Below the pieces are notes generated by a model that saw only the letters and a list, made by a program, of their open reading frames with translations, ran no database searches and was not told where the DNA came from. From positions 1-42,093 of IMG/VR virus record IMGVR_UViG_3300010413_000072: 42,093 nt of DNA. One strand, given 5' to 3'. Shown in pieces: positions 1 to 42,093 of the stretch (its first letter is position 1; the number at the start of each line of letters is the position of its first letter). Source of the stretch: a virus. The position numbers and the translations under genes are program-made.

Positions 1-144
1 AGCGCCAGCACTGGATATAGCAGAGGCATGAAGATAACCAGTTTGCGTCGTGGAGGCCGTGGATTTAATAACCCATCGGTTATCAGCAGTACCATTTATA
101 TACGGGGCCACGGCGAATGCCGCCGGGAAAGTCCAGTTAGCCAC
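1..144. repeat. 144-bp direct terminal repeat, left copy
   Basis: Identical base for base to 41950-42093. Both copies lie in the same reading frame of one tail-fibre gene, so joining them gives an uninterrupted gene and a circular unit of about 41,949 bp. This is best read as the assembly overlap of a circular or circularly permuted genome rather than a biological terminal repeat, because a true repeat would not normally sit in the middle of a fibre gene. Read mapping across the junction would separate the two. Confidence 0.95.
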
Positions 145-1263
145 GGATGCTGTCTTATATATGGCTCCATAAGCCGTCGCTGCGGCCAATCCCGTATCTG
201 TAAACGTACAAATCTGCGTCCCATCGGCAAATCGCACATACTCGCCGTTGGCATTGCTGCCGCGTTCGATTACCCGACCCGTAGGCACGCCACCGGATTG
301 GGAGACGGTGCCGAGGATGTTTGTCTGGTTGTACTGCCTTCTCCACACTGACCAGCCAGCCGGCAAAAGGACACGAACCCACGTGCTGTATGGGGCACCA
401 TGTTCATGGTATTCTTGAGAAATCCTACCGTATGCCGATGTTGAAACAATCAATATTCCATAGGCATAACTACCCGGCGGGGCGTTTAAACCTGAGGCAT
501 TATTAACTGTATAAACACCTGCGGTGGTAAGTGAATCCCAATCCTGTGTGTCTATTACCGTCGGCCTGGATTTCACGAAATCCGTGTCATTCATAGCTGT
601 CCATACATAATCACCATAAACGTTCACACCGTCACAATATACGACCTGCACATCCCCCGCGCGTACCGTTACACCAGTCCCTGCGGCTGTTTTAATTAGG
701 GCGTTATAGGTTCCGGCGGAGTTATCCACCCGATAGGCACGTGACTCGTTCGGCACGATAATACTGCGGGCCGCCGTCCACGCCCCGTCGGTCAGCACCA
801 ACACCTCGGCGCTGTACTCGTCGCGGGTCAATGTGACATTGGCATCCGATGCCGGGGTGATTGTCGCAACAGTGATGCGATTGTCTTTCAGTGGTAACCA
901 GTTCGTTGCGCTGTCCGCTGTCGGGTCGTTGCCGACGTTGCTATTCGTCTGCGACTCGTACAGAACACCGGCGACACTGGCGAATGATCCGATGTGGTAC
1001 TCCTGACTGGTGTTCCACTCCGGCACGCCCATTTGATGCAGATAGGCGAGGATCTGCCCGTGCGTAAAGCCCAGCGCGTTAAAATCTTCCCTAGTCGGGT
1101 TTTCATTGACACCGACGATCTCCCAGCCGAGAAAGTAATCGGTGTTGAGGTTGTCATCAAGCGCGTCGCTCTGTGTTACGTCACCGAATATGGTGCGATT
1201 GGTGCCCGTCGCATTGATGCCGAATGCCAGCAGGTTTCCGTTAAATCGTGTAATTTTAGCCAT
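1..1263 (-). CDS. Tail fibre protein, N-terminal 421 codons (gene runs over the circle junction)
   Basis: ATG at 1263 follows an AAGGTGAT ribosome binding site. The frame is open to base 1 and resumes at 41949, ending at TAA 41913-41911, giving 433 residues. About residues 80-125 hold a carbohydrate-binding-like stretch (PEWNTSQEYHIGSF, then VLYESQTNSNVGNDP and NWLPL) typical of phage fibres. Around residues 237-320 lies a pyocin-knob-like segment (DWDSLTTAGVYTV ... GWSVWRRQYN). The C-terminal part has the GSNANGEYVRFADGTQIC signature and a TFP..F...PY strand pattern seen in fibre tips. It is the distal receptor-binding candidate, directly after the baseplate genes and before the two small fibre-associated genes. 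The receptor cannot be told from sequence. Confidence 0.88.
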   Translation of the reverse strand, partial: MAKITRFNGNLLAFGINATGTNRTIFGDVTQSDALDDNLNTDYFLGWEIVGVNENPTREDFNALGFTHGQILAYLHQMGVPEWNTSQEYHIGSFASVAGVLYESQTNSNVGNDPTADSATNWLPLKDNRITVATITPASDANVTLTRDEYSAEVLVLTDGAWTAARSIIVPNESRAYRVDNSAGTYNALIKTAAGTGVTVRAGDVQVVYCDGVNVYGDYVWTAMNDTDFVKSRPTVIDTQDWDSLTTAGVYTVNNASGLNAPPGSYAYGILIVSTSAYGRISQEYHEHGAPYSTWVRVLLPAGWSVWRRQYNQTNILGTVSQSGGVPTGRVIERGSNANGEYVRFADGTQICTFTDTGLAAATAYGAIYKTASVANWTFPAAFAVAPYINGTADNRWVIKSTASTTQTGYLHASAISSAGA

Positions 1264-1264
1264 G

Positions 1265-1984
1265 TCATATCACCTTTGAGGCAAAACGCCCACCAATCTC
1301 CAGCGGGTTGAATTTACTGGCAAACGCAAGTGCATTGGGGTTATTACTGAACCCGAATGTTTCATTCAATTCGGCCAATATAATACTAGCATACCGAACC
1401 CCTTGGGGTTTTGGTAGTAGGTCGAGATTCTTTATCGCTACTAGGCGTTCAGTATCGAATGATGGCGATACATACAGCGCCAGGGACATATTGTAGCGAT
1501 CTACAATATAGGCCAGCCCATCGAATGCGGTGTTGATAACGTCCTGCATACTCACCCGATCGTCAGATACCATCACAGCGTTGCCGATATTGGCGGCAAT
1601 CCGCGCCTTAATAAAGAACCGGTAATCCGCATCGCCCAGTTCGAGGGTGGTGTGTGTCGATTCGAACTTGCTTAAAAAAGGCGCCGTGTTAGCAATCACG
1701 TCGAATTTGCTATCGAACCCTCGGGCGTCCGGATTATCAGCAAATCCAAACGCTATTTTTGCAATAACAAAAGGGACCGTCCTGCTAATACCGACGATTT
1801 TGCCGATGATATCCAGCCGATCGCCAGTCGCCTGATCGATATCAAAAACGTCTCCGAATTGCTGCAGGATATCGCGCACGGACTCCCAGGTGCCCGCCTG
1901 CAGTTCGATCTCCGCCCGTGCGCGTGGCTTATCCCAATATTGTTTTATCAGGAGGTCACGGTAGGCATCGGTGAAATCGGTCAT
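1265..1984 (-). CDS. DUF2612 baseplate/tail protein
   Basis: A 239-residue protein overlapping the baseplate J gene upstream by 4 bp and ending 2 bp before the tail fibre. The N-terminus (MTDFTDAYRDLLIKQYWDKP) and the later GDRLDIIGKIVGISR pattern match the DUF2612 family found between baseplate J and fibre genes in small myoviruses. Family position suggests it plays the part of tail protein I: linking the baseplate wedge to the fibre. That role is inferred from gene order; no catalytic motif is present. Confidence 0.8.
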   Translation of the reverse strand: MTDFTDAYRDLLIKQYWDKPRARAEIELQAGTWESVRDILQQFGDVFDIDQATGDRLDIIGKIVGISRTVPFVIAKIAFGFADNPDARGFDSKFDVIANTAPFLSKFESTHTTLELGDADYRFFIKARIAANIGNAVMVSDDRVSMQDVINTAFDGLAYIVDRYNMSLALYVSPSFDTERLVAIKNLDLLPKPQGVRYASIILAELNETFGFSNNPNALAFASKFNPLEIGGRFASKVI

Positions 1985-3159
1985 GGCGGCGTTATGTCGG
2001 TGATCGTAATATTTGCGACATCCAGGCTGAATAGCCCATCATAGCCGGGACTCAGCAGCCCGTCGGTATAGGTGATGTCGTCGTCACTGATTTTGAGCAG
2101 CGTGGCGGTGAAATTATTGGCTACGCCGTACACGGGGGCGTATAACTCCGCCGCGCTGATATCCTCGGCGATGCTGAACTCGTAGGCCGCCAGTGCGTTT
2201 TTAATCGCGTCCGTATCGACCACTGCGCCCCCCGTTCCGTTAACGGTCAGCGTGATATACAGCGGAACATCGACTGGACGATCAAATGCCATCGTGTGAA
2301 CAATCGTGTACGGGGTCCCGTCCGGTTTGTATAGTATTTCATCGTATGTTCCCGTAACGGTGCCCTTGATCCCGGTGCCGCCTGTTTTATTTTTGGCGAT
2401 GGTCTCAATAATATCAGCCACAGTGCCGCCCTCGATCACGCACCATATCGTATGCGGTGCGATATTGCGGACTGCATCCAATGTGTCCTGGTCATTCTCA
2501 TAGACCACCAAGTCGGTGACCCCGGCCAGATTGCCCAATGCCGAGAACAACCCGCCGACGGTCGAGGTAGCCGGAGCCTGCAGCGATTGATTGCGGCGGA
2601 TACGCAGTTCGGCGTCCGTCTCCTCATCCCGGCCTACCGTGGCGATGGCGGGATTGGTGATCGAGAGCACGCCGATCACGATGGTGGCCGGTGTGGTGAC
2701 CGTGCCTATCCCGGCCTCCACTGCGCCGAACACCTCGGAGACCAGCGTCACCGTATTGGCGCCCGTGGTCAGCGCTTTGGTCGATGTGGTGATCCAGGTC
2801 TGCCCCAGATCGTCATCCACGGCATACCCATCGGGCAGCGTTAGATCGCGGTCCGTGGTAACCGTCACGTCGACCTGTGACCGGGTGGCCGGGCGACGGG
2901 TGATCCCGGCCAACTTGATGATCTTATTCAGCATCTCACCGGCGGAAAGGTCCGGATCGAGCTGGTTATAGAGGGCCAAGGCGAACGCCTGGGCATCGAG
3001 CCGCGCCTTGGCCTCGATGCCTACACGCTGGCCATCCGGGCTGTCCGGGTCGAGGTTGATATCGGTCCCGTAGATCGCCTGATACCCGGCCACCAGCTCG
3101 GCGTATATCTCATCGAATGTCTGGATCGACAGACCATCGGGGGTGAATGTCAGACTCAT
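1981..3159 (-). CDS. Baseplate J-like wedge protein
   Basis: The 392-residue length fits Mu gp47/P2 gpJ-type baseplate wedge proteins. The N-terminal block (FDEIYAELVAGYQAIYG, then DPDSPDGQRVGIEAK) and the middle ETDAELRIRRNQSL block are the usual baseplate-J signatures, followed by a beta-rich C-terminus. It would form the wedge that surrounds the hub and joins to the gp25-like protein encoded just upstream. The start overlaps the upstream stop as ATGA and the end overlaps the DUF2612 start, so the baseplate genes look translationally coupled. Confidence 0.92.
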   Translation of the reverse strand: MSLTFTPDGLSIQTFDEIYAELVAGYQAIYGTDINLDPDSPDGQRVGIEAKARLDAQAFALALYNQLDPDLSAGEMLNKIIKLAGITRRPATRSQVDVTVTTDRDLTLPDGYAVDDDLGQTWITTSTKALTTGANTVTLVSEVFGAVEAGIGTVTTPATIVIGVLSITNPAIATVGRDEETDAELRIRRNQSLQAPATSTVGGLFSALGNLAGVTDLVVYENDQDTLDAVRNIAPHTIWCVIEGGTVADIIETIAKNKTGGTGIKGTVTGTYDEILYKPDGTPYTIVHTMAFDRPVDVPLYITLTVNGTGGAVVDTDAIKNALAAYEFSIAEDISAAELYAPVYGVANNFTATLLKISDDDITYTDGLLSPGYDGLFSLDVANITITDITPP

Positions 3160-3512
3160 GCCGGGGTTAGCCTCTCGGTAAATCGTTCATCAAAGATGTC
3201 CACCACGTCGATCTCGATCAAGGCCTCGCGTGACCGGGAGAGCCGCGTCAACCGCAGCCGTTCGATGGCCCGGACACCTTCGGTTTTCAGCACCACCGCC
3301 TCCACCTCACGCAACAGACGCCGCTCGGTTTCACGGTTCCCCAGCAACTCGAACCAGGGCAGCCCGGCGGTGATATCGAGGAACCAATCGTCGGTGAAGG
3401 ACCGCAGCCTGGTGACGACATTCTGGCGGATAGCATCCGAACGGCGCAAATAGACCGCCCGGCCTTGACCGAACCGCCAATCCCCGTCTGCTGTCAGTCC
3501 TGATACGCGCAT
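3156..3512 (-). CDS. gp25/W-like baseplate wedge protein
   Basis: A 118-residue protein with the gp25-like fold signature: DWRFGQG near the N-terminus, then a helix (DAIRQNVVTRLRSF) and DWFLDITAGLPW, then a beta-alpha-beta C-terminus (VRAIERLRLTRLS ... ALIEIDVVD). T4 gp25 and P2 gpW homologues sit in the baseplate wedge and start sheath assembly. The ATG overlaps the spike-gene stop as TAATG, so translation is probably coupled. The acidic lysozyme residues claimed for some family members cannot be assigned here. Confidence 0.8.
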   Translation of the reverse strand: MRVSGLTADGDWRFGQGRAVYLRRSDAIRQNVVTRLRSFTDDWFLDITAGLPWFELLGNRETERRLLREVEAVVLKTEGVRAIERLRLTRLSRSREALIEIDVVDIFDERFTERLTPA

Positions 3513-4249
3513 TAGTTTGGTGTCCCAGTAGTACCCGGCGCCGTGGTGACCGGGTGGGTATGCGTTGACAGATTCTTACCGCCTGCGGTGACCTCGCCGG
3601 TAGTGCTGATATCACCTAAGGCGACCATCGTGCCGCCTGCTGGGCCGCTGAAACTGGCCGCCGATATGTTGCCGGTGCAGATGATATTCCCGTCGACGGT
3701 TAAATCGCCCGTCAGCAGCATGTCACCCGTGACGTTCATATCGCCGACGCGGGTGACATTGCCCTCATGCACATAGTTGCCCGTTTGATCACGGTTCCCT
3801 GTGTGAGTATAGTCCCCGATCTGAACCGTGTCCCCAACTTGCTTGATCGTCGTGGGAATGGGGATCAGCCCGGCCAGAGGATTGAGGCCGAGCAGCGCGA
3901 TGCCGTCGCTGTAATCGTGCATCCGCAGCTCGAGCGGCGGCTGGTAGTCCTGACCATTCCACCAGCGATCGAAACATCGCTCAGTAAAGAATAGGGCCAC
4001 ATAGTCCCCCACGGCCACCGGATACGCGGTATAGCTGCCGCCGCCTTGGGCAACTAGCACCGGTACATCGACGAACTCGGGCAGGTTGATGCTTACGCCG
4101 TCCACTATCCGATTGATCACCGGACGGCAGTTGATCGTCGTGGCGTTCACGGCGGTGACCCTGGCGATCGTGGCCGTGTGTAGATTGGATAGCGCGTTGC
4201 CTATCGCCACCATCAGCACATCGAGTAACTGTTTTTGTTCGCCTATCAT
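3512..4249 (-). CDS. Gp138-type membrane-piercing tail spike
   Basis: About 245 residues. The first ~110 resemble the OB-fold N-domain of phi92 Gp138-like spikes (IARVTAVNATTINCRPV ... VAVGDYVALFF). After this comes a repetitive beta-strand region of short TGD/VGD/VDG repeats (about residues 140-225) expected to form a triple-stranded beta-helix. The C-terminus has the STHTHP His-x-His motif that binds an iron ion at the tip of such spikes. It would be the trimeric needle at the centre of the baseplate. Start may be ATG 4249 (TGATG overlap with the hub stop) or GTG 4252; neither has a clear ribosome binding site, so coupling is likely. Confidence 0.88.
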   Translation of the reverse strand: MIGEQKQLLDVLMVAIGNALSNLHTATIARVTAVNATTINCRPVINRIVDGVSINLPEFVDVPVLVAQGGGSYTAYPVAVGDYVALFFTERCFDRWWNGQDYQPPLELRMHDYSDGIALLGLNPLAGLIPIPTTIKQVGDTVQIGDYTHTGNRDQTGNYVHEGNVTRVGDMNVTGDMLLTGDLTVDGNIICTGNISAASFSGPAGGTMVALGDISTTGEVTAGGKNLSTHTHPVTTAPGTTGTPN

Positions 4250-5079
4250 CACAGCACCGTATAATCGCCCGCTGGAAGGGCGGTAATGCTCATCGTCCAG
4301 TTCGCCCCGTAATTATCCCCACTGTAGCCCATCTCAATGGCCCTATAAAGCCCGTTCATGTGCGGGGCGGATTGACTCTCCAGCTTACACAAGGACCCGA
4401 TGCGCAATGTCGGATTCATCAGCGTGTCGAAGGTGACTTTGGATTGTTCACGGGTTGGTGTGTTGAGCAGCCCGGTGGCCGCATTGACTACTGGCACGAA
4501 ACTACTGATCACCTCGTCGGTCTTCAATACGTACAATTGTTCATCATCCACGTACCATGTCGCGCCCTCTTCCAGTAGTTCATCGAGTACCCGAGCCGTC
4601 GGACCGATCAACACACGGGGACGAACAAGCGGCTCCTGAGTCGTCGTTTTGCCCTTCCCCAGCCCGGTGGCCTGGCGCACAGCATCGAGCGCGCGGTCCT
4701 TGCCTCGAACGGTCGTGCTGATGAACGTGCCGAGCACCTGGGCGCCGCCGTCCAGACTCTCCAGCTCGGTGATGAAATCCGGCCCCTCGCGGAAATTCTG
4801 CCCGCGGTATACCGTCCCCTTAAAGATCAGCGCCATGGTGCCCTTGTAGCCCACGCGCAGGCTGACCGGGATGATCTCGTGCCCTTCGGCATCTTTGGTC
4901 AGGGCGAGACGATTGGAGGGTTGCAGGTTGTAGATCCGGCAGGTCAATTTATTGAGCCCACCGGAGACCGACTTGTTCGCGCTGAAACTGATCCGCATCG
5001 GCGGCTTGACGATAACCTCTCGCCCGCCACCCACGGAAACGGTCAGCTCGAAATCACGGTCAAATCGGGACTGGGGCAC
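4249..5079 (-). CDS. Baseplate hub protein
   Basis: I start this gene at GTG 5079, preceded by GGAG nine bases upstream and overlapping the plug gene by 20 bp; an ATG at 5106 in the same frame would overlap more deeply. The protein (about 276 residues) begins VPQSRFDRDFELTV and continues with ISFSANKSVSGGLNKLTCRI, the pattern of phage hub proteins related to gp27/gpD. The order plug, hub, spike fits a central hub trimer that carries the spike. No enzymatic domain is visible. Confidence 0.82.
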   Translation of the reverse strand: MPQSRFDRDFELTVSVGGGREVIVKPPMRISFSANKSVSGGLNKLTCRIYNLQPSNRLALTKDAEGHEIIPVSLRVGYKGTMALIFKGTVYRGQNFREGPDFITELESLDGGAQVLGTFISTTVRGKDRALDAVRQATGLGKGKTTTQEPLVRPRVLIGPTARVLDELLEEGATWYVDDEQLYVLKTDEVISSFVPVVNAATGLLNTPTREQSKVTFDTLMNPTLRIGSLCKLESQSAPHMNGLYRAIEMGYSGDNYGANWTMSITALPAGDYTVL

Positions 5080-5431
5080 CGCGTAGGTTCTCCATGTCAG
5101 CAGCATCGAGCAGATAGAGCGAGCATCGGCCCGACTCGAAATCATCACGGCGGATCGGGTCCAAGCCCTGACCGCTATTGTCCCCCACGATGAAATCGAA
5201 CGGGAAATTGCGTGACTGCATGTGCAGCACCCCGACGCTCAGTTTATAGCCGCTGGCCGTCTGACCCTGATAGCCTACATCCATCGTCCACATCTCGACC
5301 GTCGGGTGGTAGCGAAGAGATAGCGTGATCTCCTCCTCCCCGAATTGCAGGGTGTGCCGCTGGTGGGCATCGCCGTCGATGTTGAGAATTTTACTGGCCA
5401 CAAGGCGACCCCGTGTAATAACTGCGAGCAT
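5060..5431 (-). CDS. Phage baseplate plug protein
   Basis: A 123-residue beta-rich protein with the plug-family features HTLQFGEEEITLSLRYHP, MWTMDVGYQG and the C-terminal LYLLDAADMENLRG. Plug proteins close the central channel between the tail tube and hub in small contractile tails. Start ATG 5431 lies inside the end of the upstream Dit-like gene (41-bp overlap), and the end overlaps the hub start. Function is assigned from family and order. Confidence 0.8.
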   Translation of the reverse strand: MLAVITRGRLVASKILNIDGDAHQRHTLQFGEEEITLSLRYHPTVEMWTMDVGYQGQTASGYKLSVGVLHMQSRNFPFDFIVGDNSGQGLDPIRRDDFESGRCSLYLLDAADMENLRGAPVPI

Positions 5432-6161
5432 TGGCTAAGAAAGAGCACTTCACCGGTTCCAGCACTTGCTTACCCTTGTTCGTTTCGGCATCGGTCTGCC
5501 CGTTCGTACCTTCGGCCCGCTTTTGTACCTGGGCAAATTGCAGCTCGGCGAGCCGGACCTTCTGCGCCTCCAGCGCAAAGCTCGAGGCGTCGATCTCGTT
5601 ATCATAATTAATGGTCAGGGATGTGATCACCATACTATCGAGATGCCGGTATGGCATATCGATGTTGATCAATCGCTTGCTATTGCGCAATGCTTCCAAA
5701 TAATCGAGGAACGCTTCCCGGTTAGTTTTCGACCCGGCGTCCTGGTTGCCGAACAGGCTGCCGACCTGCTCCCCGGCATCCAGCAGGGCGTCGATGCGCC
5801 GGGCCGCGTCCAGGGCATCATTAGCCAGGGCGGATATCTGAGAGAGCTGGGTCTGTGTCCTGGCCGGCGCGTATTGCGACGTCATGTTGCCGATCTCGGC
5901 CTGGGTCCGGCGAAGGGCTCGCAGTATCGGCGAGGCCCGCAGATGCACATCGGACACGTCACCCTCAATGCTGATCGTCAAGGGGTCGAGAATGATGTGA
6001 TCGTTCACCACGCTGCCATCTTCGACCGGGGTGGCCGGGGCGCTGGCGGTCAGCTTATAACTCTCCCGAATCCGCACCAAGGCGGTAAAACCCCCGATGC
6101 CGATTTCCTCCTTGGCGGGGGCCTGTGTTTCGCGGTTGAGATAATCCGATAGGCGGGCCAT
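5391..6161 (-). CDS. Dit-like tail/baseplate protein
   Basis: 256 residues. The N-terminal half (GIGGFTALVRIRESYKLTAS ... ILDPLTISIEGDVSDV) matches the Dit-like phage tail protein N-terminal domain, followed by a helical middle (about residues 85-145) and a second beta region (MVITSLTINYDNEIDASSF). Such proteins form the ring joining the tube end to the baseplate. It follows the tape measure with a TAATG coupling and precedes the plug. The C-terminal 40 residues are low in order-promoting residues and overlap the next gene. Confidence 0.75.
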   Translation of the reverse strand: MARLSDYLNRETQAPAKEEIGIGGFTALVRIRESYKLTASAPATPVEDGSVVNDHIILDPLTISIEGDVSDVHLRASPILRALRRTQAEIGNMTSQYAPARTQTQLSQISALANDALDAARRIDALLDAGEQVGSLFGNQDAGSKTNREAFLDYLEALRNSKRLINIDMPYRHLDSMVITSLTINYDNEIDASSFALEAQKVRLAELQFAQVQKRAEGTNGQTDAETNKGKQVLEPVKCSFLANARSYYTGSPCGQ

Positions 6162-7591
6162 TATCGGCCCCCTGTCGATAGCTGGGCATTGGCGTTATTG
6201 AGCTGGCGCTGCAACGAGTCGTCGATAGCCCGCCCGGCAGCGGCAGGGTCATCGGTGCGCACGTCGATCTTCACGTCCTGATTCACCTGGCGATTATCGA
6301 TCCGCGCGGCCCCGGTTGGTGCAGCGTCGATGGGGATCCGGTCGATCAATAGCTGCTGCCGCAGCACGTCGTCCGGCACATCGTTGGTCCCTCTTTGCGG
6401 TGGCGGTGCCTCGTCAGCGCCAAAGCCGAAGAACTTGGCCACCGCGAGCCCGCCGGATAAAATGCCCTTGCTGATTTCTTTCCAATAGGACCACAGCAGC
6501 TTGAACCCCTCGATGATCGGATCGATGCCGTAGGTCATGAGATACTGAAACGCCCCGGTCATGGCCTTGACGATATCAATATCGAACGTGTCCTTGAAGA
6601 AGCTGGCGATCACAGAGTTGCCGCCGTTGAACGCCACGATCAGATCGTCGACGACGAGCAACAGAGCCGCGACTCCGGCGGTGATTAGCACCACAGGCGA
6701 TAGGATGACTCCCATCACACCGGCGAAACCCAGGGCCGCGATTTTAGCGACGAGGAATCCACCGGCAACAACGGCAAACACCGGTAGCAAGCGGTGGAAC
6801 GCAGCCAGCAGATCACCGATCACCCGGGCGGTTGCCTGGATTCCTGAGACGATCCATTCCCGATTGTCGGCCAGCAGTTGCGCGAAATTATCGGCCAGCC
6901 GCCCCAGCTCCGGGGCCACGCCGACCGCGACCAGTTGCTTGACGTTGTTGAGGCTGAACCACATCGAATTCAGACTTTTCTTATAGTCCTCCGCCTGTTC
7001 GACCTGTTCGCTGGTCAGCGTGCCCAGCTCCCGCGCACGGTCGCGTAGGCTGGCCATTTCTGAGTCGGTGCGGTTGAGTAGCTGCAGCAGACTGGCATCG
7101 ATGCCCAGGGCACTGGCGAAGTGTTCCTGCTCGGCCATGGACAGGCCCAGGGCGCGGAACCGCTGACGAACCTCATCGAGCACGGTGTCGGCGGTTTTCA
7201 CACGCCCCGAGGCATCCCGCACCGAGATCCCCAGCCGCGAGAAGTCGGCGCTGCCCTGAATAGCTGCGGTGCCGATGGTGGCGGTCAGCCCTCGAATCGT
7301 CGATTGCATCGCGGCGGCCGAGCTTTGATTTTGCTCGGCCATGAAATTGAGTTCTTGCAAACCGGCCACGGAGATTCGAGATTCGCGCCGCAAAGCGCCC
7401 AGCGCGTCGACGCCGGTGAGCACGCCATCGGCCCACAGACTGAACCCGGCGGCGGCGCCCTCCAGGGCAACAAACATCCCGCCCAGCAGCTTGATAGAGC
7501 CGCCCAGCGAGACGTTATAATCGGTCAGGGGTTTGGTCGAGCCGAGGAACCCGAATTTAGTGACTAGCTCTTGGACTACGGCGACCGCCAT
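6161..7591 (-). CDS. Tape measure protein
   Basis: 476 residues, the longest tail protein apart from the sheath. Long helical stretches, hydrophobic Ala/Val/Gly segments near residues 268-315 (VFAVVAGGFLVAK, VLITAGVAALLLVV) and a Gln/Asn-rich tail fit a tape measure. It is short for the class, so the tail should be short (tape length scales with tail length, roughly 1.5 A per residue by the family rule). It lies straight after the frameshifted chaperone, its usual place, and starts at ATG 7591 after AGGAAG. Confidence 0.88.
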   Translation of the reverse strand: MAVAVVQELVTKFGFLGSTKPLTDYNVSLGGSIKLLGGMFVALEGAAAGFSLWADGVLTGVDALGALRRESRISVAGLQELNFMAEQNQSSAAAMQSTIRGLTATIGTAAIQGSADFSRLGISVRDASGRVKTADTVLDEVRQRFRALGLSMAEQEHFASALGIDASLLQLLNRTDSEMASLRDRARELGTLTSEQVEQAEDYKKSLNSMWFSLNNVKQLVAVGVAPELGRLADNFAQLLADNREWIVSGIQATARVIGDLLAAFHRLLPVFAVVAGGFLVAKIAALGFAGVMGVILSPVVLITAGVAALLLVVDDLIVAFNGGNSVIASFFKDTFDIDIVKAMTGAFQYLMTYGIDPIIEGFKLLWSYWKEISKGILSGGLAVAKFFGFGADEAPPPQRGTNDVPDDVLRQQLLIDRIPIDAAPTGAARIDNRQVNQDVKIDVRTDDPAAAGRAIDDSLQRQLNNANAQLSTGGR

Positions 7592-7593
7592 TT

Positions 7594-8168
7594 TTATCTT
7601 CCTCGACTCTGCTGCAGGTGGTACAGCTCGATGTCATTCTGGATCTGTTCGAATTCCACCGCATCCAGAAAGCGCGGTGTATCCCACTGTTCGATCTCCG
7701 CTACCGATCCATAACCTTTTCGTGCCAGATGAAAAATAGTCGCATCATCATCCGTCACATTGGTGAACCGGATATAGTCGCCGCCTTCCGGCCGAACGTG
7801 GATACCCAGCCGGTAACGCTTGCGGGAAAAAAAGGGTAGCTGATCACCGTCAGGGCCGTGCTGATAAACGTGATGTAATCATCCGGGTGATCCTCCCAAT
7901 GAGCATCGCCGACCTTGGAAAGCAACGAGTTGTCGATCGATACCACATTATTGATCACGGCCTCCACGGGCTCGAATGCCGGCGTGTCCAGGAACCCGAA
8001 ATCGTTGCGCTCAACAGCGGCGGCCACTTGCGTGTAGAATGAGAATACCTTGCGGCGCTGCTTGTGCGTCATGCGGTTGAAAGTGTAAACCCGACCGTTG
8101 ATCTCCGCTTCGCCGTCCTCATAGACGGCGCGGATCATATCGAGCGCGGCTCTTTTCTGTTCGTCCAT
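7594..8168 (-). CDS. Tail assembly chaperone, -1 frameshift fusion product
   Basis: A -1 shift in the run at 7836-7827 joins the 137-codon frame to a second open frame ending at TAA 7596-7594, giving about 191 residues. The extension begins SRKRYRLGIHVRPEGGDYI and continues with LARKGYGSVAEIEQWDTP and VEFEQIQNDIELYH, a helical tail like the T-domain of lambda gpGT. The extension frame has no start of its own suited to separate expression and ends 2 bp before the tape-measure ATG, which explains the otherwise empty 163-bp gap. This is the standard arrangement in long-tailed phages; efficiency cannot be read from sequence. Confidence 0.85.
7755..8168 (-). CDS. Tail assembly chaperone, zero-frame product
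   Basis: 137-residue product made without frameshifting. It starts MDEQKRAALDMIRAVYEDGEAEING and contains the MTHKQRRKVFSFY motif, lies between tube and tape measure, and has the size of lambda gpG-like chaperones. The last 25 residues after the slippery run (ASVTGWVSTFGRKAAT...) are replaced in the frameshifted form. It would coat the tape measure during tail assembly and is not part of the finished virion. Confidence 0.85.
   Translation of the reverse strand: MDEQKRAALDMIRAVYEDGEAEINGRVYTFNRMTHKQRRKVFSFYTQVAAAVERNDFGFLDTPAFEPVEAVINNVVSIDNSLLSKVGDAHWEDHPDDYITFISTALTVISYPFFPASVTGWVSTFGRKAATISGSPM
7827..7836 (-). promoter_or_regulatory. Programmed -1 ribosomal frameshift site
   Basis: On the minus strand the run reads CCCTTTTTTT followed by CCC. 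In the chaperone frame it is decoded C CCT TTT TTT CCC, so both C CCT TTT and T TTT TTT satisfy the X XXY YYZ slippery rule with perfect re-pairing in the -1 frame. It sits 25 codons before the zero-frame stop. No pseudoknot was worked out downstream. Confidence 0.85.
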
Positions 8169-8185
8169 CCTCTCAGCCTCCTGGC

Positions 8186-8617
8186 TTACAGGTTACGGGT
8201 GGCATTGCGGAAACGGATGGTATATTCCAGCATGCCGTTTCCGTCGGTGTTGTTCTTGGTGTTGCCCGGGCGGGTGGTGATGCTGCCGTTCTCGAGGATG
8301 AACGACTCGGCGCCGGCGGTGCCGTCCCGCGTGAAATCCTCTTTCAGGCTGCCGTTAAACACTACCGGCTCTTCCTGGTTGATCGCACTGTTGAGGAACA
8401 CATCGGACCCGCTCATCTTCTGCACGCGGATGATGAGGTCGTGGACCCCGCCATCGTTGCGCTTGTTGATGTTGACCGCGCCATTCGCGCCGTTGACGTG
8501 GCTGGTGAGATCATTGACCGGGTTGAGCTCGACGATATCGCCCTCGGAAAAATCGACGATCGGAAAGCCGTTCAGCACCAGCGAGACGCTATCGGCGGAC
8601 ATTGTGATCACGGCCAT
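8186..8617 (-). CDS. Tail tube protein (DUF3277 type)
   Basis: 143 residues, beta-rich, starting MAVITMSADSVSLVLNG and with DGDIVELNP-like and GGVHDLIIRVQKMSGSD segments found in the DUF3277 phage structural family. In contractile tails this family forms the inner tube on which the sheath assembles. The ATG 8617 follows AGGGGTCC. It is encoded immediately downstream of the sheath gene (12-bp gap), the expected order. Confidence 0.85.
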   Translation of the reverse strand: MAVITMSADSVSLVLNGFPIVDFSEGDIVELNPVNDLTSHVNGANGAVNINKRNDGGVHDLIIRVQKMSGSDVFLNSAINQEEPVVFNGSLKEDFTRDGTAGAESFILENGSITTRPGNTKNNTDGNGMLEYTIRFRNATRNL

Positions 8618-8629
8618 GACGGACCCCTA

Positions 8630-10132
8630 TCAGTAGTTAAAGTTGATGATAATGTCGGTGGAATGTACCGCGCCCGCGTTCTTAACCCCGGCCTGTAGCA
8701 CCGGCGACTTGCGGGCCTGTCGATCAGCGGTCGACTGGTCTGCAAGTTCACCGGCGAGCCAGTAGAACCCGTTCTGCTCAATATTCCGCTCGAACGTCTC
8801 GCGGTCGCCGAAATAATCCGGGCTGTCCCAGGTGCCTGGGGCGAATACGCCGGCCCGCACGAAACCGCGGGTCGTCTTCTCGCCCTGGTCGACCAACTGA
8901 TTGACGCCGCGCTTCGTCTGCGGGATCTTGGTCGCGGTGCCTTTGAGCAGGTTGTACATGTCCGTTTGCACCGCATCGACGAACGCGATCAAGTTGTAGA
9001 CGTTATCGACGTAATCATTGGCGCCCGAGGTCAGAATGCAGGCGGTGTTCTTGATCGTGGTGTAGATGTCCAGGCCGACCGCTTTGGCCGCCGCAATATC
9101 GGTCTGGCTGTAATCCTCGGCGGTCACGGCCAGCGTCTTGAGATGCATGGTCAGGGCGCTACGCTCGGCGTTGAAATTGACGGTATGCGCCCGGGCCATG
9201 TAGCTGGTGGCCATGCGACGATTGCCCGCGGCGCTGTAGAGCATGCGGTAATTTTTCAGGCCAGCCAGCTTGTTCGCCCACACGACATTGGTATCGGCAT
9301 CCAGGGCCAGATAGGTCGAACCGCTGAACACCTCATAAACCAGCACGCTGTTGGCTTGCGCCCAGGCGGCCATCAGTGCCCGGTTGACATCGGTGTCCTC
9401 GTCGATGAAGGTCAGGCCCTTGAAATTAACCAGCGCCTTGAGCGCCGTCGCTGCGGCCACCTGGGTCTCGGCGGTCAGCACGGTCGCATCGGTGCCCTGT
9501 ACGGTCACTGCACCGGTGCCCGCGGCCAGAGCCAGCAGATCGCCCAGGAAGGTGCCCGAGGTGTGCGCCACCGCGTACTCCATGAGCGAGAGCACGCCGG
9601 TGGTCGCGCTGGTGATAACGATGGCGCCGTTCACCACTTCGGCCGAACCATTGGCGCCCAGTGCGGTATCGATGATCGTGGCGGCGTCGGCCAGGCTGGT
9701 GATACCCCGGAAATCCAACGCAGACAAGACCACCGCGCCGCCGTCGATGGTAATGGACATGGAGCCGTCGCTGATCGCCTGCAGCTGGTCGACGACGGTG
9801 GCCTCGGTGAGCTGACCGCCGGTCAGCGTGGCGGCGGTGGCTGCGACGGATTCGGAGGCGCCCCGCCAGTACCCGGCCACCAATACCCCGCCCGCATTGA
9901 TCGGGTTGGGGTTGGTGCCGAAGAAAGCGGTCGCGTGCGCGTACATCTGCGAGTCGGTGCCGAAGTCCGTGGCCACGCTGGCGATATCGGTGTAAAGCTC
10001 GAAACGGTTGGCAGAACTCAGCGGGCCGGTCTGTTGACTGGTCATGATCGCCACGACGTTCATATTATCGCGGGCCGCCGCCTCGCCCTGGGGCAGCAGT
10101 GTGACGGTGACCACATTGGTGATATTAGCCAT
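8630..10132 (-). CDS. Tail sheath protein (DUF3383 family)
   Basis: 500 residues. The start (MANITNVVTVTLLPQGEAAA), the SQQTGPLSSANRFELYTDIASVATDFG block and the C-terminal IEQNGFYWLAGELADQS and DIIINFNY pattern match DUF3383 sheath proteins of Bcep781-like phages. The middle, about residues 100-220, is an Ala/Thr-rich inserted domain likely facing outward. Presence of this gene is the main evidence for a contractile tail. The start overlaps the upstream neck gene by 8 bp. Confidence 0.93.
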   Translation of the reverse strand: MANITNVVTVTLLPQGEAAARDNMNVVAIMTSQQTGPLSSANRFELYTDIASVATDFGTDSQMYAHATAFFGTNPNPINAGGVLVAGYWRGASESVAATAATLTGGQLTEATVVDQLQAISDGSMSITIDGGAVVLSALDFRGITSLADAATIIDTALGANGSAEVVNGAIVITSATTGVLSLMEYAVAHTSGTFLGDLLALAAGTGAVTVQGTDATVLTAETQVAAATALKALVNFKGLTFIDEDTDVNRALMAAWAQANSVLVYEVFSGSTYLALDADTNVVWANKLAGLKNYRMLYSAAGNRRMATSYMARAHTVNFNAERSALTMHLKTLAVTAEDYSQTDIAAAKAVGLDIYTTIKNTACILTSGANDYVDNVYNLIAFVDAVQTDMYNLLKGTATKIPQTKRGVNQLVDQGEKTTRGFVRAGVFAPGTWDSPDYFGDRETFERNIEQNGFYWLAGELADQSTADRQARKSPVLQAGVKNAGAVHSTDIIINFNY

Positions 10133-10625
10133 TGACTATTCCCTCTTCATCTCGTATTTCGGTCTGCGCGGTATCAATGCGCAGGGTGTCAATCGTCACG
10201 TCGGTGCTGTACTCTACCACCATCTCGAGCTGTACACGCTCGCCGTATTGCTGCCCCGTGAGCGCTTTTAAATCAGTCGGGCCGGTCGGGTGCATGGCAT
10301 TAATGCCAAGCATCCGTTTCAGCTCGTAGGCGGTCTGTGAGCGGCTGCGTAGCCCGAACTCTATAGCGCGAGTGTAGGCGTTCGCGCCGTAAAAATCCAG
10401 CGTCACGGGGCCCCGCCAAACAGCTCCGAGTTTCAGCTCCTCGGTCGTGCCGTCGTAATCCTCCAAACTGGATGCGCGTATCGCTTGGCCGAGCGCATCG
10501 ACCACGATATACGCCGTTTCGAAGTCCTCGCGGCTATTACCGTGTCGGCCAATGCGGATCAACTGCTCATCGTAGCCGAGCAGGTCGCGCACCAGCTTGG
10601 CGACGGCTATTAAGATCGGATTCAC
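10125..10625 (-). CDS. Neck / tail-terminator protein, LIC_12616 (gp12-like) type
   Basis: I place the start at GTG 10625, which overlaps the upstream TGA as GTGA and has GGAG eight bases before it; the longer frame from 10658 lies inside the preceding gene. The 166-residue product has NPILIAVAKLVRDLLGYDEQ, then a beta region and a C-terminus EMVVEYSTDVTIDTLRIDTAQ as in gp12-like neck proteins placed just before sheath genes. It would cap the tail or join it to the head. Assignment rests on order plus family resemblance. Confidence 0.72.
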   Translation of the reverse strand: MNPILIAVAKLVRDLLGYDEQLIRIGRHGNSREDFETAYIVVDALGQAIRASSLEDYDGTTEELKLGAVWRGPVTLDFYGANAYTRAIEFGLRSRSQTAYELKRMLGINAMHPTGPTDLKALTGQQYGERVQLEMVVEYSTDVTIDTLRIDTAQTEIRDEEGIVNG

Positions 10626-11512
10626 TGCACCGGCTCCAGGTGCCCAAACCAGGTGCAAGCCACGATGGCGGCTTTGTTGGTTGAATGGATACAGCCAACG
10701 ATTGTCCCCGCATCGAATGGCCCTAGCGATGTCGGAAACTCAGCACTGACGGCGCTATTTTGCATGCCGACCGATGCATGTGGGACGAATATCAAAGGAT
10801 TTCGGTAGTAATGCGTCTCAATCTGCGAGGCCACGATCCGCATGATAGTGGTGGTGTCCGCCGTGGCACTGACGGAGCTTCCCACAGCATTGTCGATATA
10901 CAGTTGCGTCCCTTTGGGCACCATCCTGAAACTCGAAGAACAACGCAGTTCCCCGACCGGTATCTCGCTATAAATCGTTCCGCTGGCGGACACCGTGATC
11001 AGGCCCGCCGCTTTTCCACCGCTGCCCACGGCGTTGACATGGATACATTGCATGAACAGAAACTTCGGGTCACTCAATGGCACTGGCGTGATTCCATCCA
11101 GTTCGATGACTTTTTGTGTATCCGTAAAGTCCTGTTGCAGATAATGCACATGTATTGACTGAATGCCGGTCCCGCCCACTGCATCGTTTGCGCTGGTAGA
11201 TTGGATAGTGATCGCAGTACCATAGGCTGCAGTATTGATCGTCGCGCCATCAGGCCAGATTGGATAGTTAGTTTCTTGTCCTGCGGTTGTCCGTTCTCCA
11301 TAGGCGGAGAATAATTGGGCGCCGGGATAGCGGCCCCTGGCGATATTGATTGGCTGTTTTAGAATTTCATTGGCGATGTTCAGCACCGTGCCATCTTCGG
11401 CTATATATCGCCCGGTACGGGGTGGATCTCGGCGCAGTTGATCGGAATACGGGCCGGCAAGCGCAGTCGTGGCATACGCAGTATAGATCAGCAATATAAA
11501 TAGGCGTTTCAT
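10622..11512 (-). CDS. Signal-peptide protein with DPPRTGR motif, copy 1 (function unknown)
   Basis: ATG 11512 is preferred over an upstream TTG at 11527. The 296-residue product opens with a classic Sec signal peptide (MKRLFILLIYTAYATTALA, cleavage expected before GPYS). The mature N-terminus GPYSDQLRRDPPRTGR followed by E-x-G-x-V-x-N-x-AN is shared with the next gene upstream, so the two are paralogues over about 33 residues. The rest is beta-rich (TIYSEIPVGELRC, ETHYYRNPLIFVPHAS) and differs. It lies among neck genes, where a head-fibre or decoration role would be expected, yet an exported protein cannot join cytoplasmic assembly. Function is open. Confidence 0.7.
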   Translation of the reverse strand: MKRLFILLIYTAYATTALAGPYSDQLRRDPPRTGRYIAEDGTVLNIANEILKQPINIARGRYPGAQLFSAYGERTTAGQETNYPIWPDGATINTAAYGTAITIQSTSANDAVGGTGIQSIHVHYLQQDFTDTQKVIELDGITPVPLSDPKFLFMQCIHVNAVGSGGKAAGLITVSASGTIYSEIPVGELRCSSSFRMVPKGTQLYIDNAVGSSVSATADTTTIMRIVASQIETHYYRNPLIFVPHASVGMQNSAVSAEFPTSLGPFDAGTIVGCIHSTNKAAIVACTWFGHLEPVQ

Positions 11513-11523
11513 CAAATAATCGC

Positions 11524-12228
11524 TCAATCAGGGATCAATGAACTAGAGTATAAATCAACCTCTACACCACCGCGAATGACCCCTCCCGATTGATTGATCA
11601 CTCGAATCAGGTATGAGGTCGAATTTTTCAACAGGAATTCTCGATCAAACCCGCCGCCCACGCCTGACGCTGGAGGCTGCAGGGCTGCGGTAGTACCCCC
11701 GGCGACGTGGATATCCGCTTTGAGCGTGCCGACTCCGGTCACTGTTGGCGCGTAAACCGCAGTCCCGTCAAAGGTGCTTGTGCTGTAAAATTTATGGTTA
11801 ATGAAAGACAGCGCAGAGCCCCCCGAGAATGCCGGGGCCTCATAAATTAAAAGGTCTGCGGATCCGTCAAACTCCACATTAACGGACACGTGTGGCCAAT
11901 CCGTTGCCGGGGTCGTCAATACGATATCGATGGTCGCAGCATCTGCAATACTAGCCAGATTTTTATAGACGGTGAACAGTTCCCCGCGATGGATTCGACT
12001 ATGAATATCGATGGCCGGCCGCGAACCATCCGCCAATAATTCTCGAACATAGATGCCGTCGCTGCTAATCAGATTGGCCGTATTGACGACTTCCCCGGCT
12101 TCCGTTATGACCCGACCTGTACGAGGCGGATCAGTCTGCAGTTGTCTGGAAAATGGTCCTGCGCTGGCGGGAACCATCAATACCAGCCCAAGCATCAAAA
12201 CCCCCCAACGGATCACATCGGATTTCAT
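11524..12228 (-). CDS. Signal-peptide protein with DPPRTGR motif, copy 2 (function unknown)
   Basis: ATG 12228 overlaps the upstream stop as ATGA and has GAGGTT six bases before it, so the 29 extra codons of the longer frame are not used. The 234-residue product starts with a signal peptide (MKSDVIRWGVLMLGLVLMVP then ASA|GPFS). The mature N-terminus GPFSRQLQTDPPRTGR repeats that of the downstream paralogue. The C-terminal half (IHSRIHRGELFTVY, then FDREFLLKNSTSYLIRVINQ and GGVEVDLYSSS) has a jelly-roll-like strand pattern known to me from uncharacterised phage capsid-associated proteins. A secreted or virion-decorating role are both possible. Confidence 0.7.
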   Translation of the reverse strand: MKSDVIRWGVLMLGLVLMVPASAGPFSRQLQTDPPRTGRVITEAGEVVNTANLISSDGIYVRELLADGSRPAIDIHSRIHRGELFTVYKNLASIADAATIDIVLTTPATDWPHVSVNVEFDGSADLLIYEAPAFSGGSALSFINHKFYSTSTFDGTAVYAPTVTGVGTLKADIHVAGGTTAALQPPASGVGGGFDREFLLKNSTSYLIRVINQSGGVIRGGVEVDLYSSSLIPD

Positions 12229-12779
12229 GGCGTAACCTCGAATTGTGCGGTGACGGATATCGCGGCGGATATCGCGGTATCGGTGCGGCTTGCGGTCAGT
12301 ACGCCGTCGCTCCATTGGGTGAAAGTGTAGCCAGTGTCGGCCACGGCTGTCACTGCTGAACCATCAGCGCCCTGGGCGACTACTTGTTCGGCGGCCCCGG
12401 TGAGCGTGCCGCCGATGCCTGCCGTGTAGGTCAGTAGGAACGTGGCGACGAGCGGCGTGCGCTTCGTCTGCTCGGCGATAGCCTCGGTGTAGCCATACGC
12501 CTGCCAGTCGCCCGGCTCGATGATCTTGTAGTCCTCGCCCTGGTATTCGATGAACTCACCAGCGGACAGCTGTTCGGTGGAATGGACCAGCAGGTACTTG
12601 AGCGCCCAGTCAATTTGATCGGCGTTCAGTTTTTCTTTCTGCGCTGGCTGGACCACGGCGTTGATCGTGCGAGGTGTGATGAGATTCGCCGGTTCGAAGT
12701 CGATGGTGTGTTGGGTCACCGCCTTGACAACGATGGGCACGGTCCACTCGGCCAGCGCTTCGGAGACATCAGGAAGCAT
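12225..12779 (-). CDS. Neck/tail protein fused to an InlB-type B-repeat-like domain
   Basis: ATG 12779 (GTG 12785 is also possible) gives about 184 residues. Residues 1-110 form an unrecognised neck-type domain, with LNADQIDWALKYLLVHSTEQ and GEFIEYQGEDYKIIEPGDW, placed after the gp10-like gene as head-tail adaptors usually are. From about residue 115 the chain changes to TYTAGIGGTLTG, then GADGSAVTAVADTGYTFTQW and a C-terminal AAISVTAQFEV: the pattern of divergent InlB B-repeat / Flg_new domains from bacterial surface proteins. Such domains on virions may bind surfaces. The fusion is seen in sequence; its purpose is inference. Confidence 0.72.
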   Translation of the reverse strand: MLPDVSEALAEWTVPIVVKAVTQHTIDFEPANLITPRTINAVVQPAQKEKLNADQIDWALKYLLVHSTEQLSAGEFIEYQGEDYKIIEPGDWQAYGYTEAIAEQTKRTPLVATFLLTYTAGIGGTLTGAAEQVVAQGADGSAVTAVADTGYTFTQWSDGVLTASRTDTAISAAISVTAQFEVTP

Positions 12780-13359
12780 GGTCACGCACCACCGATGTGA
12801 TTGAGCTGCGGAGAATGCCGTTGTTGATCAGCGTTTGTCTTGAGCCTTTGCGCTTGGCCGTCTCTGGTTGGATCGGCGACCAGCTACCGTAGCCCAGCGA
12901 GGTGAAAGCCCCCTTCGATACGTTAGCCGCCAGTACGCCGACCCGCCCTAAGGCCACATCGGCATCGCGGCCCTCGGCCACCGCCTCGAATTGCTTGGCG
13001 ATGGCTTTATTCAGGTCTTTACGCTTGACGGCGAACGGCACACGAAGGAAAGAGCGTTGCGGGATGGTTATCTGGTGCGGTTTTGTTACACCATGCACCG
13101 GCCCCGTAAATGATTTACTCACGAAATGCGCCCTCCCATCACCGCCTATGGTGTAAGGCGTACCGCCTGGATGGGTGAATTTTGCACCGTACTCGTGGAT
13201 CGCTCCGATACGAATCACAGTCATTCCGTCACCGTATATCTTGCCGCCGACTTTATCCTTGGGCAGCCCAACAAATACGGCTTTTTTCTTCGCGGCCTCG
13301 AGGGCGGCAGCGAAATCAGTCGCCCGCTTGAGCATCTGCGCTGGCGTGATCTTCTTCAC
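12769..13359 (-). CDS. HK97 gp10-like / virion morphogenesis neck protein
   Basis: GTG 13359 overlaps the DUF4054 stop as GTGA. The 196-residue product starts VKKITPAQMLKRATDFAAAL and has VFVGLPKDK, IGAIHEYGAKF and PQRSFLRVPF, the usual order in gp10-like/gpG-like neck proteins (a helix, a Gly-rich loop, the I-x-E-x-G motif, then the R-P-F-L-R-like motif). It ends with W-S-P-I-QPETAKRKG and LINNGILRSSI, again typical. It would form part of the neck that completes the head-tail connector. Confidence 0.82.
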   Translation of the reverse strand: MKKITPAQMLKRATDFAAALEAAKKKAVFVGLPKDKVGGKIYGDGMTVIRIGAIHEYGAKFTHPGGTPYTIGGDGRAHFVSKSFTGPVHGVTKPHQITIPQRSFLRVPFAVKRKDLNKAIAKQFEAVAEGRDADVALGRVGVLAANVSKGAFTSLGYGSWSPIQPETAKRKGSRQTLINNGILRSSITSVVRDHAS

Positions 13360-13706
13360 ACCGCCACCCCGCCGTGCCGGTTCTTGGTCAGCATCCAAAA
13401 GCGCTGCCCGTATTTCGTCGTGTTGAAGAAGTCGAACATTGCGCCGCCTGAATGCGACTGTGCGGCGAAACTCACCGACACGCTGCCGACTGATTTGGAT
13501 TGCACGACCTGAGATGCGCTCGCACTGCTGCTGGTCTCCTGGACGAGTAGATGGGCGACCAGATTGAGAATCGCTTCTTGATCACATGCAAGGTAGGCCC
13601 GGCCGTAGTAGCAGGGCCATACTGGTTCCAGGATCGGCAGATAGGTATCTACCGTCGCCGTGGCGAATTCCGGGAACCGCGCCTTGAAGTCGTCAATCAG
13701 CGCCAC
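13356..13706 (-). CDS. DUF4054 head-tail connector protein
   Basis: 116 residues. The N-terminus DDFKARFPEFATATVDTYLP and YYGRAYLACDQEAILNLVAHL followed by a Ser-rich linker and a C-terminal YGQRFWMLTKNR is the DUF4054 pattern, an HK97 gp6-like adaptor. It overlaps the preceding gene by 14 bp and is coupled to the gp10-like gene. Expected to form the ring below the portal. Confidence 0.85.
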   Translation of the reverse strand: MALIDDFKARFPEFATATVDTYLPILEPVWPCYYGRAYLACDQEAILNLVAHLLVQETSSSASASQVVQSKSVGSVSVSFAAQSHSGGAMFDFFNTTKYGQRFWMLTKNRHGGVAV

Positions 13707-14112
13707 GATGCAGCACGCCCAGCTTGATCATGTACGCGACTTTCGCCATGGTGCGCTTGTCAGCCACATCGCGTTCGGTGAGCGGCTTCTGGCCGCCGGG
13801 GGCGATCACCAGATTGCCGATGCGGCGAACATTCCGGCCGGGGTTGGTGATGATCGAACCGACGCCCAACTCGTCACTGGCGGGGGCGGGCTCTTCGGCG
13901 ATGGTCTCTGGATCCACCGCTCCGGGCTCGGACTCGGCACTTTCGGCTTCGGCGGCTGCGATCCGCTCGCGCAGAGTGTCATCACTGGTATTGCCACGGA
14001 ACTTGATGCCCAGCTCGGTGGCCCGGGCCTCCAACTGCTCGCGCTCGGTCTGCTTGCTTTCCAGTTCGGCCAGCATGCGGGCGGTTTCTTCATCATGGGT
14101 TTCTGCGGTCAT
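13693..14112 (-). CDS. Head-region protein with HeH/SAP-like motif (unknown role)
   Basis: 139 residues. A helical N-terminus (residues 1-60) includes LEARATELGIKFRGNTSDDTL, which looks like a helix-extended-helix (HeH/SAP-like) nucleic-acid binding motif. An acidic linker of Ala/Glu/Ser follows, then a conserved-looking C-terminal domain (GRNVRRIGNLVIAPGGQKPL and KVAYMIKLGVLH). It lies between the capsid and connector genes. The HeH motif is often found in phage head-region and FI-type accessory proteins; the specific role is unknown. RBS CTGGAG precedes ATG 14112. Confidence 0.65.
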   Translation of the reverse strand: MTAETHDEETARMLAELESKQTEREQLEARATELGIKFRGNTSDDTLRERIAAAEAESAESEPGAVDPETIAEEPAPASDELGVGSIITNPGRNVRRIGNLVIAPGGQKPLTERDVADKRTMAKVAYMIKLGVLHRGAD

Positions 14113-14130
14113 GTCTGACTCCAGATAAAA

Positions 14131-14160
14131 AAGGGGTGCCCGTCCTTGGGCGAAGGATGA
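14131..14160 (-). terminator. Possible weak terminator/attenuator after the capsid gene
   Basis: Just after the capsid stop the minus strand has a short GC hairpin (GCCC AAGGAC GGGC, or TCCTT/AAGGA) followed by ACCCC and six T. The stem is only four or five pairs, so any effect would be partial attenuation, setting capsid messenger above downstream messengers. Low certainty. Confidence 0.3.
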
Positions 14161-14164
14161 TCGG

Positions 14165-15124
14165 TTACAGGCCGGTCAGGATATAACCGGCGGTGTTTTC
14201 CAGCACGTCCAGGCCGGCGACGCGGTACATGCTATCGACATGATAGTCGAAGCTGCCGCGCTTGACGATCTCGCCAATGGTCAACGGCACCGGGATGCGC
14301 ATTTTCATGGCCTCGCTGTTGTTGCTGTAGGCCACGGTGTGCGACACGCCTGCACCACCCGCATCGTCGGCGCGGAAAGTACCCTGGAAGGACACACCCG
14401 GGAAATTGTCCTGCAGCGCGCGCAGCACGGTGGACGAACCGGCCGCCGTGTTCAGCATGGTGGCGTTCAGGGTGTTGAGCACATAGACCGGCATATCGAC
14501 GCGGTTCGCCTTGTATTCTGCGGTGTTGTTGACCGCGTTCCATTGGCTGATGATCAGGTCGCTGATGTCGTCATACATCTGCTGTGCGGTGAGAGTACCA
14601 ATGGCACCGGTGGCCGCGCCACTGGTGAAACTGGCGTAGTTCAGCAGGCCGGTGTGAGTGCCGGTGCCCAGGTAGCCGATTTCGTCGACCTCGCGCATAT
14701 AGATCTTGTTGTGCTCGGTGATGTAGTCACTGGGCAGGTTGATGTTCTGCAGCTCGGCCTGTTTGATCTCGGTCTCGCTCCAGTCCGACTCGGCGGTGCG
14801 CTCCAGCACCAGGATGGAGCTGTCTTCGGCCGCCAGGCTGATCTTGCCTTTGTTGCCGGACAGGTCGCCCGCGGTGCGGAAGCTACCCTGGCCGCGCTTG
14901 CGCAGCGATTGGACGCGCTGCACATAGCCGCCGGAGTTATCCGCCACGATGCCGCTGTTGATAAACGACAGCTCGGGGTACCGCTTCTCGAAGATCTGCG
15001 GGTCGATGGCGGTCAGTTGACGCGCCAGCACGGTGCCCGCGTAGGCATCGGTGAAGCCAGGGCGCTTGTGCGAATCCTGGAACGCCTTGACGGAATCCAG
15101 ATTATAAAGATTTCCGATTTTCAT
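14165..15124 (-). CDS. Major capsid protein (DUF2184)
   Basis: 319 residues, with AAGGAG eight bases before ATG 15124. The protein shows the DUF2184 capsid pattern: YAGTVLARQLTAIDPQIFEK near the N-terminus, ERTAESDWSETEIKQAELQ, an LNTLNATMLNTAAG block in the A-domain and a C-terminal TIGEIVKRGSFDYHVDS. It has an HK97-type fold by family. It follows the protease/scaffold and cement genes. Together with those it forms the procapsid shell. Confidence 0.92.
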   Translation of the reverse strand: MKIGNLYNLDSVKAFQDSHKRPGFTDAYAGTVLARQLTAIDPQIFEKRYPELSFINSGIVADNSGGYVQRVQSLRKRGQGSFRTAGDLSGNKGKISLAAEDSSILVLERTAESDWSETEIKQAELQNINLPSDYITEHNKIYMREVDEIGYLGTGTHTGLLNYASFTSGAATGAIGTLTAQQMYDDISDLIISQWNAVNNTAEYKANRVDMPVYVLNTLNATMLNTAAGSSTVLRALQDNFPGVSFQGTFRADDAGGAGVSHTVAYSNNSEAMKMRIPVPLTIGEIVKRGSFDYHVDSMYRVAGLDVLENTAGYILTGL

Positions 15125-15151
15125 TTCGTTTGCTCCTTGTCAGGGCGTTAA

Positions 15152-16066
15152 TTAAACAGTCGCCAGGGTAGCGCCGTCATTTACAACCAGTCGCCACACG
15201 ACCGCACCGCCAACCTGCACCGATGTCAGGACGACGGTATCGCCTGCGGTGTTCAGGGTGATGGTATTGTTGCCGGTCTGGTTGAACGGGCTGGCCACGG
15301 TAATGACAGCATCGCCGACGTAAACGTCACAGCTGATAGCCAGCGTGATGCCCACGGTGGCGGGAACGGCCAGGGTGCGAGTCTCGGCGCCTGCGGTGGT
15401 GATCGCCACATTGCCGGAGCGAAGGACCGGAATGGCACCAGCGTCACCCGGGTCGGCAATAACCGCGATACCGGATACCGCGGGCAGCATCTCGGCGAGC
15501 ACAGCCTCGACCTCATCGTTGGCGGTAAGCCCGGCAGCATCCAGTACACTGATAGCGCTGGCCGCATGGGCACCAACCGCGTCGGCAATGTGAGTGGCGA
15601 TATCACCCGGTGCCGGGGTGATGTAGATCAACCATACGCCGCTCTGCACTTCCTCGATGAATTCGGCGTTCGCCGGTACATCGGTATTGGTGGCAGTGGC
15701 CAGGCCGTCGTTCGCATCGCCTGCGTTGGAGATGTAGACACGGCCGTATTTGGTCGGGGTCTCGCCGGTCTTCACATCGACGGTCACGAGGCCCTGGCGC
15801 ATGTACTCGACTTGGCTGTACAGCGTGTTGTCGATGGTCGCAGCGTCCTCGACCGGATTGGCGACGTTGCGCAGCACTACGCCGGCGATGACCGGAGTGG
15901 CCGAGCCGTCGAAATTGTCGATGGAGCCAGTGTCCAGCTTGGCGAAGCGGCCAACTTTCAGGCCGTTCTCGAAGGTGGTGGCGGAGAAGATCGCATGAAC
16001 CGTGCCCAGGCGTTCGCCGGCTCCGATGTTTTGCGGATCATCAACATAACCAGTTGCGAAGGACAT
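15152..16066 (-). CDS. Structural cement (decoration) protein with extra C-terminal domain
   Basis: 304 residues after an AAGGAGCT ribosome binding site. The N-terminal ~155 residues (FATGYVDDPQNIGAGERLG, VAGVVLRNVAN, YMRQGLVTVDVKTGE, YGRVYISNAGDAN, IEEVQSGVWLIYI) match phage cement proteins related to Bcep781-type gp24. A linker (ATHIADAVGAHAASAIS) then leads to a beta-rich domain (about 215-304) that looks like a viral surface or Ig-like fold. It would stabilise capsomers from outside, and the added domain probably projects from the capsid. Confidence 0.82.
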   Translation of the reverse strand: MSFATGYVDDPQNIGAGERLGTVHAIFSATTFENGLKVGRFAKLDTGSIDNFDGSATPVIAGVVLRNVANPVEDAATIDNTLYSQVEYMRQGLVTVDVKTGETPTKYGRVYISNAGDANDGLATATNTDVPANAEFIEEVQSGVWLIYITPAPGDIATHIADAVGAHAASAISVLDAAGLTANDEVEAVLAEMLPAVSGIAVIADPGDAGAIPVLRSGNVAITTAGAETRTLAVPATVGITLAISCDVYVGDAVITVASPFNQTGNNTITLNTAGDTVVLTSVQVGGAVVWRLVVNDGATLATV

Positions 16067-16068
16067 GA

Positions 16069-16620
16069 TTACAGCTCCTTATCTTTGAGGGTTGCGAATG
16101 CATCCGCCCCGGCATCAGCAAACTTGCTGTAATTGGCCGGTGTGGGTTTGAGCAGCTTGAACGCCAGTTCCAGCTTGGTATCGGTAAACTGTTCGGTGGT
16201 TTGGGTGGCCACGGTGTCGCGCATGATCTGCACGGTCGTCTTGTCGGAGAACTTGTACTCCTCCGGCAGGAAATCGCGGGCCTTCTCGATCACGCTGGCA
16301 TGACGCTTGACCGCCTTGAATACTGCGGCGTCCACAATCTTGACGACCGACTTATCAGAGAATTTCGGCTTTTCGTCCTCGGGAATGTTCTCGTCCTCCA
16401 TCGGTTCGGTGGGCGCTTCGGGCATCGGTTCCTCTTCGACCGGAGCGGTAACGCCGGCGGCCTTGGCGGCCTCGATGATGGCCTGCAGCGGCTCGACCAG
16501 GGACTGCAGTTGGTCCACCGGCACGGCCTTGATGGCCTCTGGCAACGCCATAGCCATCTCGACGACCTGCTGGAGGTTGAGCTGCCCCTCCTGGTCCTTG
16601 AATGCTTTATGTAGGGACAT
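16069..16620 (-). CDS. Nested scaffold protein from internal start
   Basis: ATG 16620 in the protease frame is preceded directly by a purine-rich GAGGAAGAAGAG, a usable ribosome binding site, and gives 183 residues beginning MSLHKAFKDQEGQLNLQQ. This is where the protease fold ends and the helical scaffold begins. In lambda C/Nu3 and many similar phages the scaffold is made from such an internal start in excess over the protease. Start use here is inferred from position and ribosome binding site. Confidence 0.65.
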   Translation of the reverse strand: MSLHKAFKDQEGQLNLQQVVEMAMALPEAIKAVPVDQLQSLVEPLQAIIEAAKAAGVTAPVEEEPMPEAPTEPMEDENIPEDEKPKFSDKSVVKIVDAAVFKAVKRHASVIEKARDFLPEEYKFSDKTTVQIMRDTVATQTTEQFTDTKLELAFKLLKPTPANYSKFADAGADAFATLKDKEL

Positions 16621-17241
16621 CTCTTCTTCCTCTATCGGTTTGCGATCAATGAATGAACACATGGACCCACAACGGCCACGGTCCACAACGGCCAGGTGAT
16701 GCGGCGCGATGTTGCGCTGCTCAAAATCATAATCTTCATCGCCTTCATACGGTACGAGGTCTGCCATGTAGCCCAGGGACAACTCGCGCTTGCCCGCGCC
16801 GACCGACATGCTGAGCGTGTCGCCGAGGGCCAATTTGTTGCGGATGGCGATAGTCGACGCGGTGGCTGGGTCGTGCGCGTCCATCATCTCGGCATCGGCC
16901 ACGAACCCACCGGATGACGGGGCGGGCAGGTCCAGGCTTACGTGCTCGTCAGTGATGGGGATGCCGCGCATCTTCATGGCCGTGTTGGCGATGGTGGCCG
17001 GGGATCGGTAGACGCGGACGATGCGGTCGGCTGGCACCATGCCCAGCTCGGCGCCCAGGTACTCAAGCACCCCGTCACGCACGGATACCGCAGTGCGCTC
17101 CTCGGGGTCGAATACCGCCGAATCGCGGAACTCGCCGCGCACCGTGTCTTTGAACTGAGCGTTACAGATGGCATAGGCCGATTCTTCGGACTTTCCCGAT
17201 TCCATAACCGACTGAACGCAGCGCTCGAGCTTCGCGGGCAT
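16069..17241 (-). CDS. DUF2213 prohead protease fused to scaffold
   Basis: 390 residues. Residues 1-200 form the DUF2213 maturation protease: GDTLSMSVGAGKRELSLGY, then NIAPHHLAVVDRGRCG with the HHLAVV histidines expected in the active region. Residues 208-390 form an acidic, Pro/Glu-rich and helical scaffold with two similar FSDK(S/T)xVxIxxDxV segments near residues 290 and 330. By family, the protease removes the scaffold and capsid N-terminal parts. An internal start allows the scaffold to be made alone. It is the first gene of the long leftward virion unit and lies behind a near-consensus promoter. Confidence 0.88.
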   Translation of the reverse strand: MPAKLERCVQSVMESGKSEESAYAICNAQFKDTVRGEFRDSAVFDPEERTAVSVRDGVLEYLGAELGMVPADRIVRVYRSPATIANTAMKMRGIPITDEHVSLDLPAPSSGGFVADAEMMDAHDPATASTIAIRNKLALGDTLSMSVGAGKRELSLGYMADLVPYEGDEDYDFEQRNIAPHHLAVVDRGRCGSMCSFIDRKPIEEEEMSLHKAFKDQEGQLNLQQVVEMAMALPEAIKAVPVDQLQSLVEPLQAIIEAAKAAGVTAPVEEEPMPEAPTEPMEDENIPEDEKPKFSDKSVVKIVDAAVFKAVKRHASVIEKARDFLPEEYKFSDKTTVQIMRDTVATQTTEQFTDTKLELAFKLLKPTPANYSKFADAGADAFATLKDKEL

Positions 17242-17270
17242 GGGCCTCGCTCCCTGGTAAATTACCCGTA

Positions 17271-17299
17271 TTTATAGCCCCCAGCGCCCTGGCTGTCAA
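17271..17299 (-). promoter_or_regulatory. Near-consensus sigma70 promoter for the virion operon
   Basis: On the minus strand TTGACA (17299-17294), exactly 17 bp, then TATAAA (17276-17271). The expected start of transcription is near 17264, 23 bases before the protease ATG at 17241. This is the best host-type promoter seen in the window and should drive the head and tail genes. Confidence 0.75.
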
Positions 17300-17327
17300 C
17301 TATCACATATTGTCCACTTGGTCAATA
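17297..17327. promoter_or_regulatory. Operator/promoter module, copy A
   Basis: Palindrome TATTGTCCACTTGGTCAATA at 17308-17327 (8-bp arms, 4-bp centre, one mismatched pair of positions). On the minus strand its right arm holds TTGACC, and 17 bp later lies a weak -10, TAGTTG (17302-17297), which overlaps the -35 of the strong leftward promoter. On the plus strand the same arm supplies the -35 of a rightward promoter. A bound regulator would touch both divergent units. Confidence 0.7.
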
Positions 17328-17345
17328 CCCCATCGGTAGTATATT
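17318..17345 (+). promoter_or_regulatory. Rightward promoter for the 17421-19241 operon
   Basis: TTGGTC (17318-17323), 16 bp, TATATT (17340-17345). Its -35 lies inside operator copy A. The first gene starts 76 bp downstream at 17421 with AGGAGG before it. Confidence 0.5.
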
Positions 17346-17420
17346 GCACTAGTGCGGAAAAGGGCCTATAGTTATTTCAACAGCGAGGCAATGGGCCGAG
17401 CGGGTTAGGAGGATAGCGAG

Positions 17421-17675
17421 ATGTTGGAAGCAATTACTGATTTTATTAGATTCATAGGGTGTTTGGCCGTAAGTGGTGGGGTCTTATTCGGTGGGGTTAT
17501 CGGCATTGTTAATATCGGGGAAACCTATGCGTGCAGCCAGTATTCCGATATTACCGGGCGGAAAACTGAATATCGCTTCCCATCGGGCTGTTTTGTTCAA
17601 CATGCCGATGGTTCATGGCTATCCTTGGAGGAATATAAGGCCGTTATCGTAGCACGAGAAGGCTTAACCAAATGA
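17421..17675 (+). CDS. Small membrane protein (unknown)
   Basis: 84 residues, ATG 17421 after AGGAGG. One transmembrane segment is clear at about residues 9-31 (FIRFIGCLAVSGGVLFGGVIG), followed by a soluble tail of about 50 residues with two cysteines (YACSQYSD and GCFVQHADGSW). First gene of the rightward operon and overlapping the next ATG as ATGA. I do not recognise the family; small membrane proteins in early phage operons often act on host functions, but nothing here shows that. Confidence 0.6.
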   Translation: MLEAITDFIRFIGCLAVSGGVLFGGVIGIVNIGETYACSQYSDITGRKTEYRFPSGCFVQHADGSWLSLEEYKAVIVAREGLTK

Positions 17676-17687
17676 CCCGCAAACAAT
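17671..17687 (+). repeat. 17-bp direct repeat, first copy
   Basis: AATGACCCGCAAACAAT, present again at 17913-17929. Each copy holds an ATG followed by codons for MTRKQ. The first seems a leftover start region ahead of the better-placed ATG 17702. Confidence 0.9.
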
Positions 17688-17701
17688 TGGAGGGTACGAA
17701 C

Positions 17702-17917
17702 ATGAGCATTTATGAACAGATTTTTCGCACGATTGCAGGTAACTCCGCGATCGGTGAGATACTTAGAACTAAGAGTATAGATTGGAATCGAGGCTTTCGA
17801 TTTTCTCCACGATGGGGGCTCGACGGCCGCTTGTTGAGCATCTACGAGGAATCTGACGAATCATTCACTAAGCGCGTAGATGCGGTTATATCGTCCAGAG
17901 AGGACAAAAAACAATGA
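17702..17917 (+). CDS. Small hypothetical protein
   Basis: I choose ATG 17702, seven bases after a perfect GGAGGG, over ATG 17672, which overlaps the previous stop as ATGA. From 17702 the protein has 71 residues, starting MSIYEQIFRTIAGNSAIGE and with a charged C-terminus (SFTKRVDAVISSREDKKQ). The extra ten codons from 17672 read MTRKQLEGTN and come from a 17-bp repeat shared with the start of the next gene. Function not recognised. Confidence 0.55.
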   Translation: MSIYEQIFRTIAGNSAIGEILRTKSIDWNRGFRFSPRWGLDGRLLSIYEESDESFTKRVDAVISSREDKKQ

Positions 17918-17929
17918 CCCGCAAACAAT
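17913..17929 (+). repeat. 17-bp direct repeat, second copy
   Basis: Identical to 17671-17687; here it is the true start region of the HTH protein gene. Confidence 0.9.
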
Positions 17930-18129
17930 CCACGGCAACTGAACGGGCGCTCGCTAGAGTGGCGATGGGCGAGACGCCGTATAGCGCGGCTATCGCGGAG
18001 GGTATATCTCCCAGCACGATCTACAGGGCGCGAGCCCGTGGCCGCTACTGGGATGCCGAGCGGCGCGCCGATGAGGCATATCTAGACCAGGCAGACGCCG
18101 CGATGAATAGCGAGGAGATAGAAGAATGA
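17914..18129 (+). CDS. Small helix-turn-helix protein
   Basis: 71 residues. Residues 8-43 (ATERALARVAMGETPYSAAI then AEGISPSTIYRARARG) have the length, spacing and helix-breaking glycine of a resolvase/Hin-like helix-turn-helix, with STIYRARAR as recognition helix. The C-terminal 25 residues are acidic and helical. It is likely a DNA-binding regulator acting early. It is coupled to the flanking genes by 4-bp overlaps (ATGA). Confidence 0.6.
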   Translation: MTRKQSTATERALARVAMGETPYSAAIAEGISPSTIYRARARGRYWDAERRADEAYLDQADAAMNSEEIEE

Positions 18130-18479
18130 CACAGATAGCAGTAAGTGAATTGACAGGGCTCCAGCTCGCGGAATTTGTGGCGAGGGCGCGTGGGCGGGAA
18201 ATAGTCGGGAATGGCTATGGGTATGCAAATGGGGAGTGGTTGTCGGATCCATCTATTAAAGACTACCGGCCAGACATCAACGGTGGGCAGGCGATGTACT
18301 TGCTTGAACAGGACTATATCGTTGGTCATTGGGTATACATAGACGAGACGGGTTCAAAGGTGTATTGCGTGGAATATGGTGATGAGGATCGGTGGTTTGA
18401 ATCTACTGAATTTAAAATCGCCATCTGTCGCGCGGTCGTGGCTAGTGAATTTGGAGAGTTCGTGGAGGTGGGAAAATGA
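18126..18479 (+). CDS. NinX-like protein (DUF2591)
   Basis: 117 residues. The start VSELTGLQLAEFVARARG, a W-L-SDPSIKDYRPDINGGQAM region and the end F-KIAICRAVVASEFGEFVEV give the DUF2591/NinX pattern found in lambdoid nin regions and many other phages. Biochemical function of the family is not established. Start ATG 18126 overlaps the upstream stop as ATGA and follows AGGAGA. Confidence 0.75.
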   Translation: MTQIAVSELTGLQLAEFVARARGREIVGNGYGYANGEWLSDPSIKDYRPDINGGQAMYLLEQDYIVGHWVYIDETGSKVYCVEYGDEDRWFESTEFKIAICRAVVASEFGEFVEVGK

Positions 18480-18553
18480 ACAATGAACTGTTTTTCAAGT
18501 TTACGCCAGATGCGGTGGTCAAACTATTAGTCAAGGCGGAGGCGCTGCAGTGA
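18476..18553 (+). CDS. 25-codon mini-gene
   Basis: MNNELFFKFTPDAVVKLLVK then AEALQ. The ATG at 18476 overlaps the NinX-like stop as ATGA and is preceded by GGAGGTGGG; its stop overlaps the next ATG as TGATG. Signals of this quality at both ends in a tightly packed operon suggest it is translated, either as a peptide or as a coupling leader. Too short for family assignment. Confidence 0.45.
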   Translation: MNNELFFKFTPDAVVKLLVKAEALQ

Positions 18554-18774
18554 TGAAATATATCCGCACAGGAACGATGTCATTTCGTATTTTCAGCGAC
18601 CACGAATCGCATGTAGATATAGCTCGGGAGGTCAAATTGCCGGTAGTCTCCGCTGGCTTTATCCGGTTCGATGAGCATGGTGCCCCGGTAGCCTATGGCG
18701 AGTCGACCTCGCTCGGCATCAAGTCCATGCCGGCGGCGGATACCCGACTCCTGCAACTTATTTGGAGGTTCTGA
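18553..18774 (+). CDS. Conserved small phage protein (unknown)
   Basis: 73 residues from ATG 18553, with GGAGG in the end of the mini-gene as ribosome binding site. It contains LPVVSAGFIRFDEHG and AYGESTSLGIKSMPAADTRLL, a layout (SAGF...F.......YGES.SL...S.P.D..L) that recurs in uncharacterised proteins of many tailed phages. No known function. Confidence 0.6.
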   Translation: MKYIRTGTMSFRIFSDHESHVDIAREVKLPVVSAGFIRFDEHGAPVAYGESTSLGIKSMPAADTRLLQLIWRF

Positions 18775-18777
18775 TCT

Positions 18778-18960
18778 ATGGCTACCTACTATCTAACGCT
18801 CATGGTGCCGGTCAAGGTGCGAGTCGACGATATGGCGACCGTCAAAGAGGCGTTCGACTTCGCAGCGCCTGGATTGGCTTATTGGAGTGAGGCCCAAAGC
18901 GGCGGAAAACCCACCGGCTATGCGGTGACGCTGGTCAAGTCTGAGGAGGTGAAATCGTGA
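18778..18960 (+). CDS. Small hypothetical protein
   Basis: 60 residues, ATG 18778 after TTGGAGG. Strand-helix-strand pattern: YYLTLMVPVKVRV, then ATVKEAFDFAA and a C-terminal GYAVTLVKSEE, resembling a small ferredoxin-like fold. Not recognised beyond that. Its stop overlaps the next start as GTGA. Confidence 0.5.
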   Translation: MATYYLTLMVPVKVRVDDMATVKEAFDFAAPGLAYWSEAQSGGKPTGYAVTLVKSEEVKS

Positions 18961-19241
18961 ATATAAAGTGGATCACGCAGCATGACGATAGGACAAAGCA
19001 CATCCAATTAGTCGGACGCGCAAAACGGGTCTTCGACTTCATCCAACGCATACAGGCACCATTCACAACGGCCGAATGCACTATCGCCTGGTTTTTGACG
19101 GGTCGGCGAGGCGGGCATTTACTGCATCACTACAATTGTCGTTGCGTAGTGACCTCAGTGGAGCCCGGTAAGTTGTATGAATATGACACCAGCCCGGATC
19201 GCCCATGGTTATCGCGGGCTACTCATCTTCCGCCGGAATGA
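18957..19241 (+). CDS. Winged-helix-like DNA-binding protein
   Basis: 94 residues, GTG 18957 after AGGAGG. Helix AKRVFDFIQRI, helix PFTTAECTIAWFL, a basic recognition helix TGRRGGHLLHHYN and a strand-turn-strand RCVVTSVEPGKLYEYDT together look like a winged helix. A regulatory or replication-linked DNA-binding role is probable but unproven. It is the last gene of the rightward operon and runs 23 bp into the end of the convergent MuF-like gene, leaving no space for a terminator. Confidence 0.5.
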   Translation: MNIKWITQHDDRTKHIQLVGRAKRVFDFIQRIQAPFTTAECTIAWFLTGRRGGHLLHHYNCRCVVTSVEPGKLYEYDTSPDRPWLSRATHLPPE

Positions 19242-20040
19242 TTAATTCATAGTCGCAGCGGCATTGGTAATCCACCCCGGGCAGCAACCACTTGCCATCG
19301 CATGAGGAATAGAGCCCTTTATCCAGGTCGAACTCCTTGCCGTTGCGCTGCTTGTGACACTCGCGTACCCGTTCGTCGCGTGAGGTAATCCAGCGAGCCC
19401 GCGTGATGCCCAGGTTCTGCGCCCGCAGTTTGGTCGTTATGCTGTTGAAGTTGGCGATCTGATTGCGGGCCGTGAACTTGGCGTGGTTTTTGCGCTTCTC
19501 TACCAGTCCGTCGAATTGTTCCATAATATCCGCCAGGCTGCTGCCCTGGGTCATCGCCCGCAGGCTGTTCGCCGTGTACATCTCCAACGTCTCGTCGCGC
19601 AGCTTCTTGACCCACTGCGCCGTTTCGAGGTTCAGCGCGTTCATGCTGGCCATCAGCCCCTCGGTCTGCGTGAGTTCCAGACTGGACAGCCCGATCCGCT
19701 TCTCGACCTTGCTGTATAGCTCCGTGCGGTTGCGCTTGTTCACCTTATCGAGAATGGTCTGCACCAGGGCCTCAATGCGTTTATCGTCAAATTGCTTTAG
19801 CAGTTTGCGGCGCACGCGGTTGGCCAGCGATAGATACACCTTGGCATAGTTGCCCGGTTGCGCATCGGTGAATTTCTCTATGGTCGATTTGTGCAGCTCG
19901 CCGAATACCTGATTGCGGAACCGCTGCGATATCTGTTCGACCATGAACAGCGCGACCTCGGCCAGCTCCCGCTCCTGGGCGCGCGGGGCGCCGGGTGCTT
20001 TGAGCGGCGTCGGCTTGGCGGCTTTGATCTCCCGTTTCAC
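19219..20040 (-). CDS. Minor head protein, Mu gpF / SPP1 gp7-like
   Basis: GTG 20040 overlaps the portal stop as GTGA and follows GGAGGATGG, so the longer frame (68 more codons inside the portal gene) is rejected. The 273-residue product has a helical N-terminal half and the MuF C-terminal domain: KFTARNQIANFNSITTKLR, then ITRARWITSRDERVRECHKQ, NGKEF and PGVDYQCRCDYELI. The conserved R-D-x-R-V-R-x-x-H and the Cys-rich end are typical. It binds the portal inside the head and may be injected with DNA, as in SPP1. Confidence 0.87.
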   Translation of the reverse strand: MKREIKAAKPTPLKAPGAPRAQERELAEVALFMVEQISQRFRNQVFGELHKSTIEKFTDAQPGNYAKVYLSLANRVRRKLLKQFDDKRIEALVQTILDKVNKRNRTELYSKVEKRIGLSSLELTQTEGLMASMNALNLETAQWVKKLRDETLEMYTANSLRAMTQGSSLADIMEQFDGLVEKRKNHAKFTARNQIANFNSITTKLRAQNLGITRARWITSRDERVRECHKQRNGKEFDLDKGLYSSCDGKWLLPGVDYQCRCDYELIIPAEDE

Positions 20041-21227
20041 GCTTCGGGCCCATCCTCCGGCGGTTCGGCGAATAGATCGAACTCGTCTTTCTGGATGACC
20101 CCACGATCGATGAGATAGCCGCGCGAGTCCTCGCCCATCATCGCCAGCTTCTCGGCATTGGCGATCGCCTTGGTCTCGTAGTCCATCCGGCTGTTCGGTG
20201 TGTCGCCCTGGTTGTCCTTGAACTCGATGGTGCCCTGTCCGCACAGGCGCATCAGCTCGGTAATGGGCTCGAGCAGATATTCGGATTGCAGCGACTCGAT
20301 CATGTCCTGGAACACCTGGCGCTCATTCTCGCCGGTGCTGTTCAGCCCCTTGACGTTCTCCCCGACCAACATGGCGAGCGGGATGCCAGTCACCATGGCG
20401 AGCCGGCGTAGCGTGATCTGGTCGGCCTCGGCCAGATTGCTAATCGACTGGTTGGCGATCTCCAGTTCATCCTCGGCGTCGATGAGCCCGGCCGCGAAGA
20501 TCCCCCGCACATCTTCCAGCCGGCTGAAATATTCGATCATCTCGGAGTCTTGCCCCGAGCGCATGGCATCCTTGAAGCCGGTGATCTTGTAAAACAGCGT
20601 GCTGGCCTTTTCGAGGATGCGCGGGCTGGCACGCTGCACCACGCCATCCGCGATGATCTGCTCGTAAATCATCTCGAACTCGGAGATTCCGCCGTACATA
20701 TAGCGCGGGGCGTCCAGCTCGGGCGGCTCGATGTATCGGAAGTCAACCACCCTTGAGTAGTGGATCGACGCGCCGCGGACATTGTAGGTGAGGGGGCGTA
20801 GATACCGCTCTGACTGCAGGTCCCGGTCGACGTCACCAACTGTTACCATATCGCCGCTGAATACGCTGAGCATCAGGCGGGACGGGTCCGGCTGGCCAAG
20901 CGGTTTTGACAGATTGTCCCCTTTGGCATGCAGGATGATGATGCCCCGGCCAAATGCGATCATCCACTTAACGGTCTTCTTGACGTGTTTTTCTAGCCGG
21001 GCCTTGTAGAACAGCTCATCCTCGGTGCTCTCGAACTGGATCGTGTCGTTTAGCGCATGGCCGGATTTGAGCCGCACCACCTTGTTGCCGATGCCGTGAC
21101 GATAGAGCTGGCGCAGTGTCTCAGGGCTCAGCGCCTGCGAATAGATCTCGTTCTGGTTGATCGGATTGCGGCCATCGACTAGCGACGATACGAAGTTGCG
21201 CAATCCGTCTGTGAATTTGTTGGCCAT
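20037..21227 (-). CDS. Portal protein (DUF1073 / Acb1-like N-domain family)
   Basis: 396 residues. The pattern matches DUF1073 portals: LPETLRQLYRHGIGNKVV-like start, GIIILHAKGDNLSKPL, the FRYIEPP block, and a helical C-terminal half with MVTGIPLAMLVGENVKGLN and NERQVFQDMI. Forms the dodecameric DNA gate at the packaging vertex and binds terminase. Some databases name this family after anti-CBASS protein Acb1, but no Acb1 nuclease domain with its paired H-x-T motifs is visible, so no anti-defence role is claimed. Confidence 0.9.
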   Translation of the reverse strand: MANKFTDGLRNFVSSLVDGRNPINQNEIYSQALSPETLRQLYRHGIGNKVVRLKSGHALNDTIQFESTEDELFYKARLEKHVKKTVKWMIAFGRGIIILHAKGDNLSKPLGQPDPSRLMLSVFSGDMVTVGDVDRDLQSERYLRPLTYNVRGASIHYSRVVDFRYIEPPELDAPRYMYGGISEFEMIYEQIIADGVVQRASPRILEKASTLFYKITGFKDAMRSGQDSEMIEYFSRLEDVRGIFAAGLIDAEDELEIANQSISNLAEADQITLRRLAMVTGIPLAMLVGENVKGLNSTGENERQVFQDMIESLQSEYLLEPITELMRLCGQGTIEFKDNQGDTPNSRMDYETKAIANAEKLAMMGEDSRGYLIDRGVIQKDEFDLFAEPPEDGPEA

Positions 21228-21237
21228 GGCGGCGTCC

Positions 21238-22602
21238 TTAGAGCAATCGGCGGTAGTCCACCGTCGAGGATATTAGGGGATTGTAAGCCATTATGAAGGC
21301 GTCCGCTAGGTTTGGCGACTTCACATCCCTTTTGTCAAGGTCTTTTTTGCTCTCGACCTTTACCTTGCCGTTCGCATCAAAATCCCGGCGCGGCGTGGAT
21401 AGCTCGTCGATCAACTGCTCCAGGTTCTCGCAGCCGCTGTTGATGCTGATTAGCTGGTCCTCGTCAATCTTCTCGCCGTTGCGGACCGCAGCATAGGTGG
21501 CTTTCAGCCGGTCAGCCACCGTCCACCAGGCTTGGGCCTTAAGGTTCGAAAAAAAGTCGCGGTTCGTCACACCCGGCTGGTATTGGGCGTCAGGACGGTG
21601 GACCGCATTGCCCGCGCCGAACCCATGATATGCGATCCGTGCGCGCGTCGTTTGGTTCAGCTCTTTGAACTTCGACCCGGCCGCAGCGCCCATCCCGATA
21701 TTGTCATAGTAGATGGTGGCTTGCATCTGACGGGCCAGGCTGTAGACCCTGGAGCAGCTGCCGAGGAGGTCGTCGGTCTTACCCTTCCATTGCTGCGCGT
21801 TCATGGTCAGCAGGCCGTATGCAGTGACCGTGGCGTTCATATCGCTGCCATCGTCCGCCACGTCATAGCCTATGCGCTTCAAGCCGCTGGGGCGGATGCC
21901 GAGGGCCTTGTGGGCGTCGATGGCCGCCATGAGCCAGGACCGTTTGATAATGGCGGACTCATCGTCGGTTCGCGGCTCACCCAGGTAGATATGGCGATAT
22001 TCGTCCTCATCCTCTCGCTTGGCCGTATCGATGATGCTGCGCATCGTCTCGGAGAGAAACTGGTTTTCGTCATAGTTGATTTTGCGAACGATGGTATTCG
22101 GTGGCGGACTTACCACGAACCGGCGCCAAACGAAATCGGAGACCAGCCGAGGGTTGAATATGATCCAGTGCTGGCTGCCTTCTTTGCGGATGGTCGGGTC
22201 GATGACCCTCCATTGCTCTTCGCTCAGCAGATGGGCCTCCTCGGCCCAATGGATATCTACGCCTTCGAGCGACTTGATCTCGTCGATGGACCGCCACAGA
22301 CCGTAAAATATGAACTCAGTGCCAGTGCGGTTATTGATTATCTTGTTTTTCAGGATAGTGAACTGGTCCCGCAGCCCGAACCGGTCGATCTGGATCTTGA
22401 GCAGAGAATAGACCGATTCCTCGATCTTGTTTTGGAATTGACGAGTGCAAAGGATGCGCAGGCTGCATCGTTGCGCCAGAAAGATGGCGAAGCCAGCGGC
22501 GTCCCAACTCTTCGACGATGACCGACCGCCATACAGGACGCGATTGCGGGCCGGGGTGGTCCAGAAGCTCCGCAGCGCGGGGTTAAGCGTTGGACCCGTC
22601 AT
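21238..22602 (-). CDS. Terminase large subunit (Terminase_3, PBSX type)
   Basis: 454 residues with both catalytic parts. ATPase: Walker A GGRSSSKS at residues 25-32 and Walker B VDIHWAEEAH at about 116-125. Nuclease (RNase H fold): IGYDVADDGSD near 245, YYDNIGMGA near 300 and SPNLADAFIMAY near 430 supply the acidic residues. This is the motor that cuts and pumps DNA through the portal. PBSX/SPP1-type terminases usually package by the headful method, which agrees with the circular map. Overlaps terS by 20 bp. Confidence 0.93.
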   Translation of the reverse strand: MTGPTLNPALRSFWTTPARNRVLYGGRSSSKSWDAAGFAIFLAQRCSLRILCTRQFQNKIEESVYSLLKIQIDRFGLRDQFTILKNKIINNRTGTEFIFYGLWRSIDEIKSLEGVDIHWAEEAHLLSEEQWRVIDPTIRKEGSQHWIIFNPRLVSDFVWRRFVVSPPPNTIVRKINYDENQFLSETMRSIIDTAKREDEDEYRHIYLGEPRTDDESAIIKRSWLMAAIDAHKALGIRPSGLKRIGYDVADDGSDMNATVTAYGLLTMNAQQWKGKTDDLLGSCSRVYSLARQMQATIYYDNIGMGAAAGSKFKELNQTTRARIAYHGFGAGNAVHRPDAQYQPGVTNRDFFSNLKAQAWWTVADRLKATYAAVRNGEKIDEDQLISINSGCENLEQLIDELSTPRRDFDANGKVKVESKKDLDKRDVKSPNLADAFIMAYNPLISSTVDYRRLL

Positions 22603-23323
22603 TTGGCTTGTTCAGTTCACGGTAGAAATCATCCAGGCCGAGAGGGGTCATGCTACCGTCGGGGCTGGTGTGGGCCAGATTGTCGGTGAACATAGCCAGA
22701 TGCCGCCCGAGCAGTTCCAGAGACTTATCGCGGGAATGGGTCAGTATCTCGATGCCGCCGCGTGTCTGCTTGGCCCCGGCATACAGCTGCTTGGCGGCCG
22801 GGGATAGCGTGCGGGTATCCTTCACGGCGATGGATTCAATGCCTCGGCCGAAGCATTCCGGGCACTCGGGGTAAGGCGGAAAACGCGCATCGTATCCGAT
22901 ACCACCCTCGAGGTCCGGCTCGGCTGGGAGCGGCTGGCCCATACGCTCGGCCATCTGGTAGGCTTGTTGGTGCTGGCGCTGCACTTGTTCCCACTCTGCC
23001 GGTGTGAACTGGTAGCGATGGTCCTTGCCGTAACAGTGCCGACAACAGTCCTGCCGCACTTCCACCAGTTCGTTCGGATCGGCGGTCACCGTGGCCCACA
23101 AGAGGCGCACCACATCGTCCGCCTTGATATCGAGCCGCTCGGCACGTTCGCGCAGCAGTTCGCCTATCCGCGTCTTGATGTCAGCTTTTGTCAGCAACCG
23201 GCTGGCAGACGTGCGCGCCGCTGCCCTGGAGCTTTCCGGGTGCACAGTCAGGTACGCCTCAGTGGCGTTGAGCTCTGGATCGGCCACCAGAGCCCGGCAG
23301 AATTGTTCGGCGTTATTGTCCAT
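22583..23323 (-). CDS. Terminase small subunit with zinc-ribbon insertion
   Basis: 246 residues. Residues 1-85 form the HTH DNA-binding part of the Terminase_2 kind (FCRALVADPELNATEAYLTV, SRLLTKADIKTRIGELLRE). A middle insertion has CCRHCYG near residue 93 and PECPECFGRG near 155, four cysteines that could hold zinc. The C-terminus is helical. It selects the packaging site and recruits the large subunit. No ribosome binding site precedes ATG 23323, and a promoter-like element ends so close that the messenger may be leaderless. Confidence 0.88.
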   Translation of the reverse strand: MDNNAEQFCRALVADPELNATEAYLTVHPESSRAAARTSASRLLTKADIKTRIGELLRERAERLDIKADDVVRLLWATVTADPNELVEVRQDCCRHCYGKDHRYQFTPAEWEQVQRQHQQAYQMAERMGQPLPAEPDLEGGIGYDARFPPYPECPECFGRGIESIAVKDTRTLSPAAKQLYAGAKQTRGGIEILTHSRDKSLELLGRHLAMFTDNLAHTSPDGSMTPLGLDDFYRELNKPNDGSNA

Positions 23324-23329
23324 GCCGAC

Positions 23330-23359
23330 AGTCTAGCCGCCTCGTCGCCCCTGGGTCAA
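23330..23359 (-). promoter_or_regulatory. Putative promoter of the packaging genes
   Basis: Minus-strand TTGACC (23359-23354), 18 bp, TAGACT (23335-23330). The -35 and -10 are the same hexamers as in operator module copy B, but the spacer is 18 and the left palindrome arm is missing. The predicted start lies at or beside the terS ATG at 23323. Confidence 0.5.
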
Positions 23360-23414
23360 CCTGTGACAATGTGTGCAAATGTATTGACCTATTGTCACAC
23401 AAAAAAACCCTTAT

Positions 23415-23447
23415 AAATCAATGACTGTGCAAATAGTGACAATTGTG
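23415..23447 (+). repeat. 33-bp inverted repeat, left arm
   Basis: Matches the reverse complement of 23539-23571 at 32 of 33 bases. It contains three of the forward iterons or parts of them. The 91 bp between arms are AT-rich. Confidence 0.9.
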
Positions 23448-23538
23448 ACAATGATTATATAGAGAGGCTAGAAGCAGTATCAGTAAATTATAGTAATTAT
23501 AAAAGGAGGTATTCAGGGGGTTATAGGGAAAACATCTG

Positions 23539-23571
23539 CACAATTGTCACAATTTGCACAGTCATTGATTT
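23539..23571 (-). repeat. 33-bp inverted repeat, right arm
   Basis: Partner of 23415-23447 with a single mismatch. Both arms start AAATCAATGACTGTGCAAAT when read outward-in. A cruciform or looped nucleoprotein complex is possible. Confidence 0.9.
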
Positions 23572-23691
23572 TAAAGGGAAAATTCCGTGACAATGCAGAT
23601 TTTTCATTGTCACACATTTGCACAAAACGGGGTTTATAATTTTACTGAGCAGTTTATAAAATTATGGAAAAATTACTATAAATTATAGACG

Positions 23692-23716
23692 AAAAAAAAG
23701 CCCGCTTTACGCGAGC
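23692..23716 (-). terminator. Rho-independent terminator after the MazG-like gene
   Basis: Minus strand GCTCGC, loop GTAAA, GCGGGC (one G-T pair), then eight T. It lies 32 bp beyond the MazG-like stop at 23748 and would end the leftward early/replication transcript before the iteron region. Confidence 0.75.
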
Positions 23717-23747
23717 AAAAGGGGGCGCTCAGTAAATTACTGAATAA

Positions 23748-24032
23748 TTAAATGCGCCGCCCTCTGGTGCCATTCTTTTCATTCAGCGCCATTTTTGCCT
23801 GTATCGCGGCGGAAAGATCAACACCATGCGTGTGCGCAAGATCGGCGGTACGCAAGATGATGTCGGCCAACTCCATGGCGAAATTCTCAGTAGGCTCATC
23901 GCCTCGGCACTCGTTAACCGCCTCCCCGACTTCGGAGCATATGAGAGCTAAGGCCTCAAGTACGGTCTTATTGTGCCATCCCATCCGCTCTACCCAATCG
24001 TATTGCTTTGCTGCAATCTCATTGATATTCAT
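23748..24032 (-). CDS. MazG-like nucleotide pyrophosphohydrolase
   Basis: 94 residues, all-alpha. The signature E-V-G-E-A-V-N-E (helix 2) and E-L-A-D-I-I-L-R (helix 3) supply the E-x-x-E and E-x-x-D metal ligands of the MazG/dUTPase-like superfamily; length fits the short single-domain type. It would hydrolyse NTPs or dNTPs, or (p)ppGpp-like alarmones as proposed for some phage MazG. RBS GAGGAG precedes ATG 24032. Last gene before the terminator. Confidence 0.8.
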   Translation of the reverse strand: MNINEIAAKQYDWVERMGWHNKTVLEALALICSEVGEAVNECRGDEPTENFAMELADIILRTADLAHTHGVDLSAAIQAKMALNEKNGTRGRRI

Positions 24033-24038
24033 CTCTCA

Positions 24039-25481
24039 TCACTCCTCTGTCACACGCTTAAACAACGCCCAAGCACATCGAGCCTCAATAATCGGCAAGT
24101 ATTCCGCCTCCCGCTCGCACAATACCGGGTTGAACCCCTCCAGCAGCGCCGCCTTACCGGTCGACCCACTACCGGCGAACGGGTCGAGTACCGTCCCACC
24201 TGGTGGCGTCACCAATCGGCAGCACCATCGCATCAGCTCGGTCGGCTTGACGGTTGGGTGGTGGTTCCTCGCACCGCCAGTCCGCCCAGCGCCGGCACGC
24301 GGCGACTTGAGGCCATCAGAGCCCTCAGCCCGACCGCCAGTCACCTCCCCCGCGGCCACATGCGCCAGATGATCGCAGCCCTCATTCCGGTCCGCCTTGC
24401 TGGCCTTGGCGCAGTAGAAATATCGCCCCCACGGCTCATCGTCGAAGCACCCGTCGTGCAGGATGTTGGCGGGCCAGCGGCCGTGATGTTCACTGCCTAC
24501 ATAGTCCGCCGATTGAGGAACAATCGGTGTTACTCCATTTTGTGACCCACGACCGTTCGTTTTTATCATTTCGTCTCCAATCCGACACCCATCCACATTG
24601 ATCGCCCCCACGCCATGCGTCAGCACGTTGTCAGCGACAGTGCCCTCGAGAGGTTTCCGGGCGATGATGATGGGCTCATAGGCTGGCTTTAGCGCCGTCC
24701 CCCAGCCTTCCCACTGTTTCGCCTCGTCGGTGTGGGCGGTGGTGATATCAACCTCGACAGCAACCCCGGCGCCTATCGTATGCCGCGGCCCTTCCGCCTT
24801 ATTGGCTATCCCGCTTTTTTTCTGCCCGATCACCTCCCTGTCCGCGTGCCGTAGTAGTTCATCATATCGGCCATCTAGCGGTAGGATCTCTTTCATCTTC
24901 TGCCAGTCGCGCCATAATGGGAGACTGGGTTGGCTCTTACCAACCCAATGACTAACCACGCCGCTGTCCTCTGGGTATTCTAGATGCCGTTTAATATCAG
25001 CATGAGTCACTCCCGCTTGCTTGATTGTATTCCGCAGATAAGCCCTTATGTCGTCGAATCTGGCCCCGCCACGGCTTTTATCCACCGCCTTGCTAACATC
25101 CAGACTTTTCGGAAATCCCGATCCATAGAACCAAAACGCCGTGTCGCGGATCTCAAACCCCGCCAGGCGCAGCGCCATGCTCATCAAGTCTTGTGTTCGA
25201 CTGCCCGCAAAGACGAGCGCATAACCGCCCGGCTTGAGCACGCGCAACACCTCACGCCATACCGACGGCCCCGGGACGAAGCTATCCCAACTCTTGCCCA
25301 TGAATCCACCACCCGTGTGGATATAGTCGTCCCCGGCCAGCCAGTGCCGCAGCACCTCGGCCATGTCCGGCTGTTTGCTGAGGCCGTAAGGCGGATCGGT
25401 CACAATGCTGTCGACCGAACTATCCGCCATCCCGCGCAATGTATCCAGGCAATCCCCGTGGTGTATCTTGTAATCGATCAA
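24039..25481 (-). CDS. Beta-class DNA methyltransferase (N6-adenine or N4-cytosine)
   Basis: I start at TTG 25481, which overlaps the upstream TGA as TTGA and follows GAGGATGAGG; the 63 extra codons of the longer frame lie inside the previous gene. In the 480-residue product, catalytic motif IV TDPPYG is at about residue 27 and the AdoMet-binding LDPFAGSGSTG at about 428. This order, with a long target-recognition region between, marks the beta class. It contains NHHPTVKPTELMRWC, usual in phage enzymes. It probably protects phage DNA from restriction; the recognised site is unknown. Confidence 0.87.
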   Translation of the reverse strand: MIDYKIHHGDCLDTLRGMADSSVDSIVTDPPYGLSKQPDMAEVLRHWLAGDDYIHTGGGFMGKSWDSFVPGPSVWREVLRVLKPGGYALVFAGSRTQDLMSMALRLAGFEIRDTAFWFYGSGFPKSLDVSKAVDKSRGGARFDDIRAYLRNTIKQAGVTHADIKRHLEYPEDSGVVSHWVGKSQPSLPLWRDWQKMKEILPLDGRYDELLRHADREVIGQKKSGIANKAEGPRHTIGAGVAVEVDITTAHTDEAKQWEGWGTALKPAYEPIIIARKPLEGTVADNVLTHGVGAINVDGCRIGDEMIKTNGRGSQNGVTPIVPQSADYVGSEHHGRWPANILHDGCFDDEPWGRYFYCAKASKADRNEGCDHLAHVAAGEVTGGRAEGSDGLKSPRAGAGRTGGARNHHPTVKPTELMRWCCRLVTPPGGTVLDPFAGSGSTGKAALLEGFNPVLCEREAEYLPIIEARCAWALFKRVTEE

Positions 25482-25717
25482 TTCCTCATCCTCTTGTGTA
25501 GTCCCATCGCCGTCACAACGCCTAATGCCGCCCCGGTTCCTATCCATGGCACCACCGCCAGCCCTCCGTGTACCATCCCCACCACGACCACCACATCGGC
25601 CAGCGATAGGGCGTAGGAGGTCACGATAGCCCACCCATAGTGCCCGTGGATCACGTTCTGCTGCTGCCAAGCCCGGAGAAACACGAGCGCGAAAGTCGCC
25701 GCGGATAGCCCGATCAC
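25478..25717 (-). CDS. Small multi-span membrane protein (unknown)
   Basis: 79 residues, GTG 25717 overlapping the upstream stop as GTGA. Three hydrophobic segments at about residues 2-16, 29-47 and 53-71; a basic end (GLHKRMRN). FLRAWQQQNV and IVTSYALSLADVVVVV are seen in small uncharacterised membrane proteins of many tailed phages. It could be mistaken for a holin by topology, but it lies in the early/replication operon far from the lysis genes. Confidence 0.6.
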   Translation of the reverse strand: MIGLSAATFALVFLRAWQQQNVIHGHYGWAIVTSYALSLADVVVVVGMVHGGLAVVPWIGTGAALGVVTAMGLHKRMRN

Positions 25718-25944
25718 TTCTTCAACCCCTCCAACGCCACCTGAACCAGCAGCCGCCTAGCCTCCCCCGGCAACGTCCGCTCGAGCACATAGGCCCGCAG
25801 ACTGACCCCGTGCAGCATGAAGCGCTCCAGGCGGTACATATCCCCCGAGAAGCGCCGCGTGAGCGTCGGCTCGCCAGTGGGGAACTCGACGGTCATGCCA
25901 TGCAGACAGCCGCCGAGGTGTGGAAAAGATGTCTGGTCAGTCAC
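25714..25944 (-). CDS. Small conserved phage protein (unknown)
   Basis: GTG 25944 overlaps the previous stop as GTGA and has GGGAGGAA just upstream, giving 76 residues starting VTDQTSFPHLGGCLHGMTVE. A beta strand, then MYRLERFMLHGVSLRAYVLE and a helical end. It resembles nothing I can name with confidence. Confidence 0.5.
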   Translation of the reverse strand: MTDQTSFPHLGGCLHGMTVEFPTGEPTLTRRFSGDMYRLERFMLHGVSLRAYVLERTLPGEARRLLVQVALEGLKK

Positions 25945-26129
25945 CACTTCCTCCCATACCATTCAACCGGCACCATGATATCGCCATACAGACAAAACCC
26001 ATCCAGTCCCAGCGACTCCCCGCCGAACTCTACCCCGTGCGCCATACACTCCAGCCTATCCGCCGTGGCATAGTGCATCCACGCGCCCACCCAGGCGCAG
26101 ATCAGAAGGAAGGCGAGCAGTTTAATCAT
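25941..26129 (-). CDS. Small membrane-anchored protein (unknown)
   Basis: 62 residues from ATG 26129 within the end of the upstream gene; an ATG at 26144 is the alternative. The N-terminus (MIKLLAFLLICAWVGAWM) is a single membrane anchor or uncleaved signal. The outside part has two cysteines (LECMAHG, GFCLYG) and ends VPVEWYGRKW. No family recognised. Confidence 0.5.
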   Translation of the reverse strand: MIKLLAFLLICAWVGAWMHYATADRLECMAHGVEFGGESLGLDGFCLYGDIMVPVEWYGRKW

Positions 26130-26412
26130 CGTTTTTATACCCATTGTGCGTATCGTCTTTCTGCACATAAGATACTAAGGCTTTGGCTATCTCTTTGGAT
26201 AAGATATCGGCGTCGTCTTTTCTCAGCTCTACTTTTCTAACAGCATGAGCCGATCCCGCGATAGTATCTCCGGTTGCGAATGCAATCATTGAATCATCGC
26301 AAGTCTTTAACGGTTCAAAAGCCTCGCGGAGCATTGCAGGACATTCCGTGGCATAATAAAAATTACCGTATCGCCCTCGTAATTCAACCTTGATTATTAG
26401 TTCATCTTGCAT
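26122..26412 (-). CDS. Hypothetical protein
   Basis: 96 residues, ATG 26412 after GGAGGATTG. Mixed alpha/beta: IIKVELRGRYGNFYYAT, then FEPLKTCDDSMIAFATGDTI and a helical end KEIAKALVSYVQKDD. No motif recognised. It lies in the run of small leftward genes expressed from the copy B promoter. Confidence 0.5.
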   Translation of the reverse strand: MQDELIIKVELRGRYGNFYYATECPAMLREAFEPLKTCDDSMIAFATGDTIAGSAHAVRKVELRKDDADILSKEIAKALVSYVQKDDTHNGYKNDD

Positions 26413-26415
26413 TAT

Positions 26416-26589
26416 TCAATCCTCCGCTAAGAGCTCCTGCATTTCATCCATCGCCACACGCCGGGCCTCCTGTCGACGAGACTTCGACCCGCACACCGGC
26501 GGCTCGGCATCATCCACATCCCACGCCAGTCCACACTCGCACAGCATCCGATTGCCATACCGGCGGGCCTTGCAGTTATCCCGTGGCAT
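26416..26589 (-). CDS. Small cysteine-containing protein
   Basis: ATG 26589 overlaps the previous stop as TGATG. 57 residues with Cys at NCKARR, MLCECGLAW and PPVCGSK, a possible small zinc-binding unit, followed by a charged helix (RRQEARRVAMDEMQELL). A DNA or RNA contact is possible. Not assigned to a family. Confidence 0.5.
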   Translation of the reverse strand: MPRDNCKARRYGNRMLCECGLAWDVDDAEPPVCGSKSRRQEARRVAMDEMQELLAED

Positions 26590-26885
26590 CACGCGCAGTC
26601 CGCAAAGGCAAATACAAGCGCCCTGTGCGCACGCCACCAGTCAAGGGCTCCGTCGTCCATCCTGGCGATAGTCGCATCATCGAACTGTTCCCACTCATGC
26701 AAGCGATGCCCCTCACAACCAATCTGCAGCCAGTCGTCACACACATTGACGATATAACGTGGTAACTGCATGGAGCGGATGATCACGCCGTTACCGATTG
26801 TGTTGAAAACGCGGACCTCGCGCAGGTCGGCCCCGCGGTGCGTGTAGATAATTTTTCCGGTATATCGGTTTTTTATCTCAATCAT
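26589..26885 (-). CDS. Pentapeptide-type phage protein lacking most repeats
   Basis: ATG 26885 with GGAGG eight bases upstream; 98 residues. The start IEIKNRYTGKIIY and the end GCEGHRLHEWEQFDDATIAR then MDDGALDWWRAHRALVFAFA are the conserved caps of a common phage pentapeptide-repeat family. Between them only GADLREV remains of the A(D/N)LxX repeats, replaced by VFNTIGNGVIIRSMQLPRYI. Function of the family in phages is unknown. Confidence 0.6.
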   Translation of the reverse strand: MIEIKNRYTGKIIYTHRGADLREVRVFNTIGNGVIIRSMQLPRYIVNVCDDWLQIGCEGHRLHEWEQFDDATIARMDDGALDWWRAHRALVFAFADCA

Positions 26886-26920
26886 CTTTCCATCCTCCAA
26901 CAATTAGTCATCACGCCCAT

Positions 26921-26951
26921 AGTCTAGTCGCTATTGTCCGGCTGGTCAATA
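26921..26951 (-). promoter_or_regulatory. Operator/promoter module, copy B
   Basis: Palindrome TATTGTCCGGCTGGTCAATA (26932-26951). Minus strand: TTGACC (26949-26944), 17 bp, TAGACT (26926-26921). It overlaps the last codons of the primase/helicase gene and should drive the run of small genes starting at 26885. Confidence 0.75.
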
Positions 26952-29101
26952 CTTCCGTCGGTCATTCGTGGATCGTCCGGGTCGCGGTAGAACACCACCC
27001 CCGGGCCGCGGGTGCCGAACCGCTGCTTCTTCTTGCCGACGGTCCAGCCGAGGATCCGCAGCACATTGGCGATCCGCCGGCCGTGTGCGGTGGTCAGCCG
27101 GTCGTCGGTTATCTTGAGCAGCACCGAGGCGATGAGGTTGGTGGTCACCGCCGTGATGTGGCTCGCTTCCAGCCACTCGGCGATCTTGTCCTGCCAGGGG
27201 TCACGCTCCCGACGTTCCTCCTGCTCAGGATGAATGAGCCGCTTCTCGACTTCGTGCTTGACATGCCACTTCTCACCGGCCAGGTATCGCGCCTTGGCCT
27301 CCGCCCATAGCTGGTCGCGGTCCGCCACGATGCCGGCGATATCGCACAGGCCGCACATGACCGGCCAGAATCGCCGGTTCCCAGTCTGGTCCTTGAGGTA
27401 GCCCACACCCTCCTCCGGATTGACGGTACCCATAAAGACACACTGGCGGGGCACATCGACGATGGTGCGACCGTAGGGGGGCCGATACCGGTCGACACGA
27501 CGTGAGGCGAACTTCTTAACGGCACCGGTCTCGGCCCGGTTCATCGCGTCCATCTCGGCCACCTCCACGATCCAGGCACCATGCAATTGAATGGCCGCAT
27601 CCTTGTTGGTCACGTCGGGCAGCTCATCGGTGAACCATTCGGGATCAGGCATCAGGGAGAATATGGCGGTGGACTTCTGCAGACCCTGCGAGCCCTCGAG
27701 CACGACCATGTAATCGGCCTTGCATCCCGGCTCGTAGACCCGGGCGATCGCGGAGATGAGAAATTTTGCACCGACGATCTGCGAATATTCCGACGCCTCG
27801 ACGCCGAGATACCGAGATAGCCAGTTGTCCAACCGGCCCACGCCGTCCCACTCCAGCCGGTTCAGGTAGTTGCGCACCGGGTGGTTGCGGTTACGGTGCG
27901 CGAGCATCAGCACCGCATCGGCCACCGCCTCCTTGCCGGGCTTCATCAGCTGCCCTTGCATCCACGCTTGCGCCTCCACCGTGTCGGCATCCGTCCAGTT
28001 GCGCGGTGTCTCGTCCTGCTCACGCCACGGCGGCTTGGCCAGCAGAATAACCCGCTGCTTGAACTCATCGAACGCTACGGCGATATGACGCTCGACCATC
28101 ACGGCGGCCTCGAGTGTCGTATTGCCCTTGCCGCCGGCTGGCAGCTCCAGGCCGGGGGCACCGGGCGGTAATGGGACGGCGGGTACCTCGGGTGCGGGCA
28201 TAGCGGCCCGGATGGTATGCGCGCCCCCGGCCAGGTGGACCAGCGTACCCATGCCCAGCTCGGTCGGCGGGCTGCCGCGGTAATGCCGCCACCGGGCATC
28301 GACGCTATCGCCATCACCCCCGCACCGGTCCGACCACTCGCGCCACAGCTCCAGGCCCTCGTCAGTCCCGCCGGTGGCGTTATAGACGGCCATGCCTATC
28401 CGGTTCCACATCTCCCAGTCCGGCCCCTCGTTGGGAATCAGTTCGAGCGCGATGCGCACCCGTTCGATATCATCGGCGCGTTTGGGTATCAGGGCGAGGG
28501 GGTCGGTGCTACCGGTGCGGGGCTGGGCCTGGGCGGGCCCTGTGATCTCCAGCTGGTCGACGCCGGGCATGGTATCAATCGGCACCCCGGCGATGCGGTG
28601 GACCTCGTACTGCACACCGGCGACGCGCCCCACATAGAACGCCTGGCTGGCGGAGAAAGACTCGTTCGCCAGGATGCCACCCAGTATCGTGTTGATCTTG
28701 CCGGTGAAAGCGTGCCGCGCCTCGAGGCCCTGCGCCTGGCTGAACGGCGCAATGACGCGCCAGCGGTTGCCCTTAACGCCATGGCTCGGGGTCGTCACGA
28801 TGATCGCCTCGATGCCCATCAGCCCCAGGATGCCCGCCGCATCGCTGGGGGACATGTCGCCCTTATCGTAGTCCCCGATCACGCCCCATGCCTCGATGAT
28901 GTTGGCATCGTGGCGGAGGGAGCCCTTGGGGGTCTTCTGCTCGCCGTAGCGGTTCAGGGAGATCAACGGGCATGCGGCCTTGTCCGGGTACTCCGGCAGC
29001 TGCTGCAACCAATCGACCATCCCATCGGTAGTCGTGGTGTACTCGGTCGCCTGCAGCCCGCCGAGATTGGGAAATAGTGTGAATGTGAGGGGGCTATGCA
29101 T
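26924..29101 (-). CDS. Primase / VapE-type SF3 helicase
   Basis: 725 residues. N-terminal 1-230: archaeo-eukaryotic-primase-like region with GDYDKGD (acidic pair near 77-79) and TPSHGVKGNRWRVIAPF near 104. A PriCT-like linker follows (WEMWNRIGMAVYNATGG). From about residue 380 on there is a virulence-associated-E/SF3 helicase with Walker A LEGSQGLQKST near 465, EVAEMD as Walker B region and F-M-G-T-V-N-P as sensor. This would start replication and unwind the fork for the family B polymerase. The GGAGG before ATG 29101 directly abuts the start, so coupling to a short upstream frame is likely. Confidence 0.85.
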   Translation of the reverse strand: MHSPLTFTLFPNLGGLQATEYTTTTDGMVDWLQQLPEYPDKAACPLISLNRYGEQKTPKGSLRHDANIIEAWGVIGDYDKGDMSPSDAAGILGLMGIEAIIVTTPSHGVKGNRWRVIAPFSQAQGLEARHAFTGKINTILGGILANESFSASQAFYVGRVAGVQYEVHRIAGVPIDTMPGVDQLEITGPAQAQPRTGSTDPLALIPKRADDIERVRIALELIPNEGPDWEMWNRIGMAVYNATGGTDEGLELWREWSDRCGGDGDSVDARWRHYRGSPPTELGMGTLVHLAGGAHTIRAAMPAPEVPAVPLPPGAPGLELPAGGKGNTTLEAAVMVERHIAVAFDEFKQRVILLAKPPWREQDETPRNWTDADTVEAQAWMQGQLMKPGKEAVADAVLMLAHRNRNHPVRNYLNRLEWDGVGRLDNWLSRYLGVEASEYSQIVGAKFLISAIARVYEPGCKADYMVVLEGSQGLQKSTAIFSLMPDPEWFTDELPDVTNKDAAIQLHGAWIVEVAEMDAMNRAETGAVKKFASRRVDRYRPPYGRTIVDVPRQCVFMGTVNPEEGVGYLKDQTGNRRFWPVMCGLCDIAGIVADRDQLWAEAKARYLAGEKWHVKHEVEKRLIHPEQEERRERDPWQDKIAEWLEASHITAVTTNLIASVLLKITDDRLTTAHGRRIANVLRILGWTVGKKKQRFGTRGPGVVFYRDPDDPRMTDGSIDQPDNSD

Positions 29102-29135
29102 CCTCCGCCCTCGCCAGCGACTTGCTCATCCTCGT
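29102..29135 (-). other. Possible 11-codon leader frame before the primase/helicase
   Basis: ATG near 29135 preceded by GAGG encodes MSKSLARAEDA and stops at a TAG that overlaps the primase/helicase ATG region. Because the GGAGG of the big gene touches its ATG, termination-reinitiation from this frame may supply initiation. Weak evidence. Confidence 0.25.
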
Positions 29136-29153
29136 GCCCCTTTGTTGTTCTGT

Positions 29154-29468
29154 TTATCGCATCATCTGCCCGGTGGCTCGGCGTTTCAGCTCCTCGGGGG
29201 CTTTGACCGCGTGCGGGTCGCGGGCGGCGAGGCCCTGGCCCACCACGACGGCTATCTCGTTGCTAATAGCATGCCGGAGCACGGCCCGTCTCATTTGCGT
29301 CATGGTGTTGAAATGGGCCATGACCAGCGAGGGCGACACGCCCGCCCGCTCGGCCACCCCGCGCTTGGTCAGGTTGCGGTAATCATCCTCGGCGGCCAGG
29401 GCCACCGCCGCATCGAGGATCTGCAGCCGTCGCTCGGCTTTCGGCATCCAGTCTTTTGTCTTGCTCAT
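29154..29468 (-). CDS. Short TetR-like transcriptional regulator
   Basis: 104 residues. The N-terminal 60 residues fit the TetR DNA-binding domain: AERRLQILDAAVALAAED, then LTKRGVAERAGVSPSLVMAH with AGVSPSLVMAHF as the turn and recognition helix and M-RRAVLRHAI as helix 4. The usual ~130-residue ligand/dimer domain is missing, so it should dimerise through its short C-terminus or act as a monomer. Operator copy C lies right upstream, so it is the leading candidate for the protein that binds the five palindromes, including its own promoter. That link is inference. Confidence 0.75.
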   Translation of the reverse strand: MSKTKDWMPKAERRLQILDAAVALAAEDDYRNLTKRGVAERAGVSPSLVMAHFNTMTQMRRAVLRHAISNEIAVVVGQGLAARDPHAVKAPEELKRRATGQMMR

Positions 29469-29499
29469 AGTTGTCTGCTCTTCGTGTGCGTCAGTCGAT

Positions 29500-29530
29500 A
29501 GGTTAGCGGGTTATGGCCGGGCGGTCAATA
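29500..29530 (-). promoter_or_regulatory. Operator/promoter module, copy C
   Basis: Palindrome-related TTATGGCCGGGCGGTCAATA (29511-29530), the most diverged left arm. Minus strand: TTGACC (29528-29523), 17 bp, TAACCT (29505-29500). It overlaps the end of the C5-methyltransferase gene and precedes the TetR-like gene (ATG 29468). Confidence 0.65.
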
Positions 29531-30557
29531 TGAACGCTTCGATGAACGCCGTGGCGACTTCGGCATTGATTGCATTGCCGTAACCGCGCAGTCGTCCCAC
29601 TCGGGCGGCAGTCCCATCAACCAGCGGGAATGTGCCGGGTTCAACTGGCCGCCACTTTCCATCCCGGCAGTAGAGCCAGTCCGCATCTCGCCAGAGGCCG
29701 TTAGTCGGGCCGGGCTGCCTGCGGTCAGTTGCGCCGTTGGTCCCAACGGCATCCCCATACCCTTGTCCGGCCACTTCTCTTTCGCCCGTGCTTGCCGCTG
29801 TAGAAATACCTCCAGATTGTTCTCGTCCCCCTGCGCCTTCGGGGTCGGCCATCCCGCCAAACTCACCGCCCCCGGTAGTCGGTCCGTCCCCTGTCCCGGC
29901 CCGCCCTTCGGCCCGTCCTGCTGGCACGGGGTCGGCCATCCGGCCAGTGTCGCATCCCTCACCAGGCATGCACATCCGTGTTTCGTTCCGTGAAGCTCCT
30001 TCTGTCCCTTCGACCGCCCTGATGTATCGTGGGCTTGCGGAGTCGTCCATCCTTTCAGCAACAAAGAAGAGTCGCTGTCGGATGTGCGGCGCACCGACGC
30101 CCGCAGCGCAGAGATCGAGCGCCCCGCTGGCGTAGCCCGCGCCTTCCAGGTCAGTTTGTACAAGGTCGAGCCAACCGAGGCCGTCTTTGCTTGCAACCTG
30201 CTCGCCAAAGACTGGGACCGCTTCCGGTTTTCCGTGTTGGATGAGGTGGAGCCAGTGTGGCCAGAGGTGCCGCTCGTCAGTAAACCCGCCAGCTTTGCCT
30301 GCCGCGCTGAAAGGTTGGCAAGGACAGCTTCCCGTCCATACAGGCCGATCATCAGGCCAACCTGCTCGGCGTAATGCGTAGGACCACACTCCGATTCCGG
30401 CGAAAAAATGGCACTGAGTGTATCCCTCAAGATCTGCTGGCACGATGTCTTCGATTGATCGTTCATCAACTACCCCCGGAGCTATCTGCCCCATTCTGAT
30501 TAATTCCCGCAGCCACGCGGCCGCGAACGGATCGTGCTCGTTGTAGTATGCGGTCAC
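29511..30557 (-). CDS. C5-cytosine DNA methyltransferase
   Basis: 348 residues, GTG 30557 overlapping the previous stop as GTGA. Motif I FFAGIG at 51-56 binds AdoMet; motif [11 protein letters not shown] has the catalytic cysteine at residue 80; motif VI is seen as FGEQV with Glu119; motif VIII as HIRQRLFFV near 160; motif X as [14 protein letters not shown] near the end. The stretch between about 190 and 280 is low in complexity (Gly/Ala/Asp) and should be the target-recognition region. It makes 5-methylcytosine, probably against host restriction. A second long open frame overlaps nearly all of it. Confidence 0.87.
29525..30469 (-). other. Long same-strand overlapping frame in the methyltransferase gene
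   Basis: A 314-codon frame, +1 relative to the methyltransferase, opening [18 protein letters not shown]. It has repeated AGWPTP motifs (three copies), RRTSDSDSS and an ending [20 protein letters not shown]. This ending is known to me from many database proteins annotated as methyltransferase-like or hypothetical in phages. Both frames therefore look family-like. It may be an overprinted gene or a shadow that persists because the true gene is conserved; the methyltransferase frame holds all the catalytic motifs. I do not count it as an established gene. Confidence 0.35.
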
Positions 30558-30817
30558 CTGTATCTATCCTCGTAATCCTGATCAGTCGGCCCGGTCGGGT
30601 GGTATCGACACCATACCGTCGAGCCCTTCTTGTGCGGGTGGGATAGCCCGTCGCAATGACATGTCCGCGCCTTATTGCGCCGCCGGTCCGCTGAGTAGTC
30701 GTGCAGCGTGCCACCACACGCGCACCGCTTCGGCTTGACGTACTCCTCGGGATGCTTGCTCAGTGTGTAGATCCGCCGGCACTCATCTCGACCGCATCGA
30801 AACTTGAGTCTACTCAT
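30554..30817 (-). CDS. Small zinc-finger-like protein
   Basis: 87 residues. Cys/His pairs at FRCGRDECRR, KRCACGGTLH, RTCHCDGLSHPH and WCRYH could bind two zinc ions. Basic throughout. Likely nucleic-acid binding, placed between a VRR-NUC gene cluster and the C5-methyltransferase. ATG 30817 overlaps the stop of a 43-codon gene as ATGA. Confidence 0.6.
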   Translation of the reverse strand: MSRLKFRCGRDECRRIYTLSKHPEEYVKPKRCACGGTLHDYSADRRRNKARTCHCDGLSHPHKKGSTVWCRYHPTGPTDQDYEDRYR

Positions 30818-30945
30818 TCGTCATTCTCAACGAGTTTTCGCACCCACTGTCCCAATTGCTCAGGCCACCCGAGAAACCGGGCCCTTTTCCCCATAATGCC
30901 TTCGGTTATTCCATATCCAATGGCCCATATTATCAACCACTCCAT
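30814..30945 (-). CDS. 43-residue small protein
   Basis: ATG 30945 follows GGGAGGGGAG and overlaps the VRR-NUC stop as TGATG; its stop overlaps the next ATG as ATGA. Sequence starts [20 protein letters not shown], a short hydrophobic segment, then WPEQLGQWVRKLVENDE. It fills the gap exactly, which supports it as a real gene. Possibly membrane-associated; function unknown. Confidence 0.6.
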   Translation of the reverse strand: MEWLIIWAIGYGITEGIMGKRARFLGWPEQLGQWVRKLVENDE

Positions 30946-31427
30946 CACTCTCCCCTCCCATTAGTAAACCGGGCATCGCCGCCCAGGCTGGTGATCAACT
31001 CGATAAAGGCCAGTTGCGCGGCCTCGTGAGCCGTGCCGGTATAGCGCCAGGCGCCGTGCTTGCACTCCCGGGCCACGAACTGGCCGATAGTGCTGCCGAC
31101 CATCTCGGGCGTAATGGATACCGGCTTGATGCCGATGAGATCGGAGCTCTTGATCTTCTTGTTCATCGCGGTGGATTCGTTGCACAACCCCCAGCGCAGG
31201 AACGACCCGTCCGCCATGTAGCCAGCGCCGACATTGTTACGCCATAGCCGCCCACCCTGGTGCCCGATAGCCAGCCGCTCGGCGTTCTGCACTGCCGCCT
31301 CGCTGCTCGGCGCTTGGCCAGTGCTGAGGGCCGGCCTGCCGCTATCTGCCGCGCCCATCATCTGCCGCAGCTCATGCAGCGCATCCCATCCGACGTGGTG
31401 TTTGATCGCCCATTGTTCGAGTGTCAT
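30945..31427 (-). CDS. VRR-NUC domain nuclease
   Basis: 160 residues. After a helical N-terminus (residues 1-50) the VRR-NUC pattern follows: [27 protein letters not shown] with the catalytic Asp, [13 protein letters not shown] with the E-x-K, and [18 protein letters not shown]. These are the D...E-x-K residues of the PD-(D/E)XK fold. In phages such proteins probably act as structure-specific nucleases in recombination or packaging. Overlaps the polymerase stop as ATGA. Confidence 0.85.
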
Positions 31428-33433
31428 ATCACAAACCTCTTAAGTGGTAGGACCAGCTTTTCCGCCTCGTTGACATACCAGTCGATGTTGAAATCAAATT
31501 GCCCAGCCTTGCGCATATCGTTGCAGATAGTAGTCAGATAGCCTTTGTTGATATCGGTATGTCGATTTTTTGCCGGTACGAACTCTTTGCGTAACCAGGT
31601 ATAACCTTTCTTCTCGACTTTTGTATATTCAGATTTAAGCCTTGCGAATAATTCATTACCATCGGGCATTTGATATACATCAAACTCCACCAGCTCTTTA
31701 CCCTTCATCGGCGGCATGATGGTAGATAGAGGTTTCCCGGTGTTGCTTACGTAGTAACGTGTTATGCGCTGCCGCTGCGCCTCATCTCCCCACATCAATG
31801 TTGTGCTGCGGTTAACCTTCGCCCTCAGCATGAAATCCAGCGGCTGCAGTTGCGCATGCGTTTCGATATAATCGCGGATGTTTTCACCATCCAGCAGCGC
31901 GGCCTCAGCAGCCTTGGCGATAACCCGGCCGCCGTGGTCCTTATGCCACGGTAATTCCTGAGTATTCGGGTTTTGCACCGGAATCTCGTGACAATAGGCG
32001 CCCTTGCGCTTGATCTTCCCGCTCTCAGTCTCCGCCAGATAGTTGTTCACATCACGAATAAACATGCGAGAATACCGGGCTTCCTCCAGGTCCAGTCCTG
32101 TTTCCTTCTGCCAGACTTTGCAGATATTATTCAACAATCCATCGGACTCTCGCGGGCAGTAAACGGTTACGCCGTCGGTATTGGCCTGAATCATTCGCAG
32201 TCCGGGGATAGTTAGTAGTCTCTCGGCCAACATGCAGAGCAATAGTTGCCCGTTAATGGTGATCGCCATTGTGAACTGTGGATCATAGAACGGACTGTAA
32301 GGGTTGTTCGAGTCGCCGAATGCGCCATTCAGTCCCAGCTTCAGCACGGCATTAACACTGCTGCCTTTCGCGTGGTTCACTCGCTCGGTCTTTAGATCGG
32401 CGTAAATCGTGCAGAACATCTTCCCGAGGTGTTCCGGGTGGAATTCGTATTCGATGGCCTCGGAAGGGTAGAAGCTCGTCACGTCAAGGTCGATGATTGA
32501 ATGGGTATCGTTCGCCTCGACCACCGCGCTATCGATGCTGCCATGAATTCCTCCCAGACCAAAATCGAATTGAAAACCACCAACCGTTGCGTTCAGGTTC
32601 TTAAATACCCCTTTCGTCTCGGTAATGGTCTGCGATTCGAGCCAGGTTTTAACCTTGTTGAGATCCGCATTATCAAAGCGAATTGACGGCAAAATGACAT
32701 CGGCCAATCGAATGAACGGTCGCGGGGTCTGTCTGGCCACTCGGCGCCCCGAACTGCGATCATAGCAGCAGCCGGGGGTAGCCTTCTCCAACTCCATAAT
32801 CAGATACTCTTTTCCAATCTTGGTGTCATTGAAGTTGATGAAGTTGCGGTCATACCGCTGCGACAACTCTTCGCGGAACTCTATCGCGGGCAACGAGTGA
32901 TGATAGAATTTGACCGTCTCATCAACATCGTGACCGTTATAGTCGAGCAGGATGTCCATCTCGTCGAACGTGAGGATGCGCCCCGGCTCGAACGGCAGAT
33001 CCTCGATACTCTCCGACCGCATGGCAAACTCCACAGCTTTCAGGCTGGTAGATTTCGCCTTGTTGTCGAAGTGGTGGATTTTGTAGAGGTCGACCTGCTC
33101 GATGAACCTGTCCGACTCCCAGATGATATTAGCGAATCGATCCTGACTGTTGATGATTTCCATCGCTTTCAGGTAGATGCTTTCGAGCGTCACCGCCTCG
33201 CCCATCTGCATGATGTGGTGAATGACCGGATAGTCGAACCCTTCATTGTTGAACCCGACCATCCGGGCACCCGGACATCCGGCCAGCCATCGCAGATACT
33301 GCAGCAACTCGCCGAGTTGATTTCGCCGTGTACTGATTTCATATCGCCAAACATTTCCAGTCCAGCAATGCTTCGCCGTGAACGTGAAGATGTTTGGATA
33401 GGTCTCAATGTCATAGCCGTGATCCTCACGCAT
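31424..33433 (-). CDS. Family B DNA polymerase with 3'-5' exonuclease
   Basis: ATG 33433 is chosen (8-bp overlap with upstream gene, GAGG upstream); 669 residues. Exonuclease: ExoI YDIETYPN at about residue 8, Exo[13 protein letters not shown] near 66, Exo[13 protein letters not shown] near 166. Polymerase: motif [11 protein letters not shown] near 314, motif [14 protein letters not shown] near 360, motif C ANTDGV near 413, where NTD replaces the more usual DTD. No protein-priming TPR region or terminal protein gene is evident, so priming should come from the primase/helicase. It is the replicative polymerase. Confidence 0.9.
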
Positions 33434-33665
33434 CACGCAACGCCTCGACAAATATGCGGCTCACCTCTTCGGCGTTAGACCCCCAGGTTACCGGTAGTTC
33501 ATCGCTGATCCCTATTTGCCGTCCGTGTCTCCACACCGCCCGCACCTCCTTCTCGGGGTACGCCGGCACCTTGAGCGCATTGAGCAAACGCCGATTCTCT
33601 GCGGCCAGTAGTTCGATTTCCTGCCGCAGCGCCTCGCATTCTGTCGTGATTGGTGATTCCATCAT
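33426..33665 (-). CDS. Small coiled-coil protein (unknown)
   Basis: 79 residues from ATG 33665 (ATGA overlap with the upstream stop). Residues 9-33 form a heptad helix (CEALRQEIELLAAENRRLLN); then a short domain VRAVWRHGRQIGISDELPV and a helix [14 protein letters not shown]. Lies directly before the polymerase gene, with which it overlaps by 8 bp. No family recognised. Confidence 0.55.
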   Translation of the reverse strand: MMESPITTECEALRQEIELLAAENRRLLNALKVPAYPEKEVRAVWRHGRQIGISDELPVTWGSNAEEVSRIFVEALRDA

Positions 33666-34174
33666 TCACCGCCTTTAGGCCACCCGGCCTCAACAAGATT
33701 GGTGATAACTCCGGTTGCAACGGGTAATTGTCTGGTTTTCTCCGGCTCGGCAGGAAGGTATTTTTCCAGTTCCGGGGCTGCTTTGACCAGTTGAGCGCGA
33801 GTTGTCACACTATTTACCAATCCTTTTAATTGCAATTTCAGATGCTTGATCTTCTCGGCCTGCTCGGCGTATTTTTCTGCGAGTACGTTGAGCTTTTTGA
33901 TCAGCTCCTCCGGGTATTTGTCGCGATTGATTTCAGGACCGTATGCGTGCGCAAAATAGCGGGCGTTGTTGCTATCGAATACCCGATGAATGTGTGACAA
34001 TAAGTATTCGTTGCGAAGCGCCTTGTCGTCGTACACGGCTTTTATTTTCGTAGGCATCTTGGTGATGAGGAATTTTTGCACAAGTTCTAACCCTTGTGCC
34101 TTGTAGTTCTCGGTCGGTACGTCGTCGATAACCGCACGAACAAACGCCTCTTTCATGTACTTAGTCAGTCTCAT
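33662..34174 (-). CDS. Nmad5-type putative nucleotide modification protein
   Basis: 170 residues with AAGGAG before ATG 34174. The opening MRLTKYMKEAFVRAVIDDVP, then KAVYDDKALRNEYL and a helical C-terminal part is the Nmad5 pattern, a family predicted from gene neighbourhoods to act in DNA base modification. The reaction has not been established for the family to my knowledge. Its presence with two DNA methyltransferases points to protected or modified phage DNA. Confidence 0.75.
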   Translation of the reverse strand: MRLTKYMKEAFVRAVIDDVPTENYKAQGLELVQKFLITKMPTKIKAVYDDKALRNEYLLSHIHRVFDSNNARYFAHAYGPEINRDKYPEELIKKLNVLAEKYAEQAEKIKHLKLQLKGLVNSVTTRAQLVKAAPELEKYLPAEPEKTRQLPVATGVITNLVEAGWPKGGE

Positions 34175-34190
34175 CGTCTTGTCTCCTTGG

Positions 34191-34709
34191 TTATCCGAGT
34201 ATCGCGATCAGGTGTCGCGCCTGGCTCTCTGCATCATCTACCGCATTATGATGTGTTCCGGCATGTTGAAACGGGACCTGCGGATTTAACGCCTTGATTG
34301 TTCGATAACAGCGGTCATTCCAGAACGTCCACGGCCGTTCGAGATGCATATTTCGGTATGCAGATGCCAGAATAGTATTGTCAAAAGCGGCACCATTCCC
34401 CCACATTTTCAATGTATCAGCTGGACCTCGGTCACTCAGCCACTGTGCAAACCGGATCAGCGCGGTGGCCAGATGCTCTCCAGATCTTTCGAATTCTGCC
34501 TTGGCCTCCTCTGATTGTTTCATCCACCACAACACTGTTGAAGGGTCAATTACGCCACCTCCACTAACGGAGGATTGCAAATCAACTACAACATAGAACC
34601 GCTCACCGATTCGCTTTTCGTGGATATCGAATTCGACAGCACCGATTGCAATAATAGCTGCGTTCGGACCATTCCCCATCGTTTCCAAATCGAGCATTAC
34701 ATCCAGCAT
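34191..34709 (-). CDS. DEDDh 3'-5' exonuclease (Rv2179c-like/DnaQ fold)
   Basis: ATG 34709 with GGAGG upstream; the 31-codon extension in the longer frame is in the previous gene. 172 residues. ExoI DLETMG at residues 7-12, ExoII around GNGAAFDNTILASAY, ExoIII HHNAVDDAESQARHL giving the H...D pair. This is the 3'-5' exoribonuclease Rv2179c-like family. Substrate (RNA or DNA) is uncertain. It is placed between ssDNA-binding and modification genes. Confidence 0.85.
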   Translation of the reverse strand: MLDVMLDLETMGNGPNAAIIAIGAVEFDIHEKRIGERFYVVVDLQSSVSGGGVIDPSTVLWWMKQSEEAKAEFERSGEHLATALIRFAQWLSDRGPADTLKMWGNGAAFDNTILASAYRNMHLERPWTFWNDRCYRTIKALNPQVPFQHAGTHHNAVDDAESQARHLIAILG

Positions 34710-34756
34710 CGTCTCATCCTCCAGATAAAGAGCCGCCCCGGAGGGCGGCGGTAGTA

Positions 34757-35533
34757 TCAACCCTGCATCATGCCGTGCTGGATCAGCAGCTCGTCGGTCC
34801 ATCCTGCGGCGATCATAGCCTCATAGGTGACGCCGTTGGCCTTGGGGGTCATGACGTGCTGAGGCGCCGCAGCGTTCGGCGGTACCGGCGCGCCGGCATT
34901 GGCCACAAAGCCGTGATGCGGCTGGACGGGTGCCGGTGCCGGAGCGCTCGCGGGAGCAGGTGCCGGCGCACCGGCCGTCGCAGACGTCCCAGCGAACGCC
35001 GCGCCGACCTGGCTGGCCGACATGCCGCCGCCGACATCCAGCTTGGGCGCCGTGGCGTCGATGATCTGGATGCCGTCCAGACCGTAGGCCAGGCCCCTGC
35101 TCTTGTTGTTGAATGCGTAGCAATGCACCAGCAGTTTGACGACGGCGCCCGGGTAGATCATCCGGCCGAATTGCATAGCCTGCAGCTCCTGCCCCGCCGC
35201 ATCGTAAACCGGCGGAATGCCGAGGCGGGTCTTCGCCGAGATGGCGACACGCCCGGCCATCAGCGGGACACTGTCGCCCAGCTTGCTCACGTCGATCGGC
35301 ATGATCGGCCAGTTACCCCCGGCCGGAAATTGCCCCTTAAACTCCGAGGCGGCCAGCGTGCTGTTGGCTAACTGTTCCAATTCAGCCTTTTCCGGTGCCG
35401 TCTCGGGGATCGCGATCTTGAGGTTGTGCGATACCGCGCCCGTCTTTTCGTCGGTGTCGGGCTGCGTGATGCCGTCCCACAGAATGATTCCCGGACAGGT
35501 GATCACGTTCTTGCCTTCGTTGATAATGCTCAT
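34757..35533 (-). CDS. ssDNA-binding protein (DUF2815)
   Basis: 258 residues. Residues 1-165 match DUF2815, an OB-fold ssDNA-binding-like family: KNVITCPGIILWDGITQPD, NWPIMPIDVSKLGD, MIYPGAVVKLLVHCYAFNN, GLAYGLDGIQIID. The rest is a flexible Ala/Pro-rich linker (about 185-215) and a C-terminal helical patch ending ELLIQHGMMQG. It would coat template strands during replication and recombination. Promoter/operator copy E lies in the gene before it, so it may be made separately. Confidence 0.85.
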   Translation of the reverse strand: MSIINEGKNVITCPGIILWDGITQPDTDEKTGAVSHNLKIAIPETAPEKAELEQLANSTLAASEFKGQFPAGGNWPIMPIDVSKLGDSVPLMAGRVAISAKTRLGIPPVYDAAGQELQAMQFGRMIYPGAVVKLLVHCYAFNNKSRGLAYGLDGIQIIDATAPKLDVGGGMSASQVGAAFAGTSATAGAPAPAPASAPAPAPVQPHHGFVANAGAPVPPNAAAPQHVMTPKANGVTYEAMIAAGWTDELLIQHGMMQG

Positions 35534-36696
35534 CAGTTCATCCTCTTGCTAAACACCGCAGCTGCGATGGTTTTGGTAGATTCGACCAGCTTTAATGCGC
35601 CGGTCGGAGTTTCACTGTAGCCGCTAATGACCGCCGGGTCAATACCGAGCTTTTCAGCCTGGGCGGGTGTTATCGGTTCGGGTGGCTTGCGCAGATCGAT
35701 CCCTAGCATATCGCCCAGCGTCAGCACCTCGGCAGTTGGCACGGCCCAGCGGGTCCGCGTCTGCCCCGGCTCGACGGCCCATCCGGGCACCGAGCCGCCG
35801 TCACGGATGGTCGCCTCGGCCTGCGCCTCCAGACCGGTCTTTCGGGCTTTCAGTGTATCAATAGCCTGATTCACCAGCCGCAGTTCCAACCCGAGTTCCG
35901 CCGAGTCGCGTGGCGTGCTGTATGGCTGCCCGCTGTATGCGATGGCCGCGAAGCTGTCCACCGTGTGCCCCCAGCACGGCACCCTGGCCGAACAATTGCG
36001 GCAATGCGGGCCGGTGTTGCATGTCGGGTTATCGCTCATCGCCTCGGCCTCGAACGCCTCGGCAATGTTGAAGTAGGGCCGCAGGTCGACCGCTGCGATC
36101 TCCCAGGTGCGAATCGTGCCGAGTCGGTGGGGCGCGCGCGGCTGGACGATGTGGATCTGCACGCGGATATACTGCGCATCGAATCCGTCGATACCCAGTT
36201 CATCCAAGATGCCGGCGATGTACTCGATGCTTTGCCAGTTCTCGAACGCCTCGACGATGAGGTGGCCGTACTTGTAATCCCACAGATGCAACACCCCGGC
36301 CGCCTTGTCGAACAGCCAGCAGTCCGGCGTTCCCCAGCAATCGGGATGGATGCGAGCGATACTCACCCGCTCCTCGATGCGCGGCACGAAACACCCGGTT
36401 GACTGCATGATCGACCGCACATGGTCGGCGTACATCCGGGCGCCGTCATAGCTCTCCTGATCCCAGATGACGCCATTGCTGGCCCGTTCGCCGATCACCA
36501 CATCCGCTGGCATACAACTGGGGCCACGGGTGTAATCCTCAATCATCCTGGCCCCGAGCTCATGTGACGCCTCGCCGATGAGTGCGTCCTCTTCATCACC
36601 AACCCATGGGTGTTGCACCTCCATCATTCGGCTGGCCGGACATTGGTGCCGCCTGGCAGCCGATGAGGGCGGCAGGACTGAGTGCGCCCCGCTCAT
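35533..36696 (-). CDS. DUF2800 RecB/Cas4-like nuclease
   Basis: ATG 36696 overlaps the upstream stop as ATGA. 387 residues. It has the DUF2800 layout: HSVLPPSSAARRHQCPAS start, GEASHELGARMIED, the PD-(D/E)XK core GTPDCWLFD...LHLWDYKYGHLIVE (Asp and the D-Y-K), a QIHIVQPRAP strand, and a C-terminal Cys group CNTGPHCRNCSARVPCWGH that may hold an iron-sulphur cluster as in Cas4/AddB. Expected to be a 5'-3' or ssDNA exonuclease working with the ssDNA-binding protein in recombination. Confidence 0.83.
   Translation of the reverse strand: MSGAHSVLPPSSAARRHQCPASRMMEVQHPWVGDEEDALIGEASHELGARMIEDYTRGPSCMPADVVIGERASNGVIWDQESYDGARMYADHVRSIMQSTGCFVPRIEERVSIARIHPDCWGTPDCWLFDKAAGVLHLWDYKYGHLIVEAFENWQSIEYIAGILDELGIDGFDAQYIRVQIHIVQPRAPHRLGTIRTWEIAAVDLRPYFNIAEAFEAEAMSDNPTCNTGPHCRNCSARVPCWGHTVDSFAAIAYSGQPYSTPRDSAELGLELRLVNQAIDTLKARKTGLEAQAEATIRDGGSVPGWAVEPGQTRTRWAVPTAEVLTLGDMLGIDLRKPPEPITPAQAEKLGIDPAVISGYSETPTGALKLVESTKTIAAAVFSKRMN
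35614..35644 (-). promoter_or_regulatory. Operator/promoter module, copy E (inside DUF2800 gene)
   Basis: Palindrome TAATGACCGCCGGGTCAATA (35625-35644). Minus strand: TTGACC (35642-35637), 17 bp, TACAGT (35619-35614). The -10 is identical to that of copy D. It lies about 80 bp inside the end of the nuclease gene and upstream of the ssDNA-binding gene at 35533. Confidence 0.6.
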
Positions 36697-37544
36697 TTCG
36701 GTGCTACCAGATCGGCCCACACCTGCGGGATGAGGTCCGGCCGGCCGCCGAGCAGCTGGAGATTGGCCACACCATGCGGCTGGAGTGCGTTGTTTACCTG
36801 CTCGATGGTCAGCTCCTTGGCCTGCACCTTCATCGTCACGGCCTTAAGGAATGCCGGGAACGTGTCGGGGGTCGGTTCGGGCTCGGTGGTCACGGGCGGG
36901 GGCGGTGGGGGCGGAGGCGCAGTAGCCGCATCCGGTTCAGGCGTCAGCACCGGCGCGGTATCGTCGCTAACACCATCGCCCGCCGGTTCAGGCGTCCGCA
37001 CCGGCGCGGCCATCAGTTGTTTCAGTTCCTCGACGACACGGTTATAGTCCTCATCGTCGACGCCCCGCTTCTTGCGCCACGTGCCATCCTGCAGCTTGGC
37101 CTTGCTACCCGCGTGAATGCGCGCGTCCCAGGGTAGGCCGTTGGCATCCAACTCAGGGCCGATGGTGGTGGTGGTCCCTTCCTCCTCGGTTGTGGGTGCA
37201 TCGCCGGTTGCTGCAGGTGGCGGAGGCGGGGGGTTGCTTGTAGTTACACAGCCCTCCCCCGTGGCGCACTTTCCATCGGGGGTACAAGCTGGGCAACTCC
37301 CATCATCTTCGATCTCAGATATACTTTGCTCGGTGGTAATATGCGGCGGTGCCATTTGTCCTGTATCGCCGCAGCGTACTGGCCAACCCGGTGCCCGAGG
37401 GCCATCTTCTGCGCCGGGTCCATCGTCACTCGCCGCAGGCAGTTCCATATTGGGGATCTTGCCCGCCAGGGTGAGCAGCATAGTGGCCCCAGCAACGAGC
37501 GCTTTCTCGTCATCGCTGGGGATCGTCAAACTGATATGACTCAT
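36693..37544 (-). CDS. Proline-rich phage protein with conserved core (unknown)
   Basis: ATG 37544 with AAGGAG upstream; 283 residues, so the 70-codon longer frame is rejected. A first part (SLTIPSDDEKALVAGATMLL) is followed by a low-complexity Pro/Thr/Glu linker with runs of six and eight prolines. The middle LDANGLPWDARIHAGSKAKL then DGTWRKKRGVDDE is a motif shared by uncharacterised proteins near phage SSB and nuclease genes. The C-terminus is a small helical domain (VMQAKELTIEQVNNALQ-like). First gene of the leftward replication operon, behind operator copy D. Confidence 0.65.
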   Translation of the reverse strand: MSHISLTIPSDDEKALVAGATMLLTLAGKIPNMELPAASDDGPGAEDGPRAPGWPVRCGDTGQMAPPHITTEQSISEIEDDGSCPACTPDGKCATGEGCVTTSNPPPPPPAATGDAPTTEEEGTTTTIGPELDANGLPWDARIHAGSKAKLQDGTWRKKRGVDDEDYNRVVEELKQLMAAPVRTPEPAGDGVSDDTAPVLTPEPDAATAPPPPPPPPVTTEPEPTPDTFPAFLKAVTMKVQAKELTIEQVNNALQPHGVANLQLLGGRPDLIPQVWADLVAPK

Positions 37545-37578
37545 CGGTATTTCTCCTTTTCGGTTGTTGACGGGAGTA

Positions 37579-37609
37579 ACTGTAGCTGCTATTGTCCACC
37601 TAGTCAATA
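37579..37609 (-). promoter_or_regulatory. Operator/promoter module, copy D
   Basis: Palindrome TATTGTCCACCTAGTCAATA (37590-37609) in the 81-bp gap between divergent units. Minus strand: TTGACT (37607-37602), 17 bp, TACAGT (37584-37579), start expected near 37572, ribosome binding site AAGGAG and ATG 37544. It should control the replication operon and could also affect the rightward helicase unit. Confidence 0.8.
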
Positions 37610-37625
37610 GCAAATTAACGAGAGG

Positions 37626-37841
37626 ATGAAGAGGATGAAACGCACCCTCGAACAGTGGCAAGGCTGCAAACCGGCCACCATGATGGAAGGCATGAGCAAG
37701 CGCGGCGTGATACGGACGCTTGAAGAGGCGAAGGCGGATATCCTGGAGCTGCACGCGGAGATGGCGCGGTTGCGTGCAGAGGTGGAGCGACTGCGTGATG
37801 ACCTAGCATTGGAGAGAAATATCCGGCGGGGATTTATATGA
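37626..37841 (+). CDS. Small coiled-coil protein
   Basis: 71 residues from ATG 37626 (ATG 37635 is equally placed relative to GAGAGG and AAGAGG). Residues 31-66 make a strong coiled coil (TLEEAKADILELHAEMARLR then AEVERLRDDLALERN). Overlaps the helicase start as ATGA, so it may be its partner or a dosage-linked accessory. No family recognised. Confidence 0.6.
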   Translation: MKRMKRTLEQWQGCKPATMMEGMSKRGVIRTLEEAKADILELHAEMARLRAEVERLRDDLALERNIRRGFI

Positions 37842-39553
37842 TCAAATACCGCCCTTACCAAGCCCAAATAATCGATCGCATTAAAGCCGCATGGGCTGCC
37901 GCGCGTCGCGTGGTGCTGGCCGTTCAAGCGACCCGTACCGGTAAGACAGTCGTATTTTGCGGCGTGATGGCTGACGAGCCGGGCGCCTCGGTGGCTATCG
38001 CCCATCGGCAGGAGTTGATTAGTCAGATGTCGCTCGCCCTCGCCAAGAATGGCGTGATGCATCGCATCATCGCGCAGGAGGCGGATATCCGACGGATCAT
38101 CCATCTGCATGTGCGCGAAGTCGGCGCATCGTTCTATGACCCCCGCGCCAAGGCCGCCGTCGCCGGGGTTAAGTCGCTCATCAGTAAGGCGAGGCGAGAT
38201 AAAGCCCTAGTCGCCTGGGCGCAGTCCGTCCGGCTATGGGTCGTCGATGAGGGCCATCATTGCCTCGAGAAAAACGAATGGGGCAAGGCGGTGCAAATGT
38301 TCCCGAATGCCCGCGGTCTGCTCGTAACTGCCACCCCCGACCGGGCCGATGGCAAGGGCCTCGGGCGGCATGCCGACGGCCTGGCCGATGAGATGGTAGT
38401 CGGCCTGCAGATGCGCGAGGCGATCAATGAGGGATGGTTGTTGGACTATCGTATCTTCGCGCCGCCTGGGGATTTTCACCGACCCGATGCGCCCGAAGAT
38501 ATCGGCTCGACGGGTGACTATAAGCCCGCAGCGGTCAAGAAGGCGATCCGCCAGTCGCACATCATCGGCGATATCGTCACGCACTATCAGCGGATCGCCC
38601 CCGGCAAAAAAGCTATCGCCTATCTATCCGATGTAGAGACCGCCACCGATGTGGCCGAGCAATTCCGCGCCTCGGGCATCCCGGCGGCGGTAGTGAGCGC
38701 CGAAACCCCGGACACCGAACGGGCCCGCATCATGCGCCAATTCGCCACCGGCGAGCTGCTGGTTCTCACCAATGTGGACCTGTTTGGCGAAGGGGTCGAC
38801 CTGCCTGATATGGAGGTCGTCATCATGGGCCGCCCGACGGAGAGTTTCAGCCTGTATTGCCAGCAGTTCAACCGGGCCTCGACCGTGGCCTGGGGCGGTC
38901 CGCCTCCTGAGACTGCCGAGGCCCGCCGTGCGGTCATCGCGGCGAGCAGCAAGCCCCACGCCATCATCATCGACCATGTGGGCAATGTGGTACGCCACGG
39001 GCTGCCCGATGCTCGAACCGAGTGGACCCTCGACGCCAAACAGAAACAGAGTCGTGGCGCTCCGACCGATGTAGTGCCGATCCGCTCCTGCCTAAACGTC
39101 GAGTGTATGCAGATCTATGAGCGGTTCTATCCGGCCTGCCCCTATTGCGGCCATAAGCCAGAGCCGGCCAGCCGCACCGCGCCCGAGTTTGTCGACGGCG
39201 ATCTGGCCGAGTTGGACCCGGCCGTCCTGGCGGCGATGCGCGGAGAGGTCGAAAAGGTGGACATGCTGCCGGCGGACTACCGCAGCAAACTGCAGGGGCA
39301 GCGCATCCCGGCTGCTGGGGTGAATGCTAACGTGCGACGTCACATCGAGCGGCAGGAAGCCCAGGAGACGCTACGCGAGGTGATGGCATGGTGGGCCGGG
39401 CACCATAAGGCCGCCGGGCGGTCAGACGCCGAGAGTTATCGCCGGTTCTACCACCAGTTCGGCATCGACGCCCTGAGTGCGCAGGCCCTGAACGCCAAAG
39501 AGGCGGCGGACCTGGCGGCGCGGGTGCTGGTGGCTATTCAGGCGATGGGTTGA
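37838..39553 (+). CDS. DEAH-like superfamily 2 helicase with zinc ribbon
   Basis: 571 residues. Q-motif-like RPYQAQIID at the start, Walker A QATRTGKT (residues 30-37), DEGHH as Walker B, TATPDR as motif III, then a second RecA domain with IAYLSDVETA, TNVDLFGEGVDLPDMEVVI and QQFNRAS. A zinc ribbon CLNVEC...CPYCGHK lies near residues 417-440, before a helical C-terminal end. Phage homologues normally have GR(A)xR in motif VI; here it reads NRASTV, so the arginine finger may be shifted or lost. Probable DNA branch-migration or remodelling role. One of only two rightward units. Confidence 0.87.
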   Translation: MIKYRPYQAQIIDRIKAAWAAARRVVLAVQATRTGKTVVFCGVMADEPGASVAIAHRQELISQMSLALAKNGVMHRIIAQEADIRRIIHLHVREVGASFYDPRAKAAVAGVKSLISKARRDKALVAWAQSVRLWVVDEGHHCLEKNEWGKAVQMFPNARGLLVTATPDRADGKGLGRHADGLADEMVVGLQMREAINEGWLLDYRIFAPPGDFHRPDAPEDIGSTGDYKPAAVKKAIRQSHIIGDIVTHYQRIAPGKKAIAYLSDVETATDVAEQFRASGIPAAVVSAETPDTERARIMRQFATGELLVLTNVDLFGEGVDLPDMEVVIMGRPTESFSLYCQQFNRASTVAWGGPPPETAEARRAVIAASSKPHAIIIDHVGNVVRHGLPDARTEWTLDAKQKQSRGAPTDVVPIRSCLNVECMQIYERFYPACPYCGHKPEPASRTAPEFVDGDLAELDPAVLAAMRGEVEKVDMLPADYRSKLQGQRIPAAGVNANVRRHIERQEAQETLREVMAWWAGHHKAAGRSDAESYRRFYHQFGIDALSAQALNAKEAADLAARVLVAIQAMG

Positions 39554-39800
39554 ACTCGCGCAGCCGCTTTTCGAGTACCAAGATGCGCAGCTCGGCTTCC
39601 CGGCGTTCGGTTTTGATCTTGCGCCAGATAGCCACACTGACTGCGAGGCCCATCACCGCCGCCGCGAAACCGATACCCCGCTCGAGCATGCCGAATGCCG
39701 TGCTGAAACCGATCCCGGTGGTGGCGGCGGCTGTAGCCTTGGCGACGGTCGGATTGATCGCGATATCATGGAGTGTTTGCGCTACTTCGTCTCTACCCAC
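39534..39800 (-). CDS. Holin-like small membrane protein
   Basis: 88 residues, GTG 39800. An Ala/Gly-rich amphipathic start, one clear transmembrane segment near residues 41-60 (GIGFAAAVMGLAVSVAIW), then a basic coiled-coil tail (RKIKTERREAELRILVLEKR). Placed after the 3TM holin and endolysin, so it could be a second holin, an antiholin or an i-spanin-like protein. The convergent helicase gene overlaps its end by 20 bp. Confidence 0.6.
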   Translation of the reverse strand: MGRDEVAQTLHDIAINPTVAKATAAATTGIGFSTAFGMLERGIGFAAAVMGLAVSVAIWRKIKTERREAELRILVLEKRLREFNPSPE

Positions 39801-39802
39801 GG

Positions 39803-40348
39803 TCAGGCCCTTTTCTTTTTGCCAATTACCTGGCTGATTTTATCGCCGGTGCGCAGACCGAGATACCCCCAGGCAGGCGCGGATAGCACACTGGCCACAT
39901 AGCCATCAAATATGTCATGGCCGAATGCTGATAATACCCAACAGCCGAGGCAATAGGCTACCGTCGCGGTCCAGGATTGTCTAGCCATCTGCGGACGGGT
40001 GCGGCGCACGTATTCATCCGTGGCCACATCGCCGCCCCGGATCGTCAACTGCTGCTGTTCGTGTTCTTTCTGCGCATCCTCGAGTCGTAGGCGCTCCATG
40101 GTCTCGATGTGCTGTCGGATGCTCGCCTGCTCGGCGTTGGCCAGCTCGCGCAACTTAATAACGGTCTGTGGATCGCCCTGTAGCGCCGCCAGAGCATCGG
40201 TCGGGTCGTTCGTCCCGGTAGCACTGGAAACCAGTGACACGCCTGCCGCTACGGCCCCCGGCACGTTACCGGTAAGCAGGGAGCCCACCAGCGCGGCCCC
40301 CGTGCCGGCATTCGCCTTGACCCATTCGCCCACGTCTGACCAGTTCAT
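39803..40348 (-). CDS. 3TM-type holin
   Basis: ATG 40348 after GGAGG. 181 residues. An N-terminal hydrophobic part (GAALVGSLLTGNVPGAVAAG), a long charged helix (about 60-108; ELANAEQASIRQHIETMERL), RRTRPQMARQSW, then two C-terminal segments (TVAYCLGCWVLSAFG and a weaker one at YVASVLSAPAWGYLGL). This is the layout of the GTA-type 3TM holin family, with the R-P-x-M/W motif before the membrane part. It would form the lysis pore and lies next to the endolysin. Confidence 0.78.
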   Translation of the reverse strand: MNWSDVGEWVKANAGTGAALVGSLLTGNVPGAVAAGVSLVSSATGTNDPTDALAALQGDPQTVIKLRELANAEQASIRQHIETMERLRLEDAQKEHEQQQLTIRGGDVATDEYVRRTRPQMARQSWTATVAYCLGCWVLSAFGHDIFDGYVASVLSAPAWGYLGLRTGDKISQVIGKKKRA

Positions 40349-40351
40349 CAC

Positions 40352-40771
40352 CTAATCCTCCAGCAGTTCGATATGAGCGCAGTCCCAGCCATAGAGACCG
40401 TTCTGCTTTTTGTGTGGCCAGAGCCCGCCCCATTGGATCTTATGACCGAGAATGCTGGCCGCCTGTAGATGGGCTGCTGCCACCATGGCGAGGTGTTCGG
40501 GCTCCCAGCTGGCTTTCCCGTTGACCCAAGCATAAAAGTCCAGCGCCTTGCCATCCTGGTGCCGGCTGCGCTGGACCACACCGTCGCAATAAGGGGACGT
40601 CCCTATCGCGTGCAGGTGCTGTTGATCGCCGACGGACCGCAGCCCGGCGTACCGACCGTGGCCGAAATCGACAAGCGTGATCTGAATCGCCAGATCGGAT
40701 ATCTCGATTAGCCGCTGATCGACGCCCAGGCGGTGCGCTTTAGATGTTTCGCTGAGTTGGAATCGGGGCAT
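40352..40771 (-). CDS. Endolysin, M15-family peptidase
   Basis: 139 residues, starting MPRFQLSETSKAHRLGVDQRL. The zinc-binding motif S-R-H-x-x-G-x-A-x-D lies at residues 69-78 (His71, Asp78) and the WDCAHIEL motif at 129-136 supplies His133 and the catalytic Glu region. This is the M15 (VanY/L-Ala-D-Glu or D-Ala-D-Ala) peptidase type used by many phages to cut peptidoglycan cross-links. No signal peptide, so it needs the holin. TAATG overlap with the upstream gene. Confidence 0.88.
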   Translation of the reverse strand: MPRFQLSETSKAHRLGVDQRLIEISDLAIQITLVDFGHGRYAGLRSVGDQQHLHAIGTSPYCDGVVQRSRHQDGKALDFYAWVNGKASWEPEHLAMVAAAHLQAASILGHKIQWGGLWPHKKQNGLYGWDCAHIELLED

Positions 40772-41160
40772 TATATATCAATCCTGAATTGCAGGCTCAT
40801 CGTAATAACGGCAGGCGTTATGTTTTTAATGGCCGGAATGAATCCGATATTAACCCGCATTGTCTCGCCACCGATGGATAGACCGGGCATGGCCGTGGGG
40901 ACTGGATGATCGTAATAACCGGTCACCAGTCCACTCTGCACCACGGCATCGACGCCCCGGGCCAGTGAGTATTTCACGCCACCGCCGATATAGATGGACT
41001 GTCGATCCAGGCTATTGAGATATGAGCCGACCATCGCCATCGTCCGCATGCCCTCTGATTGCGATTCCCAATGCACGCCGGCGCCGATGTTGCGCTCGTT
41101 GTAGGTCTCATCACTGAAATGATGCGATAGACCATGCACATCGAGATAAAGCGCGTCCAT
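40771..41160 (-). CDS. Beta-barrel-like protein without signal peptide
   Basis: 129 residues. DVHGLSHHFSDETYNERNIG then GAGVHWES, NSLDRQSIYIGGGVKYSL, SGLVTGYYDHPVP and an ending ITMSLQFRIDI show the alternating strand and Y-N-E-x-N/N-S-x-x-x-x-S-x-Y-x-G pattern I associate with small outer-membrane beta-barrel-like phage proteins. The ATG 41160 is 2 bp after the upstream stop, and there is no room for a signal peptide. Membrane insertion is therefore doubtful; a cytosolic or virion role may be possible. Function unknown. Confidence 0.55.
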   Translation of the reverse strand: MDALYLDVHGLSHHFSDETYNERNIGAGVHWESQSEGMRTMAMVGSYLNSLDRQSIYIGGGVKYSLARGVDAVVQSGLVTGYYDHPVPTAMPGLSIGGETMRVNIGFIPAIKNITPAVITMSLQFRIDI

Positions 41161-41162
41161 GA

Positions 41163-41615
41163 TTACCAGGTCACCAAGTCAATGGCCGCACGCTTTTCAT
41201 CGTCGGTCAGCGCGGTATCGCCAACGATGGCCGCGATCTGGTCGTTGAGTAGTTTCAACATATCCTGTGCGTCCCGCACATGAGCTGCCGCCGCGGTGCC
41301 GACGGCGCGTATCTGCGCGTGCGTATGGATGCGGCGATCCCATACGCCGGCAGCGTCGGCGCACCAGAACGGAACGGCCCAGTTCGGATCGGCATCGTTG
41401 AGCAGTGACTCGGTGACGCAGCCATTAAGGTTCTGCTGGTCCGTGGCGTTGGTCGGGTAGGTATGCCCCGCGCCGAGCGCATCGCTGGACACGCCGCCGA
41501 CGATATGAGAGCGGCAGGCCTCGCGCAGTTCGGCGGTCTTCGCGCCCACGGCATCGGCCAGCGCCTCGGCGGCTTTCTGCTCGGCGGTGACCATCTGTGT
41601 GTAATCGATGCTCAT
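41163..41615 (-). CDS. DUF4376 fibre-associated protein
   Basis: 150 residues. The core ELREACRSHIVGGVSSDALG then AGHTYPTNATDQQNLNGCV is the DUF4376 signature, a domain found alone or in tail-fibre assembly proteins. The rest is helical with a W-x-x-P-F-W-C-A-D-A-A-G-V-W patch. By position after the fibre gene it probably helps fibre folding or attachment. Overlaps the preceding gene as ATGA. Confidence 0.75.
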   Translation of the reverse strand: MSIDYTQMVTAEQKAAEALADAVGAKTAELREACRSHIVGGVSSDALGAGHTYPTNATDQQNLNGCVTESLLNDADPNWAVPFWCADAAGVWDRRIHTHAQIRAVGTAAAAHVRDAQDMLKLLNDQIAAIVGDTALTDDEKRAAIDLVTW

Positions 41616-41911
41616 ACTGCGGCTCCTGGTAGGGCGATGTCGCCATCAGCCGGGTTGACGATGTCGGCCGGGAAGGCGGCCTCTGGCGCAGGGTTGGCAC
41701 GGTGTGGCATCAGCAGCGTGAGGATTACATCGCCATTGCTGCGGGTGACATCGCCCACCAGCGCGGCGCAGTCGATGGCGCTGTTGGGCAGCGTGGCGCC
41801 CTCCGGCAGCTGGGTGAAGTCGTAGGCCGTGCCGTTGATGGTGAGCACGTCGCCGGCCTTGGCGATGGTGAGCGTGTCGTCAGAGCGTTGCGGGATGAGC
41901 TTAATAATCAT
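41612..41911 (-). CDS. Small fibre-operon protein (common, unknown)
   Basis: ATG 41911 overlaps the fibre stop as TAATG and has GGAAGGTGG upstream; 99 residues. It runs MIIKLIPQRSDDTLTIAKAG then LTINGTAYDFTQLPEGATLP, LVGDVTRSNGDVILTLLMPH and ends in a DGDIALPG motif. This pattern is widespread beside tail-fibre genes of tailed phages but has no known function; an assembly-chaperone role is plausible. Confidence 0.7.
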   Translation of the reverse strand: MIIKLIPQRSDDTLTIAKAGDVLTINGTAYDFTQLPEGATLPNSAIDCAALVGDVTRSNGDVILTLLMPHRANPAPEAAFPADIVNPADGDIALPGAAV

Positions 41912-42093
41912 TAGAACCACCTTCCTATTGCAGTCAATGTCGTTAGCTGAGCGCCAGCACTGGATATAGCAGAGGCATGAAGATAACCAGTTTGCGTCGT
42001 GGAGGCCGTGGATTTAATAACCCATCGGTTATCAGCAGTACCATTTATATACGGGGCCACGGCGAATGCCGCCGGGAAAGTCCAGTTAGCCAC
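41911..42093 (-). CDS. Tail fibre protein, C-terminal end (continuation of 1263..1)
   Basis: Same reading frame as the fibre part at 1-1263. Codons 42093-41950 duplicate those at 144-1; the unique end, 41949-41914, adds 12 residues QLTTLTAIGRWF and stops at TAA 41913-41911. The full protein has 433 residues, counted once across the junction. The GTG at 42093 is an in-frame valine, not a start. Confidence 0.9.
   Translation of the reverse strand: MANWTFPAAFAVAPYINGTADNRWVIKSTASTTQTGYLHASAISSAGAQLTTLTAIGRWF
41950..42093. repeat. 144-bp direct terminal repeat, right copy
   Basis: Exact copy of bases 1-144. The fibre reading frame enters here from the left end of the window and continues to its stop at 41911. 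Confidence 0.95.

Follow-up and report, generated by a model that had tools for sequence, protein, structure and literature searches.

The window, the whole stretch of DNA analysed here, is a phage record 42,093 bp long, and a terminal overlap of 144 bp suggests that its genome is complete and circular. Between its replication and packaging genes, as the first-pass annotation had placed it, is a gap of 424 bp (23324–23747) that separates a MazG-like gene, the last of the leftward early/replication operon, from the terminase small subunit gene terS (22583–23323, − strand), with which the leftward late operon begins; the phage has a Terminase_3-type terminase. The gap holds an array of 9-bp repeats (iterons), flanked on one side by the early operon's end and on the other by the terS promoter. 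As read from the letters, this promoter-like site (23330–23359, − strand) consists of TTGACC (23354–23359), an 18-bp spacer and TAGACT (23330–23335), with the nearest iteron 2 bp past its −35; it is conserved in the metagenomic relative G001 and similar in another, G006. A hairpin resembling an intrinsic terminator (23692–23716, − strand; GCTCGC-GTAAA-GCGGGC and a T run) lies where the early operon ends and has a counterpart in G001.

The − strand further encodes a primase-helicase with PriCT_2 and VapE-type parts (26924–29101), the proposed initiator, and, directly upstream of it here and in several relatives, a 104-aa TetR_N-like helix-turn-helix (HTH) protein (29154–29468) that may be an accessory factor. 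In many dwarf myoviruses, proteins with a TetR_N HTH only, annotated as transcription regulators, are encoded beside the primase-helicase gene or close to it. Two DNA methylases (24039–25670 and 29511–30557) and an Nmad5 (nucleotide-modification-associated) domain protein (33662–34174) could together form a DNA modification system.

A mirrored array of twelve sites

The array spans 263 bp (23362–23624) and comprises 12 sites of the form TGTGACAAT or TGTGCAAAT, nine exact and three with one mismatch; the repeats reported by the first-pass annotation are thus real, with one site more than the eleven it had counted. On the + strand their order is ++-+++/---+--, mirrored about a dyad axis at 23493. 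In the terS-side arm, an outer pair (23362–23380, +; TGTGACAAT at 23362 and TGTGCAAAT at 23372, 10 bp apart) is followed by a single inverted site (23391–23399, −; TGTGACAAT) and by an inner triple in 9-bp steps (23426–23452, +; TGTGCAAAT at 23426, the one-mismatch AGTGACAAT at 23435 and TGTGACAAT at 23444). The early-operon-side arm has an inner triple, again in 9-bp steps (23534–23560, −; starts at 23534, 23543 and 23552; TGTGCAGAT, with one mismatch at 23534, then TGTGACAAT and TGTGCAAAT), a single inverted site (23586–23594, +; CGTGACAAT, one mismatch) and an outer pair (23606–23624, −; exact sites at 23606 and 23616, 10 bp apart). Between the inner triples lies a core of 81 bp (23453–23533) that is 67% AT, against 42% for the genome, and is a candidate unwinding element.

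Site spacings run 10-19-35-9-9, then 90, then 9-9-34-20-10, and five of the six site pairs share the common axis exactly, the sixth being 1 bp off. The near-perfect inverted repeat described earlier was borne out, with 33-bp arms (23415–23447 and 23539–23571) matching at 32 of 33 positions around a 91-bp centre; the pair can be extended to 49 nt at 86%. The proposed phasing with the helix is seen in the 10-bp outer pairs and in the 20-bp step but not in the inner triples (9 bp), and the two repeat types do not alternate strictly as had been suggested, G001 carrying the other type at one of the window's sites.

Chance does not produce such a layout in shuffled sequence. Matches with at most one mismatch number 14 in the gap, overlaps included (mean 0.51, maximum 4 in 500 dinucleotide shuffles), and dyad 5-mer pairs number 18 (mean 3.2, maximum 7 in 1,000 shuffles). 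Elsewhere in the 42-kb genome the 9-mers occur once exactly and 13 times with one mismatch, and the array is the genome's strongest dyad, with 37 matched bases against 16 for the runner-up. A cumulative GC-skew minimum had been put forward as a check on origin function; the array instead sits at the maximum, with the minimum near 37 kb. Because the skew here largely tracks the direction of genes and has a peak, not a dip, at the array, it is uninformative for the origin. The skew does shift abruptly at about 23.5 kb, at the array, though the flanking genes share direction.

Conservation in near relatives

An exact-pattern search for tandem 9-mers in viral contigs returned two metagenomic relatives, G001 and G002, with the same array in the same place, and two chance matches within coding sequence (L010 and L012). 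Identity between the window and G001 is 96% (104/108) in the iterons, 93% in the spacers and 93% in the core, or about 94% for the array overall, compared with 84% for terS and 74% of alignable bases, with many gaps, for the early-operon flank. Spacings in G001 are 10-20-35-9-9 and 10-20-34-9-9. G001 retains the helicase and the array, and a relative of the window's DNA polymerase gene was not detectable in it.

The same layout in other letters

Arrays with other letters occupy the same place in relatives found through TerS/TerL. G003, G004 and L115 have GGG(G)T sites; G006 has GTGCCGT-type sites in the order ++-+++---++--, with arms of 11-17-33-8-9 and 9-20-34-9-9, so that the 10-20-35-9-9 arm spacing recurs within 3 bp. 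Sites resembling that of IHF (WATCAANNNNTTR-like) lie beside the inner triples in G003, G006 and L115 and are imperfect in the window; IHF-consensus-like sites (AATCAANNNNTTR) by the inner iteron triple were also seen at L015:1535–1560, L115:470–490 and L004 at about 4880. Named phages found via the helicase's TetR-like neighbour likewise have iteron arrays, upstream of terS or beside the primase, in differing letters.

The nearest VapE relatives in a phage collection were picked by helicase alone, not by arrays. Among these, Marinobacter phage PS3 has an array directly 3′ of its VapE gene, with alternating GGTCACCCC/GGTCATACC sites in the order ++-+++/---+-- and arms of 9-20-36-9-9 and 10-20-36-9-9 (three additional two-mismatch matches were left out as chance). 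These arm spacings are within 1–2 bp of 10-20-35-9-9 and the VapE C-terminus is homologous to the window's (33% over 69 aa), whereas the iteron letters are unrelated and the primase part is Toprim rather than PriCT_2. Phages U5 and Haddon show +++-++/---++- in 8–9-bp steps, and in APSE-1 and Paenibacillus phage Bob, two-strand arrays of less regular layout follow VapE directly on its 3′ side. An unsupervised scan placed its top two-strand repeat cluster on the 3′ side of VapE in APSE-1, Bob, PS3, U5 and Haddon, within the sequence scanned; it missed the degenerate arrays of JD001, CKB-S1, MSW-3 and 367.14.

Vibrio phages 97.13 (L141:39640–39760) and 367.14 (L142:43580–43720) differ at one same base in all array iterons, GTAGT versus GTTGT, in surrounding DNA that is nearly identical, a pattern we take to be concerted evolution of the iteron array. 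In phage CP-T1 (L146:17330–17815), the gap upstream of terS contains inverted repeats that are nested (about 15 and 30 bp), as well as TGTCAC sites, and the helicase has a fourth C-terminal class. G005 encodes, between array and terS, a free-standing 113-aa copy resembling the C-terminal DNA-binding domain of its own D5-type helicase (L106:5404–5745, − strand; G005 25404–25745; 34% over 80 aa, E = 5e-11), which could be an inhibitor that occupies the origin.

Iteron letters go with the type of helicase C-terminus

Across about 20 phages, the iteron letters track the C-terminal class of the helicase and not the TetR-like protein or TerS. Classes were taken from Pfam assignments for representatives, and for all phages but G005 the iteron letters had been recorded before the classes were compared. 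Helicases with a DUF5906-type C-terminus accompany GGG(G)T sites (G003, G004, JD001, Geezett, MSW-3, Scuro, SppYZU01); VapE-type C-termini accompany GTGC-type sites (CKB-S1, 1.009.O, PY6, SFCi1, VP16C) or, in the window and G001, TGTGCAAAT/TGTGACAAT sites, with a C-terminus 27–28% identical to that of PY6; and D5-type C-termini accompany TTGTAGT/TTGTTGT/TTGTAAC sites (PD0307, V97, V367, AeroV, R9Y1). The match of iterons to helicase class is a direct observation, as are the layout, its conservation and its recurrence in other letters, both among phages and in a known PICI origin; the covariation is confounded by phylogeny and amounts to about 14 independent lineages, not 20.

Single phages separate the candidate readers. 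G004, a metagenomic relative, shares the window's primase N-terminus (64% over residues 5–309), yet has a DUF5906 C-terminus and GGGT iterons. The TetR recognition helices of PY6 and SFCi1 are D5-class-like, their helicases are VapE-class and their iterons GTGC-type. Between phages 97.13 and 367.14 the TetR recognition helices are identical and the iterons differ, and several of the helicase differences fall in the last 90 residues, with the caveat that an HTH-like ORF (42950–43420) is present in 367.14 and absent from 97.13. The iterons of G005 are ambiguous, having first been called CCGTCC and fitted to the D5 class only upon re-inspection, and the CP-T1 sites have no clear fit to the three classes. 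The link of class to letter is coarse, since letters vary within the VapE class despite similar recognition helices (window, PS3, U5).

The VapE domain of the window's helicase is recognized at E = 8e-79 and matches 7pds (PriRep1 with dsDNA, six chains) at E = 9e-45. Its last ~100 residues (26924 to about 27253, − strand) are predicted to form a winged helix, the proposed iteron reader, which AlphaFold models with moderate confidence (mean pLDDT 67.8; 42 for the whole helicase half, for lack of sequences). A Foldseek search with the C-terminal domain model gave many weak winged-helix matches, 7pds included, none of them significant.

Alternative readings of the array

The first-pass annotation had named TerS or HTH proteins as binders; the C-terminal domain of the VapE-type primase-helicase is better supported. 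We ourselves first favoured the TetR_N-like protein, whose recognition helix seemed to track GGGGT: the array would still be an origin, with this protein reading the iterons like lambda O and then recruiting the helicase. Its gene, 99% identical in G001, is the most similar among the proteins compared, recurs in G003, G004 and G005 and beside or near the primase in many relatives, and an array was found in every examined phage located through it. We dropped this candidate after PY6 and SFCi1, whose iterons are those that the helicases predict, the Vibrio pair, in which every iteron changed under identical TetR helices, and PS3. PS3 and U5 have the same kind of array with no convincing TetR-like match (best E = 0.022 over 42 aa in U5; none below E = 0.3 in PS3), and we now consider a TetR-like reader unlikely.

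The earlier alternatives of an origin, a late-gene switch and a packaging site fared differently: an origin is supported, a late-promoter role can coexist with it, and packaging is argued against. That the iterons are operators through which a regulator controls the terS promoter would suit the conserved promoter-like site abutting the outermost iteron, but an operator would need neither mirror symmetry about an 81-bp AT-rich core nor six sites per arm, and the arrays of PS3, APSE-1, Bob and U5 lie behind the helicase and away from terS; we rate it as very unlikely, an estimate that leaves aside a possible secondary role in coupling. A pac (packaging initiation) site bound by TerS is less probable still and seems to us barely tenable. 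The position directly upstream of terS is a frequent one for pac, and the terminase type would fit. Against this, over its first 180 bases, terS has only 72% identity between the window and G001, with the HTH region changed while the array stayed at about 94%, for which TerS was dropped as the reader; where relatives have a long (about 660-aa) large terminase, about 1 kb and another gene separate array and terS; and the array accompanies the helicase across terminase types.

Comparison with known origins

The closest likeness is to the origins of phage-inducible islands (PICIs) and SaPIs, which have two iteron sets round an AT-rich stretch and a pri-rep type helicase (EcCICFT073, SaPIs; PMC6092414, PMC7581432). 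In PICI origins, two iteron sets flank an AT-rich region (PMC6092414, EcCICFT073 figure legend), and pri-rep-ori of EcCICFT073 was tested for plasmid maintenance, which gives this origin experimental support (PMC6092414). As we read it, the EcCICFT073 origin lies directly 3′ of pri-rep with the order ++-+++/--+-- and mirrored spacings (9-48-20-11-9, then 33, then 11-20-48-9). Orientation string and mirrored spacings are thus alike, whereas letters and exact spacings differ, and its helicase is D5-type rather than VapE-type. The window has a related initiator helicase with a predicted C-terminal DNA-binding domain, but its array is at the terS promoter, 3.3 kb from the helicase gene and not immediately 3′ of it; and the 42-kb genome, which encodes capsid, tail and terminase, is that of a complete tailed phage and not of a helper-dependent satellite. 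On the sequence, we class the array as a two-array origin of PICI type, carried by a phage that is not itself a PICI.

In SCCmec, the isolated C-terminal domain of the initiator helicase Cch2 binds short direct repeats (PMC7581432), a domain function that is predicted in the window; that origin differs in having three 5-nt direct repeats in a 23-bp region and no mirrored 12-site array. No description of such arrays in phages was found in the literature searched. The word 'repeat' was not found in the PS3 genome paper, and 'origin' is used there in senses unrelated to replication (PMC8424206); passages found in the phiPLPE-group paper name tetR genes and do not show a replication origin (PMC3391216).

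The window's arrangement also invites comparison with replicons that have iterons on one side only. Short iteron arrays beside AT-rich DNA are found in lambda ori and in iteron plasmids such as F ori2. Their arrays are one-sided direct repeats, in contrast to the window's mirrored arms, and a Rep_3 (PF01051) initiator, which a Rep_3 iteron plasmid would have, was not found in the window.

Discussion

We conclude that the array is very probably the phage's replication origin, of the two-array SaPI/PICI type, in which the VapE-type primase-helicase would read the sites through its C-terminal winged-helix domain. Counting against this are the skew, which does not mark the site, and the array's position: it lies on the 3′ side of the helicase gene, same strand, at a distance of 3.3 kb that includes several ORFs. 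Binding, hexamer number, melting and the start of replication at the array we infer as follows. Each arm would present six 9-bp sites to the C-terminal winged-helix domains, its orientation mirroring that of the opposite arm, so that two helicase assemblies would face each other, one per arm. The AT-rich core between the inner triples would open and one helicase would be loaded per strand; the attached primase domain would lay down primers for the phage DNA polymerase to extend, and forks would leave both ways in bidirectional theta replication. Six sites per arm suggests one hexamer per arm, as a numerical match. Because the terS promoter touches the outer iteron, occupancy of the origin could also influence late transcription.

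A broader geometric code for phage helicase-initiators is conceivable, and we offer it tentatively, as something short of likely. Six sites per half-origin would correspond to the six C-terminal domains of one hexamer and the mirrored halves to a head-to-head double hexamer; the protein ring would hold the geometry to 1–2 bp while the letters are rewritten in concert, as between phages 97.13 and 367.14, and a site at the terS promoter would let occupancy time late transcription.

A PICI-like organization is thereby extended to complete phages, with the geometry fixed and the letters exchangeable. It yields a rule by which origins could be predicted in VapE- and D5-type phages, points to a candidate reader domain and opens a route to testing whether such helicases are loaded as mirrored pairs, and it may bear on how islands and such phages came to share replicons.
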